Assembly (NCBI GenBank): GCA_037138755.1
Contig: JBAXHT010000004.1
Span: 62,001-126,000 of the forward strand
Origin: Armatimonadota bacterium
GTDB taxonomy: Bacteria > Armatimonadota > Fimbriimonadia > Fimbriimonadales > Fimbriimonadaceae
Reading direction: 5' to 3'
Length of the DNA: 64,000 nt
Shown: piece after piece, positions 1 through 64,000 of the stretch
Numbering within the stretch: position 1 is the stretch's first letter
Layout of the letters: every line of letters begins with the position of its first letter
Position numbers and translations under genes: made by a program
Notes under the pieces: model-generated
Databases searched by the model: none
What the model was told of the DNA's origin: nothing
Seen by the model: only the letters and a program-made list of their open reading frames with translations

Positions 1-848
1 ATTACCAAGACTCCGGTGAAGTTCAGCCCAAGACCATTCTCGAACAGAGGCTTCAGGAATTCTAGACGCAAGCTGTAGAACACAAAGATTGTGGCGATGC
101 TGCTTGCGGTGGCAAGGAATGAAGCCGAAGCTAACGCGAAGAGCTTACCAAGGGCAACTTGTTTACGGGCGACTGGGCTGATCAGGAGAGTCTCTAGCGT
201 CTGACGCTCCTTCTCGCCAGCGACCATGTCGCTAGCCGAGCTCATGGCCCCGTAGAACGCCCAAATCACGATCAGATAGGGAAGTAGTTGGACGAGGAAT
301 TCGTTGGTGTTCGTGTCTCCGACCTTGACTTCCTTTCGCTCAACGCTGAGGGGTTTGAGCATCGCCTTGTCGATCTGCTTCTCCTCGAAGAGTTTGCCGA
401 CGATGGCCTCGTTCATGGCACCCATCGACTTCTCGATCACGCTGAGGGCAATTTGGGCTTTCTGCTCAGAAGGGTCAAAGTACGCGGGGAGCTTGAACGG
501 CTTGTTTGACGCTAGAGCGGACTCCATTCCGTTTCCAAAGTCGAGGGCAAGGCGGACATCGCCTTTCTTGATTTTCGCTTCAGCATCAGCGACTGAAGGC
601 AATTCCTTGACGGTCATTCCGCCTTTCTCCAGTGCCTTAATGAATCCATCGGTGGCGGCGTCGTGTTTCGGGACGATGGCGTGGACAGTCGTCTTGGTCG
701 CTTTGCCGATGCTTGAGAAGATCAAGCCGAACAGCATAAACATCAACGCAACCGAGAAGATTGGGCCGATGAACATGGCTGAGCGCACCCGCTTGTCGCG
801 GAGCATTTCGCGCATTTCTTTGCGGTAGACGGTGAGAATTGGGTTCAT
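1..848 (-). CDS. ABC-2 type exporter permease, NatB-like (3' part missing)
   Basis: Membrane subunit of an ABC exporter, most like NatB, which with NatA forms a Na+/drug efflux pump. The frame is open from the ATG at 848 to the left edge, so the C-terminus is missing. It begins MNPILTVYRKEMREMLRD, has a first membrane helix at about residues 26-48, a long polar extracytoplasmic segment to about residue 185, a second helix, and the family stretch GEKERQTLETLLISP at about residue 209. Its ATG overlaps the stop of the ATPase gene as ATGA (845-848), so the two are probably translationally coupled. The substrate cannot be read from the sequence. Confidence 0.88.
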   Translation of the reverse strand, partial: MNPILTVYRKEMREMLRDKRVRSAMFIGPIFSVALMFMLFGLIFSSIGKATKTTVHAIVPKHDAATDGFIKALEKGGMTVKELPSVADAEAKIKKGDVRLALDFGNGMESALASNKPFKLPAYFDPSEQKAQIALSVIEKSMGAMNEAIVGKLFEEKQIDKAMLKPLSVERKEVKVGDTNTNEFLVQLLPYLIVIWAFYGAMSSASDMVAGEKERQTLETLLISPVARKQVALGKLFALASASFLATASSIATIFVFYSLRLEFLKPLFENGLGLNFTGVLV

Positions 849-1594
849 GCCACCACCTCCCGGCTGTAACCGACGACATTCAAAAAGGCCTTCTCCAAAC
901 TGCTCTCTCCGGTTTGAGCCTTGAGCGCTTCAATCGAGCCCTGGCCCTTGAGTTCGCCGTCGTGGATACAAACTATGTGATCGCATAGACGTTCCACCTC
1001 GCTCATGATGTGCGTGCAGTAGATGATCGTCTTGCCTCGCTCGCGCTCTTGCTCCACAAAACGCATGACATCCTGGCTCATCACGACATCGAGGCCGCTG
1101 GTGGGTTCGTCGAAGAACAGCACTTGGGGATCATGGATCAGCGTCCGAGCGATGTTGACTCGCTGTTTCTGTCCGGTACTGAGTTTATCGCAGAGGCCGT
1201 CGGCGTACGAGCCAATATCTAAGCGTGAGATGAGTTCATCCACTTTCGACTTGAGTGTCGCGCCCTGCAACCCGTAGAGTTCTCCAAAGTAGGCGAGAAT
1301 TTCCCGGGGGGACATCCGCCCATATAGGGCGGTTGAAGTAGACATGAACCCGATGCTCCGCCGGACCTCGGTGGGCTGCTTGACGATGTCAAAATCATTG
1401 ACCCAGGCGCGTCCGCCTGACGGAGTGAGAACCGTGGAAAGCATCCTAAGCAGGGTCGATTTGCCTGCGCCGTTCTTTCCGAGTAACCCTACTATTTGGC
1501 CCGCGTTCGCTTCAAACGTGGCATCTTGGACGGCTTTCACGTCGCCACGTTTGGGGTCGATGAAGACTTTTGAAAGTGACTCAGTGCGAACCAT
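845..1594 (-). CDS. ABC transporter ATP-binding protein, NatA-like
   Basis: ATPase that powers the permease encoded immediately downstream. The 249-residue protein has a full nucleotide-binding domain: Walker A GKNGAGKST near residue 40, signature LSTGQKQR, Walker B VLFFDEPT, and a switch histidine in YCTHIM. The stretch LSKVFIDPKRGDVKAVQDATFE is typical of the NatA/multidrug subgroup. The ATG is preceded by TATAAT and exactly seven bases, so the message is probably leaderless. First gene of a natA-natB operon. The family is certain; the exported substrate is not. Confidence 0.92.
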   Translation of the reverse strand: MVRTESLSKVFIDPKRGDVKAVQDATFEANAGQIVGLLGKNGAGKSTLLRMLSTVLTPSGGRAWVNDFDIVKQPTEVRRSIGFMSTSTALYGRMSPREILAYFGELYGLQGATLKSKVDELISRLDIGSYADGLCDKLSTGQKQRVNIARTLIHDPQVLFFDEPTSGLDVVMSQDVMRFVEQERERGKTIIYCTHIMSEVERLCDHIVCIHDGELKGQGSIEALKAQTGESSLEKAFLNVVGYSREVVA

Positions 1595-1601
1595 GCGAGG
1601 G

Positions 1602-1607
1602 ATTATA
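1602..1607 (-). promoter_or_regulatory. -10 element TATAAT of the natA-like gene (leaderless)
   Basis: Perfect TATAAT on the minus strand, seven bases before the ATG at 1594. Transcription would start at or next to the A of the ATG. No convincing -35 box is visible, and no Shine-Dalgarno sequence precedes this ATG. Confidence 0.6.
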
Positions 1608-1687
1608 CGTTTGCAACTCAGGTGAGGATTCGCAAGGGCTGATCAGTTGGCACAGTTTATGTCACCAGGTAACCTGATGGAGGCCGA

Positions 1688-3532
1688 TTGAAAGTGTTTT
1701 GTCTTACGAGGATAGTGGGTGGATTAGTTGCGGCGAGCCTGGCTTGTGCGGCTCTTTCTCGATCTGTATCCGCGTCCGGCAGCGCTGTTTACGTTGACGG
1801 AACTCAAGTGATCACATTCCGGGCGACTTCAAATGGAGTGAGTCCAGATCAGCTTGCGGCAAAGGCAGCTTCCCGGCTTTCGAGGGCCTCGGGAAAAGTT
1901 GCTGTGCGGAGATCCGGTGACGATTATGTCATCAAGGTTGGCGCAGACACAGTTTTGACGATCACGCGTCCGGAGGCTGTTGCTCGGGGAATTGACCGAA
2001 AGACCCTTGCCTACCGGTGGGCTGGCGAACTACAAAGAGTCCTCGTCGAGAGCAAACGTTCAGCAAATCCAAGCCAAGGGGAGATTCGATTGCCTGTCGG
2101 CGACTCCACCGCCTTATCGATACCCACGACGGTCAAGGTCACATCCTCAGATGATCGATTTCTCTCGATTAGCAAGGCCGGCTCGACGTACTATGCGACG
2201 GCGATTCGGCCAGGCACCGGATTTGTGACCATCAACAACGGAGGTGCCGTCCGCCAAGTGAGTTTCGTGTGCCGCATGACAGCGGCAAAGCTTCCAGATG
2301 CCTATGAGGCGGAGGTGACAGGTAGGCCAGCAATTCCTGGAACCGTGCGCGGTGCCATCGAAGCGGCTCTCAAGCAACAAACGAAGTTTTCACCGCTTGC
2401 AAAGCTCGAATGGAGTGTGGAGAACGTACCTGCGCTGGGAGCAGGGCTTACTGTCACAGTGCCCGTCAAGATCAACATAACCGCACCGGACACTGCTTCT
2501 CGAGCCGGGACGGTCACAGTCAAAGTATCCAACGTCACCCTAATTCCGCAGGATGAAAACGTTCTCTGGTACTGCAACGACCCGGAAAGGGTAGAAAAAC
2601 CAGGGAACCTCTTCGCGGCGACACTCGAACTCGGAAAATCGGCTCGGTATCTGTACCATCACATCAATGATTCGGCTGGTCCCCTGATTCTCAGATCGCA
2701 GATCGTCAACGACTCTGACGTAGCGGCGAAAATCGCGCTGACACCGGGTGATTCGGCTCCTGACTTCGATCCTGTAGGGGCAGGGATGCGAGCTGGAGAT
2801 TTGTTCATGCGAGCGATTCGATCAGCAAGTGGAGAAATCGTTGTGATTCCTCCGCGTTCGACGTGTCCGATCTCTTTCCGGCGACTGACTCCTCAAGCGG
2901 TGATCAGCGGGTTAGCGGCGATTCGGTTGATCGACGGTCCAGAGAAGGTCGTCGTTCGGGCTGACGCTTTCCCTCCTTACGAAGTCATTTCAAAATGGAA
3001 ACCAGCTCTTGCGAGCTCGACTCCCTGGCGAGAGGTAGGAGCGCAGCCACTAAACGATTGGGACAAGTCAAGTTACACCATCTCAGACCACATCTATCCA
3101 GACCCCATCAGAACCGAGTCTTGGGAGTATACGGTCGGTGGCCGAATGGGCGTTTTTCGCCTCGGCCAGAAGTCGATACAGCGACAGGACAGCGGCGGAA
3201 AGTTGGATGGCAATTTTGGAGTTACCGTGAACTTGGAAACCACGCTGAATAACCCAACTGACGAGACCGTGAACGTTGAGATCGCGTTCGAAACCAGCGC
3301 AGGTTATTCAGGCGGACTGTTCTTCGTCGACGACGTCTATTTGATGACGCCCAAGCTTCTCCCGAAAAAGCAAGCAAGAATCGCATTCTTCAGAATGCCA
3401 CCCGGTTCTACAAAGAAACTAAGAATCACCACGATTCCCTTGTCAGGGTCAAGCTATCCGGCAACACTTTTTGCCCGAGTGGCAAACGCTGAATCATCGG
3501 AAGGCGTGATCGATATCACCAAGCGCAGATAA
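1688..3532 (+). CDS. secreted protein of unknown function
   Basis: Not recognised as a known family. The 614-residue product starts at a TTG behind a good GGAGG ribosome site (1679-1683). It has a signal peptide (about residues 1-29, cleavage near SVSAS). The N-terminal segment AVYVDGTQVITFRATSNG, followed by an Ala-rich helix, resembles a small periplasmic module with Q/A-rich helices. The rest looks like beta-rich, Ig-like domains, so it is probably a periplasmic or surface protein. The TPR gene starts three bases after its stop, so the two are probably one operon. An 11-base palindrome, CAGGTAACCTG (1666-1676), overlaps the leader. Confidence 0.75.
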   Translation: MKVFCLTRIVGGLVAASLACAALSRSVSASGSAVYVDGTQVITFRATSNGVSPDQLAAKAASRLSRASGKVAVRRSGDDYVIKVGADTVLTITRPEAVARGIDRKTLAYRWAGELQRVLVESKRSANPSQGEIRLPVGDSTALSIPTTVKVTSSDDRFLSISKAGSTYYATAIRPGTGFVTINNGGAVRQVSFVCRMTAAKLPDAYEAEVTGRPAIPGTVRGAIEAALKQQTKFSPLAKLEWSVENVPALGAGLTVTVPVKINITAPDTASRAGTVTVKVSNVTLIPQDENVLWYCNDPERVEKPGNLFAATLELGKSARYLYHHINDSAGPLILRSQIVNDSDVAAKIALTPGDSAPDFDPVGAGMRAGDLFMRAIRSASGEIVVIPPRSTCPISFRRLTPQAVISGLAAIRLIDGPEKVVVRADAFPPYEVISKWKPALASSTPWREVGAQPLNDWDKSSYTISDHIYPDPIRTESWEYTVGGRMGVFRLGQKSIQRQDSGGKLDGNFGVTVNLETTLNNPTDETVNVEIAFETSAGYSGGLFFVDDVYLMTPKLLPKKQARIAFFRMPPGSTKKLRITTIPLSGSSYPATLFARVANAESSEGVIDITKRR

Positions 3533-3535
3533 TTT

Positions 3536-4396
3536 ATGGATGCAAACGTTAACGCAATCGCCGATTTATTCGGTGCAATCACTCTGGACCACAGCGATGA
3601 ATCGGGCCCGAGCAAGTTTGGGAACAACGCCACAGAAAGTGAGCAACTTGGGAGGATGAGCCTTGACGCAGGTAAGTACGCCGAGGCGATTGCACACTTT
3701 CAAAAGGCAGTTGAACAGAGCGAGCCAGGAGATGTGAAGAGTCGCATTGATCTTGCTGGCGCTTTTGAAGCCACTGACCAGTTTGCTGCGGCTTACCGAC
3801 AGTACGCGCGGGCGCTGGCGCAGAAGGCAGACGCCGTGGAGCCTCACGTCGGTCTCGCAGACTTGTTGAAGCGTCATGGTCGAACCTCCGAAGCGATCAG
3901 CGAGCTTCAGAAGGCTGTTGAAGCCGAGCCGAGCAATCCATACTTCAACTTAAAGATCTCCGAAGCACTTCGGTCGGCAGGATTTCCGATGAAGGCCATG
4001 GAGTTTGCCGTCAACGCTGTGGTGGCTAAGCCAGATGATTCTTACCTCCACTACTGGGTAGGCGATCTTCTGACCCAGCTTAAGCAGTATCCAGAGGCAC
4101 TTCAGTCTTTGCGGGCTGCCGTTGAATTATCTCCGGGCGACGACTTCCTGTACTTACGATGCTCGGTCGCGTTTTGGCTTTCAGACATGAAAGTTGAGGC
4201 GATCAAGGCCGTCCGTTTAGCCAGTGATCTGGAGCCTGAGAAGAACGTTTATCACGGACTGCTCGAAGAACTCTTAAGGGCAACTGGGCAGGAAGCCGAG
4301 GCCGAGTTAGAAGTTGAACGCGCAAGTCAGATGGATCGGTTTGATGAAGACCAGGTCGAGAGGATCTTGCGCGAAATGGGTTTTGACCTGGCCTAG
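3536..4396 (+). CDS. tetratricopeptide repeat protein
   Basis: A 286-residue protein with about six consecutive TPR-like helix pairs. Examples are AGKYAEAIAHFQKAVEQ near residue 45, GRTSEAISELQKAVEAEPSN near 115, and KQYPEALQSLRAAVELSPGD near 184. There is no signal peptide or membrane helix, so it is probably cytoplasmic. TPR arrays mediate protein-protein contacts; the partner is unknown. It follows the secreted protein by three bases and ends 13 bases from the convergent pseudo-caspase gene. Confidence 0.85.
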   Translation: MDANVNAIADLFGAITLDHSDESGPSKFGNNATESEQLGRMSLDAGKYAEAIAHFQKAVEQSEPGDVKSRIDLAGAFEATDQFAAAYRQYARALAQKADAVEPHVGLADLLKRHGRTSEAISELQKAVEAEPSNPYFNLKISEALRSAGFPMKAMEFAVNAVVAKPDDSYLHYWVGDLLTQLKQYPEALQSLRAAVELSPGDDFLYLRCSVAFWLSDMKVEAIKAVRLASDLEPEKNVYHGLLEELLRATGQEAEAELEVERASQMDRFDEDQVERILREMGFDLA

Positions 4397-4409
4397 TGTC
4401 GTCACTTTT

Positions 4410-5747
4410 TTAGAAGCGAGAGTCGGAAGCCAGCAACTGGAGCACTGGGAGAGTAGGAGTTTGACGAGAACCTCCACCGGAAGAACCAGTCTGGCCTCGA
4501 CGAATCTTGTAGAAGACCTGCCACCCAAACTCGGTGATCGGGATTGCGTTGGAGTGAAGCTCCGCGAAGACCTCGCTCATTGCGGAAGCAAAGATGCCGA
4601 CGTTGTTTCCATCTTTGAAGATCGAGTAAATCGTCTCACCAGGGGTTGTCGACTGCATCTGCGAAATCCGCCCTGCTTTAGGTTCTTCACTACCAAAGAA
4701 TCTTCCACCGATTGCAGATCGCGCGACTTGGTAGAACGCGAATACGGCGATTCCTTTCTCGACGAATGGTCGATAAACTTCGGTTTTTGCGACCATCGAG
4801 GAAGTGTCGGTTGCCAGTTGAGTGTCCGCGCCTGCAAGCCAGTCACGATTGTCAATGTTCGCGCCAGCGCCCGTGAAGAAGAACATCAGAGTCGATTCCG
4901 CCGGCATTTTCGCGGCGAGTGCCGCGGAAGCGGTCTTGATTTGTTCCGCTGAGGCATTGGAAACCACCATCACATTTGCGGCATCGTATCCGGCATTGGC
5001 TGTAATCGAATCCTTAAGCAGGTTTGCGTCGTTGGTTGCGTGGCTAATCTGGAAGCCAGGTAGCTTGTTGTCCCCGTTTGCAATGATGAGAGCGTATTTC
5101 TTGGGGTTAACTGCCACGGGACCGACCTTGAGTGGCTGCTTAGGAACAACTCCTGTCATGTTGCTTGCGTCAACTACTGCGACCACACCCTGTGAGTTGC
5201 CAGTTGGCATCATGCTCTGTGACATCGCCGAAACTTCCTCTGGAGCCATAACCTCGGCATCGACCTTCCAGTTGGCCTTCTCTGCCTGTTTCCCAAGACC
5301 CTGCAACTTCTCAGTCTGGTTTGCTCGAGAGTACAGCGCAGCGAGGAAATACAGCGATTCTTTGCTCACCTGCTTCTTCTTTAAGAGTCCTTCTAATTCA
5401 TCCTGCGCCGTCTTTAGGTGTATCGAGGCAGCATCCCCTTTGGCACTCATTCCGAGCTTGTAGGATGCGTATGCAGAGAGAAAGTTTGGAGAGTAAGGTG
5501 CTCCACCACGCCATTTTCGAGCATCCGTGACGGGTCCTGGAAGGTTTGTTGGACCTGATACATCGTCGGGACGGTTTGCACGAGCTTTCTGGAACTCTTT
5601 TCGAGCACTTGCCCAATCTCCAGCTTTTGCCGCCTTTAGTCCGGCTTCATAGGCCGAAGTCCAAGACTGACCCATTGCCGAAGCGATGAGTGCAAGCCCC
5701 AAAATTCCAGTCGTAAAAAATCGCATGCGCATTGTCCTATTTATCAA
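4410..5747 (-). CDS. secreted caspase-fold protein, catalytic dyad lost (pseudo-caspase)
   Basis: A 445-residue protein with a signal peptide (residues 1-26, ending ASAMG), a TPR-like N-terminal half (about 30-160) and a caspase/metacaspase p20-like C-terminal half from about residue 215. KKYALIIANGDNKLPGF matches the first p20 strand and NDANLLKDSI the following helix. At the catalytic His site the usual YSGHG is FTGAG. At the catalytic Cys site the usual DACRSG is FYQVARSAIGG. Both catalytic residues are therefore missing, which suggests a binding rather than protease role. It overlaps the upstream outer-membrane gene by 11 bases, so co-expression is likely. An alternative start lies at 5732. 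Confidence 0.78.
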   Translation of the reverse strand: MINRTMRMRFFTTGILGLALIASAMGQSWTSAYEAGLKAAKAGDWASARKEFQKARANRPDDVSGPTNLPGPVTDARKWRGGAPYSPNFLSAYASYKLGMSAKGDAASIHLKTAQDELEGLLKKKQVSKESLYFLAALYSRANQTEKLQGLGKQAEKANWKVDAEVMAPEEVSAMSQSMMPTGNSQGVVAVVDASNMTGVVPKQPLKVGPVAVNPKKYALIIANGDNKLPGFQISHATNDANLLKDSITANAGYDAANVMVVSNASAEQIKTASAALAAKMPAESTLMFFFTGAGANIDNRDWLAGADTQLATDTSSMVAKTEVYRPFVEKGIAVFAFYQVARSAIGGRFFGSEEPKAGRISQMQSTTPGETIYSIFKDGNNVGIFASAMSEVFAELHSNAIPITEFGWQVFYKIRRGQTGSSGGGSRQTPTLPVLQLLASDSRF

Positions 5748-6840
5748 ATCGGTAGCTGAAGGTGAAAGCTATATCCTTTCCGCCTGTTTTCGGAAATGCA
5801 TAGTTTAAATCGAGGGCCCAAGGTTGGCTGTTTGGCCGATAGCCAAGACCAAACGTGAAGCCGTTTCGGCTATTGAAGGCGTCTCCACCGTCCGGAGAGG
5901 TCATGTAACCGACCCGTAGCGGCAGAGTGTAGCCCTCGCGGTTGAGTCCAAGTTCTGCTCCGATACCGAGGGTCGTTTGCGAGCTTCGAGAGAGGAGCCC
6001 ACTTCCCGATCCTCCGAAGAAGTGGTTGAGCTGAACGCCGGAGAGCAAGTAGTCACTGCCGCCACGGAATCCATCAACTCTTCGGGCAACACCAAGCGAG
6101 AGCTGGCCCGGAACGGTTTCGTAGGCTGACTTGACTACGTCGCTACCTTGAAGCTTGATCGGTGTCCTCAGGCTAACTCCGTAAGAGCCACTACCGTTAT
6201 TACGCTGGATTCCCACTACGAGACCCACGCCATATGCGTTCGCCTTGTTATCAGTGTCGATCAGGACTGAACCGCCAGGGATGAAGCCAAGTTGTCGGTT
6301 CTGGAAGTTAACGTCGGCAAAGGTGAGTCCGTAGCCGCTTGAGTTCGTACCTTCTTCGTTAGCCTTGCCCAGCGCAACCGTGTAAAAGCTGGTTTTGACA
6401 TCAAGCAGCTCGGAGTACGTCACGTTTGTTAGCGCGCCGGAGGTCAGTCCGGTGCCCCCACGGAAGTCGCTGATGTAGCCGCCGACTTGATAGCTAACTC
6501 CGATGGTACGACCGCCCTTTAGAGGAATGGCATAGCCGAGGTGTGTGAGTTGACTTTTGCCACCGTCGCCATCGGTCGAAGCAAAGGGAGAGTTCAGATT
6601 GCCAGAAAGGGAAGTGAAACTCGTTGGCATGTTTCGGAATGCCAAGCCATAGCTTTTGGTAGAAACATATCCGAGTCCCGCTGGGTTATTGAGAATGCTA
6701 AAGGTGTCGGCACCAGTAGCCCCAAATGCTCCGAATGAGCGGCTACCAGCATCAAAAGTATTAAGCAAGTCTGGAATCTGCGCGACAGAAATCGCCGTGA
6801 GCGACCCAAGCAACAGCGACGTTGAAAATAGTTTATTCAT
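5737..6840 (-). CDS. outer-membrane beta-barrel protein, PorV/UPF0164-like
   Basis: A 367-residue protein with a signal peptide (about 1-20, cleavage near SVAQ). The N-terminal motif, SRSFGAFGAT followed by FSILNNPAGLGYV, is the hallmark seen in the PorV/PorQ/UPF0164 outer-membrane families. The rest alternates Gly/aromatic beta-strands and ends in an aromatic-containing strand (AFTFSYRFDK), as expected of an outer-membrane barrel. It lies 23 bases after the Ig-like gene and overlaps the pseudo-caspase gene. Its cargo or partner is inferred only from this context. Confidence 0.78.
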   Translation of the reverse strand: MNKLFSTSLLLGSLTAISVAQIPDLLNTFDAGSRSFGAFGATGADTFSILNNPAGLGYVSTKSYGLAFRNMPTSFTSLSGNLNSPFASTDGDGGKSQLTHLGYAIPLKGGRTIGVSYQVGGYISDFRGGTGLTSGALTNVTYSELLDVKTSFYTVALGKANEEGTNSSGYGLTFADVNFQNRQLGFIPGGSVLIDTDNKANAYGVGLVVGIQRNNGSGSYGVSLRTPIKLQGSDVVKSAYETVPGQLSLGVARRVDGFRGGSDYLLSGVQLNHFFGGSGSGLLSRSSQTTLGIGAELGLNREGYTLPLRVGYMTSPDGGDAFNSRNGFTFGLGYRPNSQPWALDLNYAFPKTGGKDIAFTFSYRFDK

Positions 6841-6863
6841 GATTACAAAGGGTAAGGACGGTT

Positions 6864-7847
6864 TTAGCCGTTGACACGCACCAAGACTTCTTGTCGGACG
6901 GCGACATTCCCGGCTTTATCTAATGCAGTTGCGATGACCTTATAAGTCGAAGGAAATCCGCTCCGCCAGCGAAGCTTTCCTGTATAACGCCAAGTGTTGT
7001 TGCCAATGTCCGTGAATGACTGTCGGGCAACACGGGTCACAAACGTGCCGTCGGTGCGCTGAATGATCACATCAACTCCGGTGACGGCTACGGCCGAAGC
7101 GAATTGATCCGAGATGTCGACGATAACCGTGACATCAGCTCTGGATCGAATTGGTGTTGAAGCGTTAGGAAACTGAATGGTTGCGGTTGGAGCGCGGCGG
7201 TCAACGGTGACGGGAATCGAAAAGTTCAGGGCGTTATCGGCTTGATCCTTCGCGCTGAGAGCAATGTTTTGCGGTCCGTCATTGTCCAGGGTTGTCGAAT
7301 TCCAGTCCAACGAAAACTCAGTTGTGGTGCCCGTGTTGTTCGCGATGTCACTGCCGCCAACGGTGATTCGCCAATCCTTCATGTTATCTTCGAGGAGCTT
7401 GAAGCGAATAGGAACAAGCCCCTTTACGAACGAGTTTTGTGCTGGTCTGTATTCCAGGAGTTTAGGGAGCTTGGTATCCACTTTGACTGCCAAGTTCACA
7501 GGTGCGTAAGTCTTGCCTGGCTCTGTTGCGGTGACTTGAATCGTGTAGTCGCCCTGAGGTGCGTTCGTCGCAAATGTCAGGTTGAGAGATCCTGAAAACT
7601 CGCCATTTACGAAAGGAGTAACGTTTGTGCTGACTGTTGACGACCCGGAAGGGCTCGTCACGGTCGCAACGACAGTAAGCTCGACGGAAGCTCCCTTGCC
7701 ATTAAAGGACAAAGTTTTGTTTCCGTTGAGCCAGTCACCGTTTGTGGGAGACGTCACGTTGAATGTCGTCTGGCTGAACCCAAGGGCACCGAGGGTGAGA
7801 CACAACAAAACCGTAATCGACCGTAGAGAATTCACAGTAATCACCAA
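6864..7847 (-). CDS. secreted protein with Ig-like domains
   Basis: A 327-residue protein with a signal peptide (about 1-26, ending LGFSQ) and about three Ig-like beta-sandwich units (roughly 28-125, 126-220 and 221-327). These include SPTNGDWLNGN, DTKLPKLLEYRPAQNSFVKG and DRRAPTATIQFPNASTPIRS, typical of bacterial adhesion or surface Ig modules. The start is a TTG five bases after the HAD gene; GTG codons at 7844 and 7835 are alternatives. Second gene of the four-gene leftward run. A structural extracellular role is inferred. Confidence 0.75.
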   Translation of the reverse strand: MVITVNSLRSITVLLCLTLGALGFSQTTFNVTSPTNGDWLNGNKTLSFNGKGASVELTVVATVTSPSGSSTVSTNVTPFVNGEFSGSLNLTFATNAPQGDYTIQVTATEPGKTYAPVNLAVKVDTKLPKLLEYRPAQNSFVKGLVPIRFKLLEDNMKDWRITVGGSDIANNTGTTTEFSLDWNSTTLDNDGPQNIALSAKDQADNALNFSIPVTVDRRAPTATIQFPNASTPIRSRADVTVIVDISDQFASAVAVTGVDVIIQRTDGTFVTRVARQSFTDIGNNTWRYTGKLRWRSGFPSTYKVIATALDKAGNVAVRQEVLVRVNG

Positions 7848-7852
7848 ACTAC

Positions 7853-8650
7853 CTAAGGTTGTAGCACATAGCGGGCGATGAACTCACCTACTCCGCCTTC
7901 TTCGTTGCTACTTACCGTATATGTTGCAAGCTTTTTGACTTCCGGAAGCGCATTTCCGACTGCCCCCGAGAGACCGGCAAGCTGGATCATCTCAATATCA
8001 TTGCGATAGTCGCCGATTGCTGCGATTTCAGAGTGCTCAAAGCCGAAGTGCCGACACAGATGTGTCAGGCCCGAGCCCTTGTTCACATGCTGGGGCATGA
8101 TCTCCAGGTATCGGGGAGCGGATTCCGTCACGTCGGCAGCGAGGTTATGGAGGAGCGGCTCGAGTTCTGCACGTAGGCCGGGAACAGTCTCGGCGTCAGC
8201 AATGTACACCAGCTTAAAAACTGGCATATCGAGCACCTGCTCTGGGGTTCGGATCTCGATGGGGATACCTTTCACAAGTTCCCGATACTCGTCGAGATAT
8301 TCTGATTCCCGAAGCGCGTATGTTCCGTCCGTTGAATAGCAACTGAGGTGGAGCCCTTTTGAAACTGCAAAGTTGAGCGCAGCCTGTTTCACCTTGCGAT
8401 CCAAGCGCTCTTTGGCTACCGATGCTGAGGACGCCCATACGTCAGCCCCGTTTGTTGCCACAGCGGAACTCACTTTCATAAAGCCATCCAGGACTTTTCG
8501 GATGCTCTGAATCGATCTCCCGGAAGCAATAACGACCCGAACCCCTGCTTCTTCTGCCTTCGCCAGTTGCTCTAATGCATAGGGATGGGGTGTGTGGTCT
8601 GCTCGCAATAAGGTTCCGTCGAGATCGATGGCGAGCAGTTTGATGTGCAT
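7853..8650 (-). CDS. HAD-superfamily phosphatase, Cof subfamily
   Basis: A cytoplasmic phosphatase, probably acting on sugar phosphates or flavin/nucleotide phosphates, as Cof-type HAD enzymes do. It begins MHIKLLAIDLDGTLL, which contains the nucleophile motif DLDGT. Motif II is VIASGRS, and the C-terminal KGSGLTHLCRHFG and AIGDYRNDIEMI supply motifs III and IV. A TTG at 8698 would add 16 residues with no homology, so I chose the ATG at 8650. It is divergent from cheW, with 50 bases between. The substrate is not predictable. Confidence 0.88.
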   Translation of the reverse strand: MHIKLLAIDLDGTLLRADHTPHPYALEQLAKAEEAGVRVVIASGRSIQSIRKVLDGFMKVSSAVATNGADVWASSASVAKERLDRKVKQAALNFAVSKGLHLSCYSTDGTYALRESEYLDEYRELVKGIPIEIRTPEQVLDMPVFKLVYIADAETVPGLRAELEPLLHNLAADVTESAPRYLEIMPQHVNKGSGLTHLCRHFGFEHSEIAAIGDYRNDIEMIQLAGLSGAVGNALPEVKKLATYTVSSNEEGGVGEFIARYVLQP

Positions 8651-8700
8651 TTTCCTAGTAAAGATGGCAGCGTGACATACCAAAGATTCAACTACCAACT

Positions 8701-9165
8701 ATGTCAGAAGTCGCAGTTCTCGAAGACGATTTGATGCTACCCGAGCAGAAACTCGTGCGATTCCAACTTGGCGAGGAGCATTTTGCTTTCAGCGTCGACT
8801 CCGTCACCGGCATAATCCGATGGCGCGAAGTAACCCCTCTGCCGACGCAATCTCCGCACCTGCTCGGGCTGGCAAATCTACGAGGACGGACTCTACCAAT
8901 TTCAGATCTGCGGGTTCGGCTAGGGATTCCGTCCGAACTTGCCTTAGAAGATGGATACGTGATCGTTACAGAGAACGAGCACGGCTCGGTTGGCTTCCTG
9001 GTCGACGATGTAGCCGAAGTGATCACGATCACCGAGACGGACATTCAGGAAGGCGTCTCTGAATCGAATTCGGTGCTCAGTTCAATGGTTCGAGGGATCG
9101 TGAATCTGGACAACACATTAATTTCGATTGTGGACATGAACAGTTTGGTTGGGGTGAGCGAATGA
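8701..9165 (+). CDS. cheW: chemotaxis coupling protein CheW
   Basis: A 154-residue single CheW domain that links chemoreceptors to CheA at the inner membrane. Recognisable features are KLVRFQLGEEHFAFSVD, the VTPLPTQSPHLLGLANLRGR receptor-binding region, and DDVAEVITI. Its stop overlaps the cheA start as ATGA (9162-9165), so the two are translationally coupled. No receptor gene is present in the window. Confidence 0.93.
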   Translation: MSEVAVLEDDLMLPEQKLVRFQLGEEHFAFSVDSVTGIIRWREVTPLPTQSPHLLGLANLRGRTLPISDLRVRLGIPSELALEDGYVIVTENEHGSVGFLVDDVAEVITITETDIQEGVSESNSVLSSMVRGIVNLDNTLISIVDMNSLVGVSE

Positions 9166-11225
9166 GTGCTGGCGTTGATATGAATGAGTATCTCGACCTG
9201 TTTTTGCAGGAAACCGAGGAACAACTGACAATTTTGGAAGCTGAGATCGGCAAGCTCGAAGCAGATCCAACCGATGAGCGAATCGGCGCGATTTTTCGGG
9301 CGGCTCACACGATCAAAGGTTCGAGTCGTGCAATGGGATTTGCGAACTATGCCGACTTGACCCACGAGTTCGAGAACGTGCTCTTCAAAGTTCGAGATCG
9401 TTCCTTAACGGTCACACCCGAGATTGCAGATTGCTTAGTCCAAACTGTCGATACGATGCTCTCCGGGAAGGAGACTTTGGCTGAGAGCGGTCAGGATATT
9501 GGCACGCACCCTGACTTGGTGGAAATGTTAAACGCCTTTGCTTCGGGAGCAAGTGGACAAATCGCCACTAAGAAGCCTTCAAGCACGCAAGCAGTGGTGT
9601 GGCCGGACGAAGTAATCGAGAGCCTGAATGCACTGCCGACTCTCGAAGGGATATACGAGGTTAGGGTTGAGCTGGATGAAACCTGCGGCATGAAGTATGT
9701 CCGCATGTTTATGGTGATCTCGGCCATCAACGGCTTCGGCGAAATACTGTGGGCGAATCCAGTTCAGGAGAAAATTGAGGCCGAGGAGTTCGACTTTGAG
9801 GTCAGATTCCTAGTGGCACTCAACGAAAACCCAGCCGACGTTAGCAAGAGTTTATCGGCAATTGGTGAAGTCAAAGCAGTTGATGTTGTGCCATTCTCTG
9901 CGCCAAAAGCGATCCCGTCGGTTGAACCCGAAGTTGTTCCATCAGTCGTTGAGGAGATGGTGGAGCGGGGCGATGACCGGCGCCAAACGGATCGAAGAGC
10001 TCCTGAACCAAAGCGTGAGACAAACCAGACGATTCGTGTCGACGTTTCGCTCCTAGATAACCTTATGAACCTGGTCGGTGAGTTGGTTATCGACCGAACC
10101 CGCTTGAGCCAGATCGGAGCGAACATTGCGGCAAAAGCCGCGTCGCACGAAGAAGTCGAATCCCTCGCGGAGACGGTTGGGCACATCGGACGAGTCACTA
10201 GCGAACTGCAGGAACAGATCATGCGGGCGCGAATGCTGCCCATCGATACCGTGTTTCAGCGGTTCCCACGCATGGTGCGCGATCTTTCGCGAAAGCTCGG
10301 CAAGAAGGTTGAGATGGTCATCGAGGGTGGCGAGACCGAAGTCGACCGAAGCGTTATCGAAGGGATCAGCGATCCGCTGATTCACATGATCCGAAACTCG
10401 GTCGACCACGGCCTCGAGCCTTCTGTTGAGGAGCGCGTGAAGGCAGGTAAGCCAGAAGTCGGAACCGTTCGGCTTACTGCCAAACACAAGGATAACGCAA
10501 TTTGGGTCGAAATCATCGACGACGGTCGAGGAATTGACGCTGATCGCCTTCGCGCCAAAGCGGTAGAAAAGGGCTTAATGTCAGCCGATGCGGCAGCAAG
10601 GCTTTCTGATCGAGATGCGCAAATGCTGATCTTCCACAGTGGTTTCAGCACGGCTAAAGAAGTTACTGACGTCAGCGGACGAGGTGTTGGGATGGACATC
10701 GTTCGATCCAACATCATGTCGATGGGGGGGCTCATCGATCTTGAGAGCACTGTTGGAGTTGGTACGAGGTTTATCCTAAAGTTGCCGCTCACGGTTGCAA
10801 TCATGGGCGGACTTCTGTCGCGAGTCAGCGATGTGGACTATGTGATGCCGATCGGTTCGATCATCGAGACTCTGTCCATTGACGCTCAGCCGATCACCAA
10901 AGTTGGTAGGCAGCCAGTGATCATCTTGAGGGGTCAAACTGTCCCGATTCTAAAACTGAGAAATCTTTTCAAAGTTCCAGGAAGTTTTACTGAAGAGTCT
11001 GCCGATAACTACGTTGTAGTGGTAGGTTCTGCCGAGCAAAAAGTTGGCTTGGTAGTGGATCGACTTCTAGGAGAACAGGAAGTAGTGATCAAGTCGATCA
11101 GCAAATATTGTGGAGAATTGCCCGGACTTTCGGGAGCAACAATTCTTGGCAATGGGCGCGTGGCTCTGATTGTGGACATCAATTCGATTCTAGAAGTTAC
11201 ACGAGGGTTTGATAATGGTTGTTGA
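9162..11225 (+). CDS. cheA: chemotaxis histidine kinase CheA
   Basis: A 687-residue sensor kinase that phosphorylates response regulators to control flagellar rotation. Domains in order: Hpt with phospho-acceptor His49 in AAHTIKGSS; a P2-like domain of about 90 residues from about 150; dimerisation (VDVSLLDNLMNLVGELVIDR, about 293); ATPase with N box HMIRNSVDHGLE (about 407), DDGRGID (about 453) and GRGVGMDIV (about 505); and a C-terminal CheW-like domain (about 545-684). All catalytic boxes are intact. It is followed by an HDOD gene that starts inside its last codons. Confidence 0.95.
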   Translation: MSAGVDMNEYLDLFLQETEEQLTILEAEIGKLEADPTDERIGAIFRAAHTIKGSSRAMGFANYADLTHEFENVLFKVRDRSLTVTPEIADCLVQTVDTMLSGKETLAESGQDIGTHPDLVEMLNAFASGASGQIATKKPSSTQAVVWPDEVIESLNALPTLEGIYEVRVELDETCGMKYVRMFMVISAINGFGEILWANPVQEKIEAEEFDFEVRFLVALNENPADVSKSLSAIGEVKAVDVVPFSAPKAIPSVEPEVVPSVVEEMVERGDDRRQTDRRAPEPKRETNQTIRVDVSLLDNLMNLVGELVIDRTRLSQIGANIAAKAASHEEVESLAETVGHIGRVTSELQEQIMRARMLPIDTVFQRFPRMVRDLSRKLGKKVEMVIEGGETEVDRSVIEGISDPLIHMIRNSVDHGLEPSVEERVKAGKPEVGTVRLTAKHKDNAIWVEIIDDGRGIDADRLRAKAVEKGLMSADAAARLSDRDAQMLIFHSGFSTAKEVTDVSGRGVGMDIVRSNIMSMGGLIDLESTVGVGTRFILKLPLTVAIMGGLLSRVSDVDYVMPIGSIIETLSIDAQPITKVGRQPVIILRGQTVPILKLRNLFKVPGSFTEESADNYVVVVGSAEQKVGLVVDRLLGEQEVVIKSISKYCGELPGLSGATILGNGRVALIVDINSILEVTRGFDNGC

Positions 11226-12090
11226 TGCAGAAGCATTGGTTATTCGTAAGCGCCTAGAGCAATCGCTCAAGGAGCTTCCGCCGCTGCCTACCGCGGTTGC
11301 GAAGGTCTTGGATGAGACCAACAAGACCGAACCGGACTTGCATCGCATTGACGAGATCATAGCTGGTGACCAGGCTCTGGCCTCCAAGGTTCTACGAATC
11401 GTGAACTCGGCATATTACGGGTTGTCTCGCCAGGTGACAAGCGTTGGACAGGCGGTCATGATCCTGGGGATCCAACAGGTTAGAACGATCACGCTTTCAG
11501 TGGGATCCATTGCCGCATTCAGCAGCAAGAATCCGGTTGATCCCGAAGGCGCTCGACGATTCTGGGAGCATAGCTTTGCCACCGCAGCCGCCTGCCAAAC
11601 CATCGGCCACAAACTCGGAGTAGATAAGAAGTCGATTGAGACTCTCTCTACCATTGGAATTCTGCACGATATCGGAAGGATGTTCATCTTCTGCAACTTC
11701 AAGTCGGTTTACGACAAGATGGTCCAGAAGGCACTGAAAGAGGGAATTTCTTACGAAGAAGTCGAAGCTCACTTCCTAGGTGAAAACCACGCTGGAATCG
11801 GTGCGATGATCGCTGAAAAATGGGGTCTCCCCGAGCAGATCGTCCAAAGTATTCGGTGGCACGAGGGTCCTTTCGAACCCACGGTTGACAGGGCACTCGC
11901 AACGCTTCACCTTGCTGACTGGATGCATAAAGGCGTGTACTACGGCGATGATAAGGCACCGATTTCTGGCATCGATCCAGTGATCTATGAGGCTTTGGGC
12001 CTCTCGGAAGAAGTTCTGGAGCAGATTCAAGAGCAAGTGCGGAAGAAGGTAGCTGAGGCTAGTCAGTTGTACGGAATGGTCGCGGCTTGA
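11215..12090 (+). CDS. HDOD domain signalling protein
   Basis: A 291-residue protein with one HDOD domain, a non-hydrolytic relative of HD phosphohydrolases common near chemotaxis and c-di-GMP genes. It shows LKELPPLPTAVAKVLDE, VLRIVNSAYYGL, AVMILGIQQVR, GILHDIGRM and IRWHEGP. I chose the ATG at 11215 because GAGG lies eight bases upstream; a TTG at 11209 is also in frame. It overlaps the end of cheA by 11 bases and precedes fliD by 14 bases, so it belongs to the motility operon. Its molecular partner is unknown. Confidence 0.88.
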   Translation: MVVDAEALVIRKRLEQSLKELPPLPTAVAKVLDETNKTEPDLHRIDEIIAGDQALASKVLRIVNSAYYGLSRQVTSVGQAVMILGIQQVRTITLSVGSIAAFSSKNPVDPEGARRFWEHSFATAAACQTIGHKLGVDKKSIETLSTIGILHDIGRMFIFCNFKSVYDKMVQKALKEGISYEEVEAHFLGENHAGIGAMIAEKWGLPEQIVQSIRWHEGPFEPTVDRALATLHLADWMHKGVYYGDDKAPISGIDPVIYEALGLSEEVLEQIQEQVRKKVAEASQLYGMVAA

Positions 12091-12104
12091 TGGAGTAGGG
12101 GCAA

Positions 12105-14378
12105 ATGGCAGTTACGAGCACGAACGGCATTTCGTTTAGCGGTTTGAGTAGCGGTCTGGATACAGACAGCATCATCTCGCAACTCGTCAACCTTGAAAAA
12201 GCTCCGATCCAGCGGCTTACTCAGCAGCAGACTACACTCCGCAACAAAGCTGAACTCTACAGCCAATTTGCGTCCAAGATCACTGGAATCGCGTCAGCCG
12301 GAAACCAGCTCACGACTCTCGGAACGTTTTCTGCAATCACGGCTTCCTCCAGCGATAACGCGGTTGCTAGCGTTACGGTTGATCCGGGAGCGACCCTCGC
12401 AGGGTCGTTCAACCTCACCGTATCCAAGCTTGCTCAAGCGCAGAAACTATCAAGCGGAGCCCAGACCAGTGCGACCACTGGACTTGGTTTCACAGGCTCG
12501 TTTTCAGTCAACGGCAAGGCTGTGAACGTGCAGACCACGGACTCGATCACCTCGATTGCCCAAAAGGTGAACGGACTTGGCGTGGGAGTGACTGCTTCCG
12601 TTATTGACGGTGGGACCAACAACGCCTATCTTACGTTTACTTCTGGAACCACTGGATTAACGGGTAAGGCTCAGCTTTCAGATCTCAGCGGAACGATTCT
12701 TAACTCACTTGGTGTATTGAACGGAACGACGAGCATCCGGGAACCAGTCACGAACGGAGCCGCAGGAACTAAAATGTCCGCTTCGACCACCGCCCTTGGA
12801 ACCTTGATGGGCACAACGGGCCTCTCAAATCAAACGGTTCAGATTAACGGTGTCGGGGTCACCCTGAACCTCCAGACTGACTCACTTCAAGGGGTAGCCG
12901 ACAAGATCAATGCTGCGTCGACGGGTGCAACCGCGTCAGTTGTGTCGATCACGGAAAACGGTACGACAAAGTATCGCCTCGAAATCAAGAACCCTTCTTC
13001 GACACCTACCTTTACAGATTCGGGAAACACTTTGGCGTCGCTCGGAATCCTGCAGGCGGGTGCGGCAAACCAACTCGTTGCGGCTCAAGATGCCGCATAC
13101 TCGGTAGACGGTGTTAACCTAACTTCATCGACAAATAGCGTCAAAGGTGTTGTTCCTGGTGCCACACTCACTTTGATAAAAGCGAATCAGACGACTCCAG
13201 AAAAGTCGACCATCAGCTTAACCAGTGATACCGACACTATATCTAACCGCGTGCAGGCTTTCATCACGTCATTCAACGAGACAGCGGGCTTTATCGATCA
13301 ATACAGCAAGTTTGACGACAAGACCTTCGCCACGGGTCCACTCTTTGGGGACTCTACAGTGAGGCAGTTTCTTTCGACGTTCACCGTGTCCCTGTTTAAC
13401 ACTCTTCCGGGTGCCACGGGTGATTACAAGAATGCGTCGTCGATCGGCATGCGGCTGAACTCCAAAGGAACAATCGACTTTGACACTGCCGTATTCAAAG
13501 CTGCTCTTGAAAAAGACCCGGAGGGCGTCAGGAAGATCTTCCAAAACTCCGGATCCAGTGCCAACAGCGCGCTGACATTTGTATCTGCAGCGTCCACGGC
13601 CAAACCTTCAGCCTCCGCACCTTACGATATCAGCGTCACGCAGATTTCGACAAAGACGAAGTATCTTGCCGCAACCGTCAAAACGGGCGCCAACACTGCT
13701 TCAGAGGTTTTGACTTTTGGGGGCGCGCTCATGGGCAACACTAACTACACGCTCAACATAGATGTTGGCGCGACAATGACGGATATCGTCAACAAGATCA
13801 ATGGAGACTCAAAGCTCAAAGACTTGTTGACCGCCTCCAACAACGGTGGCAAGCTCCAAATTGATAGTAAACGCTTTGGTACCGGTGGCAAGTTCACCCT
13901 GGTTAGTAACCAGTCGCCGCTTGGCACAAACTCAGGTGTAGGCTTTTCCGCTGGTTCGCTGATTGATGGCCTGGATATCGCGGGCACCATCGCTGGCCAA
14001 GCTGCTACTGGAAGCGGGCAATTTCTGACCGGAGCTTCTGGCAACACCGTTGCCAATGGATTGCAGATCCAGTACACCGGATCTGCGACGGGAGTGGTTG
14101 GTTCAATGTCATATGTGCAAGGGCTTTCGGGCTCCATCAATGAGGCACTCAAAACATTCACTGACTCCCTGAACGGCCTCGCCGTTGCAGGGCAAGATGC
14201 CTTTAAGAAGCAGGCGGACGATTTACAGAAGGACATTGACCGAATCAATCTCCGAGCGACCCAAAAGTCGGACGATCTGAAAGCTAAGTTTATTTCGATG
14301 GAGTCACGGATGAGTGCGCTCAAGAATCAGGGTAATGCACTGTCGCGGCTCTTCGCAACACCATCCAATTCAAGCTAA
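12105..14378 (+). CDS. fliD: flagellar filament cap protein FliD
   Basis: Hook-associated protein 2, the cap that guides flagellin assembly at the filament tip. The N-terminus MAVTSTNGISFSGLSSGLDT with the following IISQLVNLEKAPIQRL is classic FliD. The C-terminus has the coiled coil KKQADDLQKDIDRINLRA. A strong GGAG lies upstream of the ATG. At 757 residues it is much longer than common FliD proteins (about 400-500). A segment of roughly residues 490-660 carries extra flagellin-IN-like units, such as VGATMTDIVNKINGDSKL, probably extra D2/D3 lobes. Confidence 0.93.
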   Translation: MAVTSTNGISFSGLSSGLDTDSIISQLVNLEKAPIQRLTQQQTTLRNKAELYSQFASKITGIASAGNQLTTLGTFSAITASSSDNAVASVTVDPGATLAGSFNLTVSKLAQAQKLSSGAQTSATTGLGFTGSFSVNGKAVNVQTTDSITSIAQKVNGLGVGVTASVIDGGTNNAYLTFTSGTTGLTGKAQLSDLSGTILNSLGVLNGTTSIREPVTNGAAGTKMSASTTALGTLMGTTGLSNQTVQINGVGVTLNLQTDSLQGVADKINAASTGATASVVSITENGTTKYRLEIKNPSSTPTFTDSGNTLASLGILQAGAANQLVAAQDAAYSVDGVNLTSSTNSVKGVVPGATLTLIKANQTTPEKSTISLTSDTDTISNRVQAFITSFNETAGFIDQYSKFDDKTFATGPLFGDSTVRQFLSTFTVSLFNTLPGATGDYKNASSIGMRLNSKGTIDFDTAVFKAALEKDPEGVRKIFQNSGSSANSALTFVSAASTAKPSASAPYDISVTQISTKTKYLAATVKTGANTASEVLTFGGALMGNTNYTLNIDVGATMTDIVNKINGDSKLKDLLTASNNGGKLQIDSKRFGTGGKFTLVSNQSPLGTNSGVGFSAGSLIDGLDIAGTIAGQAATGSGQFLTGASGNTVANGLQIQYTGSATGVVGSMSYVQGLSGSINEALKTFTDSLNGLAVAGQDAFKKQADDLQKDIDRINLRATQKSDDLKAKFISMESRMSALKNQGNALSRLFATPSNSS

Positions 14379-14418
14379 GCGGCAGAACAGTGATCTGGTT
14401 CGTCTGTATGCGGTGCAG

Positions 14419-15474
14419 ATGACGATTCGGGAGCAAATAGAGGAACGTGAAGCTACAGCATTGTCTCCGCTCGCGTGTCCGGCTCGGGATTCCGCAGGTC
14501 GGGTTTCCCCTGAAGAGCATGATCCCGTACGAACATGCTTCCAGAGGGATCGGGATCGAATTCTTCACAGCAAGGCTTTTCGTCGTCTAAAGCACAAGAC
14601 CCAAGTTTTCATTGACCCGGCTGGGGATCATTACCGGACACGGATGACGCATACGCTGGAAGTCGCGCAGATTGCGCGGACGATTGGTCGGGCCCTGCGA
14701 TTAAATGAAGACCTTATTGAAGCAATTGCACTAGGACACGACGTGGGTCACACCCCTTTTGGACACGCCGGAGAGCGCGCTCTGGACGAAGCAATAGCAA
14801 GCTACTGGAAGGATCAGGGCAGTGAAGCTGACCAAGACGCGTTGCCGCTGGAAGCTGGTTCTGGTGCACCTCGAAGGTTTCGCCATTACGAGCAGTCCCT
14901 CCGGATCGTTGACGTTCTGGAGAATCTGAACCTGAGTGAGGAGGTTCGGCAGGGGATTGATGGGCATAGCAAAGGCCGCAAGGACCTAAGCGACGCGGAC
15001 GGAGAGCAGATTTCCACTCTGGAGGCCGCGGTGGTGCGGCTCAGCGATCGAATCGCTTACTTGAATCACGACGTTGACGACGCGATTCGATCGGGGATTA
15101 TCGAGCGGGTGCCGGCGGAGTTCGATCTTCTCGGTACTCGGTATTCCGATCGAATTGGATTCCTTGTTCGAGACGTGATCGAGCAAAGCGTTGACCAGCC
15201 GTTCATTCGCATCTCCGACAATTACATTCGGGCCATGAATGGCCTCAAAGAGTGGATGTTCGAAAACGTCTATCTCCGATACCCCGTACTCTATCCGGAC
15301 GTCACAAAAGCCGAACGGCTCGTCCAAAATCTCTTTGAACACTTCCTAAATCCGGGAACCCTTCCTGACGGCTACGAAGGGTTGCAAGGTGCAGTGGATT
15401 ACGTTGCAGGAATGACCGATCGATTTGCGATTGAAACCTACGAGCGGCTCCACGTCCCGGTTGCCTGGCAGTAG
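14419..15474 (+). CDS. dgt: dGTP triphosphohydrolase-like HD protein
   Basis: A 351-residue enzyme of the dGTPase family, which hydrolyses deoxynucleoside triphosphates to nucleosides and triphosphate to balance dNTP pools. The metal-binding HD set is present: RTRMTHTLEVAQ, ALGHDVGHTPFGHAGE and LSDRIAYLNHDVDD. The start MTIREQIEEREA at 14419 matches the family; an in-frame ATG at 14314 lies inside fliD. The length fits the short, non-enterobacterial clade, whose substrate range is broader than dGTP. Confidence 0.9.
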   Translation: MTIREQIEEREATALSPLACPARDSAGRVSPEEHDPVRTCFQRDRDRILHSKAFRRLKHKTQVFIDPAGDHYRTRMTHTLEVAQIARTIGRALRLNEDLIEAIALGHDVGHTPFGHAGERALDEAIASYWKDQGSEADQDALPLEAGSGAPRRFRHYEQSLRIVDVLENLNLSEEVRQGIDGHSKGRKDLSDADGEQISTLEAAVVRLSDRIAYLNHDVDDAIRSGIIERVPAEFDLLGTRYSDRIGFLVRDVIEQSVDQPFIRISDNYIRAMNGLKEWMFENVYLRYPVLYPDVTKAERLVQNLFEHFLNPGTLPDGYEGLQGAVDYVAGMTDRFAIETYERLHVPVAWQ

Positions 15475-15477
15475 AAT
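15472..15477 (+). promoter_or_regulatory. -10 element TAGAAT of the DinB-like gene (leaderless)
   Basis: TAGAAT lies seven bases before the ATG at 15485, and the TAG of the dgt stop forms its first three bases. No ribosome-binding site precedes the ATG. It fits the recurring TANNNT-N6-8-start pattern of this window. Confidence 0.5.
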
Positions 15478-15484
15478 CTTGCCC

Positions 15485-15976
15485 ATGGATCAACTGGGCT
15501 ACATTCAACTCTGCAAAGCGGACGCCGAGGAAGGAATGGCGATTTTCCTTCGCAACTTCTCTCGTGTCCCGGCCGAAAAACTGAACTGGACTCCAGCGCC
15601 GACCTCTAAATCCGCTTTGCGAATCGCAGCCCACACAGCCCTGTACTATTCGCGCTTTGCCGAGATGATTCGGAATCGCGCAACAACGCGAGTCGAGGAC
15701 TTGGAAGCCTGGCTCTCGGAGCGAAACTCAGAAGAAGTCGCGATTACCTCCGCCGAAGAAATCAAAGCAGCCTTCGTGGAAGGGTTGCGGGAAGTCAACG
15801 ACGCGTTGGATTCACTTTCTGCGGAAGAAGTTGACTTGGTTATCGACTCAGGTCAAGGGTGGACGATGCCGATGCGGTTCCTCATGAAACTTCCCGGCTG
15901 GCACGCAACGCTTCATACGGGGCAAATCGATTATCTACAGACTTGCTGGGACGATCAAGAAGTTTATGTGGGCTAG
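15485..15976 (+). CDS. DinB-like four-helix protein
   Basis: A 163-residue protein of the DinB/YfiT-like fold, in which three histidines bind a divalent metal at one end of a helix bundle. The histidines are visible in AAHTALYYSRFAEM and in WHATLHTGQIDYLQ. Family members include thiol-dependent transferases; no substrate can be assigned. A second member of the family lies at 41851-42306. It follows dgt by ten bases but has its own -10-like element. Confidence 0.78.
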   Translation: MDQLGYIQLCKADAEEGMAIFLRNFSRVPAEKLNWTPAPTSKSALRIAAHTALYYSRFAEMIRNRATTRVEDLEAWLSERNSEEVAITSAEEIKAAFVEGLREVNDALDSLSAEEVDLVIDSGQGWTMPMRFLMKLPGWHATLHTGQIDYLQTCWDDQEVYVG

Positions 15977-15979
15977 TGC

Positions 15980-16531
15980 CTATTCGGGCATCTCGGGCAC
16001 GTTAGTTGGGTGCCATTCCCCGTTTAGAAGGTGGTAGATCGTCTCCCCCAGCAAAGTTCCCGCCGGGCATCCGGCCTGATCCAGCTCGGCTTGAGGATAG
16101 TACCGAGCATAGTTTGAGTCCAAGAAGACAGCCTGATGGCGAATTCTAATCTCGTCCGGTACGGGTAACTCTGCTTCGGAATCCACCAATGTGACCTCCC
16201 GCCTTGAAACCCAGCCATGATCTTGGAACACCTCTGCGTGAGCTTCAATGGGCTGTCCTGCCGCGTAGGCGACTACGATGCGGTAGTACGGCGTAAGGAG
16301 CCAAATCGCCAGACTTGATGCCAGTTGAACTGAGCTCATGTGCTCATGCCAGGGTTCAACGGCTACAACGATGTCCTCAGGCCCTGCGAACGTGATTGAA
16401 ATCGGAAACGAGTCTGGAACTTGGGGGACGAGAAGGAGTCGCTCTGCCGATGGGGTTTCAACTGTAAGCTTTCCCGTTCGAACACGAGACTCAAATGCGT
16501 CGAGAATGAGCTGCAGTTCGGGAACCAGCAT
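15980..16531 (-). CDS. conserved hypothetical protein downstream of tRNA-Ser
   Basis: A 183-residue protein I do not recognise. It has no signal peptide or membrane helix. It mixes beta-rich segments (SFPISITFAGPEDIVVAVEP, RIVVAYAAG) with an acidic end (NVPEMPE). Its ATG is only ten bases after the CCA end of tRNA-Ser on the same strand, so the two probably share a transcript. It converges with the DinB-like gene, with three bases between the stops. Confidence 0.65.
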   Translation of the reverse strand: MLVPELQLILDAFESRVRTGKLTVETPSAERLLLVPQVPDSFPISITFAGPEDIVVAVEPWHEHMSSVQLASSLAIWLLTPYYRIVVAYAAGQPIEAHAEVFQDHGWVSRREVTLVDSEAELPVPDEIRIRHQAVFLDSNYARYYPQAELDQAGCPAGTLLGETIYHLLNGEWHPTNVPEMPE

Positions 16532-16541
16532 GATGCTAAGC

Positions 16542-16629
16542 TGGCAGAGCGAGAGGGATTCGAACCCTCGAGACGTTTCCGCCTACACGATTTCCAATCG
16601 TGCTCCTTCGACCACTCGGACACCGCTCT
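16542..16629 (-). tRNA. tRNA-Ser (anticodon GGA)
   Basis: An 88-base class II tRNA that decodes UCC/UCU. The acceptor stem AGAGCGG pairs with TCGCTCT, followed by discriminator G and an encoded CCA (16542-16544). The anticodon stem is CACGA/TCGTG with loop TTGGAAA. There is a long variable arm, as expected for serine, and a T arm GAGGG-TTCGAAT-CCCTC. All stems pair, with one G-U at the base of the acceptor. Confidence 0.96.
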
Positions 16630-16632
16630 GCA

Positions 16633-16648
16633 CAAGGTCAAGACCTTG
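16633..16648. promoter_or_regulatory. inverted repeat upstream of tRNA-Ser
   Basis: A perfect seven-base inverted repeat, CAAGGTC-AA-GACCTTG, directly in front of the tRNA-Ser 5' end, where its -10 region should lie. It may be a protein-binding site or part of the promoter. The function is a guess. Confidence 0.3.
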
Positions 16649-16719
16649 AACAGGTCTAAGTAACTATTATGGCAAATTTCGCGCAACTCATTCCTGCTTC
16701 TGCTTCGTAATGAATCGCA

Positions 16720-18027
16720 ATGCTCACTTCACTCGCCCTTTCCTTGGCTCTTGCCCAGTCGACTCCGGTTGATGCCATCGTTCAAAAACACCTTGACAAA
16801 GGGCTTCTAGGAATCGGGGTGGCTGTCTTGAAAGACGGAAAGGTTGTGCATCTGAAGACGTATGGCAAAGGTGCGAACGCCAAGAACGACGGTCATTACC
16901 GGCTTGCGTCGATCACGAAGCAATTCACTTCTGGCGTGATCGTCCGGCTCGTTCGAGAGAAAAAACTAGCCTACGAAGACACCCTTGGGAAGCTGATGCC
17001 AGACACTCCTTCGGCTTGGCATGCCATCACGATAAGACAGCTTCTCACTCACATCAGCGGGATCCCGAGCTACACCGATTCTGCCAAATTCCCATTTGTT
17101 GCTTTCAAACCGACAAAGCCCGACGGGATATGGCAGTTGGTTAAGAACGACAAAATGGACTTCGCCCCAGGCACCAAGTACAACTACAACAACACTGCTT
17201 ACTGCTTGCTCGGCAGCATCATTGAGCGAACAACGAAGAAGGACTACTATGCGGCATTGGATAGCTATCTGTTGCGCCCAGCCGGGATGCGAAGCACGGG
17301 GTCCGAGAAGAAGTTTAAAGTCGTCGAGAGCTTTGACGAACAGGGCAAACCGAGTGTCAAGCTCAACATGGATTGGCCATATGCAGCAGGCGCTCTCGTT
17401 TCGACCCTCTCGGATATGGCTAAGTGGGATGTCGCTTTGCGCGGCGAGCTCCTGTTCACTGCTGCCGAAAAGCAGCTCATGTTTAACCCTGATCCAGCGA
17501 CTCAGAAGCTGGGACATGACTATGGCTTTGGCTGGGACACCACTTATGCGAACGGCAAGGTCTACAGCTATTCGCATACCGGCGGCATTCCCGGATTCTC
17601 GAACATCATTGAAAGGACAGCTAATGGTGTGACCACGATCGTTTTGGCAAACCACGAATACGAGGGAGTTGTTTCTTTGCGATCTGAGATCAGGGATGCG
17701 TTCGATCCAATGCCCAAGCCTCCGGTAGTTGAGGATGCCCGGCCTGAACTGACTGCGAAGCATCGCAAGATGATTGAGGAGATGGTGGCTGGTCGCTGCG
17801 ATGAGTCGCTGTTTTCGCCCGACTTCCTCAAAAAAGTGCCCGCCTCAGTGCTGCTTTCAACCTCCAAACGGTTCGTGACTCTCGGCGAACTGACAGAGTT
17901 CAGCCTCACAAAATCGGAAGGAGACGAGCCGATCAAGAGAACCTACCGCTTGGTATTTGGAACGTCACCGCTCACGCTAGGCGTGATCACCAAGGGTGGA
18001 TTGATCACCGGAATGGTGCTGAATTAA
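16720..18027 (+). CDS. secreted serine hydrolase, beta-lactamase/class C fold
   Basis: A 435-residue exported enzyme of the penicillin-binding/esterase family (serine beta-lactamase-like). It has a short signal peptide (1-12, LALSLALAQS). The catalytic Ser64 and Lys67 lie in SITK, the second-motif tyrosine in YNYNN, and an HTGG motif replaces KTG, as in esterases and D-aminopeptidases of this group. A roughly 100-residue C-terminal domain follows. It may be a peptidase or esterase rather than an antibiotic-resistance enzyme. Its stop overlaps the convergent erpA-like gene by four bases. Confidence 0.87.
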   Translation: MLTSLALSLALAQSTPVDAIVQKHLDKGLLGIGVAVLKDGKVVHLKTYGKGANAKNDGHYRLASITKQFTSGVIVRLVREKKLAYEDTLGKLMPDTPSAWHAITIRQLLTHISGIPSYTDSAKFPFVAFKPTKPDGIWQLVKNDKMDFAPGTKYNYNNTAYCLLGSIIERTTKKDYYAALDSYLLRPAGMRSTGSEKKFKVVESFDEQGKPSVKLNMDWPYAAGALVSTLSDMAKWDVALRGELLFTAAEKQLMFNPDPATQKLGHDYGFGWDTTYANGKVYSYSHTGGIPGFSNIIERTANGVTTIVLANHEYEGVVSLRSEIRDAFDPMPKPPVVEDARPELTAKHRKMIEEMVAGRCDESLFSPDFLKKVPASVLLSTSKRFVTLGELTEFSLTKSEGDEPIKRTYRLVFGTSPLTLGVITKGGLITGMVLN

Positions 18028-18362
18028 GCCGACTTCGGTGTAAAGCTAGTTCCGCAGCCACAGGATCGAGCGGCATTTGGGTTCTCGAACTGAAAGCCGC
18101 CGCCGATCAGGTTCCCAGTGTAGTTGAACGTGGAACCCTCGAGGAACTTCGCGCTCTTGCTGTCGCAAACAACCGTGATTCCGTCAATAACGAGTTCGAG
18201 GTCAATCGGACGACGAAACGTGTCAAGTTCCATTCGGTACTCAAACCCGCTACAGCCCCCGCCTTTCACTCCAAGCCTCAGGAAAACTCCTTCACGACCA
18301 TCTTTGGCGACGATGCGTTTGATTTGGGCGAGGGCTGAATCTGTAACGGTGATTGGGAACAT
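18024..18362 (-). CDS. A-type Fe-S carrier, ErpA/IscA/SufA family
   Basis: A 112-residue protein that delivers iron-sulfur clusters to apo-enzymes. The three cluster-binding cysteines are present: GGGCSGFEY and the C-terminal SCGCGTSF. Last gene of the leftward Fe-S operon, three bases after the Rrf2 regulator. The sequence alone does not separate ErpA from SufA. Confidence 0.92.
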   Translation of the reverse strand: MFPITVTDSALAQIKRIVAKDGREGVFLRLGVKGGGCSGFEYRMELDTFRRPIDLELVIDGITVVCDSKSAKFLEGSTFNYTGNLIGGGFQFENPNAARSCGCGTSFTPKSA

Positions 18363-18365
18363 GGT

Positions 18366-18830
18366 TTAGACGTTGGATGAAACCGGTTGGGGCTTTGGGG
18401 ACCAGGTGACGTTTGACTTTGCTTCTGTCGTGACCATGTCTTGCAGGGTCACTCGGTCTAAGACGTTATCAACGGCGCCTTGAATGATCTGCCAGAGCGA
18501 GCGCACCGAGCAGTCAACGGCGTGGGTACAAATGTCGAGCGCTCCAGAGTGCTTTCGGCAGAACTCAGCGTCGTATAGCTTTCCTCCAAGCAAGGCAAGC
18601 ACGTCGCCGACTGCAATCTCGGTCGCGCTGCGAGCAAGCGAGTATCCACCGGCCTGTCCGCGGCTGGCGACGACGAATCCTTCCTTGCGAAGGATCATCA
18701 AAATCTTCGCCGCATGGGTGGAGCTGATGCCTTCGAGATCGGAGATTTCAGGAATCGTGAGTGGCCGACCGGCTTTGGCGATCTGAATCAGGCAACGCAA
18801 GCCGTACTCTTCTTGCGCCGAGAACTTCAT
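18366..18830 (-). CDS. Rrf2-family regulator with three cysteines (IscR-like)
   Basis: A 154-residue winged-helix regulator. MKFSAQEEYGLRCLIQIA and the recognition region GISSTHAAKILMILRKEGFV are typical Rrf2. Three cysteines in EFCRKHSGALDICTHAVDC are spaced like the Fe-S ligands of IscR/SufR, so it probably senses Fe-S status. I chose the start at 18830, where ATG shares its A with the TAA stop of sufT; a longer frame adds 22 non-homologous residues. Its place between sufT and erpA suggests it regulates this operon. Confidence 0.9.
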   Translation of the reverse strand: MKFSAQEEYGLRCLIQIAKAGRPLTIPEISDLEGISSTHAAKILMILRKEGFVVASRGQAGGYSLARSATEIAVGDVLALLGGKLYDAEFCRKHSGALDICTHAVDCSVRSLWQIIQGAVDNVLDRVTLQDMVTTEAKSNVTWSPKPQPVSSNV

Positions 18831-19204
18831 TAATCGAGCCCCAAAATGAGCTTCGCTTCCTCGCTCATCATTTCGATGGTGAACGGTGGATCCCATGTCA
18901 GTTCAAGCGAAACCTTGCCAATTCCTTCGGTGTTTCGAACCGCCGTCTCGACTTCGCCGGGAAGGGAACCGGCTACTGGGCAAGATGGTGACGTCAACGT
19001 CATCAAGACGTGAGCATTCTTATCGTCATCGATTTGAATATCGTAAATCAGCCCCAGATCGTAGACGTTGATCGGAATTTCTGGATCGAACACAGTGCGA
19101 ATCTGTTCGACAATTTCGGCTTCAAACAGGCTTTTCTGAATCGTGTTCATCTTTGGTGACCCTACTTCGCTGGGCTCTTCGCGAACGGCAACGGGTTTGG
19201 GCAT
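18830..19204 (-). CDS. sufT: SufT/MIP18-family Fe-S assembly protein
   Basis: A 124-residue protein of the DUF59 family, which assists Fe-S cluster maturation. The core VFDPEIPINVYDLGLIYDI and MTLTSPSCPVAGSLP, with the family cysteine, are intact. The start at 19204 has TAGAAT seven bases upstream, favouring a leaderless message. A longer start three codons upstream overlaps that element, and MNTIQKS at 19150 is a shorter option. First gene of the sufT-rrf2-erpA operon; no sufBCD genes are nearby. Confidence 0.88.
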   Translation of the reverse strand: MPKPVAVREEPSEVGSPKMNTIQKSLFEAEIVEQIRTVFDPEIPINVYDLGLIYDIQIDDDKNAHVLMTLTSPSCPVAGSLPGEVETAVRNTEGIGKVSLELTWDPPFTIEMMSEEAKLILGLD

Positions 19205-19211
19205 ATACAAC

Positions 19212-19217
19212 ATTCTA
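19212..19217 (-). promoter_or_regulatory. -10 element TAGAAT of the sufT operon (leaderless)
   Basis: TAGAAT on the minus strand with seven bases to the ATG at 19204. It helps choose among three possible sufT starts. The opposite-strand AraC gene begins only 16 bases further right, so its own promoter must overlap the sufT 5' end or the AraC start lies downstream. Confidence 0.5.
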
Positions 19218-19232
19218 CGTCATCGCGTCAAA

Positions 19233-20186
19233 ATGAATTCCGCAAGCCAGGTCAAACGAATTCGGAAACTGAACCAGGAGAATAGATCACAAGTGAACGC
19301 AAGCACCCGAAGCGACTACCTCAAGATGGCGAACGAGATTGTCCAGGTGATCCTGGCAAACCTTGATCGTCCCTTGGATTTTCGTGACGTCGCTGATGTT
19401 GTCGCAATGTCGCCTTTCCACGTTCATCGGGTCTTTTCTGCCTTGGCCGGAGAGAGCATCAACGAAATGCACCGAAGGCTTCGGCTGGAGCGGGCTTGTT
19501 ATGCGCTGAAGTATTCCCAAGAGCCTGTCGGTGAGATCGCGCTATTGGCGGGCTACGGAAGCCACGAGTCGTTTGTTCGGGGGTTCAAGGCGGTTTTTTC
19601 AAGCACGCCGAGTGAGGCTCGTAGCGATTCCCGGCGGGACTACCATGTTCGGGTTAGCAATGGTGTTCACTTCTTCTCGGGCACGCGCGCTGTCGCTCTG
19701 AAGCCCGCAGTCGTTGGAGACATTCAAATGGAAGTTAACATTCTTGAAAACTGCGAATCTCGCAGACTCGCCATCGTGCCGCACCAAGGGGCATATCACC
19801 TTATTGGTTCTGCGTTTGAAAAGCTTGGAGGTCTCGCCTCGCAAAACCAACTCTGGGGAGGCTCGATGATCGCCATCTACTATGATTCCCCCGAGCTAAC
19901 TGCGGAACCCGAACTTCGTTCCGCCGCAGGAATTGAGATCATGGGGGATCGCCCCGCCCCGGCAGGGATGGATGAAGTCTCGCTCAGTGGCGGCAGGTGG
20001 GCTTGCTACCGACACGTTGGACCCTATAGCGGTTTAGGAGATTCGTGGAACAAGTTCTCATCCTGGTTAGTTCAGAACGGTTATGAGTTCGGAATGGAGC
20101 CAGCTTACGAGCTCTACGTGAATGACTGTAGTCGAGTGGCTCCCCACGAATTGCTCACTGACTTGTATATTAGTGTGAAACCATGA
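19233..20186 (+). CDS. AraC-family regulator with GyrI-like effector domain
   Basis: A 317-residue regulator of the Rob/SoxS-fusion type. The N-terminal AraC helix-turn-helix pair is seen in FRDVADVVAMSPFHVHRVFS and PVGEIALLAGYGSHESFVRG. A C-terminal GyrI/SOUL-like small-molecule domain (about 150-317) begins ESRRLAIVPHQGAYHLIG. Such proteins bind hydrophobic or cationic ligands. The start is uncertain: ATG 19233 has no ribosome site, while GTG 19293 has AGGAG 12 bases upstream. It overlaps the next gene by ATGA. Confidence 0.87.
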   Translation: MNSASQVKRIRKLNQENRSQVNASTRSDYLKMANEIVQVILANLDRPLDFRDVADVVAMSPFHVHRVFSALAGESINEMHRRLRLERACYALKYSQEPVGEIALLAGYGSHESFVRGFKAVFSSTPSEARSDSRRDYHVRVSNGVHFFSGTRAVALKPAVVGDIQMEVNILENCESRRLAIVPHQGAYHLIGSAFEKLGGLASQNQLWGGSMIAIYYDSPELTAEPELRSAAGIEIMGDRPAPAGMDEVSLSGGRWACYRHVGPYSGLGDSWNKFSSWLVQNGYEFGMEPAYELYVNDCSRVAPHELLTDLYISVKP

Positions 20187-20575
20187 AAGCAAAGTCTTGG
20201 AACGAAAAGTTGCGGTGCGATATGCAGCCCGAGGTGAAACCACTTGGGAAGGCGTTTGGTGGTTTTCCAGCAGGAGCGAGGCTTCTGATTCCTACTCCGA
20301 TGATGGTCATGGGATATGTAAATTCGATCCCGCTCGGCGAATCGAGAACTGCTCAACAGATGAGAGCTGACCTAGCCGCTCAGAATGATGCCGACACTAC
20401 GTGTCCGCTATGTTCTGGGATTTTCTTGAGAATTGTCGCGGAAGCGGCCCATGAGACTGGTGCAGACGTTCCGGTCTGGCGGATTATCGACGCCAAATCT
20501 CCAACTAGGAAGAAGCTGAGCTTTGACGTCGGTTTGCTGGATAAGCGTCGAGCCGCCGAAGGGCTTCCAGCCTGA
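20183..20575 (+). CDS. conserved protein, possibly MGMT/ATL-like winged helix
   Basis: A 130-residue cytoplasmic protein, coupled to the AraC regulator by ATGA. It has AGARLLIPTPMMV, then IPLGESRTAQQMRADLA, a TCPLCSGIFLRIVAEAA helix and PVWRIIDAKSPT. These resemble conserved bacterial proteins sometimes labelled MGMT-family because of a winged-helix DNA-binding core. The alkyl-accepting PCHR motif is absent, so it is not an active methyltransferase. It is more likely a DNA-binding relative. The function is uncertain. Confidence 0.6.
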   Translation: MKAKSWNEKLRCDMQPEVKPLGKAFGGFPAGARLLIPTPMMVMGYVNSIPLGESRTAQQMRADLAAQNDADTTCPLCSGIFLRIVAEAAHETGADVPVWRIIDAKSPTRKKLSFDVGLLDKRRAAEGLPA

Positions 20576-20697
20576 GCACGAAGCGTGCCAGAGATCGGAG
20601 CCAGACCTATCAATAATGCCGGATTGTCTGTCGAATAGCCAGATAACCCGGCAAAGTTTTTGGTGACTTGGTGTTGGCACGGGGGCAGAAACTCTCC

Positions 20698-22425
20698 ATG
20701 AAGCGAGTTTCTCTCATTGCCCTATTATCAGTATCCGCAGCAAGCCAGGCTCAAACTGCAGAGTGGTTTGCCAGCCGTTTCGGCCTTAACGTCCAAGCTC
20801 CTGCACCTTCGGAAGGAGCGCTCATGTCCCAGTTCAAAGTCCCTAAGTTTCTGGCTTCAAAGCCCAACTCGAGGTTGAACAACGACAAGGGAATTATGGA
20901 TGGACAGCAGGTTGTCCTCACGGACGAAAAATATGCGTACAACGATCCACGCTGCGCACCGTGGGCCGAGATGCTGGACCTGACTGATAAGCTCCCTGCC
21001 AATACTTGGATTCGTTTGGAGTCCGGCCTTAACCACCACTTTTACAACCCTTACGACAAAGTTGGAGTTCAAGAAGACCGGCTTACGGAAGGCCTAGTCG
21101 GCAGACTCATGTACCGCAATTCTAATCCTAGAGACACTCTGAATCTCTTGTTTGTCGTTGCACCAGGAATCAACGCTCATACGGGCCCAAGCGACTCATG
21201 GAGCAAAATCGAAGTCGATCCGCTTGGTAACAAGTTGACTACGCCAGTGACAACTAAGGCTCCGAAGGACCGTGACTGGTGGCGACCAGAAAATGCAATG
21301 TTGCCGTATTTGAAACAGGGATTTCAAAAGTACGTCAACATCATCAACGACGCCGCAGCTGTTCAAGCGCGAGCTAAGTATGGTTCTGCTGGCCGAACTC
21401 TGAACTTTGTGCAAAAGCTCGGATTCCAGCTCGGTAACGAACCTGGTACCGGCCATCCTGGCGGCTCTATGTTCGCCCAGATCGGCTCGTGGGAAGGTCT
21501 CGGAAGGGTCAATGAAGGGGTGACGACGGGAATCAACTACGGAGTTAGTCCGGCGATTCGAACTCAATTGGGAATCCCGACTTCCTTTGGCACTAACCCG
21601 CTGACCCTGCCTGCATTTTCGTTTCTAAGCGAGAATGTGAACCAGATCAACGCGAACTACGTAGGAGGGCGGCTCATGAACTTCCAGCAGAGCGGAGCGT
21701 TCGCACCTGGACTGAATGAAGTCGCTACGTATGGCAAGGAAATGGCCGGATATCGCTGGTCGCAGCAGTGCGGAAGGCGATCCTTACACTTCAGATCCCC
21801 AGTGCTGCGATGGAAGTTCTTCCGCAACGATTTCGGTATGGCAGAGGGCGAGGGCAGAGAGCTCTTGCACTACGGACCACAAGATCCGACTTGGGGTCGC
21901 TGGGAAACGGCGGCCGAGTATGCAAAGCGTTGGGTCTCCGACCTTGAGAAAGGGGTGGATATGATCGCGAACTTGCCGATGCCTACTGCTTCAAAGATTG
22001 TCGACATCACTGAGTGCTACTTCGTGAACGGAGACCTTGGAGCTGCTCCGTTTGATATCAACATGGTGGACGGATCAGGTGCCAAGCTCAGCTTCGCAAA
22101 CATGACCCTCGATCAAGTTAGGACCGCCGCGAAGAATTGCCGTGTTCAAAATGGCAAGTTCACACCGCTGCTTCCAACTCAGCTGCCGCCGACCCGACAA
22201 GAAATCATGGTTGCAGTTCGAAACGAGCTGTACGACAGAGATGTGGTCCAGAAGAACCTCACCAAGAACCTCGGAAGGATTTTCATCTGGAGCTCCGTGA
22301 GCATGGGCTGCCGCGAGATGACTGGACTCAACGTTGGCGCGGGGAACAATGTGGTCGGCTACAACCCCTGGGGTGATTTCCGCCTGAGCGGCGAAGAGAT
22401 GAAAGCATTCTGGAACGTGCAGTAA
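20698..22425 (+). CDS. large secreted protein, possibly a TIM-barrel glycosidase relative
   Basis: A 575-residue protein with a signal peptide (1-19, SVSAASQAQ). I recognise no firm family. The sequence LGFQLGNEPGTGHPGG resembles the strand-4 acid/base region (GNEP) of clan-A glycoside hydrolases such as GH39/GH79. WIRLESGLNHHFYNP and several Trp/Tyr-rich segments also suggest a carbohydrate site. A second catalytic Glu could not be placed. An in-frame start at 20668 adds ten residues before the signal peptide and is less likely. Confidence 0.65.
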   Translation: MKRVSLIALLSVSAASQAQTAEWFASRFGLNVQAPAPSEGALMSQFKVPKFLASKPNSRLNNDKGIMDGQQVVLTDEKYAYNDPRCAPWAEMLDLTDKLPANTWIRLESGLNHHFYNPYDKVGVQEDRLTEGLVGRLMYRNSNPRDTLNLLFVVAPGINAHTGPSDSWSKIEVDPLGNKLTTPVTTKAPKDRDWWRPENAMLPYLKQGFQKYVNIINDAAAVQARAKYGSAGRTLNFVQKLGFQLGNEPGTGHPGGSMFAQIGSWEGLGRVNEGVTTGINYGVSPAIRTQLGIPTSFGTNPLTLPAFSFLSENVNQINANYVGGRLMNFQQSGAFAPGLNEVATYGKEMAGYRWSQQCGRRSLHFRSPVLRWKFFRNDFGMAEGEGRELLHYGPQDPTWGRWETAAEYAKRWVSDLEKGVDMIANLPMPTASKIVDITECYFVNGDLGAAPFDINMVDGSGAKLSFANMTLDQVRTAAKNCRVQNGKFTPLLPTQLPPTRQEIMVAVRNELYDRDVVQKNLTKNLGRIFIWSSVSMGCREMTGLNVGAGNNVVGYNPWGDFRLSGEEMKAFWNVQ

Positions 22426-22436
22426 GAGCAAGCGAA

Positions 22437-22465
22437 GAATCCCCTCTCGAAATGATAGGGGATTC
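22437..22465. terminator. bidirectional terminator hairpin
   Basis: A perfect nine-base stem, GAATCCCCT/AGGGGATTC, with an 11-base loop between the convergent 575-residue protein gene and citrate synthase. It is followed by a T-rich stretch on the + side and could serve both genes. Confidence 0.7.
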
Positions 22466-22478
22466 ATTGTTTGTCGAG

Positions 22479-23627
22479 TTATCGATTTTCGATAGCCGTG
22501 TACTCTAGGTTGTGAGCACCTTCGTAGATAACCTTTGGCCGGATCAGCCGATTGTTATCCAATTGCTCGATTGCATGTGCAGTGTAGCCAGCTAGACGAG
22601 CGACGACGAACAGTGGGGTGTAGAGGTCAATAGGGATGTCGAGAAGATAGTAGGCGTAAGCTGAGGGGAAGTCGACATTCGGGAAGATGTTCTTCCGTTC
22701 GGCCATCGTCTTCTCAAGAATGTTGGCAATCTCTGTGAACTTGGTGTTGCCTTGCTCTTCTCCGAGTTCCTTCGCAACCTTGCTCATGTAGAAGGCGCGG
22801 CTGTCGCCCTTCTTGTACTCGCGGTGACCAAAGCCCATGATCTTTTTCTTGTTCTCGATTGCGTCATCAATCCAAGCTTGAGCCTTGTCTGGCGTGCCGA
22901 TTTCGAGGATCATGTGCATGGCTTCCTCGTTAGCTCCCCCGTGGAGCGGACCGCGAAGCGTTCCGATACCAGTCACGACTCCAGAGTACAGGTCGGACAG
23001 CGTTGCGACCGTCACACGATTGGCAAACGTCGAAGCGTTGAATCCGTGCTCAGCGTAGAGGCACAGTGAAGCGTCCATGACTTCAACAGTCTTGGCTTTC
23101 GGCTCTTCGCCACTGAACAAGTACAAGAAGTTCTGCGCGATGGAATGCTCGGGTTTCGGCTTGAGCGGCTCGTGCCCGTTTCGAATACGGTGTCCGTTGC
23201 CGACGATGGTGGACGCTTTAGCAACGATGCGAATCGCTTTGCGAACGTTTGCTTCGTGGTCGGTTGGAGCACTCCTGTAGTCGGGGTCGGAAGGTGCTAG
23301 CGCAGAGTACGCGGTGCGTACCAAGTCCATTGGGTGGGTGCTCTTCGGCAGAGCCTTAATTACGTCGTAAACGTATGCCGGAATCTCACGCTCGGCGACT
23401 AACAAGTCGTTGAACTCCTTGAGCTCGGCTACAGTTGGCAACTTGCCATTGATGAGCAGGTAGGCGCACTCCTCATAGGAACCCTTTTCTGCCAAGTCGT
23501 GAACGTCGTATCCTCGGTACTGAAGCGAGCTTCGGTCGCTGTCGATCTCAGAGATTGTGCTGATGCCAGCGATCACGCCTTCAAGGCCGGGGCTGTAATT
23601 CGGATATTTGTTAGCTACGTCGCTCAT
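22479..23627 (-). CDS. gltA: citrate synthase
   Basis: A 382-residue enzyme that condenses acetyl-CoA and oxaloacetate in the TCA cycle. It is of the short Gram-positive/archaeal type, about 380 residues. The catalytic histidines lie in GPLHGGANEEA and GFGHREYK, and the aspartate region in LLDIPIDLYTPLFVVAR. It stands alone, with a terminator behind it. A 2-methylcitrate synthase role cannot be excluded, but no prp genes are near. Confidence 0.94.
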   Translation of the reverse strand: MSDVANKYPNYSPGLEGVIAGISTISEIDSDRSSLQYRGYDVHDLAEKGSYEECAYLLINGKLPTVAELKEFNDLLVAEREIPAYVYDVIKALPKSTHPMDLVRTAYSALAPSDPDYRSAPTDHEANVRKAIRIVAKASTIVGNGHRIRNGHEPLKPKPEHSIAQNFLYLFSGEEPKAKTVEVMDASLCLYAEHGFNASTFANRVTVATLSDLYSGVVTGIGTLRGPLHGGANEEAMHMILEIGTPDKAQAWIDDAIENKKKIMGFGHREYKKGDSRAFYMSKVAKELGEEQGNTKFTEIANILEKTMAERKNIFPNVDFPSAYAYYLLDIPIDLYTPLFVVARLAGYTAHAIEQLDNNRLIRPKVIYEGAHNLEYTAIENR

Positions 23628-23710
23628 TCCTAGTGTCCTACTGTGCGAGCAGTCTACCCGTCAGCACCCGGTAGTAAGGAGGGTTAAGTGAGTCGCATGA
23701 ATGAACGAAC

Positions 23711-23740
23711 TTGACACGGGGAGTCGCTCCTTGATAAAGT
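23711..23740 (+). promoter_or_regulatory. sigma-70 promoter TTGACA-N18-TAAAGT
   Basis: Consensus -35 TTGACA (23711-23716) and -10 TAAAGT (23735-23740) with an 18-base spacer, eight bases before the ATG at 23749. It is the clearest two-box promoter in the window and places the transcription start within a base or two of the ATG, so the message is nearly leaderless. Confidence 0.7.
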
Positions 23741-23748
23741 GCCCAGCC

Positions 23749-24480
23749 ATGGGTTATTCGCTCTCCGTTTACTCGGTGCCTGCGGGCGCAGTTTCCAATT
23801 CGCTTAGTTCTAAGGATCAAGATTTGTTCGATCGCATCGTTGCGTCGAAAGCGAAAGACCTCAAAAGCAACGATGAGTTTTTTGAAGACGATGAACAGGA
23901 CGAGGACGAAGAAGAAGACGTTGAACTCTCCGGGTGTCTGGGTTTCATCGTCAAAATTCTGGGCAAGAAAACTGAAGCTCCGGTTTATGAAGGCCCCAAG
24001 TCTTCGGGTCCCTTCCCAAAGAGCGCCGACCTACTTCATGCACTGATCTTTGGCGAGACACTTGATTCGCGTTGTGGCGCAAAGCTTGGCTATGTGTTTC
24101 AGATGTTGGTGCAGCACCTCGGAGAATCGGAAGACGTTGGGTCATTTGAGCAGATGCGGAGTAGTTCCAACTGGACCGGCGACTTTGACGGACTTCTAAA
24201 GCAGGCTGGAGTCGGTCGCGAAGTATTCTCGATTGAGTGCAAGCTGATGGAAAGGTACGCACCGATTCCGGTGCCACATCCGTACGATTTCCCGGCCTAT
24301 GGTTACTTGCTTGCTGATGAAGCAAAGTTGGCGCAACCAGTGGTCCAGGCTTCGAAGATTGATGAGTTGGCCGCCGCACATCAGTATGGAGAGGTCGCAG
24401 TACAGGCCGCGGAAGCCGTCAAAGGTTGGATCAACAAGGCGGCGGATCAAAATCGAGATATCTTTGGCTTCTACTATTAG
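23749..24480 (+). CDS. hypothetical acidic protein, DUF7691-like
   Basis: A 243-residue cytoplasmic protein. The N-terminus MGYSLSVYSVP resembles small families of unknown function (DUF7691-like, from memory). A very acidic linker at residues 41-60 (EDDEQDEDEEEDVE) precedes a helical domain. The consensus promoter upstream fixes the start at 23749; a frame from 23701 would run through that promoter. No function is offered. Confidence 0.7.
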   Translation: MGYSLSVYSVPAGAVSNSLSSKDQDLFDRIVASKAKDLKSNDEFFEDDEQDEDEEEDVELSGCLGFIVKILGKKTEAPVYEGPKSSGPFPKSADLLHALIFGETLDSRCGAKLGYVFQMLVQHLGESEDVGSFEQMRSSSNWTGDFDGLLKQAGVGREVFSIECKLMERYAPIPVPHPYDFPAYGYLLADEAKLAQPVVQASKIDELAAAHQYGEVAVQAAEAVKGWINKAADQNRDIFGFYY

Positions 24481-24483
24481 CGG

Positions 24484-25260
24484 TTAATTTTCCCAGAGGG
24501 TTTTCCTTAGTTCGCGAGGCGACTTTCCGGTCGATTTGCGAACTAAGCGGCTGAAGTGAAAGGGGCTCTGGAAGCCGAGCTGAAGACTGATTTCGGCAAA
24601 CGTGAGTCCGGTTGAACTCAGTAGTTCAATCCCCCTGCGAGTGCGCTCTTGCCATAAATATTTGGCGGGGGTAATTCCGAGGTTGGCGCGGAAGAGTCTT
24701 GTCAGGTGTTGCGGCGTGACGAATGCACTGGCGGCGATTTGGTTTAGGCTTAGCGGCTGGTGGAGTTGAGCGTCGATAAATGCTACGGCAAGGTCAATAG
24801 GCTCCGATTTGGGTGGTCTTGTCGGAGCGAGAAAGGCTTCGATTACCGTCAGAGCCAGTGTATTGAGGAACTCGGTTCCTTGCGCCGAAAGGCCGGTTCG
24901 GAGCAGGGATTCGATGGTGAGGACATCTGTTCGGGTTCTGGCTTGAGCTAGCACACGAGCCTTTATGCTTTCGGTGAAGGAGTCCGGCGCGACGGAAACC
25001 CAAAGGTGCGCGCAAGGGGCGTCTCGGTCGAATTCAAAAGTCTCGTCTTCACCTGGCCGGCAGAGGACGGCTCGGGTTGGATCGAGGGGGCTTCGTTGGC
25101 CATTGATAACCACGGCGGCGGTTCCGCGCGTGATCAGTACGAGTTGGAAGTCGGGTTGAACCCTAGGTCCACAGAGACCTCCGGGGCGGTAGAAGGCTTC
25201 GCCGAACGTGCAAGTTGCCGTTTTGTTCGTTCTGGATATGTTTAGGTTGCTGACAGACAT
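24484..25260 (-). CDS. AraC-family transcriptional regulator
   Basis: A 258-residue regulator with an N-terminal cupin-like sensing domain (about 1-145) and a C-terminal pair of helix-turn-helices: LNQIAASAFVTPQHLTRLFR and FAEISLQLGFQSPFHFSRLV. It is divergent from the PhyH dioxygenase gene with only 37 bases between starts, so it very likely controls that gene and itself. The inducer is unknown. Confidence 0.9.
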   Translation of the reverse strand: MSVSNLNISRTNKTATCTFGEAFYRPGGLCGPRVQPDFQLVLITRGTAAVVINGQRSPLDPTRAVLCRPGEDETFEFDRDAPCAHLWVSVAPDSFTESIKARVLAQARTRTDVLTIESLLRTGLSAQGTEFLNTLALTVIEAFLAPTRPPKSEPIDLAVAFIDAQLHQPLSLNQIAASAFVTPQHLTRLFRANLGITPAKYLWQERTRRGIELLSSTGLTFAEISLQLGFQSPFHFSRLVRKSTGKSPRELRKTLWEN

Positions 25261-25289
25261 ACAATTGATTCGCGAAAAAGTTAATCATA

Positions 25290-25297
25290 GTTATAAC
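25290..25297. promoter_or_regulatory. palindrome GTTATAAC at the PhyH start
   Basis: The eight-base palindrome GTTATAAC directly abuts the ATG at 25298, in the 37-base gap between the AraC regulator and the PhyH gene. It is a possible operator or -10 region of the dioxygenase gene; this is a guess from position. Confidence 0.3.
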
Positions 25298-26266
25298 ATG
25301 ATTTCGCCTTCGCTCAACCAACTTGCCGAAGATCGTAAGCTCGCGCCATGGAGTTCGTGGTCAAACGGACGTCCAGCGGGCTACTTCGATCTTCCAATGA
25401 CCGCAGAAGCCGCCTCGTTCTTCAAAGAGAACGGGTTTCTGGTCATAGAAAATGCTTTCAACGTCGCCGAAATTGAGCAGCTCCGCACCGAAGCAACTTC
25501 GATTTGCCGAGGCGAGCGCGGCGAAGTGCGCGGAGCACCGACCACGACTGCCGAAATGACCGACGAGGAGGTTCTCCGCCAGGTGCTTTGTATTCATTTC
25601 CCCCACAAAATCTCTCCGATGATCCATGAGAATCTTGGGCGCCCGGCGTTTGTAGACGTGCTTACCAGCATCATTGGTCCAAACGTGAAGTGCATGCAGT
25701 CGATGCTCTTTATAAAAGCCAGCGGTAAGCCCGGTCAGGCTTGGCACCAGGACGAGGTCTACATTCCGACTCGTGACCGTTCGCTGACCGGTGGGTGGAT
25801 CGCGATGGACGACGCGACCGTTGAGAACGGCTGCCTATGGGTGATTCCGGGCTCGCACAAACCGGGAACGATGTACTTCCAAGAGTGGCATGGCGACAGG
25901 CGGTTCGATTGCTCGGAGGAGGCTCGCCGGTTTCCATACTCGAATGACGACGCAGTTCCGGTGGAGGTGAAGGCGGGTTCGATTGTCTTCTTCAACGGCT
26001 ATTTGTTGCACCGTTCTCTTCCGAACTATGCCGATGGCGGCTTCCGGCGCTCGCTAGTCAATCACTACATGAGTGCTGAATCGCTGCTCCCCTGGTTCTG
26101 GAACACCCAGACCCCTGGTCAGTTCGCGACCCTGGATCATCGCGACGTTGAGATTATCGCTGGCGAAGACCCTTATGCTTGGCGAGGCTATGAGAATGTT
26201 CATACTTGCCACATTCGGCCCGACGGAAAGGGTGGCTGCGGGAACAATGAGTACAACAAAGGTTGA
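25298..26266 (+). CDS. phytanoyl-CoA dioxygenase (PhyH) family protein
   Basis: A 322-residue Fe(II)/2-oxoglutarate-dependent oxygenase. The iron-binding His and Asp are in WHQDEVYIPTRD and the distal His is in GYLLHRSLPNYADGG. The following RRSLVNHYM carries the arginine that binds 2-oxoglutarate. I chose MISPSLNQLAED at 25298; an earlier frame start lies inside the divergent regulator. Family members hydroxylate lipids, opines or sugars, so the substrate is open. A GH26-like gene follows 35 bases downstream. Confidence 0.9.
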   Translation: MISPSLNQLAEDRKLAPWSSWSNGRPAGYFDLPMTAEAASFFKENGFLVIENAFNVAEIEQLRTEATSICRGERGEVRGAPTTTAEMTDEEVLRQVLCIHFPHKISPMIHENLGRPAFVDVLTSIIGPNVKCMQSMLFIKASGKPGQAWHQDEVYIPTRDRSLTGGWIAMDDATVENGCLWVIPGSHKPGTMYFQEWHGDRRFDCSEEARRFPYSNDDAVPVEVKAGSIVFFNGYLLHRSLPNYADGGFRRSLVNHYMSAESLLPWFWNTQTPGQFATLDHRDVEIIAGEDPYAWRGYENVHTCHIRPDGKGGCGNNEYNKG

Positions 26267-26301
26267 GCGACTTCGAGGTTTCATTGGGCGTCTGAACTGA
26301 T

Positions 26302-27660
26302 GTGCATCTCGCCCTTCTTGTGCTGTTGACTTTGCCTCAGGGGCCAGCCGCCTGGAAGGCAAAGGCGGAAGCGTTTCTTGCGAAGGAGCAGTATCAACAG
26401 GCGTCCGAGGCGTTTTTGAAAGCCGCGGAGGGGTACGACAAGCTTGGTGACCCGAATGCGGGCAAGGTTTTGCGCGAGCGTGGGAATCGATACGCCTCGA
26501 AGGTTGAGCTTTTTGTGGCTGCTCCGGTGGTCACCGAAAAGTTGGCGAGAGGCGAGCCAGCGGCGGGGATGTACCTGGGGGCGAACATTGAGAGGGAAGA
26601 AGCGACTCGGTATCCGCAGAGTTTCAACAACCTGATAGGGAAGAGGCATGCGATGTTTTTCATGTATCGCAAGTACGGAGTGGGGTTTCCGGTTGCTTAC
26701 GCTAAGGAGCTGAAAAAGGCGAGTGCTGCGCTTCAGATTGCCTGGGAGCCAGGCTCGCTCAGCGAAGTTCGCGATGATCGCTATCTTCAGCAGTTCGCGA
26801 AAGATATCCGCGAGAGCGGGATTCCGGTTTTTGTTCGGTTCGCCAGCGAGATGAATGGGAGTTGGACTCCCTATCATGGCAACCCAGCTTTGTACCGAGA
26901 GAAGTTTCGGTTGGTGGCGGATGTCGTTCGGACCATTGCTCCGAATGCGATCATGGTTTGGTGTCCGAATACGATTCCGGAGCAGCCGATTCCGGACTAC
27001 TATCCAGGGCCGGAAGCGGTTGACTGGGTGGGGGTCAACTTTTATTCGGTGATCTATAACGACTCGGATCGGTCGCGCGCGGCCGATTGGCGATTCCCGA
27101 CGGATTCACTTGACTACATCTATAACCGATATGCAGGGGCGCATCCGATCATGGTTGCGGAGTGGGCGGCTTCGCACCGGGCATCGATTGACGGCGCCGA
27201 TAAGCCGGCGTTTGCGACTCAGAAAATTGCTGAGTTTTTCCGCACGGTTCCGCTTCGGTACCCGCGGCTTAAGGCGGCGAGTTGGCTGAGTTTTAACGCT
27301 CTGAAGTACGCCAAGGGGGATCGCCAGTTGAACAATTATTCGCTGTTCGATAACCCGGCAGTGGCGGAGGGTTACAAGAACGCGATCGCTGATTCGCACT
27401 TTTTGAGCGAGGTTGGCTCATCGGCTCCGATGACCTGGCGAACTGCGGCTTCGGTGGTTGCTCGACGGGCGAAGTGCCGAGTTTGGATTCGGAGCTACGA
27501 CCCGTTTGCGAGCGTCTCGGCTTCTTTTGAGGCCGGGGCTGCGATGCGGTTGGAGATGGGGAGCGAGTTTGAGGTTCCAGCGGATGCGAAGTTTGTGAAG
27601 CTTGATTTGAAGGATAGCAACGGGCGGGCGGTTTTGAGTCGGCAGATCACTGTGAAGTGA
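26302..27660 (+). CDS. secreted GH26-like glycosidase (beta-mannanase fold)
   Basis: A 452-residue protein starting at GTG, with a short signal peptide (MHLALLVLLTLPQGPA), a TPR-like pair (about 18-75) and a GH26 catalytic barrel. The acid/base Glu183 lies in RFASEMNGSW and the nucleophile Glu287 in IMVAEWAA, both in GH26 positions. A short beta domain ends the protein. Likely substrates are mannans or beta-1,3/1,4-glucans. The N-terminal TPR fused to GH26 is unusual. Confidence 0.85.
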   Translation: MHLALLVLLTLPQGPAAWKAKAEAFLAKEQYQQASEAFLKAAEGYDKLGDPNAGKVLRERGNRYASKVELFVAAPVVTEKLARGEPAAGMYLGANIEREEATRYPQSFNNLIGKRHAMFFMYRKYGVGFPVAYAKELKKASAALQIAWEPGSLSEVRDDRYLQQFAKDIRESGIPVFVRFASEMNGSWTPYHGNPALYREKFRLVADVVRTIAPNAIMVWCPNTIPEQPIPDYYPGPEAVDWVGVNFYSVIYNDSDRSRAADWRFPTDSLDYIYNRYAGAHPIMVAEWAASHRASIDGADKPAFATQKIAEFFRTVPLRYPRLKAASWLSFNALKYAKGDRQLNNYSLFDNPAVAEGYKNAIADSHFLSEVGSSAPMTWRTAASVVARRAKCRVWIRSYDPFASVSASFEAGAAMRLEMGSEFEVPADAKFVKLDLKDSNGRAVLSRQITVK

Positions 27661-28109
27661 GAGAACTGCAACGCATTTTGTTGGGTAGTCAGGTTCAAAA
27701 ATTGCCAATATGAAGGCATTTGATGGGTAGGGTTGGGTAGGCGAGATCGGGGCCAGCGGTTGGCATGCGGGGGCAGTTTCGGTTTGGTGGTTGGGCGAAG
27801 AAGTGGGCCTGGATTGGTCCCGCTGGTGCGGGGCACGGTAAGTCGATTGGCAACATTGGGGCATTCCAGATTCGTTTACCGTTCTGGTTGTGATCATCAA
27901 TAACTAGTTGACGTTTTGAGGTTTTTGTCAACCACTTGATACACGAAACGTCGAAATCCACTCGCCGGCCCAAAGCCACACCCCACCCAAGACATCTCCG
28001 TTCCCGACGCATTCGCTCTGGGAACGAAGCTGCCTCGGGACCCGTGCCCCCAGGCGGGTAAAACCTCGCCTGGCTGGGATGAGGGCTGTTAAGAGTGGTC
28101 ATTACTTAA
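27661..28109. other. intergenic stretch with three hairpins, probably non-coding repeat or RNA
   Basis: No credible gene is seen. There are three inverted repeats: GTTGAC/GTCAAC (27907-27932), CGTTCCC/GGGAACG (27999-28026) and CCAGGCG/CGCCTGG (28050-28073). The reverse strand reads without stops for about 130 codons, but with a Pro/Arg-rich, low-complexity product typical of translated repeats. It could be a dispersed intergenic element or a structured RNA. Confidence 0.45.
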
Positions 28110-28361
28110 TTGACAATTGATCGGCTCGCGTGTTACTCTGCTGATGTGGTCGAGTCGGACGACGATCTTGGGTTTGGGCTTAAGGGGCCGGACGGGATGT
28201 GGAAATTCATGTGGACCGTCTGGTACGGGGCGATCTGTGTTCGTCCGCTGTTGTACTGTATCCGTGAGGCAAGGCCGCTGTGGCAGCCTGGCTTACTCAT
28301 TCTTCTACTCATTGGGCCCGCGGTGTTGATTGGGCTCTGCTTGTCTCAGAGCTTCAAGTGA
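28110..28361 (+). CDS. possible small membrane protein
   Basis: An 83-codon frame starting at TTG, or 54 codons from the ATG at 28197. The C-terminal half has a Trp-rich segment (MWKFMWTVWYGAI) and one good membrane helix (GLLILLLIGPAVLIGLCL). No homologue is recognised and no ribosome site stands out. It may be a chance frame in the gap before the kinase. Confidence 0.25.
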   Translation: MTIDRLACYSADVVESDDDLGFGLKGPDGMWKFMWTVWYGAICVRPLLYCIREARPLWQPGLLILLLIGPAVLIGLCLSQSFK

Positions 28362-28411
28362 TTTCGTCTTTTCCTCCCAAAATTCAAAACTGACTCTTGA
28401 CTAGCCAAAGG

Positions 28412-28424
28412 CTTGGACTCCAAG
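28412..28424. promoter_or_regulatory. palindrome upstream of the kinase gene
   Basis: A perfect 13-base palindrome, CTTGGA-C-TCCAAG, about 40 bases before the kinase ATG and 23 bases before a TAAAAT box (28448-28453). The placement fits an operator overlapping the -35 region. Confidence 0.35.
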
Positions 28425-28464
28425 TCCGCATTCCAATGTTTGTCAAGTAAAATCATTCTGAACT

Positions 28465-29298
28465 ATGGAGTCTATTCGAGAACAGATTACACGAGTTATT
28501 CGCTACGAGCTGTACGACGTGGCACCAATAGAGGGTGGATGTGGTGTAATCTGGAAAGCAAGAGATCTGTTGACCGGCGCAGACGTCGCGATAAAAACTA
28601 TTTCAGAGCGGCTACTCGGACCAAATGCGGCCAGATCGGTTCGCACGTTTAAGAAAGAAGCAGCAGTTGCAGCTCGGTTAGCCCAACAATGCCGTTATAT
28701 TGCACCTGTGCTGGACCTTGGTCTAGCTGGCTCGGTGCTGTATTCGGTTATGCCCTGGTACGAGGCAGTTCCCTCGGGGACTAATATTGACTTGGGTACA
28801 AAGTGCGGCAAAATTTCGCTAGGCATTGCCAAGACAATTCTCCTTCAGGTTTGCGAGGCTGTAGAAACCGCACACGCCAACGGAATTGTACACAGCGACA
28901 TCGCCCCCCAAAACATTCTATATGATTCCTCTGAGCATAAATATTTGCTAACTGATTTTGGGCTGTTGAAAATTCTGGAATCAGCGATTGTTTCAGCAGG
29001 TAGCGGCAGTCTTTTAGTGGGTGGAAGGCAGAAGTACTTCCCTGACTATGTTCTTTTGGATTCGGAACGCATTTCTGAGGCTTCCGATGTCTATGCTTTG
29101 GCCGTCACGTTCAGAGTCCTTCTCGAGGGGCAGGGGATTCTAAGTGGATCGCTAAAGCCGACTCCGGCAGTTGTTCGCATTCTGCATGAGCAGAGGGACG
29201 CTCCTGACTCAGTTCGTCGTCTTCTGAGCAGATTTATCGACGGCCACAGGGAGAGTGACCGAATCGTAGATTTTATAGGACAGCTACGGACTCTTTAG
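28465..29298 (+). CDS. Hanks-type Ser/Thr protein kinase, soluble
   Basis: A 277-residue stand-alone kinase domain. It shows the Gly loop EGGCGVIWKA, the ATP-lysine Lys44 in VAIKTI, a catalytic loop HSDIAPQN (Asp145, Asn150; HSD instead of HRD) and DFG Asp164. There is no membrane helix or sensor domain. Codon use (AGA, ATA, CTA) and lower G+C differ from neighbours, suggesting transfer. It ends 14 bases before the TIM-barrel gene, so the two form a small cassette. The targets are unknown. Confidence 0.87.
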   Translation: MESIREQITRVIRYELYDVAPIEGGCGVIWKARDLLTGADVAIKTISERLLGPNAARSVRTFKKEAAVAARLAQQCRYIAPVLDLGLAGSVLYSVMPWYEAVPSGTNIDLGTKCGKISLGIAKTILLQVCEAVETAHANGIVHSDIAPQNILYDSSEHKYLLTDFGLLKILESAIVSAGSGSLLVGGRQKYFPDYVLLDSERISEASDVYALAVTFRVLLEGQGILSGSLKPTPAVVRILHEQRDAPDSVRRLLSRFIDGHRESDRIVDFIGQLRTL

Positions 29299-29300
29299 GG

Positions 29301-29306
29301 TAATCT
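29301..29306 (+). promoter_or_regulatory. -10-like TAATCT before the TIM-barrel gene
   Basis: TAATCT followed by exactly six bases and the GTG at 29313. The same GGTAATCTC octamer-plus-one occurs before tRNA-Arg at 41353. It may allow this gene to be transcribed separately from the kinase, as a leaderless message. Confidence 0.4.
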
Positions 29307-29312
29307 CGGGAC

Positions 29313-30632
29313 GTGAAGAAAGTTGAGGGCGGTTCAGGTGACAAGCGAAGTATTTGTTGCATCCCTTCGGGATATATGCTTCAAATGTACCCAGTAAAGC
29401 ATTGGGTATCACGATTTCGAGAATTTGCTCGAAAGACTCCAACTGAAATAATGTTGCCTGGAGTAGGGTTAACTGGGCCCACATACGACTCAAGCGTGCA
29501 CACTATGCCGGAGTTTGTTAGCCGATCTTATTGCCTACCTGATTGGATAAGGGAGGCAAGAGAGCAACTTGGTGATCAATGTAAAGTATGGGTTTCTATC
29601 AATCCAGACCTCGGCTTCATGAAAAACGAGGCTTTGTGGCTGAGAAATCAGTATTTTGACGATTTGCCCCAAGCGTGTATCACAAACCCTGTGGTTTGTT
29701 CGATACTCGAAGATTATTTGGAGGAGGTGAAACAACTTGGAGGTGTTGATGGCGTCTCGCTAGACATTACAGATGCTTATCCGAATTCCGGATCACGTGG
29801 TTTTAAAGGCGTAATGTCACACTGTTTTTGTGACCACTGCTTGAAAGGCTTGCGAGAGCATGGGTTTAAGGATTCCCCAACCGTTTTTATAGGTGAGCAA
29901 GCGATTCAGAGGTTGGTACTGAAAGATGCTGCTAATGGGCAAGGGACGATGCACATTGATCCGTCTCAGGATTTAGTGGACAGGCGCGACACTAGCTCGC
30001 TACTCGCTTTCTCCGAAGCGCGACAGTTTATCGATTCTGATGATCAAAATGCCGAGCGTGACGCTAGTAGGCTACTGGTCTATTTGGACGCTAGAACACG
30101 GGTGACAGCATCCGCAGTCCGATCTATACTAAGCAACTGTAAGCAATCCGGATTGAGTTCGGCGGTCGTGTTGGGTTCGACCAAAATTGATATGTCGCAA
30201 ATGGTCAGCCTAAGCGCGCTCGACCGTAACTCAGCTGCAGATGAATACTGGCTACCGGATGCTTCAGATAAGAGTGCTCAGGAAGGAGATTGGCAGGCTC
30301 TGCAGTTCTTGGCCCCAAGAGCAACGTACTATTACAACTCGTTTTTCGAGATTGTCGAGCAAGCAAATGAAAGGGCTATAGAATATGGCCATCAATTGTT
30401 CTTGTCCACGCTGCAAAAGACGTCAAAGTCATTAAGGAGGAATAGTCTGTGTTCTGGATCCGTTTATGTGAATTCAAAACTCAACCAGTATCTAGGTGTT
30501 GCCGGAGTTCCGCTCGGAACCGATGACCATCTAGCAATTGTCTCAAAGCTAGCAGCAGATATTACAGGCACTGTTCTTCCAGCTGATTTGCTAGCTACAT
30601 TTTCGATAGGCAATCCGGATCGACTTGAATAG
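29313..30632 (+). CDS. uncharacterised protein with a GH-like TIM-barrel core
   Basis: A 439-residue protein without a signal peptide. VDGVSLDITDAYPN, followed by SHCFCDHCLKGLREHGF, resembles the strand-4 region and paired-cysteine segment of several hypothetical glycosyl hydrolase families. The C-terminal part (about 240-439) is unlike anything I know. Codon use matches the kinase rather than the flanking genes. A cytoplasmic GH-like protein paired with a kinase is unusual, and no substrate can be suggested. Confidence 0.6.
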   Translation: MKKVEGGSGDKRSICCIPSGYMLQMYPVKHWVSRFREFARKTPTEIMLPGVGLTGPTYDSSVHTMPEFVSRSYCLPDWIREAREQLGDQCKVWVSINPDLGFMKNEALWLRNQYFDDLPQACITNPVVCSILEDYLEEVKQLGGVDGVSLDITDAYPNSGSRGFKGVMSHCFCDHCLKGLREHGFKDSPTVFIGEQAIQRLVLKDAANGQGTMHIDPSQDLVDRRDTSSLLAFSEARQFIDSDDQNAERDASRLLVYLDARTRVTASAVRSILSNCKQSGLSSAVVLGSTKIDMSQMVSLSALDRNSAADEYWLPDASDKSAQEGDWQALQFLAPRATYYYNSFFEIVEQANERAIEYGHQLFLSTLQKTSKSLRRNSLCSGSVYVNSKLNQYLGVAGVPLGTDDHLAIVSKLAADITGTVLPADLLATFSIGNPDRLE

Positions 30633-30931
30633 CGTCGTTTTCGGGCTTGAAAGGTTGTTGCCTCAGTAACTACATCAAGTCAGCATTGCTACTCGATAAA
30701 TGTGAGAATGTTGCTATGGGCTAGTGAAGCAAGCATGCCCCAGGTTGTAGTTAAGGTCACAACTGCTGTGAGTTTGAGTGCCGATAAGGAGGATTGTGTT
30801 GGTTTCCCATTCATGAGATTCTGCGGTACGGGACGAGTATAGTTTGCGATGGAGCTTGTACGACTAGTTAAGTAGTGAGGGGTGCCCTCAAGAATGAGGC
30901 TACTTAGAAGGAAGCCGGTAAACTCACTTCA
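30633..30931. other. intergenic, no gene seen
   Basis: About 300 bases after the kinase cassette. I see no convincing frame, strong hairpin or repeat, only a TAAACT box at its right end that serves the next gene. It marks the right border of the compositionally distinct island. Confidence 0.5.
30919..30924 (+). promoter_or_regulatory. -10 element TAAACT of the SnoaL-like gene (leaderless)
   Basis: TAAACT followed by seven bases and the GTG at 30932. There is no ribosome site close enough to serve the GTG. Confidence 0.5.
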
Positions 30932-31324
30932 GTGACCGAACAGCTTGTTCGTGCTTATTTCGACGCCTTTAACGCCCACAAGGCCGACGCGATGCTCGCG
31001 ACTTTGAGTGATGATGTGGTGCACGTCATCAACGAAGGGGCGACAGAGGTGGGGATCGACAAGTTCCGGGCGTTTAAGGCGCATATGGACGACTGCTACC
31101 GCGAGCACATCAGCGATCTTTGCGTCATGGTGAATGGCGACCGGGGTGCGGCGGAATTTACTTGCAGCGGCACTTATCTGAAGACCGATGGCGGGTTGGT
31201 CGAGGCGCGGGGGCCGGAGTATGCGATTCCGGCAGCGGCGTTTTTTGAGGTTGCGGAAGGGAAGATCACGCGCGTCACAAGTTACTACAGCTTGAAAGGC
31301 TGGCTGGAAGCAGTTTCGCTATAA
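30932..31324 (+). CDS. SnoaL/NTF2-like protein
   Basis: A 130-residue alpha+beta cone fold of the SnoaL/ketosteroid-isomerase superfamily. It begins VRAYFDAFNAHKADAMLATL, with the typical N-terminal helix and pocket, and ends GKITRVTSYYSLKGWLEAV. Members are isomerases, hydrolases or binding proteins; the reaction is not predictable. The -10 of the following trhO gene overlaps its stop codon. Confidence 0.85.
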   Translation: MTEQLVRAYFDAFNAHKADAMLATLSDDVVHVINEGATEVGIDKFRAFKAHMDDCYREHISDLCVMVNGDRGAAEFTCSGTYLKTDGGLVEARGPEYAIPAAAFFEVAEGKITRVTSYYSLKGWLEAVSL

Positions 31325-31325
31325 T
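31320..31325 (+). promoter_or_regulatory. -10 element TATAAT of trhO (leaderless)
   Basis: Perfect TATAAT overlapping the TAA stop of the preceding gene, then six bases and the ATG at 31332. It is one of the clearest leaderless promoters in the window. Confidence 0.62.
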
Positions 31326-31331
31326 TAGGAT

Positions 31332-32105
31332 ATGTCTTTCGTTGTTCGCGCCTATTACAAGTTTGTCGAAGTCCTCGACGGCGAGGCGCTGCGTGACCAA
31401 ATCTATGAGGTTGCGGATGCGAACGGTTTGAAAGGGATCGTGCTGGTTGCTCCCGAAGGGATCAACAGCACGATCAGCGGAACTCCGGAGGGTGTGGCGG
31501 CTTATTGGTCGTTCCTTACGGCTGATCCACGGTTTGCGGATATCGAATTCAAAGATTCCCGGCACGAAGAGGTTCCGTTCAAAAAGCTTAAGGTTAAGTT
31601 CAAGAAGGAGATCATCACGATGCGAAATCCGCTCGCGAATCCTGGCGAGATGGTCGGTCGCTACGTGGAGCCGAAGGATTGGAACGATCTGATTTCCGAT
31701 CCGGACGTGATGGTGCTCGACACGCGAAACGTTTACGAGTACATCGAAGGGACCTTTAAGGGTGCAGTTGACCCTCGCTTGGTATCGTTCGGCGAGTTTC
31801 CGGAGTGGGTTGAGAAGAACCTGGATCAAGCTAAGCACAAGAAGGTCGCGATGTTCTGCACGGGCGGAATCCGGTGTGAGAAGACGACGGCGTTTATGCT
31901 CGCGAAGGGGTTTGAAGAGGTGTATCACCTGAAGGGTGGGATCTTGAAGTACCTCGAAGAGATTCCAGAAGAGGAGTCGCTTTGGGAAGGCGGATGCTTT
32001 ATTTTTGATAACCGAGACTGCCTGGTCACAGGGTTGAAGCCGGTTCCTCGGCAGTACGATCAGGACGAGATCGTTGACCAGCTCTTGGCTGGCACGTTGC
32101 CCTGA
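31332..32105 (+). CDS. trhO: tRNA U34 hydroxylase TrhO, rhodanese family
   Basis: A 257-residue enzyme of the YceA/TrhO family, which makes 5-hydroxyuridine at tRNA position 34. It has the N-terminal acylphosphatase-like domain (GIVLVAPEGINSTISG) and a rhodanese domain with the catalytic Cys in MFCTGGIRCEK. The length is shorter than E. coli TrhO but common in other phyla. The C-terminal region ends FDNRDCLVTG, with few of the extra cysteines. Confidence 0.92.
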   Translation: MSFVVRAYYKFVEVLDGEALRDQIYEVADANGLKGIVLVAPEGINSTISGTPEGVAAYWSFLTADPRFADIEFKDSRHEEVPFKKLKVKFKKEIITMRNPLANPGEMVGRYVEPKDWNDLISDPDVMVLDTRNVYEYIEGTFKGAVDPRLVSFGEFPEWVEKNLDQAKHKKVAMFCTGGIRCEKTTAFMLAKGFEEVYHLKGGILKYLEEIPEEESLWEGGCFIFDNRDCLVTGLKPVPRQYDQDEIVDQLLAGTLP

Positions 32106-32109
32106 AATC

Positions 32110-32170
32110 TGCATTCAGTTCTCGGTTTCCGGTTCTCGGTTGATGAATTCGTATGAAGCGAGAATTCTCG
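32110..32170. repeat. TTCTCGG short repeats and palindrome CGAGAATTCTCG
   Basis: Between trhO and the large secreted protein gene, GTTCTCGGTTTCC and GGTTCTCGGTTGA repeat in tandem. They are followed by the perfect 12-base palindrome CGAGAATTCTCG (32159-32170), 25 bases before the next ATG. The motif could be a dispersed spacer repeat or an operator. Confidence 0.45.
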
Positions 32171-32195
32171 TGTTGGGCTGTGCAAAAATTGAGCA

Positions 32196-35100
32196 ATGCC
32201 CGTGCTTGCTTCGCTGATCGCCCTTGCCCTCAGCCCCAGCCGAATCCAGGAAGATACAGTTGTCCGAAACATTCCGCCGAGAGATGTGTGGGTTTTCCGC
32301 TCGGTACTGGACGAGCGCGCCCGGATTGCGACCGTTGCACTTGCGAAAGACTTCTGGGTTTCGTACGACGCGACGAACTGTGGCCTCTACAAGTTCTGGA
32401 AAGGCGATGTCAACTTTGAAGGGGCCGTCTACACAAGTGTTCATGGGCCACAGCCGACTAGCAAGGGTGGCGAAATTTTAGGTGGCAAAGTCGATGCCCC
32501 CGTCTGGCGGGTCGACGGCAAAGAGGTCAAGCCGACCTACCGCGGTCATCGGATGCTGAAAGGGAATCGGGTTGAGTTTGTTTACGAAGTCCCGGTGAAC
32601 GACAAGAAGGCGATCGTTACCGAAGAGCCGGGATTACTGCGGCGCGGAGATCGTCCAGTGGGCCTATCCCGTACCTTCAAATCCTCGATGCCAAGTGCAA
32701 ATATCCAGGTTTTGACCTACGGAAGATCGGCAAGTTTGAACAACTTTTTCCTCAACGGTCGAGCGAACCCCGAGGGTGACCGGGAAGCCTGGACGGGAGT
32801 TGGAGCGAAGACAACTTGGAGCGTGCTTTTCAATCCCGTACTTGGGTTGCCCCCTAGTGATGACGATGGCGGTGAAGCCGAGCTTCAAGCCGGTGTGGAC
32901 CTCGACTCATCTGCAGCTCAGGGACAAGGAAATGTTCAAAAGGACGACGTCCATGCGAATGGACTCTCCTACCGGGCGTATCAGATCGAGTTTCCGTTCG
33001 AGAAAATTCCGACGTTGGTACCAAACCAGACTCCGAACGTGAGCCGGCAAATTCAGAATGTCGACCTGAAGGACGAGCAGTTTGGACTTAAAGAACATTT
33101 TGTAGTCTCGATCACAGGCTGGTTAAAGGTCGAAGAGGGCGCGCTTTACGAATTTCGTATGAATGTTGACGACGGTGCTCGGCTGTTCGTCAACGGCGAA
33201 CGGATTATTAACTTCGATGGCATGCACCTAGGGGAGCAAGCCACGGGTTCGATGGATCTGGAGCCCGGTCTCTACCCCCTAAGAATTGACTACTTCCAGA
33301 ACGAAGGGCCTTCACTGCTGACCCTCGATTGGAAGCCAGCCGATTCGACCGAGTGGAAACGAATTCCGAACAAAAACTTGGAGACGGTCGCCGACGAGGT
33401 TGGTGTCGTCTCCCCAGGTTTCAAAAAAGTGATGGACGCGATTTTCCCCCAACGACCAGGCGATGGCCGTCCGGAGATCGCGGTTCATCCCTCGTTTGAC
33501 CTCAGCACTCCGCGTCCGAAGGACTTTGACCCTCGAGTAGGAGGACTCGCGTTCCGACCAAACGGTCACTTGGTGCTTTGCACTTGGGATCCTGACGGCG
33601 CTGTCTACGACATCGAGGGAGTTCAATCCGGCGATCCGACGAAGGTAAAGGTCAGGCGGATTGCTCAAGGTCTATCAGAGCCGTTGGGAATTGAAGTCAT
33701 TGGGAATGACATCTTCGTCGCTCAAAAGCAAGAGATCACCCGGCTGAGAGATACCGATAAAGATGGGATTATTGACGAGTATTACGCTTTGAGTAGCGGG
33801 TTCGGCGTGACCGCCAATTTCCACGAGTTCACCTTCGGATTCAACCATTTGGGCAACTACCTGTTTAGCAACTTGGCACTCGGCATCAACACCGGAGGCA
33901 GATCGACCGACAAGCAAAACTTCGACCGGGGTCGAGTGATGAAAACGAACATCAAAACTGGGGAGTTTGAGTTCGTCGCCAGCGGACTCAGAACGCCCAA
34001 CGGAGCTGGTAAGAACGCAAAAGGTGAGCTGTTTATTACTGATAACCAAGGCGACTGGCTGCCATCTTGCAAACTGATTGAGGTCACGAACGGCGCGTTT
34101 TACGGCAACCGATCCGTCGAAGCCGAGAAGTACAAGGGCGTCAAAGAGTCGCTGCCCGTCTGCTGGTTCCCCCAGGGTGAAATTGGTAACTCAACGAGTC
34201 AACCAGCTCCATTCGAATACGGACCTTACAAGGGTCAAATGATGGTCGGAGATGTGACCCATGGAGGACTGAAGCGGGTCTTCATGGAGCGAGTGAACGG
34301 CCGGTATCAAGGGACAGCTTTCCGGCTTACCCAAGGGTTGGAGGCCGGGATCAACCGCGTTATTGTTGGTCCCGATCAGGCGATCTACGTGGGTGGAATT
34401 GGCTCGACGGGGAACTGGGGACAGGAAGGGAAGGAGCGGTACGGGCTCCAGCGACTTGCCTATAACGGAAAGGTGACCTTTGAAATGCTTAAGGTTCTGC
34501 CGATGCAGAATGGGGCGGAGATCGAGTTCACGGAGTCAGTTCAGGATAACTTGCTACCGGAGATTCTGAGTGAGTGGGAAGTGCGGCACTGGCACTACGT
34601 TCCGACCATCGAATACGGCGGACCGAAGGTCGGCGAAGAGCGTCTCCCGGTCAAATCTGTGACTTGGAACAAAACACGGACAAAGGTGTTCTTGGAGTTT
34701 TCTGGTGTCAAGCCAGAGGATGTTGTGTACTTCCGATTACCCATGTCGCTTCGCGGAGCGGACGGGCAGATGATGTGGGCGAACGAGGCTTGGAGCACGG
34801 TTAACGCGATTCCAAACCGAGTCGGGCAGGTTGCGGCCAGCGAGGCGGCACCAGAGGTTAACTCTCTGTCGCCGGAAGAGAAGGCGGCGGGATTTGAGCT
34901 GCTTTTTGATGGAAAGAACCTAGATCGATGGCGTAAGTATCGTGGTGAAGGAGTCCCCAAGGGCTGGCAGGTTGCCGACCAGGCTCTCGTGTTCATTCCG
35001 GGACTTGAGGGTGGAGATCTGACGACGAAGGAGCAGTACGGCGACTTTGAGCTACGACTCGATTGGCGCGTTCAGGCTGGCGGAAATTCGGGCATCATGC

Positions 35101-35486
35101 TTCGCTCAAGGGAGACTCGGAGTGCGAGCTACGAGACGGCGATTGAGTGTCAGGTTCTTGATGACGCTAAGCACGGTGACGGAAAGAATCCGCTGACTTC
35201 GGCCGGATCTGCTTATGGTCTTTACGCTCCGGTAAAGAAGATGGTGAACCCGGCGAATACTTGGAACCACTTGCGGGTGGTCTGCAAAGGCAATGCTGTT
35301 GAGCATTGGCTAAACGGAGTCAAGATCGTGTCGTACGAGGTTGGTTCGGCGGACTTTGTTGAGCGACTCGCCAAGAGTAAGTTTAAGGGCTGGCCCGAGT
35401 TTGCGAAATATAGTTCGGGGCACATTGTGCTGCAGGACCACGGCGATTTGGTGGCTTACAAGAACATTCGGATTAGGAAGCTCTAA
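32196..35486 (+). CDS. large secreted protein: PA14, beta-propeller and 3-keto-disaccharide hydrolase domains
   Basis: A 1096-residue exported protein. After a short signal peptide (about 1-16) comes an N-terminal beta domain. A PA14-like carbohydrate-binding module follows near residues 300-390 (FRMNVDDGARLFVNGERIIN, LEPGLYPLRIDYFQNEG). A sugar-dehydrogenase-like propeller spans about 420-760 (GLAFRPNGHLVLCTWDPDGA). The C-terminal DUF1080 domain (about 890-1096) begins FELLFDGKNLDRWR and has GNSGIMLR. The architecture is common in Planctomycetes and Armatimonadota and suggests oxidation and cleavage of complex sugars in the periplasm. Confidence 0.88.
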   Translation: MPVLASLIALALSPSRIQEDTVVRNIPPRDVWVFRSVLDERARIATVALAKDFWVSYDATNCGLYKFWKGDVNFEGAVYTSVHGPQPTSKGGEILGGKVDAPVWRVDGKEVKPTYRGHRMLKGNRVEFVYEVPVNDKKAIVTEEPGLLRRGDRPVGLSRTFKSSMPSANIQVLTYGRSASLNNFFLNGRANPEGDREAWTGVGAKTTWSVLFNPVLGLPPSDDDGGEAELQAGVDLDSSAAQGQGNVQKDDVHANGLSYRAYQIEFPFEKIPTLVPNQTPNVSRQIQNVDLKDEQFGLKEHFVVSITGWLKVEEGALYEFRMNVDDGARLFVNGERIINFDGMHLGEQATGSMDLEPGLYPLRIDYFQNEGPSLLTLDWKPADSTEWKRIPNKNLETVADEVGVVSPGFKKVMDAIFPQRPGDGRPEIAVHPSFDLSTPRPKDFDPRVGGLAFRPNGHLVLCTWDPDGAVYDIEGVQSGDPTKVKVRRIAQGLSEPLGIEVIGNDIFVAQKQEITRLRDTDKDGIIDEYYALSSGFGVTANFHEFTFGFNHLGNYLFSNLALGINTGGRSTDKQNFDRGRVMKTNIKTGEFEFVASGLRTPNGAGKNAKGELFITDNQGDWLPSCKLIEVTNGAFYGNRSVEAEKYKGVKESLPVCWFPQGEIGNSTSQPAPFEYGPYKGQMMVGDVTHGGLKRVFMERVNGRYQGTAFRLTQGLEAGINRVIVGPDQAIYVGGIGSTGNWGQEGKERYGLQRLAYNGKVTFEMLKVLPMQNGAEIEFTESVQDNLLPEILSEWEVRHWHYVPTIEYGGPKVGEERLPVKSVTWNKTRTKVFLEFSGVKPEDVVYFRLPMSLRGADGQMMWANEAWSTVNAIPNRVGQVAASEAAPEVNSLSPEEKAAGFELLFDGKNLDRWRKYRGEGVPKGWQVADQALVFIPGLEGGDLTTKEQYGDFELRLDWRVQAGGNSGIMLRSRETRSASYETAIECQVLDDAKHGDGKNPLTSAGSAYGLYAPVKKMVNPANTWNHLRVVCKGNAVEHWLNGVKIVSYEVGSADFVERLAKSKFKGWPEFAKYSSGHIVLQDHGDLVAYKNIRIRKL

Positions 35487-36455
35487 GTGAATATTGCTCT
35501 CGCCCTCGCCATCTCGGCTGATAAGTCGGTGAAGGAGATCAGCTACAAGGAGGGCGTCACTCGTTTTAAGAGCGGTGGCGAAATCACGTGGATTCACCTC
35601 TTCGATTCAGATGCGACGGCCACGAGTGCGCTTTTGGAAAGGGATTTTGGGTTCCATCCCGTTGCCATCGAAGATGCTGTGGGGCGGGACGAGCGTCCAG
35701 AGCTCAAGGAGTTTGACGATCACATCTTCCTCGTCGCGCCTGCGGTGGTTGGGGTCGAGGATGGCGAGGAGGTCTTCGACGAGATCGGCTTCTTTGTCCA
35801 CGGTACAACCCTGGTGACGGTGTCGCACGTCGAGATTCCTTGCATTCAGACGATGGCAGATCGCTGGAAGGCGAAGCTTTCGCTCGGACACGCGGAAGTT
35901 GGCTACATCCTTTTCGCCTTGCTAGATTCCATTTTGGATGACTACTTTCCTCGGCTGGATGCGATGGAAGATGAGGTTGATCGCATCTCAGACGAGATCT
36001 ACACGGGGCGGACAGACAAACTTCGCGAGCTTCTGGTTGTCAAAAAACGGATGCTGCACATGCGGCGCCAGCTCGGTCCATTTCGAGACGTGATGAACTC
36101 TCTGCTACGGCGAGAACTAGACTTTGTGACGGACCATCTTGAGCCCTATTTCCACGACCTGTTTGACAATACCTTGAGGTTGACAGAACTCGTTGACACC
36201 AACCGTGAGGCCTTGACTGGGCTGCTTGATATTCACCTTTCGACTGTCTCGAACAACCTCAACATGGTGATGAAGAAAATGACGGTCATTTCCACTGTTC
36301 TGATGACGTGTGCTTTGGTTGCGGGGATTTATGGGATGAACTTCAAACACATGCCAGAGTTGGAGTGGTATTTTGGATACCCATTTTCGATCCTGCTGAT
36401 GTTCTTGCTCAGTGCGGGAATCGTTTGGTTGTTCAAAAAGAAAGAGTGGCTTTGA
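35487..36455 (+). CDS. corA: CorA-family Mg2+/Co2+ transporter
   Basis: A 322-residue channel-like inner-membrane transporter for divalent cations. It has a large cytoplasmic domain with long helices, two C-terminal membrane helices (about 265-285 and 298-316) and the signature YGMNFKHMPE between them. The GTG start directly follows the TAA of the preceding gene with no gap, so translation may be coupled. Confidence 0.93.
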   Translation: MNIALALAISADKSVKEISYKEGVTRFKSGGEITWIHLFDSDATATSALLERDFGFHPVAIEDAVGRDERPELKEFDDHIFLVAPAVVGVEDGEEVFDEIGFFVHGTTLVTVSHVEIPCIQTMADRWKAKLSLGHAEVGYILFALLDSILDDYFPRLDAMEDEVDRISDEIYTGRTDKLRELLVVKKRMLHMRRQLGPFRDVMNSLLRRELDFVTDHLEPYFHDLFDNTLRLTELVDTNREALTGLLDIHLSTVSNNLNMVMKKMTVISTVLMTCALVAGIYGMNFKHMPELEWYFGYPFSILLMFLLSAGIVWLFKKKEWL

Positions 36456-36505
36456 AGCCTGCTTTTCAACTCCAAGCTTTCTGTCTCCGCACCTCTAACC
36501 CCAAA

Positions 36506-36529
36506 TCCCTTCCTACATGGAGCAAGGGA
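36506..36529. terminator. weak hairpin between convergent corA and flhA
   Basis: A six-base stem, TCCCTT/AAGGGA, with a 12-base loop, followed by CTTTTC on the + strand. It is a plausible but weak terminator for corA. Confidence 0.4.
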
Positions 36530-36534
36530 CTTTT

Positions 36535-38598
36535 CTAGGCTGCGATTTGGCCGATGAATTCGACTTCCGCTTTTGCAGAGATTTCGCTGTAGGCTAGGAC
36601 GGGCAGGTTGGGTAGGTGGCGGTCGAGGAATCGTCGCATCGCCAAGCGAAGCTGGGCTCCGCAGAGGAGGACGGGCTGGTGGCCTTGCATGGTTGCCCGG
36701 TCGTACTCAATCTTGAGCGATTGAATGACCAGGCTTTGGAGATCGGGATCGAGGACAAGGGTTGAGCCGCTGCCCGTCAGGCTGACCTTTTCGGAGAGTG
36801 TGCGCTCTAAGGCAGGTTCAAGGGTGAGGCAGAGGAGCTTGTCTTCTGGATCGAGATATTGTCTTGTGATCGTTCGTGCGATGGACGAGCGAACGATTTC
36901 GCCGAGTTGCTCAACATCTTTGGTTTTACGAGCGAAGTCAGCCAGGGTTTCGATGATGGTGACCATGTCCCGAATTGGAATTCGCTCACCCAGAAGGTGT
37001 TGGAGGACCTTTTGGACATCAGAAATGGTGAGTAGGTCCGGCATAAGTTCATCAACGGCGGCAGGGTTTGATTTACGAACTTCGTCCACCAGAGTCTGAA
37101 CATCTTGGCGGTTGAGGAGTTCGGGGCAGTGTTGCTTGATGACTTCGCACAGGTGGGTCGTGATGACCGAGGATGGATCGATGACGGTGTAACCCACACG
37201 CTCGGCGAGCTCCGCTTGATCGGGTTCGATCCAGAGGGCTTCGAGCCCAAAGACGGGGTCTTTGCCAGGAATTCCGGCGATGGATTCAACGGCCCCGCCG
37301 CTGTTGACGGCGAGCTTGAGGTTGGGCATGACGGACGCCATGGCGACTTCTTCGCCGCGAATTTTGAGAACGTAGTTGTTGGATTCAAGTTGAATCGAGT
37401 CGCGGATGCGAACCGAGGGCATGACGTAGCCAAGCTCTGAGGCAATTTGGCGACGGGTCGCGCCGACGCGCTCACTCAGGTCGCCGCCCGCTTTGAGGTC
37501 AGCTAGCTTGGTCAGCCCATAGCCAATTTCGATTTCGATCGGATCAACATGCAACAGGGCGAGAGCTGCCTCAGGACCGGTGGGCATCGGAGCAGGGGGC
37601 GGGGTAGGCTTCTCTTCTTTTGGAGCATCGAAAGCATCGATGAGACGCGGATTCTTCTTAAGAAGCCAAGACAGGCCGTAGAGAAATCCGCCCGCGCCCA
37701 TAAAGAGCGTCGCTGGGAAGCCCGGGATCAGGCCGAAAGCGGCGAGCGCTCCGCCACTCACGGCGAGGGCTTTTGGCTGGGCAAAGAACTGTGCAGCGAC
37801 TTGACCGCCCATTGTTCGCTCCTGACCAGCTCGGGTTACAAGAAGTGCGCTGGCAGATGAAATGAGAAGAGCGGGAATCTGGGAAGTGAGTCCCTCACCG
37901 ACGGAGAGGAGGGCGTAAGTTTTGAGAATGGTCATCGCGTCGCTCTGACCCTTGAACAGTCCGACTCCGAAGCCGCCGATGATATTGATTGCAATTATGA
38001 GTAGGGAAGCAACCGCGTCGCCCTTAACGAACTTGGAGGCACCATCCATTGCACCGTAGAAGTCGGCTTCTTGCTTGACTCCCTTTCGGCGCGCTTTCGC
38101 CATATCTTCGTCGATCAGACCGGCTGCCAGGTCGGCATCTATGGCCATCTGTTTACCGGGCATTGCATCCAAGGTGAACCTGGCAACGACTTCCGAGACC
38201 CGGCCAGCACCGTTCGTGATGACCACAAACTGTACGATCATCAAGATAAGGAAGACCACGAAGCCGACAACGAAATCCCCCCCCATCACGAAGTTTCCGA
38301 ACGTCTCGATAACATGTCCGGCTTTCCCTGAACCGAGGATCAGCTTGGTTGCGGCGACCGAAAGGGCGAGTCGGAAAAGAGTTGTGATGACCAGTAGCGG
38401 TGGGAAGGAACTGAACTGAAGGGGGTCCGTGATGTTGACGGTCGTCAACAGGATCATGACCGATGTGCCGAGAGCAACGACCAATCCGAGATCGAGCATC
38501 CAACCCGGCATTGGCAGCATGAGCATCGCAACGATGACAAGGAGACCGATTCCAGCGAGGATATCGGTGTGTTTGAGAATCTTTGCGACGGCTTGCAT
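36535..38598 (-). CDS. flhA: flagellar export apparatus protein FlhA
   Basis: A 687-residue core of the flagellar type III export gate. It has eight N-terminal membrane helices (about 14-310) with the FHIPEP-region motif RFTLDAMPGKQMAIDADLAAG (split here as RFTLDAMPGKQ and MAIDADLAAG, about residues 140-160). The cytoplasmic domain that receives chaperone-substrate complexes follows, with GIPGKDPVFGLEALWIEP. The length is standard. It lies apart from the cheWA-fliD block and no other flagellar gene is adjacent. Confidence 0.95.
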   Translation of the reverse strand: MQAVAKILKHTDILAGIGLLVIVAMLMLPMPGWMLDLGLVVALGTSVMILLTTVNITDPLQFSSFPPLLVITTLFRLALSVAATKLILGSGKAGHVIETFGNFVMGGDFVVGFVVFLILMIVQFVVITNGAGRVSEVVARFTLDAMPGKQMAIDADLAAGLIDEDMAKARRKGVKQEADFYGAMDGASKFVKGDAVASLLIIAINIIGGFGVGLFKGQSDAMTILKTYALLSVGEGLTSQIPALLISSASALLVTRAGQERTMGGQVAAQFFAQPKALAVSGGALAAFGLIPGFPATLFMGAGGFLYGLSWLLKKNPRLIDAFDAPKEEKPTPPPAPMPTGPEAALALLHVDPIEIEIGYGLTKLADLKAGGDLSERVGATRRQIASELGYVMPSVRIRDSIQLESNNYVLKIRGEEVAMASVMPNLKLAVNSGGAVESIAGIPGKDPVFGLEALWIEPDQAELAERVGYTVIDPSSVITTHLCEVIKQHCPELLNRQDVQTLVDEVRKSNPAAVDELMPDLLTISDVQKVLQHLLGERIPIRDMVTIIETLADFARKTKDVEQLGEIVRSSIARTITRQYLDPEDKLLCLTLEPALERTLSEKVSLTGSGSTLVLDPDLQSLVIQSLKIEYDRATMQGHQPVLLCGAQLRLAMRRFLDRHLPNLPVLAYSEISAKAEVEFIGQIAA

Positions 38599-38605
38599 TG
38601 CTTGG

Positions 38606-38620
38606 GGGCGCAGAACGCCC
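38606..38620 (-). promoter_or_regulatory. GC hairpin just upstream of flhA
   Basis: A five-base stem, GGGCG/CGCCC, with a CAGAA loop in the flhA leader, ending seven bases before the ATG at 38598. It could mask or replace the ribosome-binding region. No Shine-Dalgarno sequence is visible. Confidence 0.3.
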
Positions 38621-38717
38621 GTATTGGAGTTATTGGATTCTCAGCGCACTTTTGAAGGGCAAACCTGGCAAATTTTGCACGAATCAAAAGGGGAAAGAAA
38701 CGAACGAAATTTCCAGG

Positions 38718-38733
38718 TTCTAGCGAACTAGAA
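38718..38733. promoter_or_regulatory. inverted repeat TTCTAG-CGAA-CTAGAA between flhA and the GGDEF-EAL gene
   Basis: A six-base inverted repeat with a four-base centre in the 232-base divergent intergenic region. It is a likely operator site for one or both genes, by position only. Confidence 0.35.
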
Positions 38734-38830
38734 AATCATTGGTTTTTGATAGTGTATATCGAGCCGACTATGGAACATATGGAGTGGTTAAGGGTTCTTT
38801 TCGCTCCGTTAGCCAGTTTCTGAACACGCC

Positions 38831-41344
38831 ATGAGAGAGAAAATCGGCCGAGGGAGGGATAAAACTCCGCCTAAGGTTAGTCTGTCTGTTAAGCCCGCGG
38901 TAGAGCGGGGGGCCATCGGCGTGGCAATTCGATTTGGAGTTTTCGTCTTCGCCGTTAGTTTGGCGAGCGGATTCATTGCTGGCCTCGGAGTGAAGAAGGC
39001 AGCCCGAAGTCGCATCCTAGCTAATTACAGCGAGATGCGGACGTTGACGAGTGGACTCCTTGCTAAGAGCGTTAACCCGCTGAAACTGAAAAAGATCTGG
39101 GCTGAGTCCGACAAAGCGGAGCCTGCCTACCTGCAGACGCTCTCAACGCTCCGAAAATTTCTCGTTCGCGATCCGCGCCTTTCGAACGCATTTGTTGTCC
39201 GATTTAGCAATAACACAGTCACTTACGTCGTAGATCCGGGGCCAGTGGGTAAGCGATCTGACGGTCGAGAGGTTCTCCAGGCCAAAGTAGGAGACCCAAT
39301 TGATAGTCCGAGCCAAAGCCTGATCAGCACTTTGAAAACGGGCAAGACAACGCTAGATCAGGGTGTTTTAAAGGAACCAGGTGGTGATGTCCTGCGAAGC
39401 TACGCAGCACTCCTGGGAGGCAATGGAAAGCCCGTAGCTGCCGTCTGCTTGGACGTCAAGAATGCCCCACTTGCACACGAGTTGGAAGATATCGAGGCGG
39501 CGTTGAAGACCGGCATTATCAGCGCTTTTGGATTTAGCTTGCTTCTGGGGGTGATCTCGGGGATGATCGTTAGGAGGCTCCGCGCCGCAGTGTCAGAGCA
39601 GAGTACGAAGCTGGGACGGACTGAGGAGAGCCTGGCCGCAACTGTAGAAGCGGTAAGGGCCCTGAACGATTCTTTGGTCAGCACTCTCAACGCCGCAGGA
39701 TGTTTGATCTGGCAGGGCAACGCAAAGGTGCAGGACGGCAGATTGATCTGGGCAGCGAAACTCAAGCACGAGTCGCCATTCGCGTGGATCGAGCATCAGA
39801 TTGCATCAGGAGACTCTTTCGACTACTTGTGGGAGAGCCTGCGTGATCCTGAAGACGACCACCTGTGGCAACGATCCGTCAAGGATGCGATTACCAAAAA
39901 GGCAGAGAATGTCAGTACCGAATATCGAATTTGTAGGGAGAACGGAGACTCCTACTGGTTCTCAGAGCAGCTAACCCTTGCGTACAATGCCGACGGGTCG
40001 ACTTCGCTCGAGGCCTTCGTCAACGACATCTCTGAAACTCGGGCGAGAGGAGAAGAAGTTCGACAATTGGCGTTCTTTGACACTGTTACTGGCCTCATCA
40101 ACCGCACAAAGATTCACGAAGTCATTGGAGTTCTTCTCAGTGAGTCACCAAGGATGGGTGTTGTCGGCATCGAGATAAGCAACTTCCGAAACATCAATGA
40201 GTCGTGGGGTGCTGAAATTGGAGACAAGCTGTTGAAAGGATTTGGCGCCACTCTATCAGAAGGTGTTGCGGCCGCCGGCATCGTCGGGCGATTAGCCGGA
40301 GACGATTTCGTCGTCATCGTTCCAGATCCCCATGCAATGTCATGGATCGTTGGCAAGATTGACGAGCTTTGCCAAAAAGCAATCTACATCGACGGCGTCG
40401 AGATTGCGAAGATGTGCCGAATTGGCTACGTGCAAGCTGAAGAGGGCGAAACAGCTACTGGAATCCTGCGCAAAGCCAATCTAGCATTGGAAAATGCCCG
40501 TAAGAACCAGTCGATTTATCCCGTGATCTATAAGCCGGAGATGAGCTTCCGCGCCAAGATGCGGGTCGAACTAGAGACTGCAATGCGGCAAGCCCTGACA
40601 GACGGCGAGTTCCACCTGGTATTTCAGCCGATTTACTGCAACAAGAGCAGACGACTTGTCAAAGCGGAGGCACTCCTCCGGTGGAACTCTAGTCGGTTCG
40701 GTCAGGTATCCCCGGCTACCTTTATTCCGATTGCCGAAGAGTCCGACATCATCAACGACCTCGGCAACTATGTCTTGGATGAAACCGCGAAAGCGATCAA
40801 AAAGGTCATCGAGTTGACGCGAGATGATAGTTTTGCTATCAGCATGAACCTGTCCCTGCGTCAGCTTAAGAACACGGCGACATTGAACGCATTTAGCACA
40901 GCGGTAGATCGATGGGGAATCACAACCAAGAATCTCGTTATCGAAGTGACCGAATCTTCGATCATGCATGATGCGGGTGAGTGTCTTGCAATGCTCGTCC
41001 AACTTCAGGATCGTGGATTCAGCTTGGCGATTGACGACTTTGGAACCGGTTACTCGTCACTTGCAACTCTGGCAAGCTTGCCGTTTGACATCCTTAAGAT
41101 CGATAAGCGCTTTGTTGATGGCATTGCGGTCGATAAGAAGCAAGAAGAAGTGATCGGAACGATTATCCGTCTCGCTCGAGCACTGAACTTGCAGATCGTT
41201 GCCGAGGGAATCGAGACTGAACCTCAGTTCGAATTCCTTGCGAGCAAGGAAGTTGAGTACAGCCAAGGGTATTTCTTTAGCAAGCCCCTTCCGCTCGAAG
41301 ACCTGGTGATGCTGGCGCAGAATGGAAATGACCTCGCCGCGTAA
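38831..41344 (+). CDS. membrane-bound GGDEF-EAL protein, likely c-di-GMP phosphodiesterase
   Basis: An 837-residue sensor. Two membrane helices (about 34-56 and 220-240) flank an extracytoplasmic sensing domain. A PAS-like domain (about 280-405), a GGDEF domain and a C-terminal EAL domain follow. The GGDEF motif is degenerate (AGDDF in GRLAGDDFVVIV), so cyclase activity is doubtful. The EAL domain keeps EALLRW, SMNLSLRQL, EVTESSI, DDFGTGYSSL, KIDKRFV and AEGIET, so it should hydrolyse c-di-GMP. Its position opposite flhA suggests a motility switch. Confidence 0.9.
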   Translation: MREKIGRGRDKTPPKVSLSVKPAVERGAIGVAIRFGVFVFAVSLASGFIAGLGVKKAARSRILANYSEMRTLTSGLLAKSVNPLKLKKIWAESDKAEPAYLQTLSTLRKFLVRDPRLSNAFVVRFSNNTVTYVVDPGPVGKRSDGREVLQAKVGDPIDSPSQSLISTLKTGKTTLDQGVLKEPGGDVLRSYAALLGGNGKPVAAVCLDVKNAPLAHELEDIEAALKTGIISAFGFSLLLGVISGMIVRRLRAAVSEQSTKLGRTEESLAATVEAVRALNDSLVSTLNAAGCLIWQGNAKVQDGRLIWAAKLKHESPFAWIEHQIASGDSFDYLWESLRDPEDDHLWQRSVKDAITKKAENVSTEYRICRENGDSYWFSEQLTLAYNADGSTSLEAFVNDISETRARGEEVRQLAFFDTVTGLINRTKIHEVIGVLLSESPRMGVVGIEISNFRNINESWGAEIGDKLLKGFGATLSEGVAAAGIVGRLAGDDFVVIVPDPHAMSWIVGKIDELCQKAIYIDGVEIAKMCRIGYVQAEEGETATGILRKANLALENARKNQSIYPVIYKPEMSFRAKMRVELETAMRQALTDGEFHLVFQPIYCNKSRRLVKAEALLRWNSSRFGQVSPATFIPIAEESDIINDLGNYVLDETAKAIKKVIELTRDDSFAISMNLSLRQLKNTATLNAFSTAVDRWGITTKNLVIEVTESSIMHDAGECLAMLVQLQDRGFSLAIDDFGTGYSSLATLASLPFDILKIDKRFVDGIAVDKKQEEVIGTIIRLARALNLQIVAEGIETEPQFEFLASKEVEYSQGYFFSKPLPLEDLVMLAQNGNDLAA

Positions 41345-41371
41345 GGTTTGAGGTAATCTCTTCGTCCTAAC

Positions 41372-41447
41372 GCGCTCGTAGCTCAGTGGATAGAGCATCA
41401 GCTTGCGGAGCTGGGGGTCGGAGGTTCGAGTCCTCTCGAGCGCGCCA
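41372..41447 (+). tRNA. tRNA-Arg (anticodon GCG)
   Basis: A 76-base tRNA with encoded CCA. Acceptor GCGCTCG/CGAGCGC, D arm GCTC/GAGC, anticodon stem TCAGC/GCTGG with loop TTGCGGA, T arm GGAGG-TTCGAGT-CCTCT. The anticodon GCG reads CGC and CGU. Bacteria normally use ACG, deaminated to ICG by TadA, for this box, so GCG is unusual. All stems pair, with two G-U pairs. Confidence 0.95.
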
Positions 41448-41477
41448 AAGTTTTCTGATTCCGTTACCCCCTTAGGG

Positions 41478-41483
41478 TATCAT
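41478..41483 (+). promoter_or_regulatory. -10 element TATCAT of the MerC-like gene (leaderless)
   Basis: TATCAT followed by six bases and the GTG at 41490. The same GGTATCAT occurs upstream of the L31 gene (45882-45889). Confidence 0.5.
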
Positions 41484-41489
41484 CTTAGC

Positions 41490-41849
41490 GTGAATCGGCC
41501 AAATGTTGACCAACTTGGCTCTGTCGCAAGTTTCGCTTGCGCGGTTCACTGTGCCCTCACGGGGCTGGCATTCGGTGTCCTTTCTTCGGCAGGGCTCGGG
41601 TTTATCGGAAATCACAGCCTTGAGTTGTTTTTCATTGGCTCGACCATTGTATTCGGGATCTGGGCGGTGATCAATGGACTGCGAGTCCATCGCCAATGGC
41701 ATCCCGCGTTGTTGTTCGGATGTGGTCTAACGATGATCTACCTGGCTCATGCGATCGAGCCAGGCTGGATTTTTTCGGTGCTTGGAGGCGGATTTCTAAT
41801 CACATTTCACTGGGTGAATCAGAAGAATATGCGTCGTTGCAAAGCCTGA
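41490..41849 (+). CDS. MerC-domain membrane protein
   Basis: A 119-residue inner-membrane protein with four helices. DQLGSVASFACAVHCALTGL carries the cysteine pair typical of MerC, a mercury or metal importer-like family. Most chromosomal members are not linked to mercury resistance, and no mer genes are near. The GTG start is supported by the TATCAT box. The frame is open upstream through tRNA-Arg, which cannot be coding. Confidence 0.8.
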   Translation: MNRPNVDQLGSVASFACAVHCALTGLAFGVLSSAGLGFIGNHSLELFFIGSTIVFGIWAVINGLRVHRQWHPALLFGCGLTMIYLAHAIEPGWIFSVLGGGFLITFHWVNQKNMRRCKA

Positions 41850-41850
41850 C

Positions 41851-42306
41851 TCACATCGAGTGATCGCCATAGAGGGTCTGAATGTAGCTGACTTGGCCCA
41901 TGTGGTAGCTCGCGTTCCAGCCTGCGAACGTCATGGTTTGGAGGAAGGTGTATTTGCCCCACGGGAACTCGACTTCGGTCTGATACTCAGCTTCAGGGAA
42001 TGCCTTGACGGCTGCGATGAACTTCTTCAAGTTTTCGTTCGCAGCGGCTTCGCAAGCGTCAAGATCAAGGAGAGCAGCCTTTGCTTCCTCAAACCCCCCA
42101 AAAATGGAGGGGTCGAATCCGCGAGCGCTGAGAAGACCAGGGACCCAGAGCGGGCACAAGGCGACTTCTTGTGCTTGGTTAAGAGTAGAGCGACCAGCGT
42201 CGAGGGGTTTCCACTCCAGTTTTTCCGTAGGAACCTTTCGGCAGGTGTAGAAGAAGTTGGCGAGGTTACGTTCGGTGTCTTGGATGATGAAGTCGATGAC
42301 GTTCAT
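41851..42306 (-). CDS. DinB-like four-helix protein
   Basis: A 151-residue DinB/YfiT-fold protein and second family member in the window. The C-terminal WNASYHMGQVSYIQTLYGD carries one metal-binding histidine, but the N-terminal histidine seen at 15485-15976 is replaced (AQEVALCPLWV), so metal binding may be altered. I chose MNVIDFIIQDTERN at 42306. A TATAGT box lies nine bases upstream. It is convergent with the MerC-like gene with one base between stops. Confidence 0.75.
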   Translation of the reverse strand: MNVIDFIIQDTERNLANFFYTCRKVPTEKLEWKPLDAGRSTLNQAQEVALCPLWVPGLLSARGFDPSIFGGFEEAKAALLDLDACEAAANENLKKFIAAVKAFPEAEYQTEVEFPWGKYTFLQTMTFAGWNASYHMGQVSYIQTLYGDHSM

Positions 42307-42408
42307 AGCAGGAGAACTATACAGGCGTCTACATATTTGTGTCAAGGGTCTGTTTCACTAAACTGTGAGAATTACCTGCCAAGAACTTAGAGCGTTTTGT
42401 GAGAGTTG

Positions 42409-42417
42409 TGTTATAAT
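42409..42417 (+). promoter_or_regulatory. extended -10 promoter TGTTATAAT of the PEP-CTERM gene
   Basis: Consensus TATAAT (42412-42417) preceded by TGT, an extended -10. No clear -35. It lies 47 bases before the ATG, so this gene has a real leader, unlike many neighbours, and the leader holds the operator-like repeats. Confidence 0.65.
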
Positions 42418-42444
42418 ACGGGTGTGAATACGTATTCTCGTATT
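42415..42444. promoter_or_regulatory. nested inverted repeats, likely operator
   Basis: AATACG occurs at 42415 and 42427, and its complement CGTATT at 42431 and 42439. The central pair forms the perfect 12-base palindrome GAATACGTATTC (42426-42437). The array covers the -10 and the expected transcription start, which fits a repressor binding as a dimer or pair of dimers. Confidence 0.55.
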
Positions 42445-42463
42445 CTTTCAAGGTGAATTGGCA

Positions 42464-43342
42464 ATGAAGCGATTTTTAATTGGTGGGCTAGCACTTGCTG
42501 CAGTCTCAAGTTCTTTCGGGCAGTTTGTTATCGACGGCAGTAAAGATGCTGGATACAACAGCGGTGGAAGTTTCCAAACCACGCCAACAGGCTTTGGTAA
42601 CTCGACCTTAGGGCAAGTTGGTGCTGCGAATGGTTCCGAGCTTGACGGGTTGATTGCAGAGATAACTCCAAACAATCTGGTCATGTTGTTCACCGGGAAC
42701 CTTCAGTCCAACTTTAACAAGCTTGAAATTTTTATCGATGTTGACGGTGCTACAAGCGGTCAAAACATCCTCGCTGCCAACGCCGGAAGCGGGCTTTCCG
42801 GTATGAGTGGGCTGAGATTTGACACTGGTTTTGTTCCTGAGTATTGGTTTAGAGTCAATGGTGACGGAACTAATTTTTTCGTCGATTCAGGAGTCCTTGG
42901 CGCTTCTTCGGTTACCCAGACATACCGTGGCACCAACACCTACGGCGCAGGCTCAGCAGGCGCTCTCACGGGTGGGACAAATGGCGGCGTGCTCGCAGCT
43001 ATCAACAATAGCAACACAGCTGGAGTTGACGGCTCATCGGTCGGAACGCCTTCAGCCGTTACGACTGGTGTCGAAATATCCATTCCTGTAAGCCTTCTTG
43101 GAAACGTGACTTGGGGGCAAGGGCTCAGAGTTTCAGCGTTCATTAACGGTGACAGCGGCAACTTCCTATCGAACCAAGTACTTGGAGGTCTGCCTTCGGG
43201 TACGGCGAATCTTGGAAATCCAACGAGCGTCAACTTCAACAATATCGCTGGTAACCAGTTTGTTGCAGTTCCAGAGCCTGCTTCGATGGCTGTGCTCGGC
43301 CTCGGAATCTTCGGTCTCGCTCGACGACGACGAAACAAGTAA
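42464..43342 (+). CDS. PEP-CTERM sorted surface protein
   Basis: A 292-residue exported protein with signal peptide 1-19 (ending SSSFGQ). The C-terminal sorting tail has VPEPASMAVLGLGIFGLA then RRRRNK, so it should be processed by an exosortase and placed in the envelope or exopolysaccharide. The body is Gly/Asn/Thr-rich beta structure with FIDVDGATSGQNIL. AAGGTG lies eight bases upstream of the ATG at 42464; a TTG at 42458 is an alternative. It is tightly controlled, judging by the operator array. Confidence 0.9.
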   Translation: MKRFLIGGLALAAVSSSFGQFVIDGSKDAGYNSGGSFQTTPTGFGNSTLGQVGAANGSELDGLIAEITPNNLVMLFTGNLQSNFNKLEIFIDVDGATSGQNILAANAGSGLSGMSGLRFDTGFVPEYWFRVNGDGTNFFVDSGVLGASSVTQTYRGTNTYGAGSAGALTGGTNGGVLAAINNSNTAGVDGSSVGTPSAVTTGVEISIPVSLLGNVTWGQGLRVSAFINGDSGNFLSNQVLGGLPSGTANLGNPTSVNFNNIAGNQFVAVPEPASMAVLGLGIFGLARRRRNK

Positions 43343-43351
43343 GTCTCGCGA

Positions 43352-43397
43352 CACAAACAAGAACGCCACTCGCATACGAGTGGCGTTCTTGTTTGTG
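43352..43397 (+). terminator. 21-base-pair perfect hairpin after the PEP-CTERM gene
   Basis: Two perfect 21-base arms (43352-43372 and 43377-43397) with loop CATA, ten bases after the stop. It is much longer than a normal intrinsic terminator and lacks a U-run, so it may act as a 3' stability hairpin or bidirectional terminator. Confidence 0.7.
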
Positions 43398-43432
43398 ACT
43401 CTTGCTCAACCAGGAACGTAGAGAAACCTCGT

Positions 43433-43903
43433 ATGGCACTCCCAGTCGGCACCGCCGCTCCAGATTTCACCCTTAAGACCAAGAACGCGGAGGGACTTCA
43501 TGAAATCACCCTCTCGAATCACAAAGGCAATGACAACGTTGTTCTCCTCTGGTTTCCAGCTGCGTTTACCGGTGTCTGCACCAAGGAGTTTTGTGACCTC
43601 AGCGGGGGGATTCACAACCTTCCAGGTGCAAAGGTCTACGGAATCTCTTGCGACTCAGCATTTGCTCAGGAGGGTTGGGAAATGGCGGAAAACATCACGG
43701 TCACCTTGCTCAGCGACTACGCGCACAAAGTGACTGAGGCTTACGACGTCGTGCTACCTGATCTGGCGGGGCTTGGACCCGCATCGAAACGGGCAGCATT
43801 TGTGATCGATAAAGAAGGCATTATCCGCTACTCGGAAGAGACTCCCACCCCCGGCGATCTGCCCGATTTCACGGCGATTGTCGAAGTTTTGAAATCCCTC
43901 TAA
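43433..43903 (+). CDS. peroxiredoxin, AhpC/TSA family
   Basis: A 156-residue thiol peroxidase that reduces peroxides. The peroxidatic Cys49 is in FPAAFTGVCTKEFC. A second cysteine (Cys54) lies five residues later, as in Bcp-type atypical 2-Cys enzymes, though resemblance to AhpE-like 1-Cys proteins is also good. The reductant is unknown. It is followed by a hairpin and the isomerase-like gene. Confidence 0.92.
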   Translation: MALPVGTAAPDFTLKTKNAEGLHEITLSNHKGNDNVVLLWFPAAFTGVCTKEFCDLSGGIHNLPGAKVYGISCDSAFAQEGWEMAENITVTLLSDYAHKVTEAYDVVLPDLAGLGPASKRAAFVIDKEGIIRYSEETPTPGDLPDFTAIVEVLKSL

Positions 43904-43917
43904 ATCAAACCGCACAT

Positions 43918-43951
43918 CTTCGCCCGAAAGGGAATAAACTCACGGGCGAAG
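43918..43951 (+). promoter_or_regulatory. hairpin CTTCGCCCG/CGGGCGAAG abutting an ATG
   Basis: A perfect nine-base stem with a 16-base loop whose 3' arm ends at the base before the ATG at 43952. The loop holds TAAACT (43935-43940), a -10-like box. It may be an operator, or a translation-blocking or terminator hairpin between the peroxiredoxin and isomerase-like genes. Confidence 0.45.
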
Positions 43952-44935
43952 ATGAAGATTGGTCTGTTTATCGCGCTGTTCGGCGACAAGTCACTTGACG
44001 ATGCCCTGGATACATGTGTTGCCGAAGGCATCCAGTCGGTCGAAATTGGATGTGGAGCCTATCCCGGTGCGGCCCACCTCGACGTAGAGAAGTTGCTGGA
44101 GAGCAAGGCAGATCGAGATGAACTGCTTAAGAAGATCGAGAGCCGAGGTCTGATCCTTTCGGCCCTGAGCTGCCACGGTAACGCGCTGCACCCGGTTAAG
44201 AGCATAGCCGACGATCACCACAAGGCGTTCGTGAACGGTGTCAAGCTTGCCTCCATGCTCGGAGTTCCGGTCGTCAACGGCTTCAGCGGCTGCCCCGGCG
44301 ATGCGCCTGGTTCAAAAAATCCCAACTGGGTCACCTGCGCGTGGCCAGACGAGTTCCGCGACATTCTGGAGTATCAGTGGAAGGATGTGGTTTTCCCATA
44401 TTGGAAGGAGCAAGCCGCTTTCCTCAAGCAGCACAACGTGAAGTTTGCGATTGAGATGCACCCAGGGTTCGTCTGCTACTCCAACGACACCCTTCTAAAG
44501 CTCCGCAACGGAGTCGGAGCGGATGGCGAGTGGATCGGCGCGAACTTCGATCCGAGTCACCTCTGGTGGCAGGGAATTGACCCGATTGCCGCAGTTCGAC
44601 AGCTCGCTCAAGAAGGCGCACTGTTCCATGTCCATGCAAAGGATACGAAGATCAACGACTACACCTCCGCTTTGAACGGGAACCTAGACGCCAAGTCTTA
44701 CGGCGATATCAATGGCCGAAGCTGGGTGTTCCGGTCGGTGGGCTATGGCCATGGAGTCGAATGGTGGAAGCAGTTCTGCTCCGAACTTCGGATGGGCGGC
44801 TACGATTATGTTCTTTCGATTGAGCATGAGGATGGCCTGATGTCGCCAATGGAAGGCCTCCGAAAGGCTCTGGATGTATTGAAGCAGTCGGTGATCCAGG
44901 AATCTGCCGGCGAGATGTTCTGGGCGCGAGACTAA
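43952..44935 (+). CDS. sugar phosphate isomerase/epimerase-like TIM barrel
   Basis: A 327-residue protein of the xylose-isomerase-like TIM-barrel family (AP_endonuc_2 fold). Metal ligands are suggested by KFAIEMHPGFVCY, GANFDPSHLWWQGID, FHVHAKDTKIND and LSIEHEDG. Relatives interconvert keto-sugars or inositol derivatives; the substrate is unknown. A hairpin directly precedes its ATG. Confidence 0.87.
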   Translation: MKIGLFIALFGDKSLDDALDTCVAEGIQSVEIGCGAYPGAAHLDVEKLLESKADRDELLKKIESRGLILSALSCHGNALHPVKSIADDHHKAFVNGVKLASMLGVPVVNGFSGCPGDAPGSKNPNWVTCAWPDEFRDILEYQWKDVVFPYWKEQAAFLKQHNVKFAIEMHPGFVCYSNDTLLKLRNGVGADGEWIGANFDPSHLWWQGIDPIAAVRQLAQEGALFHVHAKDTKINDYTSALNGNLDAKSYGDINGRSWVFRSVGYGHGVEWWKQFCSELRMGGYDYVLSIEHEDGLMSPMEGLRKALDVLKQSVIQESAGEMFWARD

Positions 44936-44941
44936 GCTAGG

Positions 44942-44982
44942 CGGAAGTTGGAAGTTAAAAAATCGGAGTCTTCCAACTTCCG
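44942..44982. terminator. bidirectional terminator made of GGAAGTT repeats
   Basis: A 13-base stem, CGGAAGTTGGAAG/CTTCCAACTTCCG, with an A-rich loop between convergent genes. The same GTTGGAAGT unit recurs after rho (53751-53803), so this is probably a dispersed repeat used as a terminator. Confidence 0.65.
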
Positions 44983-44993
44983 ACTTTACACTT

Positions 44994-45800
44994 TCACGCC
45001 GCGCCGCGGAGCTGTTCTAGCTCTTCGGTGAGTCGACTGGCGACTCGCTTTGCTCGCATCCCCATTGCCTGAATCAAGGCAATCTGCTCGATGCTGTCCG
45101 AAGGCACCAAGTAGGGCCAAGGTTCAACGCTCACACCTGCACTTTGGGCGGCCATTGTTGCGATTTCTGTAGCCCCGATGATGAGCTTCTCTTTATCGCT
45201 GAGATCGAAGTCTTGGGGACCCTGCAAGGCAATTTTTAGCTCGCGGGTGAGATTCCAGGCAGAGGCTAGTCGGCCAGCTGCGGCGTGAATTGACTCACCG
45301 TTGACGGTCTGAAATGCGTTTGCGATAGGAATCTGTCGCAAGCGCGCTACAGTTGCCGCTGTATCGAACTCTTCGGGGTATTGCCGAGCCACTAACGCGG
45401 CCGACAAAGACGAAAACATTGCAAAAGATGCTGCTCGAAGTTGCAATTCCGCATCTGTCAATGTGAGATCCTGCTCCAGTGCCATCGGAGCCAAGCAACC
45501 GATGACCAAGCATCCCAGCGACATCTGGGAACCACTTACAACCGCGCTTTTGACTCTTGAGCCGGAGATCCACAGGTCGGATGCGATGGCGAGCTGAGCC
45601 AAGGCGGTGGGCCCAGCACGCTGAATGATCAGCGGCATGTTGCTCTCGAATCCCAAAAACTCGCAGATTGTCCGCGCAGTCCGGCTGACGATAATGTCAG
45701 AAGCCAGCACTGTCAGCAAGGTTCGCGCATCCTGTTGCTCCTGCTGGATCAGCAGCATCGCCGCGGTCGGCGGGAGCGGGGTTGCGTGCAACGAGTTCAT
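44994..45800 (-). CDS. divergent HDOD-like protein
   Basis: A 268-residue protein that follows the HDOD plan: LPPTAAMLLIQQEQQDARTL at the N-terminus, then about nine helices. The usual NSAxxG, HDIG and HH landmarks are replaced, so it is a degenerate member, possibly an adaptor. I chose the ATG at 45800; a TTG at 45806 is also in frame. The terminator separates it from the convergent isomerase gene. Confidence 0.6.
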   Translation of the reverse strand: MNSLHATPLPPTAAMLLIQQEQQDARTLLTVLASDIIVSRTARTICEFLGFESNMPLIIQRAGPTALAQLAIASDLWISGSRVKSAVVSGSQMSLGCLVIGCLAPMALEQDLTLTDAELQLRAASFAMFSSLSAALVARQYPEEFDTAATVARLRQIPIANAFQTVNGESIHAAAGRLASAWNLTRELKIALQGPQDFDLSDKEKLIIGATEIATMAAQSAGVSVEPWPYLVPSDSIEQIALIQAMGMRAKRVASRLTEELEQLRGAA

Positions 45801-45907
45801 CGGCAATCTTGACAGGTGCTCTGGGCACCACAGTAATAGTTTCGGGAACCTGGGCGGGAATCCACACAGTTTTTCAATTAAGGTATCATAGGAGGTTCGA
45901 GGTTATC

Positions 45908-46153
45908 ATGAAGGAAGGAATTCACCCAACTCAATATCCAGTCATCTTTGTTGACGGAGAGCACGAGTGGACGGGCACATCAACCACCAAGACCGCTAAC
46001 ATCCGTTCGGTCAACGGTGTGGATCATTACGTTATCAACTGCGAAATCAGCGCGTTCAGCCACCCATTCTATACGGGTCAGAAGAAGCTGGTCGACACTG
46101 CAGGTCGCGTCGAGAAATTCATGCGACGTTACGGCAATCAGCCAAAGAAGTAA
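45908..46153 (+). CDS. rpmE2: 50S ribosomal protein L31, zinc-free type B
   Basis: An 81-residue ribosomal protein of the large subunit. The N-terminus MKEGIHPTQYPVIFVDGEHE and the C-terminus HPFYTGQKKLVDTAGRVEKF are diagnostic. The CxCG and CxxC zinc ligands of type A L31 are absent (CEISAFSHPF keeps one unrelated Cys), so this is the C-minus form that other bacteria make under zinc limitation. AGGAGG lies 12 bases upstream, with a closer GAGG. Confidence 0.93.
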   Translation: MKEGIHPTQYPVIFVDGEHEWTGTSTTKTANIRSVNGVDHYVINCEISAFSHPFYTGQKKLVDTAGRVEKFMRRYGNQPKK

Positions 46154-46173
46154 AACCGGAGTCCCACCTGCTC

Positions 46174-47058
46174 ATGCGCCCGAAGCAGAGAAAGGGAATC
46201 TTTATTACAGCCGCAACGGTTTTCGGAATCTTTGCGGCTGGTTTGCTTTTCAGTGCTCTACGCATCCGTCGCGAAGAGGGGATTGCTCTCTCCAAAGGGA
46301 TGTCCCCGGTTTACTGGGCGGATAGGTTCACGGGTAAAGACTACTTTGATCCAGCTCGTCGAATTTGGTTCAAGGGAAATCGTGATAGAAAGACGGTGTG
46401 TCTCACAATTGATGACGGACCCCACCCCGTTTCCTGCCAACGAATGATCGAGGTTCTGAAGGAAAAGAATGTCAAAGCGGCATTTTTTTTGGTAGGCAAG
46501 CAAGTCGATGGAAATCCTGATCTCGTTCGAATGATGGTCGAGGGTGGTCACGAGATTTGCAATCACACCTACGACCATGTCCGGCTCGACAAACTAAGCC
46601 GCCAAAAGGTTTTTGATCAGATTCATGGTTGTGATGTTGCCGTTGAGAATGCCATCGGCAAAAAGATGACCCTTTTCCGCCCACCCGGAACTCGGTATTC
46701 AGATACCGTCCTTGACGTTCTTAAGCAGAAAAACGAAGTGCTCGTTTACTATACGATGGGAGCAAAAGACTTTGTGGGCACTGTTCCCGACTACGAACTC
46801 ACCCCGGAGCTTCGGAAACTGCCCAAGATAACCTCGAAACTGATTCAAGAATACGTTCTGAAGCAGCTGAAACCTGGCTCCATAATCCTCCTTCACGACA
46901 ATCCCATCACTGCCGAGGCGCTGGGTCCCATGATCGATGAAATCCGGGCGAAAGGCTACGAATTCGAAACCTGTGCAGAGATGATGAAACATCTCCCGAA
47001 CCCAGTTTACGTGGATGTTAATCCAGCGGCTTCGAACATTGTTGCCCAATCGAGATAG
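46174..47058 (+). CDS. membrane-anchored polysaccharide deacetylase (NodB domain)
   Basis: A 294-residue protein with one N-terminal membrane helix (about 9-30) and a NodB homology domain outside the membrane. Motifs in order: TIDDGPHP (catalytic and metal Asp), HTYDH (metal His), RPPGTRY and LLHD. It probably removes acetyl groups from peptidoglycan or an exopolysaccharide. It lies 20 bases after the L31 gene and 15 before glyA. Confidence 0.92.
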   Translation: MRPKQRKGIFITAATVFGIFAAGLLFSALRIRREEGIALSKGMSPVYWADRFTGKDYFDPARRIWFKGNRDRKTVCLTIDDGPHPVSCQRMIEVLKEKNVKAAFFLVGKQVDGNPDLVRMMVEGGHEICNHTYDHVRLDKLSRQKVFDQIHGCDVAVENAIGKKMTLFRPPGTRYSDTVLDVLKQKNEVLVYYTMGAKDFVGTVPDYELTPELRKLPKITSKLIQEYVLKQLKPGSIILLHDNPITAEALGPMIDEIRAKGYEFETCAEMMKHLPNPVYVDVNPAASNIVAQSR

Positions 47059-47073
47059 ACGCCATAATAAGGA

Positions 47074-48330
47074 ATGCCTCAGCATCCTCACCGCGTTCCC
47101 CTCGAGCAAGCAGACCCAACGATTTTCGGGCTGATCCAGAAGGAAGAGCGGCGGCAGGAAGAGAACATTGAACTGATCGCCTCGGAGAATATTGCTTCTC
47201 TTGCTGTGCGAGAGGCGATGAGTTCGGTTTTGACGGACAAGTACGCCGAGGGCTACCCAGGCAAACGCTATTACGGTGGTTGCGAGGTTGTTGACGAGAT
47301 CGAGCAACTTGCAATTGATCGCGTGAAAGAACTCTACGGCGCCGAGCATGCCAATGTTCAGCCCCACAGCGGAGCGCAGGCGAACATGGCGGTCTACTTC
47401 GCCTTCCTTAAGCCAGGTGACACCCTGATGGCGATGAACTTGGCGCACGGCGGACACCTCACCCACGGCTCTCACGTGAATTTTAGTGGCATGTTCTACA
47501 ACATCGTCCCTTACGGCGTTGCCGAAGGGTCGGAAGTTATCGACTACGACGCATTCCGAAAGTCCGCCCTTGAAACGAAGCCGAAAATGATTGTCAGCGG
47601 GGCAACCGCATACTCTCGGCAGTTCGATTTTGCCAAGATCAAGGAGATCGCGGACGAGGTCGGCGCACTCCACATGTGCGACATGTCTCACTATTCGGGA
47701 CTCATCGCTGCGGGTGTCTACGATTCGCCGGTTCCACACTGCGACTTCGTGACTTCGACCACTCACAAGTCCATTCGTGGTCCGCGTGGTGGAATGGTCC
47801 TGTGCAAAGAGCAGTATGCCAAGGAGATCGACAAGTCGGTGTTCCCAGGCATCCAAGGTGGCCCTTTAATGCATGTGATTGCTGCGAAGGCAATAGCTTT
47901 TGGTGAGGCACTTCAGCCGTCATTTAAGGACTATCAGAGGCAAATCGCTGCGAATGCCAAAGCTCTGGCAGCCGCGATGGAGAAAGAGGGTTTCCGCGTC
48001 GTCTCCGGCGGAACCGATTCCCACCTCATGCTCATCGACCTTCGCCCTTACGGGGTCACTGGCAAGATCGCCCAGATCGCGCTTGACGAAGCCGCGATTA
48101 CAACAAACAAAAACTCGATCCCGTTTGATCCCGAAAAGCCGTTTGTGACCTCGGGAATCCGACTTGGAACTCCGGCGGTAACGACCAGAGGCATGAAGGA
48201 AGGGGAAATGTCTGAGATCGCTGCGCTAATCGCGCAGACCCTGCGTGTTCACGATGATCCGGCTGGCCTAGCTGCAGTCCGGGTGAAAACGATTGAGCTG
48301 ACCAAGCGATTCCCGATTCACTTGTTCTGA
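47074..48330 (+). CDS. glyA: serine hydroxymethyltransferase
   Basis: A 418-residue PLP enzyme that converts serine and tetrahydrofolate to glycine and methylene-THF. It begins with the family pattern [20 protein letters not shown]. The PLP lysine lies in [14 protein letters not shown], and [13 protein letters not shown] is present. CATAAT lies five bases before the ATG, close to the leaderless pattern. Terminator hairpin downstream. Confidence 0.96.
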
Positions 48331-48332
48331 GT

Positions 48333-48369
48333 TTTGGGAGTGCGTCGGCGCCGCGAACGACCTCCCAAA
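48333..48369. terminator. bidirectional terminator between glyA and mutM
   Basis: Outer stem TTTGGGAG/CTCCCAAA (48333-48340 and 48362-48369) with an inner GTCG/CGAC pairing. It starts just after the glyA stop, and its T and A tails flank both arms, so it can serve both convergent genes. Confidence 0.7.
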
Positions 48370-48375
48370 GGCGTT

Positions 48376-49218
48376 CTAAACCTGACGACTTGGCACCCAA
48401 GCCGTCGTTCTTCCTCCGATTTGTTCCCGGAGGATCGCTTGGCCGTCGATCAGGTCGTCCCCTTTCGCACCACCCCATCGGTAGTGAAACAGCCAGGAGG
48501 GAGGGAACTTGTCTTTGTCAGCTCCAACTTCCACGGCGAGGGAAATGACTTCCTTCAAAGCCGCGTGGAGCCGAGTGCAATCATCGAGACTCAGAGTTTT
48601 GCCGTGGCGAGAAGGGCGAATTCTGGCGAGGAAGAGCACTTCATCTGCGATCCAGTTTCCGACTCCGCAAAAGAGCGATTGGTCGAGTAGCAGAGCCTTG
48701 ATTGGGGCAGATCGACGAGAAATCGAATCGAGAATCGCGCTGGGGGAGGGAAGTGCTGAATAGCAATCCGGACCCAGTTTTGCAATCGCGGCGTCATCCA
48801 TAGGCGAAGAGCAGAGCCAGATTCGGGCGAGTCGCCGACCGTCGGTCATCACCACTTGACCACCATCATCAGCGGTCAACAACATCTTCAGGAATTTCGG
48901 TCGGCCCTCGGCGTCTTCCATCGGAGCTTGGCCGTGCTCCCGCAGTCGAATCGTCGAAGCGCCGATCTCACGGACCCACCCCGCCATCCCAAGGTGCCCG
49001 AACAACCAAGGATTAGAGTCGAGTTCCAACCAGAAATACTTCCCAATCCGCCCGGTTCCGGTCACGGTACTGCCGACGACCGCCTCTCGAACGACGGCGG
49101 CTGGGGTCTTCTTCAGCACGATCGAATCCTCGGCGATCTCGGCGTCGACAATACGTCGCCCAGTAAGAACTCGATCAAAAACTCGGCGGACGGTTTCAAC
49201 TTCTGGCAGCTCGGGCAT
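48376..49218 (-). CDS. mutM: formamidopyrimidine-DNA glycosylase without zinc finger
   Basis: A 280-residue base-excision repair enzyme that removes 8-oxoguanine and formamidopyrimidines. It starts PELPEVETVRR after the Met, with catalytic Pro and Glu. The helix-two-turn-helix is in LFCGVGNWIADEVLF. The C-terminus ends GGRTTAWVPSRQV: the arginine hairpin is kept but the four zinc cysteines are gone, a zincless finger as in NEIL1/plant Fpg. TATCCT lies six bases before the ATG. Divergent from pdxH. Confidence 0.92.
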   Translation of the reverse strand: MPELPEVETVRRVFDRVLTGRRIVDAEIAEDSIVLKKTPAAVVREAVVGSTVTGTGRIGKYFWLELDSNPWLFGHLGMAGWVREIGASTIRLREHGQAPMEDAEGRPKFLKMLLTADDGGQVVMTDGRRLARIWLCSSPMDDAAIAKLGPDCYSALPSPSAILDSISRRSAPIKALLLDQSLFCGVGNWIADEVLFLARIRPSRHGKTLSLDDCTRLHAALKEVISLAVEVGADKDKFPPSWLFHYRWGGAKGDDLIDGQAILREQIGGRTTAWVPSRQV

Positions 49219-49224
49219 CGTATA

Positions 49225-49230
49225 AGGATA
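49225..49230 (-). promoter_or_regulatory. -10 element TATCCT of mutM (leaderless)
   Basis: TATCCT on the minus strand, six bases before the ATG at 49218, in the 23-base gap shared with divergent pdxH. Confidence 0.5.
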
Positions 49231-49241
49231 CTGGAGACGGC

Positions 49242-49841
49242 ATGGAGCGAAGCGACTACACAAAAGGTGAACTGCGGAGAGAGAATCTACTTCGAGACCC
49301 ATTCGAATTGTTTCGGCAATGGCTCCAAACCGCTCGTGAGCATGTCGCCGTTGAACCTGATGCATTCTGCCTCTCGACTAGCGACCATGACGGACGCCCT
49401 TCCGGACGCATGCTTCTGCTGCGGGGTGTTGACGAAGGTCTGCTGTTCTACACCAACTATCTCTCGCGAAAAGGCAAGGATCTCACCGCAAACCCGAACG
49501 CCGCAATGACATTCTGGTGGGGAACCCTCGAAAGACAAATCCGAATCGAAGGCGAAGTGGAGCAACTGACTCCAGAAGAGTCCGACGCATACTTCGAATC
49601 ACGGCCACCTTCAAGCAGGCAGGCGAGTGCCGCGAGCCCGCAGAGTCAGGTCGTTTCCAGTCGAGAAGAGTTGATTCAACGAGTTGTCGAGGCGGGTTCC
49701 GACCGACCGGCGCATTGGGGTGGATATCGCCTGGTACCCCATACTTTTGAGTTCTGGCAAGGCCGCCCGTCTCGCCTTCACGACCGATTTCGGTATCTGC
49801 GAGATGGCAACGATTGGAAGATTGACCGGCTTGCGCCTTAG
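49242..49841 (+). CDS. pdxH: pyridoxamine 5'-phosphate oxidase
   Basis: A 199-residue FMN flavoprotein that makes pyridoxal 5'-phosphate, the cofactor of GlyA and other PLP enzymes. It has GRPSGRMLLLRGVDEGLLFY, AAMTFWWGTLERQIRIEG and the C-terminal WQGRPSRLHDRFRY. Full length. Convergent with a GYF_2 gene, stop codons touching. Confidence 0.95.
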   Translation: MERSDYTKGELRRENLLRDPFELFRQWLQTAREHVAVEPDAFCLSTSDHDGRPSGRMLLLRGVDEGLLFYTNYLSRKGKDLTANPNAAMTFWWGTLERQIRIEGEVEQLTPEESDAYFESRPPSSRQASAASPQSQVVSSREELIQRVVEAGSDRPAHWGGYRLVPHTFEFWQGRPSRLHDRFRYLRDGNDWKIDRLAP

Positions 49842-50300
49842 TTAGCGCAGGACAAGTCCAGCAACTGCCACGACCATCGCGATTGCAGCGATCGTGATGA
49901 TCTGGAACAGATAAGCGTCTTTGCGCTTCCACGCCTGGAATATGTCGATGATCCCAAGGAAGGCCATGACATAACCGTAACCGTCGGTAAACAGAATCAA
50001 ACTGACGGACAGTACGCTCCAAAAGGTGATCGAAACGAGGCCTGCTTTCGAAGGCTTGGCGGGAGGATAATCGGCTGCGCGAGGATACTCTACGTATTGC
50101 GCCTCTGGCTGAGCCGCCTTTGGAGGCAAGTCCATGAGGCCAAGTTCGGGAATTGTGTGGGCAAGGACACTCTCGCCTCCCGGCGTGATTCGCACGGTTG
50201 ACCTGGGCAAGACGCGGCCGTCACCAGCCCATGTCACTAGTGTCTCAAGCTCCACCGGCCCATACTCGTTTCCGTCCCTTCCGATCAATACGTATGGCAT
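49842..50300 (-). CDS. GYF_2-domain membrane protein
   Basis: A 152-residue protein with an N-terminal GYF_2 domain (YVLIGRDGNEYGPVELETL, about 1-55), a proline-rich linker and two membrane helices (about 85-105 and 130-150). GYF_2 domains bind proline-rich peptides. It is a paralogue of the next gene upstream, only six bases away. The function is unknown. Confidence 0.8.
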   Translation of the reverse strand: MPYVLIGRDGNEYGPVELETLVTWAGDGRVLPRSTVRITPGGESVLAHTIPELGLMDLPPKAAQPEAQYVEYPRAADYPPAKPSKAGLVSITFWSVLSVSLILFTDGYGYVMAFLGIIDIFQAWKRKDAYLFQIITIAAIAMVVAVAGLVLR

Positions 50301-50306
50301 TCGAGA

Positions 50307-50819
50307 TTATCGGAAGATTGGGCCAATGAAGAATCGGAACCCAAGAGCGATGACCGTACAGACAATCGAGATAACCAATGCAGCAAGTCCGCCCTGCTGA
50401 TCCTCTTCCTTTGCCTTCCAGCCCATTTGGATTGCATACGATCCGAGGAAGATCGACAAGAATCCGATGGTTAATCCGACCGCTAGCGTTGCGATGGAAA
50501 GGCCCACCGTGATCCAAAACGGCTTCATTCCCTGGTCGTTGTAATTCCGCATCATTTGGGCGGTCATGTCGGGTTGTGTGTAGCTCGGGCGACCTTCGTA
50601 ACCTGCCATGGGAGCCACTGTTCCCATCGAGGGCACAGGTGCCGGCGGGAACAGATTCGACACTTCTGGCATTGTGCTGGCCTGAAGCACCATCCCGTTT
50701 GCCTCGTTTCGAATCTTCGATGACGGAACGACCCGATTATCTCGAACCCAGTCCTGCAAAGTTGCCAGTTCGACCGGGCCATATTCCACCCCGTCAGTAC
50801 CCGTCACAAAGTATCGCAT
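50307..50819 (-). CDS. GYF_2-domain membrane protein, paralogue
   Basis: A 170-residue protein with the same plan as its neighbour: GYF_2 domain (YFVTGTDGVEYGPVELATL), a Pro/Met-rich linker and two membrane helices in a DUF4190-like end (TLAVGLTIGFLSIFLGSYAI). I chose MRYFVTGTDG at 50819; an upstream frame overlaps the M23 gene. The tandem pair probably arose by duplication. Confidence 0.8.
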   Translation of the reverse strand: MRYFVTGTDGVEYGPVELATLQDWVRDNRVVPSSKIRNEANGMVLQASTMPEVSNLFPPAPVPSMGTVAPMAGYEGRPSYTQPDMTAQMMRNYNDQGMKPFWITVGLSIATLAVGLTIGFLSIFLGSYAIQMGWKAKEEDQQGGLAALVISIVCTVIALGFRFFIGPIFR

Positions 50820-50850
50820 CGATCCATTATGCCTGGTTGAACCCTGAGTG

Positions 50851-51699
50851 TCAATCAACTGGAGGAACGACTTTGACGACCCGAACATTATCCCCTTCAC
50901 GGACGAAGTAGATCGAAGCCGTTCGATCCATTGACCACTGTGAGGGATCGGTGAGATTAACAAGCTCCTTGGGAAACTTAAACGTCACGAAACGGGGGAC
51001 TGTGTTCACTAGGACACGTCCGGTATCAAACTGCTTCGCATACAGAATCCCGTAGAAAACACCTGTTTCGGCTACCCAGTTTCGGCGACACACCTCGAAC
51101 CGTTCTTGCATCGGGTCTGGCTTGTCTTCCTGGCGCGGAATCTCCGAGAGCGGCGTAATCACTTTCGTTGCCCCTTGCAACGCCCGGGTTGGATTCCTAA
51201 GTCCTTTGGAAGAATGCAGTTCAAAGTGCAAGTGAGGGCCCGTTGCCTTCCCCGAGTCCCCGACATAGCCGATGAGCTGCCCCGCTTTCACTCGGTCCCC
51301 GTGGCGCAGAATCGGACAGAACATGAAATCGGGGTCGGATCGGTTATCGCCCGTTCCAGGAGAGTCGTTGTTCAGATGGGTTCCCAGGCACTTATAATCC
51401 CCTTCCCCGTAGATCCAAAAAGAGTTCACTTTCTTACCGAACGTTCCATCGAAGGGCGCGACGACCGGTGTCATCTTTCGAGCACGAATATCGACACCTG
51501 TGTGCCTAAATGAGCCCCGACTTTCGTTGTAATTATTCCTCCAATCACACCGGCCAACGACCGGGAAAATCATTTTTACTTCGGCCATTCCTGACGGGAG
51601 GGAAGCGTTGGTGAATGGTGCAACCGGAGGAGGGAACTTACCGTAGGACGCCCAAGTTTGTGCGGCAATCATCGCCGGTATTAAGCATCCCATCCCCAT
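50851..51699 (-). CDS. secreted M23 peptidase (LytM-like)
   Basis: A 282-residue zinc endopeptidase expected to cut peptidoglycan cross-bridges. It has a signal peptide (about 1-16, ending AQTWAS). The M23 core shows RHTGVDIRA (first His and Asp ligands), GYVGDSGKATGPHLHFEL and the catalytic HLH. A C-terminal extension of about 110 residues is unique to it. The start may also be the ATG at 51693. Divergent from hpt. Confidence 0.88.
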   Translation of the reverse strand: MGMGCLIPAMIAAQTWASYGKFPPPVAPFTNASLPSGMAEVKMIFPVVGRCDWRNNYNESRGSFRHTGVDIRARKMTPVVAPFDGTFGKKVNSFWIYGEGDYKCLGTHLNNDSPGTGDNRSDPDFMFCPILRHGDRVKAGQLIGYVGDSGKATGPHLHFELHSSKGLRNPTRALQGATKVITPLSEIPRQEDKPDPMQERFEVCRRNWVAETGVFYGILYAKQFDTGRVLVNTVPRFVTFKFPKELVNLTDPSQWSMDRTASIYFVREGDNVRVVKVVPPVD

Positions 51700-51733
51700 A
51701 TTAGTACCCGGTTTGAACTTGGGAGTTCCAAGG

Positions 51734-51739
51734 TAAATT
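51734..51739 (+). promoter_or_regulatory. -10 element TAAATT of hpt (leaderless)
   Basis: TAAATT followed by six bases (AACAGG) and the GTG at 51746. The AGG is too close to the start to be a normal ribosome site. Confidence 0.5.
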
Positions 51740-51745
51740 AACAGG

Positions 51746-52279
51746 GTGAGTCTTGAGGTCCTGATCTCCGAAGCCGATGTGGCCCGCCGAACAAAGGAGA
51801 TGGCCGCAGATATTTCCGTCTCCATTCCCAGTAGCGACCAGCCGATCATCCTCTTAGGAATCCTTAAAGGCTCCGTTCACTTCCTTTCCGACCTTTCTCG
51901 AGCGCTCTGGGCGTTGGATCGAGAATGCCAACTCGAATTCATGCAAGTTAGTAGCTGGCACGGAGAAATGGCGAGCTCAGGAATCGTTCAAATCAAGAAG
52001 GACCTCGACAGTTCGATCGAAGATCGTGACGTGGTGATCGTCGAAGACATTCTCGACACCGGACGAACTCTCTCTCACCTTCGCGAGCTTCTCACAGTGC
52101 GAAGGCCAAGGTCTCTTCAAATTTGCACTTTGCTGAGCAAGCCGGAAGCGCGGATCGTGGAAGTGGATGCAGAATTCTTGGGCTTCGAAATTCCTGACAA
52201 ATTTGTGGTAGGATATGGGTTAGATTACGACGAGCGGTATCGCAACTTGCCTTACATCGCTGTCTACCACCAAGATTAA
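51746..52279 (+). CDS. hpt: hypoxanthine phosphoribosyltransferase
   Basis: A 177-residue purine salvage enzyme. The PRPP loop VVIVEDILDTGRTL and the flexible-loop region FMQVSSWHG are present, and the C-terminus KFVVGYGLDYDERYRNLPYI is typical of Hpt. GTG start, probably leaderless. The next gene, rho, begins 60 bases downstream with its own upstream region. Confidence 0.95.
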   Translation: MSLEVLISEADVARRTKEMAADISVSIPSSDQPIILLGILKGSVHFLSDLSRALWALDRECQLEFMQVSSWHGEMASSGIVQIKKDLDSSIEDRDVVIVEDILDTGRTLSHLRELLTVRRPRSLQICTLLSKPEARIVEVDAEFLGFEIPDKFVVGYGLDYDERYRNLPYIAVYHQD

Positions 52280-52339
52280 TCTCTTCGAGATTCGAACGGT
52301 GAATCCCCCTTATCCCACTCAACGGACTGATATACGTCT

Positions 52340-53749
52340 ATGAACCCTACATTTCGACAACGCCAGGGCGCAGGTGCCGCTGGTGGAAACAATAACCAAA
52401 ATCGTCGCCGTCGCGGACCTCGCGGCAACTCCACCGAGGGTCTGCCAAAAGGCGACATGCAGATCGATCCGGAACTGCTGCCGGAGACCGATTTTAGTCA
52501 TTACGACGACATGCCCCCGGCTGAGCTCCTCAAGCTCGCTAAGAAGCATAAGATTTCCGCCGACCTCCTCAAGTACGAGGTCATCGAAGCCCTCCTCGTC
52601 AAGGTCAATGCTGACAAAGAAGCCGTCTACGCAAAGGGGATCCTCGAGATCATGAACGACGGATGGGGCTTCCTTCGTAAGGACACCTACCAACCCTCTC
52701 CCGAAGACACCTATGTAGGCCAGACGCTGATCAAGAAACTCAATCTGCGCGGTGGGGATATCGTGTTTGGACTCTGCAAGCCCCAGAAAGAAGGCGAGCG
52801 ATACCGAGGCTTGTTCCGAGTTGAATCAGTCAACAACCAAGGAATCACCACATTTACCGCGAAGGCTCGTAAGAACTTCGACGAGCTGACGCCACTTTTC
52901 CCTGACGAAAGGCTCGTCATGGAAACCAGTCCAGACAATATTCCAACGCGAATCGTCGATCTAATTTCTCCGATCGGAAAGGGCCAGCGCGCGCTCATCG
53001 TTTCACCGCCGAAGGCTGGAAAGACGACGATGATGAAGTCGATTGCCAACGCAATCGCCGCCAATCACCCGGAAGTCTTTTTGATGGTTCTTTTGGTTGA
53101 TGAGCGACCGGAAGAGGTGACAGATATGCGCCGATCGGTTCGCGGACAGGTCATCTCCTCGACCTTCGACGAGCCTGCCGAGAACCACATGCGGGTTGCT
53201 GAACTCTGCATGGAGCAAGCCAAGCGACTCGTGGAGAGCGGCCGTGACGTCGTCATCATGCTCGACTCGTTGACTCGCCTTTCGAGGGCGTCTAACCTCA
53301 CCATAAACCCTTCCGGACGAACTCTCACGGGTGGTCTAGATCCTTCGGCCTTGTATCGACCTCGCCGGTTCTTCGGAGCTGCGCGCAACATTGAAGAGGG
53401 CGGGTCGCTCACGATCATCGCTTCGGTTCTGGTGGACACCGGTTCAAAGATGGACGAATCCATCTTTGAAGAACTGAAGGGAACCGGTAATAGCGAGATC
53501 ATTCTCGATCGGGAACTCTCGGAGCGCCGCATCTGGCCAGCTATCGATGTTCGTCGATCCTCAACTCGACAAGAGCAACTGTTGTTCAACCCGAACATCT
53601 ACCAAGGTGTGGTTCAGCTTCGCCGATTGATGGCGAAAGAGCAGAACTCGATGGAAGCCACCGAGCAGTTCATCAAGCTCATCAAGCGAACTCCGAACAA
53701 TGCTGCGTTTATCGAAAGCGTCATTCAGCGCACCAGCGCGGCAGTCTAA
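52340..53749 (+). CDS. rho: transcription termination factor Rho
   Basis: A 469-residue hexameric RNA helicase. After a basic, Asn/Gly-rich N-terminal tail (about 1-35) come the RNA-binding cold-shock-like domain (GILEIMNDGWGFLR) and the ATPase with Walker A SPPKAGKTTMMKS, Walker B VVIMLDSLTRLSRA and the Q/R loops. It is full length. A Rof-like Rho inhibitor gene lies 4 kb away. Confidence 0.96.
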   Translation: MNPTFRQRQGAGAAGGNNNQNRRRRGPRGNSTEGLPKGDMQIDPELLPETDFSHYDDMPPAELLKLAKKHKISADLLKYEVIEALLVKVNADKEAVYAKGILEIMNDGWGFLRKDTYQPSPEDTYVGQTLIKKLNLRGGDIVFGLCKPQKEGERYRGLFRVESVNNQGITTFTAKARKNFDELTPLFPDERLVMETSPDNIPTRIVDLISPIGKGQRALIVSPPKAGKTTMMKSIANAIAANHPEVFLMVLLVDERPEEVTDMRRSVRGQVISSTFDEPAENHMRVAELCMEQAKRLVESGRDVVIMLDSLTRLSRASNLTINPSGRTLTGGLDPSALYRPRRFFGAARNIEEGGSLTIIASVLVDTGSKMDESIFEELKGTGNSEIILDRELSERRIWPAIDVRRSSTRQEQLLFNPNIYQGVVQLRRLMAKEQNSMEATEQFIKLIKRTPNNAAFIESVIQRTSAAV

Positions 53750-53750
53750 G

Positions 53751-53803
53751 TTGGAAGTTGGAGGTTGGAAGTCGGAAGTTTTTCGACTTCTAGCCTCCAA
53801 CTC
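53751..53803. repeat. GTTGGAAGT repeats forming a terminator after rho
   Basis: GTTGGAAGTTGGAGG and AGTCGGAAGT precede a nested hairpin (outer AGTTGGAGG/CCTCCAACT, inner GAAGTCG/CGACTTC) with a T-run in the loop. The unit matches the one at 44942-44982. The 3' arm overlaps the end of the thioesterase gene. Confidence 0.6.
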
Positions 53804-54212
53804 TCTCTCGCTCAAGCATTTCTCGAATGACGGGAGGAATGGAAACAGCCTTCCGCTGCGAACCCATTAGAACGTGCCAAGTGTAACCTTCGGTGGACAC
53901 GAGTCCCGTTGACTCGTTGAGCACGGAGTAGTCGAACCTCATTGCGGCCCGCTTAACCTCGCTCATCCAGACTCGAACTTCGATCCAGTCGTCGTATTTG
54001 ACTTCTCCTTTGTAGCGAGCGTGCACCTCGACGACCGGCAAGAAGTAGCCCATTGTTTCGAGCTCCTTGTAGGCAAAACCTCGATCACGACACCACTCTC
54101 CGCGCGCCTGCTCGAACCAATACAAGTAGTTCGCGTAATACGCGTGCCCCATTTGATCGGTTTCGCCATAGCGAACTCGTATTCTTGCGGAGGATTGAGC
54201 ACCATCTATCAT
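53790..54212 (-). CDS. acyl-CoA thioesterase, YbgC/4HBT hot-dog family
   Basis: A 140-residue hot-dog protein that hydrolyses acyl-CoA thioesters. It has RVRYGETDQMGHAYYANYL, with the catalytic Asp of the 4HBT/YbgC group, and YFEQAR-like WFEQARGEW. No tol-pal genes are nearby. TAACTT lies ten bases before the ATG. Confidence 0.9.
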   Translation of the reverse strand: MIDGAQSSARIRVRYGETDQMGHAYYANYLYWFEQARGEWCRDRGFAYKELETMGYFLPVVEVHARYKGEVKYDDWIEVRVWMSEVKRAAMRFDYSVLNESTGLVSTEGYTWHVLMGSQRKAVSIPPVIREMLERERVGG

Positions 54213-54253
54213 CTTGTTCTCTAAGTTATTGCCAAAAATGTTTTTATAGGATC

Positions 54254-54805
54254 ATGAAGGACGACTTCATCTTTGAAACGGAACGGCTCCGGGTTCGCGT
54301 TTGGAAGCATACCGATGCGGAGGCTGCTTTCAGCATTTTTAGTGATCCCGTCGTGATGCGAACCTTTCGAAATGATGGATGGGTTCTCAAATCTAAAGAG
54401 GCGTTGGAGCTTGTTCTGTGTGAGGTGGAGAACTCTCAATGCTTTCCAGAACACTACGCGATTACGTTGAAATCGAATAGCCGATTGATTGGTTCGCTCA
54501 GTTTTCGGGAACTGGAAGACGATCAAAATCGCGCAAGTGGCGAGTATGAGATCACTTGGATTCTTGCGCGAGCGTATTGGGGGAATGGATATGCCACCGA
54601 ATCTGCGCGTGGATTCATTCAGTATCTGTTTGGTACGAAGCTGGGTCTTCGCCGGATCCTCGCCAGATGTTTGCCAAGTCATCTGAAGTCGAGGAATGTT
54701 GCTGAGAGGATAGGCATGAAGTTTCTTTGTACTTCAAGCCTGTATGGCTCCGGTCTTCTCACCGTTTACGAAATCAGCAACTCTATTTTGGAAGTCTTGC
54801 TCTGA
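54254..54805 (+). CDS. GNAT acetyltransferase, RimJ/RimL type
   Basis: A 183-residue N-acetyltransferase. ETERLRVRVWKHTDAEAAF begins the fold, and the acetyl-CoA motif region is WILARAYWGNGYATESARGF. It may acetylate ribosomal protein N-termini or small amines; the substrate is unknown. I chose MKDDFIFETERL; an upstream frame lies in the thioesterase gene. It ends five bases from the convergent phzF-like gene. Confidence 0.88.
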   Translation: MKDDFIFETERLRVRVWKHTDAEAAFSIFSDPVVMRTFRNDGWVLKSKEALELVLCEVENSQCFPEHYAITLKSNSRLIGSLSFRELEDDQNRASGEYEITWILARAYWGNGYATESARGFIQYLFGTKLGLRRILARCLPSHLKSRNVAERIGMKFLCTSSLYGSGLLTVYEISNSILEVLL

Positions 54806-54810
54806 CTTTA

Positions 54811-55584
54811 TCAAATTGTTAAATGCCCGACGAGAACTGTTTTCGCCTGACCGATCAGCGTGACGCGGTCTCCCCCGCTCCACTGGCATCGTACGAAGCC
54901 TCCGCGCCGAGAGGCTTGGTATCCGAGCATTTCGGCTTTGCCAATCTTTTTGCTCCAATAGGGTGCGAGTGCGCAATGAGAAGATCCGGTGACTGGGTCT
55001 TCGGCGATTCCGACATTTGGTCCGAAGAGACGAGAAACGAAATCAGTCCCATTTGAGCCTGGCGCTGTAACCATCAGAGCCCGTTTTCCGATACTGGCAA
55101 TCGCCGCAAGATCTGGCTGAAACTCCCTGACTGCCTTTTCTGTGTCAAGTTGGACAAGCCAATCCAGCCCAGTGGACCCAACGAAAAGAGCATTGTCTAA
55201 ACCTGGAACATCGTTTGGGAGACCTTCTGGAGCCACGAGAAAGGCAGGAAACTCCAGGTGGTACTCCTTCTCACTTCTCGTGACGCGGAGTTCTCCGCTC
55301 AAGGTCTGAAATCGAAATGTTGTAGCTCCCGAGGTCTCAAATAGCCGGTGAGCAGTTGCCAGTGTGGCGTGGCCACAGAGTTCAACTTCAACCGTTGGCG
55401 TGAACCAGCGCAGCCGGAATCCTGAGCCCTCGGGCCAGCAAAATGCGGTCTCCGCTTGGTTCATTTCCATCGCAATGTTCTGCATCAACACTTCGTCCAG
55501 CGGATCATCAAGAAGGCAAACCCCGGCCGGGTTTCCGGTGAACGGCAGGTGTGCAAAAGCATCAACAAGTGCGATTTCAATCAA
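54811..55584 (-). CDS. PhzF-family isomerase/epimerase
   Basis: A 257-residue protein of the PhzF fold. FTGNPAGVCLLD, the catalytic Glu in NQAETAF, and VELCGHATLATAHRL are diagnostic. It starts at TTG, which overlaps the leuA stop as TTGA, so it is translated with leuA. Despite the name, most family members are not in phenazine synthesis; the substrate is unknown. Confidence 0.9.
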   Translation of the reverse strand: MIEIALVDAFAHLPFTGNPAGVCLLDDPLDEVLMQNIAMEMNQAETAFCWPEGSGFRLRWFTPTVEVELCGHATLATAHRLFETSGATTFRFQTLSGELRVTRSEKEYHLEFPAFLVAPEGLPNDVPGLDNALFVGSTGLDWLVQLDTEKAVREFQPDLAAIASIGKRALMVTAPGSNGTDFVSRLFGPNVGIAEDPVTGSSHCALAPYWSKKIGKAEMLGYQASRRGGFVRCQWSGGDRVTLIGQAKTVLVGHLTI

Positions 55585-56726
55585 CTAGCCACTAGCTCTC
55601 TCAGGTGCTCGTCGCCAACTTCGGATAAGGTATCCGCCATTTCTAAGAACTTCGAGTAGATCTGCTCGAATCGCTCAGGAGTGAATTCGTATCCGAGTTC
55701 TTGGAGGCGATGCTTCAAGCCGTGTCGACCGGAACGAGCCGTTAAAATGATCTCGCTTTTCGCTGCTCCGACCAACGAAGGGTCGATAATCTCGTAGGTG
55801 GATCGATCCTTGAGGACTCCGTCTTGGTGGATACCCGAGCTGTGTGCATAGGCATTTGCTCCGACGACGGCCTTGTTACGTTGAACAAGCATTCCGGTGA
55901 GTTGAGAAACGAGCCTAGAAGTGACCAACAGTTGGGTGGTATCGATTCTCGTGGCGATGTCAAGAACGTCGCGGCGGACGTACAATGCCATCACAACTTC
56001 CTCCAGCGCGGTGTTTCCTGCTCGTTCGCCGATACCGTTGATGGTGACCTCAACCTGACGGGCCCCGCCCATAACGCCAGCAACGGTGTTCGCGGTCGCC
56101 ATACCCAGGTCGTTATGACAGTGGCAGCTCAAAATCGCCTTGTCGGCGTTCGGAACGTTGTTAAGGATTCCTGCCATGAGATCGCGGTATTCGTCGGGGT
56201 AGGCGTAACCGGTTGTGTCTGGAACGTTGATCGTGGTAGCTCCGGCTTTGATGACTTCTTCGACAACCTTGTAAACGTAGTCCCGATCTGCGCGGCCGGA
56301 GTCTTCCATGAAGTACTCGATATCGTCAGTGAACTGTCGAGCGCATTTAACTGCGTTGACCCCGGTCTCCAACGCCTGCTCCTTGGTCATTCGGAGTTTA
56401 TTATCGAGGTGGTTTTGCGAAACTCCGAGCCCGGTGTGGATTCTTCTCCTCTCCGCAGGGGCGAGGGCTTCAGCGGCTACTTCGATGTCTTTTTGACGTG
56501 CCCGCGTAAGTCCGCAGATTGTTACTCCTTTAAGCTCGCTTGCCAGAGTGTGTACACTTTCGAAGTCGCCAGGGGACGAGATGGGGAAGCCAGCTTCGAT
56601 GATGTCTACTCCAAGTCGTACCAACTGATGCCCGATCTCAAGTTTCTGAGGAAGGGATAGCCGAACTCCGGGACTCTGCTCACCATCGCGCAGGGTCGTA
56701 TCGAAGACAAAAAGCCTCTGGTTCAT
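55581..56726 (-). CDS. leuA: 2-isopropylmalate synthase lacking the regulatory domain
   Basis: A 381-residue enzyme that condenses acetyl-CoA with 2-oxoisovalerate in leucine synthesis. FDTTLRDGEQSPG, SCHCHNDLGMATANTVAGVM and TINGIGERAGNTALEEVVMA are classic LeuA. It ends at FLEMADTLSEVGDEHLRELV, without the roughly 120-residue C-terminal domain that binds leucine, so it should not be feedback inhibited in the usual way. TATAAT lies ten bases before the ATG. Homocitrate synthase is less likely. Confidence 0.9.
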   Translation of the reverse strand: MNQRLFVFDTTLRDGEQSPGVRLSLPQKLEIGHQLVRLGVDIIEAGFPISSPGDFESVHTLASELKGVTICGLTRARQKDIEVAAEALAPAERRRIHTGLGVSQNHLDNKLRMTKEQALETGVNAVKCARQFTDDIEYFMEDSGRADRDYVYKVVEEVIKAGATTINVPDTTGYAYPDEYRDLMAGILNNVPNADKAILSCHCHNDLGMATANTVAGVMGGARQVEVTINGIGERAGNTALEEVVMALYVRRDVLDIATRIDTTQLLVTSRLVSQLTGMLVQRNKAVVGANAYAHSSGIHQDGVLKDRSTYEIIDPSLVGAAKSEIILTARSGRHGLKHRLQELGYEFTPERFEQIYSKFLEMADTLSEVGDEHLRELVAS

Positions 56727-56736
56727 ATCTATGTGG

Positions 56737-56760
56737 ATTATAACAGGCGAGGGGTACAAT
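56737..56760. promoter_or_regulatory. back-to-back -10 boxes for leuA and the NIL gene
   Basis: TATAAT on the minus strand (56737-56742) for leuA and TACAAT on the plus strand (56755-56760) for the NIL-domain gene, each exactly ten bases from its ATG. The 44-base gap leaves no room for separate -35 regions, so the two promoters must overlap and may be co-regulated. Confidence 0.5.
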
Positions 56761-56770
56761 TCCACTCAAG

Positions 56771-57010
56771 ATGACCTCCGTTCTAGTGAACCTTTCCGCA
56801 AATGCAGATCAAGTTTCTGAGCCTTGGATTTGGCGGATCAGTCGAGACTTCAACGTAAAGGTGAGCATCGTCAAGGCCAACATCGACGCCGACTTCGGTT
56901 ACATGCAGGTCGATCTGAGCGGAGAAGTCGAAGACATCCAGCGAACAATTGCTTGGCTGATGACCACTGGTCTTCATGTCGAAGCGCTCAGCCGCGCTGT
57001 CGGCGCCTGA
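56771..57010 (+). CDS. small NIL-domain (ACT-like) protein
   Basis: A 79-residue ferredoxin-like fold of the NIL family, otherwise found at the end of methionine transporter ATPases, where it binds methionine. The pattern SRDFNVKVSIVKANID and LSGEVEDIQRTIAWLMTTG fit well. It is divergent from a leuA that lacks its own regulatory domain, so it could be a separate amino-acid sensor. That link is inference. Confidence 0.82.
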   Translation: MTSVLVNLSANADQVSEPWIWRISRDFNVKVSIVKANIDADFGYMQVDLSGEVEDIQRTIAWLMTTGLHVEALSRAVGA

Positions 57011-57062
57011 CAGTAGCGCTCAACATTGTCCGCCGCCAACGATGTTGAGCGAGGCTTCCGAA

Positions 57063-57950
57063 ATGATTGAACTCCCTTACGAGAAACCTGAAGACTTCGA
57101 AGCCTTCTGGCATAACGCAACCCACGAGGCCCTTCACCATCCTCTGAAGGTCGTTGACTGGCAGTTCCAAACTACCGAAACCGAGACTCACCAGGTTGAC
57201 ACTTTTGCTTTCGAGGGAATTGATGGCGCCCTAAAATACGGATGGCTGGCGTACCCAGAGGGCGCAAGGAGCCTAAGATCATTTCTATGGCTGCCTCCCT
57301 ACGGCCGAGAATCCAAGCTCCCGGATCAATATGGGACGCGACCAGGCATGGTCTCGCTCAGTTTTAATTTTCATGGCGAGGGCCCCTTCCATCAAGAGTC
57401 ATACTCGCTTGAGCGCGGATACTTCTCTCAGGGTGCCGACGAGCCAGAAACTTGGGTGTTCCGGAGAATGTTCCAAGATGCGGTGATCGCTTCTCGGATT
57501 CTGCAAGCCCAAGTTCACGTCGACGCAGATCATATCGGCGTATCCGGAATGTCCCAAGGCGGCGGCATCAGCATCTGGCAAGGGGCATGGAATCCCATCA
57601 TCAAGCGCGTCTGCGCAGACATGCCTTTCCTCAGCACCATCGGCAACACCCTTTTGAACAGTGTCTACCGATACCCGCTTAAAGAAGTTAAGGACTTCAT
57701 GGATACGATTCCTGTTGGCGAAGCCCGTGTCCTCCATACTCTCAGCTACTTCGACACGGCATTCCAAGCCGAGCACTGCACAGTGCCCACTCAGGTCAGC
57801 CTGGGCCTGAAGGACCCCGCCTGCCGGCCGGATACCGTTCGTGCAGCGTACAACTCGCTGACGGGCCAGCGAAAGCTCATCGAGTACGACCATGGCCATG
57901 ACTGGCATCCAGAGATGGTCGCCAATAACTTGGAATGGTTCACGGCGTAG
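57063..57950 (+). CDS. acetylxylan esterase/cephalosporin deacetylase-like hydrolase
   Basis: A 295-residue alpha/beta hydrolase of the AXE1 family. The nucleophile Ser is in GVSGMSQGGG and the catalytic His in YDHGHDWHP. There is no signal peptide, so it acts in the cytoplasm on acetylated sugars or similar esters. I chose the ATG at 57063, which has GCGAGG upstream. Its stop overlaps the convergent Rof-like gene by 11 bases. Confidence 0.88.
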   Translation: MIELPYEKPEDFEAFWHNATHEALHHPLKVVDWQFQTTETETHQVDTFAFEGIDGALKYGWLAYPEGARSLRSFLWLPPYGRESKLPDQYGTRPGMVSLSFNFHGEGPFHQESYSLERGYFSQGADEPETWVFRRMFQDAVIASRILQAQVHVDADHIGVSGMSQGGGISIWQGAWNPIIKRVCADMPFLSTIGNTLLNSVYRYPLKEVKDFMDTIPVGEARVLHTLSYFDTAFQAEHCTVPTQVSLGLKDPACRPDTVRAAYNSLTGQRKLIEYDHGHDWHPEMVANNLEWFTA

Positions 57951-58176
57951 CTTTGGGGGCTAGCTGGCAGGAAATGACATCATCCAATCGGATCGATTCA
58001 CGATGGTCGGAAAGGATCAGAAACTCAACTCCCGATTCAATCGTGAAGTCTGATATGACGCCAATCAGCTCGTGCGAACCGTCGCCAACCTTAACTGTCA
58101 AGGCGACTCTGTTCTTGAGCACGGCATGGTGCTCAAGAACATCGTGGAACTCACAGTCGATTGGCGAATAGTCCAT
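57940..58176 (-). CDS. Rof/YaeO-like Rho inhibitor
   Basis: A 78-residue protein of the Rof family, small anti-terminators that bind Rho and block its RNA site. MDYSPIDCEFHDVLEHHAVL matches the Rof opening, and VEFLILSDHRESIRLDDVIS matches the end. It overlaps the CocE gene (26 bases) and the convergent esterase gene (11 bases), so it is wedged in with no space of its own. It is co-transcribed after CocE. A start at 58236 is possible but lies deep in the CocE gene. Confidence 0.75.
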   Translation of the reverse strand: MDYSPIDCEFHDVLEHHAVLKNRVALTVKVGDGSHELIGVISDFTIESGVEFLILSDHRESIRLDDVISCQLAPKATP

Positions 58177-60031
58177 CAAAAATCCATCCGCCGGGATTGC
58201 CGCCGAGGGCCGTCTCATATCCAGAAGAGCCCCCAACGACGGGCAAACTCAAGCGGGTCGCCGCAAGATCAACGGTCAACTTCGTTCCCGCCTTTGGCCA
58301 AAGGGTGAACTCTCGATCGCTTGAGAAAATCATCAAGCCGATTTTTCGTCCAGCAGCAATCACTTGATCGTCGGGTTGGAGGTCAAAGGTGAGATCCACA
58401 AACTCGCCTGGTTTGAGCGGAGTTCCTCGCTCCATGCTCTGGTAGCTGCCTCCCTTACGCAAAGACTTAGCGTTCTGCGGGTCGGCCCAGCCACGGGTGA
58501 TGATGTTCGTGAGCATCGGTCCGCCCTCAATCCACGGAAGCTGGACCAAGTAGACGGATAGATTCGCTGCTGGTTTGCTAGACGCGACTCGAATCGTGAT
58601 CTTAGGCGTCCCGGAAATGTGAAGGGGAGCCTTCAGCTCCGAAGTAGCGAACAGCAAACGGTTTAGGGACGCTTCGGCCTTCGCCAGGGCTGGAGGTCCG
58701 AACGCGACATCATCGGTGAGTTCTCCCTTTGATCCAACCGCCGCAGGCACCATGTCGAGAGACTTTCCATCCGGGTAGAGCGAAACAGGTTTAGCCAACG
58801 GATTTGGATAATCCGGGTAGGGAGTCGGAGCACCACGTCGTGGAGTTTGCTCACGCATGATGTACGCCTTCGGTCCCTTTTCGATCCCGTTATCTAATCC
58901 ATACAGGAACCGAGAAAACCACTTGTTCTGCATCTCGAACGGAGGATCGCCACCGTGTCCACCTTGGTGGAAGTACTGCACCAGGGGCACCCTACCCTTA
59001 ACCGCTTCGCTGATCCGAACAGCGTGCTCAGGAACAACATTCCAGTCATTAAAGCCGTGCGCCATGAGGACAGCGCATTTGATGTTCTTCGCAAACTGCA
59101 ACAGGTCTCGGTCTGCCCAAAACGAGTTGTAGTCCCCCGTCGTTCGGTCTTGATTCTTGGCGAACAGACCATCCCGGTAAAGTCTGATCCCCGCAGGTCG
59201 CAACGCGGGATCCCCGCTGCTCACGAAATCAAATAGTGAGTCAATATCTTCTCCCAGATAGCCTCCAGGACTTCGAACGAGACCGTTAGAGCGGTAGTAG
59301 TGATAGTAGGATGTGTTTGGAGAAACCGGAATGATGGCTTCAAGCCCCTTTACTCCGGTGGTTGCGGCGGCAATCGGAAGTGTGCCTTCGTACGAAGTGC
59401 CCATCATTCCAACTTTCCCCGTACACCATTTGGCGAACACTTGCTCAGTGCCGTCGATTGATTTGTAGCCCCTGGCCCGGCCACACAGCCAGTCGATTAC
59501 GGCTTTCGGAGCGAATCTTTCAGGTACGGCTCCGATGGTGACGGCTCCGGTAGATCGTCCCGTGCCGGGTGCTTCCGAGTGAACGATGGCAAACCCACGA
59601 GGAATCCACTCCCGGACCATTGAGTTAGAGATCACGGTGCGGTTTGGGTCGTATTTGACGTTCGGGTGCTGGGTGCGGGGAGGGGGTGCAGTTCCAACTT
59701 CTTGCTTCACGTCCCAGAGGTCGGAGACTCCATCTGAAGTTCCGGCAAAGTAGGGCGAAGAGTGGTAGATTACTGGAACCTTCAACCCTTGAGTTTCAGT
59801 CTGCTTTTGTCGAGTGACGTTGACGAAAACTCGATCCTTCTTGCCGTCTTGATCGGAATCGAACTCAGTTTCGACCCAAAGATATTCTCGGATCCAATCC
59901 TTTGGTTCAGCGAAGGCGGGAACGATCTCCGCCATCCCATCAGCGAACCTGGGAATCGCTTGCATATTTGGCTGTTGTCTACCTGGTGTGGCAACCAACA
60001 ACGAGGAAAGAGCGATTCCGGCGATCAACAT
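58151..60031 (-). CDS. CocE/NonD-family hydrolase, X-Pro dipeptidyl-peptidase-like
   Basis: A 626-residue secreted alpha/beta hydrolase of the CocE/PepX group. It has a signal peptide (about 1-15) and the nucleophile Ser in MGTSYEGTL. HGFNDWNVVPEHAVR and HQGGHGGDPP cover the Asp and His regions, and a C-terminal jelly-roll domain is present. The start at 60031 has TACTGT seven bases upstream; a GTG at 60052 is the alternative. It may cleave dipeptides or esters. Confidence 0.88.
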   Translation of the reverse strand: MLIAGIALSSLLVATPGRQQPNMQAIPRFADGMAEIVPAFAEPKDWIREYLWVETEFDSDQDGKKDRVFVNVTRQKQTETQGLKVPVIYHSSPYFAGTSDGVSDLWDVKQEVGTAPPPRTQHPNVKYDPNRTVISNSMVREWIPRGFAIVHSEAPGTGRSTGAVTIGAVPERFAPKAVIDWLCGRARGYKSIDGTEQVFAKWCTGKVGMMGTSYEGTLPIAAATTGVKGLEAIIPVSPNTSYYHYYRSNGLVRSPGGYLGEDIDSLFDFVSSGDPALRPAGIRLYRDGLFAKNQDRTTGDYNSFWADRDLLQFAKNIKCAVLMAHGFNDWNVVPEHAVRISEAVKGRVPLVQYFHQGGHGGDPPFEMQNKWFSRFLYGLDNGIEKGPKAYIMREQTPRRGAPTPYPDYPNPLAKPVSLYPDGKSLDMVPAAVGSKGELTDDVAFGPPALAKAEASLNRLLFATSELKAPLHISGTPKITIRVASSKPAANLSVYLVQLPWIEGGPMLTNIITRGWADPQNAKSLRKGGSYQSMERGTPLKPGEFVDLTFDLQPDDQVIAAGRKIGLMIFSSDREFTLWPKAGTKLTVDLAATRLSLPVVGGSSGYETALGGNPGGWIFDGLFANRL

Positions 60032-60038
60032 GGTTAAG

Positions 60039-60044
60039 ACAGTA
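60039..60044 (-). promoter_or_regulatory. -10 element TACTGT of the CocE gene (leaderless)
   Basis: TACTGT on the minus strand, seven bases before the ATG at 60031. It supports that start over the upstream GTG. Confidence 0.4.
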
Positions 60045-60096
60045 TGCCCCACGGTTGATCGCTTCGATAAACGAACAGCGAAAAACGAGAGACCCT

Positions 60097-60984
60097 CTAG
60101 CCGTCGTACTCGAGTTCATGAAGAATCCTAGGGTTCTGTCGCCATCCTTCTTGGACTTTAACATGAAGTTCGAGGAAGACCTTGTTGCCAAGCATCTCCT
60201 CTAGCTCAACCCGAGCTTGGGTTCCGATTTCTTTGATGAATGCTCCGGCTTTACCGAGCATGATTGGGCGTTGGGAAGTCTTGTCGACGATGATCGTCGC
60301 CGAAATCCTGGTGAGATTGCCTTCGTCCTCCCAAGACTCCACCACAACGGCCGTGGCATGAGGAACTTCCTGACGAGTTTTGATGAGGATCTTTTCACGA
60401 ACGTATTCCGCGGCAAGGAAGCGAGCAGATTGATCCGTGAACTCATCTTCTGGATAGAAAGGAGCTCGTTCCGGCAAGTGAGAAAGCAGAATATCGATGA
60501 GCTTGTCGACGTTCTCGTTTTTCGTCGCAATGGTCATCATGTACTCCTCGGTGCCAAACAGCTCGGTGTACTCCTCAACATGTCGCACCACATGCTCCGC
60601 TTTGAGGTGATCCATTTTGTTCAGACAGAGAACGACAGGAACTTCTTTGTGCTGTTTGACGAGACGGGCGATGGATTGCTCGATCTCATCCGGTCTCGAA
60701 GCCGAATCGACGACGACCAAGATTGCATCGATTCCGTCCAACGCACCTCGCGCTTGCTCCACCATCGCTCGCTGAAGGCGGTTGATTGGCTCGTGGATTC
60801 CCGGAGTATCGATGAAGGCGATCTGATACTCAGGCTTCGAAACAATCCCCATGACGCGTCGCCGCGTAGTCTGGGGCTTGCTGCTGACAATGCTCACCTT
60901 ATGCCCTGTGATCAGGTTGATCAGAGTGCTTTTGCCGACATTAGGTTTACCGACGACGGCGACGTGTCCGAATTTGTGCGCCAT
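60097..60984 (-). CDS. era: GTPase Era
   Basis: A 295-residue GTPase that binds 16S rRNA and helps mature the 30S subunit. G1 is GKPNVGKSTL, G3 DTPGIHE and G4 NKMD, and the C-terminal KH domain holds IGTQARVELEEMLGNKVFL. Full length. It starts three bases after the stop of the GH42-like gene on the same strand, so the two are co-transcribed. Confidence 0.95.
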   Translation of the reverse strand: MAHKFGHVAVVGKPNVGKSTLINLITGHKVSIVSSKPQTTRRRVMGIVSKPEYQIAFIDTPGIHEPINRLQRAMVEQARGALDGIDAILVVVDSASRPDEIEQSIARLVKQHKEVPVVLCLNKMDHLKAEHVVRHVEEYTELFGTEEYMMTIATKNENVDKLIDILLSHLPERAPFYPEDEFTDQSARFLAAEYVREKILIKTRQEVPHATAVVVESWEDEGNLTRISATIIVDKTSQRPIMLGKAGAFIKEIGTQARVELEEMLGNKVFLELHVKVQEGWRQNPRILHELEYDG

Positions 60985-60987
60985 GGC

Positions 60988-63900
60988 TTAGTCCCTCTTC
61001 CTGAAGAGAATATCTATCTCAACGCCGTGGCCATCTTCCTTAAGTTTCTCTTCACCAGTTGGATCGAAGTCCACTTGCTCGGCAAGCGTGAGCTTCCGCT
61101 CGCGTCGGTTTCGCCCTTGGCGTCGACGCCCTGTTGAAGTCTGTATCGTGCCAGGGGCGAGCGATGCGTCCTCTTGGTAATCGTCGTCGTGGTTTTGCAG
61201 GTACCAGTCGTCAATACCAACGTCCTCGCTAGAGTCCGTTCCGTTAGACCACTCGTCGAGTCGCATGATGGGAACATCAAACGTGCTGACGTCGATGCGA
61301 ACATTTGACTCGCGCTCCGGAAGCTCTGCCATATGGAGCAGTTGCCTTGGGTCAGCTTCAAGAATTCGTCGCACTTCATCGGTTGGGCCGATGAGGAAGT
61401 TCAATGTCGTTCCATCGGCTGCAGTGAACCGCAACGAGTTGGAATCAACGACCGCCCAATCTCCGGTCTGAAGGTTGTAGGCACTCCACTTTCCGGGGAG
61501 AGTGATGGTTCGCTGACCATCGCCACAGCAGTGAACTGTAAGGAATGGAGCGCGGACGTGAACCACGTCATCGGAGAAGCTGTAGACGTGGGCTCCCGCC
61601 TTTTGGGCGAGTGCGCGAATGAGGGCCGGATTACAAACCGGCTCGCCGAGGAAGACGCTGGTCCACTTAGCTCCAGTCTCGTCGCCGACGTTGTCTTTAA
61701 CCACGAGGCTCGGAAGCCCCGTTTGGATGTATTCACCCAAGACCGAACCTTCTTCAGGAATTGCGAAGTAGGTCGGTTCGACGATGGTATCCGTCGAGAT
61801 AGAGGCGTTTGGGAAAGCCTGGGCAATCGGATTTCGGCGGTCCAGAACCTGAGTTCCAGCCTTGCTGAAGATCGGCTGAGGCTTGATCGCAATTCCGGTC
61901 ACTTCACGAGCTCGCTCTAGCGTTTCGCGGCCAGAGTCAAAGACGCCAGCGGTGTAGAACCAAGCGAGGAGCTTGCCGTCCCGGTGGAGTCGCTGCTTAA
62001 TCGCTGAGCGCAGATCGGACCGGATATCCCATGCGTTCAGGAACAGATAGACCTTGCTCTCTGGGAATTTTTCGCGGTGAGTGAGATCGCTCAGGAGGTA
62101 GAAGCCGACGCTGACGCCTGCCCGAAGAACCGACTCACGGACAGAGCGGACGAGGTTGGTGAATGGCTTGGTTCCCATGAGGTAACCCATGGTTCGCTCG
62201 TCGATGAACACGGCGACATCCGGCTCAGAAGGGTTTGCTGCCATGGCACGGACGAGGGTTTGGCGGAGGGTCTTGGCCCGGGTCCAAACCGAGTTAGTCG
62301 TCAGCCAACCGTTGCCCCATTGGTCGCTCCAATTGATGCCCGTTCCATGAGCCAACGCGGCACCCAGGCCGCGCAAGTGAACACTTTCCAGAGCCTGAGG
62401 AGTGCGCATGACCGGATTGTGAGTATCCGGCTCAGGGCGGTTGGCAAGGGATGTCTTAAAGTCCTCAAGGGTGACGGCCAATTTGCCATTCAGAACCACC
62501 GAGTCAATCGGCAGCGTGAAACTGGCGACTCCGCCTGGGGTGCGATCCTTGTAGGACGGCGCCGCTGAGACAAAGTCAATCTCTGGGGTTCGCAATACCT
62601 TTCCGAGGGCAAGTTGCCCACTTGTTGGATAGGTGTTCTCCAATGAGAGCCCGTAACGGACTCCCACCAGGAACCTTCCTCCGGAAGCTTCTTTGACAGC
62701 GTAGGAAAGATCAGCAAGACGGTGAACAGTGATGTCGCTCAGGAAAAGGTTGTAGTCAACAATTGCCCGCTCTCGTCTGTCGGATCGGATAAGCCGCTGA
62801 TCTTTGAGTCCGTCGGTGTTGAAGTCGGGAATGCGGATGGAGTCGAACGATGCAGTTCCATCGAACCAGGAAGCACGAAGAAGAACTTCGTCGCCCTGGT
62901 ACCGCTCACGAACCCATTCGCGGAATTTACGCTTGCTCGCAAGAGAAATGTCGAATCCCTGAGCTTCGGCGATCAGCCAGTTGTCCCGGTCAAGTTCTAT
63001 TCCGAGGAAGTTATCAGCGATTCCTTCGTTCTGAATTGATGCAACCATGTTCCGAAGCAGCGTTTCGACGTGCTTCCAGTACTTGTCATCACTGAGACTC
63101 GGCTCCGAGAGGTCGTTGCGCCGATCGCGATAGACTGCCTCAGGGAAGTCAATTTCCCACCCTTTGGCTGCACAAAGATTCAGGTGAACCATCACCTGAG
63201 CGTTGCGGGTGATACCAGCGATCTTTTTGGTCAGTTGAACGATCTGAGTTGAGATTGCAGAGAAATGGTGCTCGTCGCAGGTTGCATCGAACCCAAGCGC
63301 AAACACCTCAAGCCCCGCTTCGGCGGCTTGCTTGACTTCATCGAGGATTGTCTCGATTCTTGATGCGTCCTGCGGCTGGGCGTAGAACCAGAGGTTCGGA
63401 TAAACCTTGTGGTCTCGAACGAGGGTCGGCAGCCCTTCACGAACAACAACCTGCGGTGCATCGGCAGGGATGTCGATCAAGGCTCGCGGAGGAAGAATTG
63501 TCTTCTCTGGCTTCGCCTTTAGATCTGGCTTCGGCGATGGTTCACGCTCGCTGATCTTCGTCCGAATTTGCTTCGGTTCCGGCTTTGGAGCGTCCTCCGA
63601 GATCGTTCGCATCTTCACGACCAAGTCGTCAAACTCAATCACTTCTGTGGGTTCAAATTCAACTAGCGGTCGCGATTCTTCCCGGTCGTCTCTGTCACGC
63701 TCTTGGCGCGGAGCTCTCGTCTCCTCAGCTTCTCGTGCCACCCGTGGCGCACGCTCAGTTTCTTGGCGCTCGCGCTCAGGGCGCTGACGTCGTCCGCGTT
63801 CGGGTCTAGCTTCTCGCTCCGGTCGAGCTTCACGCTCGATAGGGGCGCCTTCTCTCGCTCGAAAAACGGGGATCGGTAGTTCTTCGTCCCAGTTATCTGG

Positions 63901-64000
63901 CTCTGCTGGCTTCTTTGGCGCGGGCTTTCGCTCAGGTTTAGCGACTGGAGTAGGTTCGTCTTCGACGACCGCAACAGCCGGAACCGCTCGGCGGGGCCGG
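60988..64000 (-). CDS. large protein with a GH42-like TIM barrel and charged N-terminal tail (5' part missing)
   Basis: The frame is open from the stop at 60988 to the right edge, so the start is missing; the GTG at 63741 is internal. At least 1004 residues are encoded. The visible N-terminal part (roughly 180 residues) is a low-complexity tail rich in Arg, Glu and Pro. A TIM barrel like that of GH42 beta-galactosidases follows (NFLGIELDRDNWLIAEAQGF, ALAHGTGINWSDQWGNG), then a glutamine-amidotransferase-like trimer domain, and a basic C-terminus (GRRRQGRNRRERKLTLAEQ). No signal peptide can be judged. Confidence 0.75.
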   Translation of the reverse strand, partial: RPRRAVPAVAVVEDEPTPVAKPERKPAPKKPAEPDNWDEELPIPVFRAREGAPIEREARPEREARPERGRRQRPERERQETERAPRVAREAEETRAPRQERDRDDREESRPLVEFEPTEVIEFDDLVVKMRTISEDAPKPEPKQIRTKISEREPSPKPDLKAKPEKTILPPRALIDIPADAPQVVVREGLPTLVRDHKVYPNLWFYAQPQDASRIETILDEVKQAAEAGLEVFALGFDATCDEHHFSAISTQIVQLTKKIAGITRNAQVMVHLNLCAAKGWEIDFPEAVYRDRRNDLSEPSLSDDKYWKHVETLLRNMVASIQNEGIADNFLGIELDRDNWLIAEAQGFDISLASKRKFREWVRERYQGDEVLLRASWFDGTASFDSIRIPDFNTDGLKDQRLIRSDRRERAIVDYNLFLSDITVHRLADLSYAVKEASGGRFLVGVRYGLSLENTYPTSGQLALGKVLRTPEIDFVSAAPSYKDRTPGGVASFTLPIDSVVLNGKLAVTLEDFKTSLANRPEPDTHNPVMRTPQALESVHLRGLGAALAHGTGINWSDQWGNGWLTTNSVWTRAKTLRQTLVRAMAANPSEPDVAVFIDERTMGYLMGTKPFTNLVRSVRESVLRAGVSVGFYLLSDLTHREKFPESKVYLFLNAWDIRSDLRSAIKQRLHRDGKLLAWFYTAGVFDSGRETLERAREVTGIAIKPQPIFSKAGTQVLDRRNPIAQAFPNASISTDTIVEPTYFAIPEEGSVLGEYIQTGLPSLVVKDNVGDETGAKWTSVFLGEPVCNPALIRALAQKAGAHVYSFSDDVVHVRAPFLTVHCCGDGQRTITLPGKWSAYNLQTGDWAVVDSNSLRFTAADGTTLNFLIGPTDEVRRILEADPRQLLHMAELPERESNVRIDVSTFDVPIMRLDEWSNGTDSSEDVGIDDWYLQNHDDDYQEDASLAPGTIQTSTGRRRQGRNRRERKLTLAEQVDFDPTGEEKLKEDGHGVEIDILFRKRD

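Follow-up and report, generated by a model that had tools for sequence, protein, structure and literature searches.

The window analysed here is a stretch of 64,000 nucleotides from an Armatimonadota bacterium. Near one end, four genes run leftward (Table 1). One encodes a Cof-type HAD phosphatase; the other three have export signals, and their products are an Ig-like protein, a barrel of PorV/FadL-like type and a protein combining a TPR domain with a caspase fold. All four, placed by a preliminary description at 4410-8650, are present in the list of open reading frames. The spacings of 5, 23 and -11 bases given there hold on the longest frames; the last does not if the caspase protein starts at ATG 5732, which lies 4 bases beyond the barrel stop without overlapping it. 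Downstream of the caspase gene, the plus strand (window 1688-4396) encodes a TPR protein and a protein of 614 aa that matches no Pfam family; relatives of the two were seen at the same place in L093 and L094 only.

Table 1. Features of the four-gene run, in window positions
Feature	Position	Strand	Remarks
Exported TPR + pseudo-caspase protein	4410..5732 (longest ORF 4410-5747)	-	ATG 5732 likely, TTG 5747 possible
[Q/E]-x-x-R motif, Q333-V-A-R336	4719..4730	-	in place of caspase D-x-C-R
N-terminal TPR-like domain (W-R-x-G-x-P-Y-S-P-N-F motif)	5247..5669	-	37-row alignment
PorV/FadL-like outer-membrane barrel with signal peptide	5737..6840	-	PorV_fam profile
Exported Ig-like protein	6864..7847	-	start TTG 7847 or GTG 7829; Big_13 profile
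Cof-type HAD phosphatase, first in run	7853..8650 (longest ORF 7853-8698)	-	ATG at 8650; TIGR00099

The HAD protein matches Hydrolase_3 (E 9e-59) and the Cof model TIGR00099 (173 bits against a cut-off of 137). The Ig-like protein of the window matches Big_13 at E 3.7e-5, just under the cut-off, and 28 of 32 aligned members of its family do so at E 1e-3 or better. For the barrel, similarity to the NCBIfam model PorV_fam was confirmed (E 8e-9, 35.4 bits) far under the curated cut-off of 90, so that 'PorV-like', as the preliminary description called it, is right and 'PorV' is not. PorV_fam is matched at E 1e-3 or better by 35/35 aligned barrels (best 6.3e-13), while PorVQ2 (NF052325, 'putative type IX sorting system protein PorV2', curated cut-off 325 bits) is matched by 9/35 (best E 1.1e-8), with the related barrels of five other loci at 25-44 bits. 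Against the PDB, the barrel profile matched PorV (6h3i, E 0.007, over 45 positions only) and then 3dwo (E 0.046), a FadL structure according to the accessible sections of PMC12611786. The window barrel is 76% identical to that of the Armatimonadota bin Loclat_bin-02583. AlphaFold models of the caspase protein and the barrel reached pLDDT 43 and 26, the latter from a two-row alignment, and are too poor to use.

The caspase protein contains a Peptidase_C14 domain at residues 209-389 of its 438-aa reading (E 5e-7, 30.1 bits against a Pfam cut-off of 21.4), a family matched at E 1e-3 or better by 28 of 37 aligned members. In the window copy the catalytic His and Cys columns are occupied by Ala287 and Ala335. 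Across 77 aligned copies both residues are missing without exception (0/77 each): the His column holds V, A, Q, S, P, T, N, I and others, and the Cys column N, S, D, H, P, A, R or G. This loss of the pair fits the inactivity proposed in the preliminary description, as far as sequence can predict it. A His lies within three columns in 11 copies and a Cys in 6, the window copy belonging to neither set, so a shifted catalytic residue is possible in those copies. All 77 carry the [Q/E]-x-x-R motif, which aligns with the DACR of the complete long copies described below. In the N-terminal TPR-like domain, W72, R73 and G75 are invariant and Y78, S79, N81 and F82 nearly so (37-row alignment).

Comparison of the caspase gene with that of G025 gave a dN/dS of about 0.06. 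Its pairwise dN is 0.11 with synonymous sites nearly saturated, close to the 0.08-0.09 of CheA. The caspase fold is under strong purifying selection despite the lost catalytic pair. In the PDB, the profile of the caspase family found metacaspases as well as the MALT1 paracaspase (E 2.5e-6). A search of 291 genomes across the phylum found the full-length protein in this class only; outside it, the listed matches are to the C14 domain, save one in G245, which we set aside because the protein is of a generic TPR type and no barrel was seen next to it. Elsewhere in its own genome, L186:2518-5541 encodes what appears from its motifs (SGHG, DACRAG) to be an active caspase. Its N-terminus is signal-like and its C-terminal part is long; within the 6 kb read, no barrel gene was noticed.

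To follow the three exported genes (hereafter the trio) through the class Fimbriimonadia, 113 of its genomes were searched with each protein singly. Matches to the caspase protein were found in 82 genomes, to the barrel in 77 and to the Ig-like protein in 75. The caspase match of G107 is to a generic C14 domain and was discounted; on this basis all three are present in 74 genomes, none in 31 and a part in 8. Four of the partial sets lie at contig ends (G008, G011, G033, G057), and in the other four (G022, G035, G058, G059) the pseudo-caspase stands alone, with neither Ig nor barrel, which implies no strict dependence on these two genes. An MFS gene adjoining the lone caspase of G035 was considered and rejected as a replacement barrel. 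The Ig and barrel genes are missing together, the exceptions being G011 and G057, whose loci are truncated at contig ends. The trio is missing from family f3 (18 genomes), five genomes of the same genus as the window and several further genera; one of the same-genus genomes, G015, is a single contig of 5.2 Mb.

Regions fetched for the genomes with matches comprised 89 loci, and 70 of them hold Ig-like, barrel and caspase genes in this order on a single strand; measured on the longest frames, the median gaps are 25 and 3 bases. The remaining 19 comprise the four exceptions, G107, the second locus of G112, one locus with a split barrel (L171), one with an assembly gap (L106) and fragments at contig ends. 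An export-signal heuristic was satisfied by 73/77 caspase, 70/73 barrel and 68/73 Ig copies. The preliminary description had proposed looking for the trio and its order in related genomes; with 74 of 113 complete and 70 loci alike in order, the three exported genes are a conserved unit, far from chance. An 858-aa frame in G009 that would fuse barrel and caspase was discarded, as its join crosses assembly Ns read as X. Additional matches to the barrel in G079 and G041 were likewise rejected, being FadL-like in appearance with no trio beside them. One barrel copy (G016:C10:114026-115177) has an in-frame TGA counted within the match.

The HAD gene immediately precedes the trio at 46 of the 70 loci, belongs to a common Cof-type family and remains beside the caspase gene in G022, G058 and G059, all without Ig or barrel. 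It is probably a bystander, and its inclusion as a functional part in the preliminary description was not borne out. CheW-CheA, HDOD and FliD genes also lie in the neighbourhood, and this wider neighbourhood is conserved too; neighbours beyond HAD vary between families while the trio is constant. A flagellar link suggested by CheA and FliD was rejected, since FliP is present in the trio-free f3 and absent from the trio-bearing G016, G017 and G024. Across the three exported genes dN was 0.08-0.17 with synonymous sites nearly saturated, the caspase and Ig genes being similar to CheA. In a distance-based co-evolution test over 21 loci, partial correlations were 0.60-0.79 inside the trio and 0.62-0.68 with HAD, so that this mirror-tree test did not distinguish the trio from its HAD neighbour.

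Outside the class, the barrel profile gave long matches in three genomes of family f12 (G143, G146 and G147) and twice in G211. At L187 (G143) and L191 (G147) the order is again Ig-like, barrel and then a long protein with a C-terminal C14 domain over the cut-off, among neighbours other than those in the class. The Ig-like proteins there have 1241 and 1168 aa and match the Ig profile at E 1.5e-51 and 1e-70; the long caspase proteins have 1377 or 1519 aa. These two complete long copies carry GHG and DACR, aligned with the sites lost in Fimbriimonadia. In G146 the contig ends after the barrel and 1105 N-terminal aa of the long protein, and a piece resembling the C-terminal part lies on another contig; in all, the long form occurs in 3 of 12 f12 genomes. 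Profile-profile comparison linked the long and short forms through the caspase domain alone (probability 93%), so the distant trio may have arisen by separate assembly. With E 1.5e-13, the other, apparently active caspase of the own genome is also a better match to the class profile than the G147 long form (E ~5e-6).

Further layouts were seen around related barrels. In G211, a 1300-aa Ig-like protein precedes a PorV-like barrel at both L188 and L189, and what follows the barrel is a sulfatase gene at one locus and, at the other, genes for two proteins that match no Pfam family. G112 carries, besides the class form, a copy without caspase (L175): an Ig-repeat protein, a barrel and a protein of at least 1077 aa that has no caspase domain and matches the N-terminal TPR domain of the caspase protein (E 1.1e-9). 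From these layouts, Ig and barrel look like a wider pair with a variable third gene. Other PorV-like barrels of the phylum were sampled at 40 weak-match loci, where a barrel gene was called in 35, an Ig-profile neighbour was found in one (L198) and a caspase-profile match at E 0.01 in 0/40.

PorU is a caspase-fold protein, and the preliminary description had likened the trio to the PorU-PorV pair of type IX secretion while seeing no other part of that system. Its absence of parts was upheld: PorU is over the cut-off in 0/113 class genomes, and so is the SprA/Sov translocon, which is also over it in 0/12 f12 genomes; the SprA searches of both groups matched none of the control genomes. Sub-cut-off SprA matches in the class span some 100 of 2319 positions and are present in trio-free genomes too, and one partial PorU match in G111 covers 304 positions at 62 bits against 420. 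The own genome has no C25 peptidase (PF01364), in a search that again matched no control genome, and no sorting tail TIGR04183, a model that 18/113 class genomes match over the cut-off, weakly. Judged by sequence, the trio is distinct from type IX secretion. The likeness to PorU-PorV stands as a resemblance and no further, the caspase domain being C14 rather than C25 and the barrel below the PorV_fam cut-off.

Set beside known systems, the trio shares with PorU-PorV of Bacteroidota a PorV-type outer-membrane barrel and a caspase-fold secreted partner. It differs in that PorU is an active C25 sortase while the C14 domain here is predicted to be inactive, in the Ig-like gene that belongs to the unit and in a class without SprA or PorU over the cut-off. 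PorV holds PorU at the surface and shuttles cargo, according to the part of PMC5562754 available. In the accessible text of PMC6426788, pseudo-orthocaspases are defined by a caspase p20 domain without the His-Cys pair, are found mostly in Alphaproteobacteria and Cyanobacteria and have YS as their commonest variant; its main text, as far as available, contains no word starting with Armatimonad. The window family likewise has a p20 domain without the pair, and stands apart in being exported, in its barrel neighbour, in its occurrence in most of a class and in its new [Q/E]-x-x-R motif. A third comparison is BamG, described in the available part of PMC12611786 as a FadL-family barrel and docking platform for the extracellular surface lipoprotein BamH, the two being essential in Bacteroidota. 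Here the partners are Ig-like and pseudo-caspase proteins, and 31 of 113 class genomes lack the trio. No description of such a barrel, pseudo-caspase and Ig system was found in open PubMed Central papers.

These observations lead us to propose, with slightly less than an even chance of being right, that the trio forms one outer-membrane assembly of a barrel platform, an Ig partner and a caspase-fold partner that is catalytic in one lineage and an adaptor in Fimbriimonadia. We infer binding among the proteins, their topology, what they hold and their function as follows. Mechanistically, the PorV/FadL-type barrel would be the membrane platform, a role assigned by analogy with PorV-PorU and BamG-BamH, and the TPR and caspase-fold protein would dock on it. 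The Ig-like protein would be a surface or secreted partner held or presented by the barrel-caspase pair. In the distant family f12, the caspase-fold protein with its His and Cys could process this partner, like PorU beside PorV; in Fimbriimonadia catalysis would have been lost and the fold retained to serve as an adaptor, which would probably bind through the invariant [Q/E]-x-x-R patch. We count in favour the 74 complete against 31 empty genomes, the single order and strand of the 70 loci, the export signals, the lost catalytic pair with its replacement motif, the low dN of the three genes, the same order at L187 and L191 and the L175 variant. Against the proposal count the lone pseudo-caspase of four genomes, the comparable HAD correlations, the caspase-only link between long and short forms and the preference of the class profile for the other active caspase of its own genome over the G147 form.

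Other readings have to be weighed against such an assembly. The barrel could be an ordinary FadL-type transporter for hydrophobic molecules, with the Ig-like protein and the pseudo-caspase as periplasmic accessories or stress sensors and no surface display. One of the 35 aligned barrels also matches FadL PRK10716, and the 3dwo match points the same way; the uniform PorV_fam matches, with PorVQ2 in nine, speak against it, as does an Ig-like neighbour that is constant and also stands beside related barrels of other families. Such a constant neighbour is unusual for a transporter, and we consider this reading unlikely. It is likewise rather improbable that the three genes merely share a promoter and neighbourhood and act separately, their order reflecting operon inertia. 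The conserved wider neighbourhood, HAD correlations that match most within-trio values and the four lone pseudo-caspases would agree with it, yet Ig and barrel are lost together apart from the contig-end loci G011 and G057, neighbours past HAD change between families while the trio does not, and the Ig-barrel-caspase order recurs in a distant family among other neighbours.

We give little credence to the trio as a canopy accessory to the outer-membrane assembly machinery, akin to BamG-BamH and aiding insertion of certain surface proteins: a related G211 barrel matches BamG at E 6.5e-6, far under the cut-off, and BamG is itself a FadL-family barrel docking a surface protein (PMC12611786, accessible part), whereas an essential assembly part would not be expected to be missing from 31 of 113 genomes. 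Least probable of all, and very improbable in our judgement, is a remnant or divergent branch of the PorU-PorV attachment complex. The PorV-family similarity of a barrel beside a caspase-fold protein invites it; the missing core parts (SprA, PorU, C25, sorting tail) largely contradict it, and so does the C14 type of the putatively inactive domain.

Within the proposed assembly, it is possible, if somewhat doubtful, that the trio represents a new Armatimonadota outer-membrane system outside type IX secretion, in which a barrel and a secreted C14-fold protein act on an Ig-like surface protein, the C14-fold protein being still catalytic in one lineage and remade in Fimbriimonadia into a pseudo-protease receptor whose invariant [Q/E]-x-x-R site is new. 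If the complex is real, caspase-fold proteins and FadL/PorV-type barrels would have been paired at least twice, with an active C25 sortase in Bacteroidota and a C14 protein in Armatimonadota, giving a second, independent caspase-fold partner of a PorV-type barrel at the bacterial surface. It would also offer a pseudo-protease present in most of a class that can be compared with an apparently active counterpart, a test case for the passage from protease to binding protein, and a first handle on the surface biology of a phylum with few cultured members.

One further gene accompanies many of these loci. Absent at the window locus and without a Pfam family in three scanned copies, it encodes about 290 aa with the motif RGvGPK..StflRD, occurs at L147:10391-11260 and at 44 further loci, and is an immediate neighbour of the caspase gene at 42 of these 45 loci.
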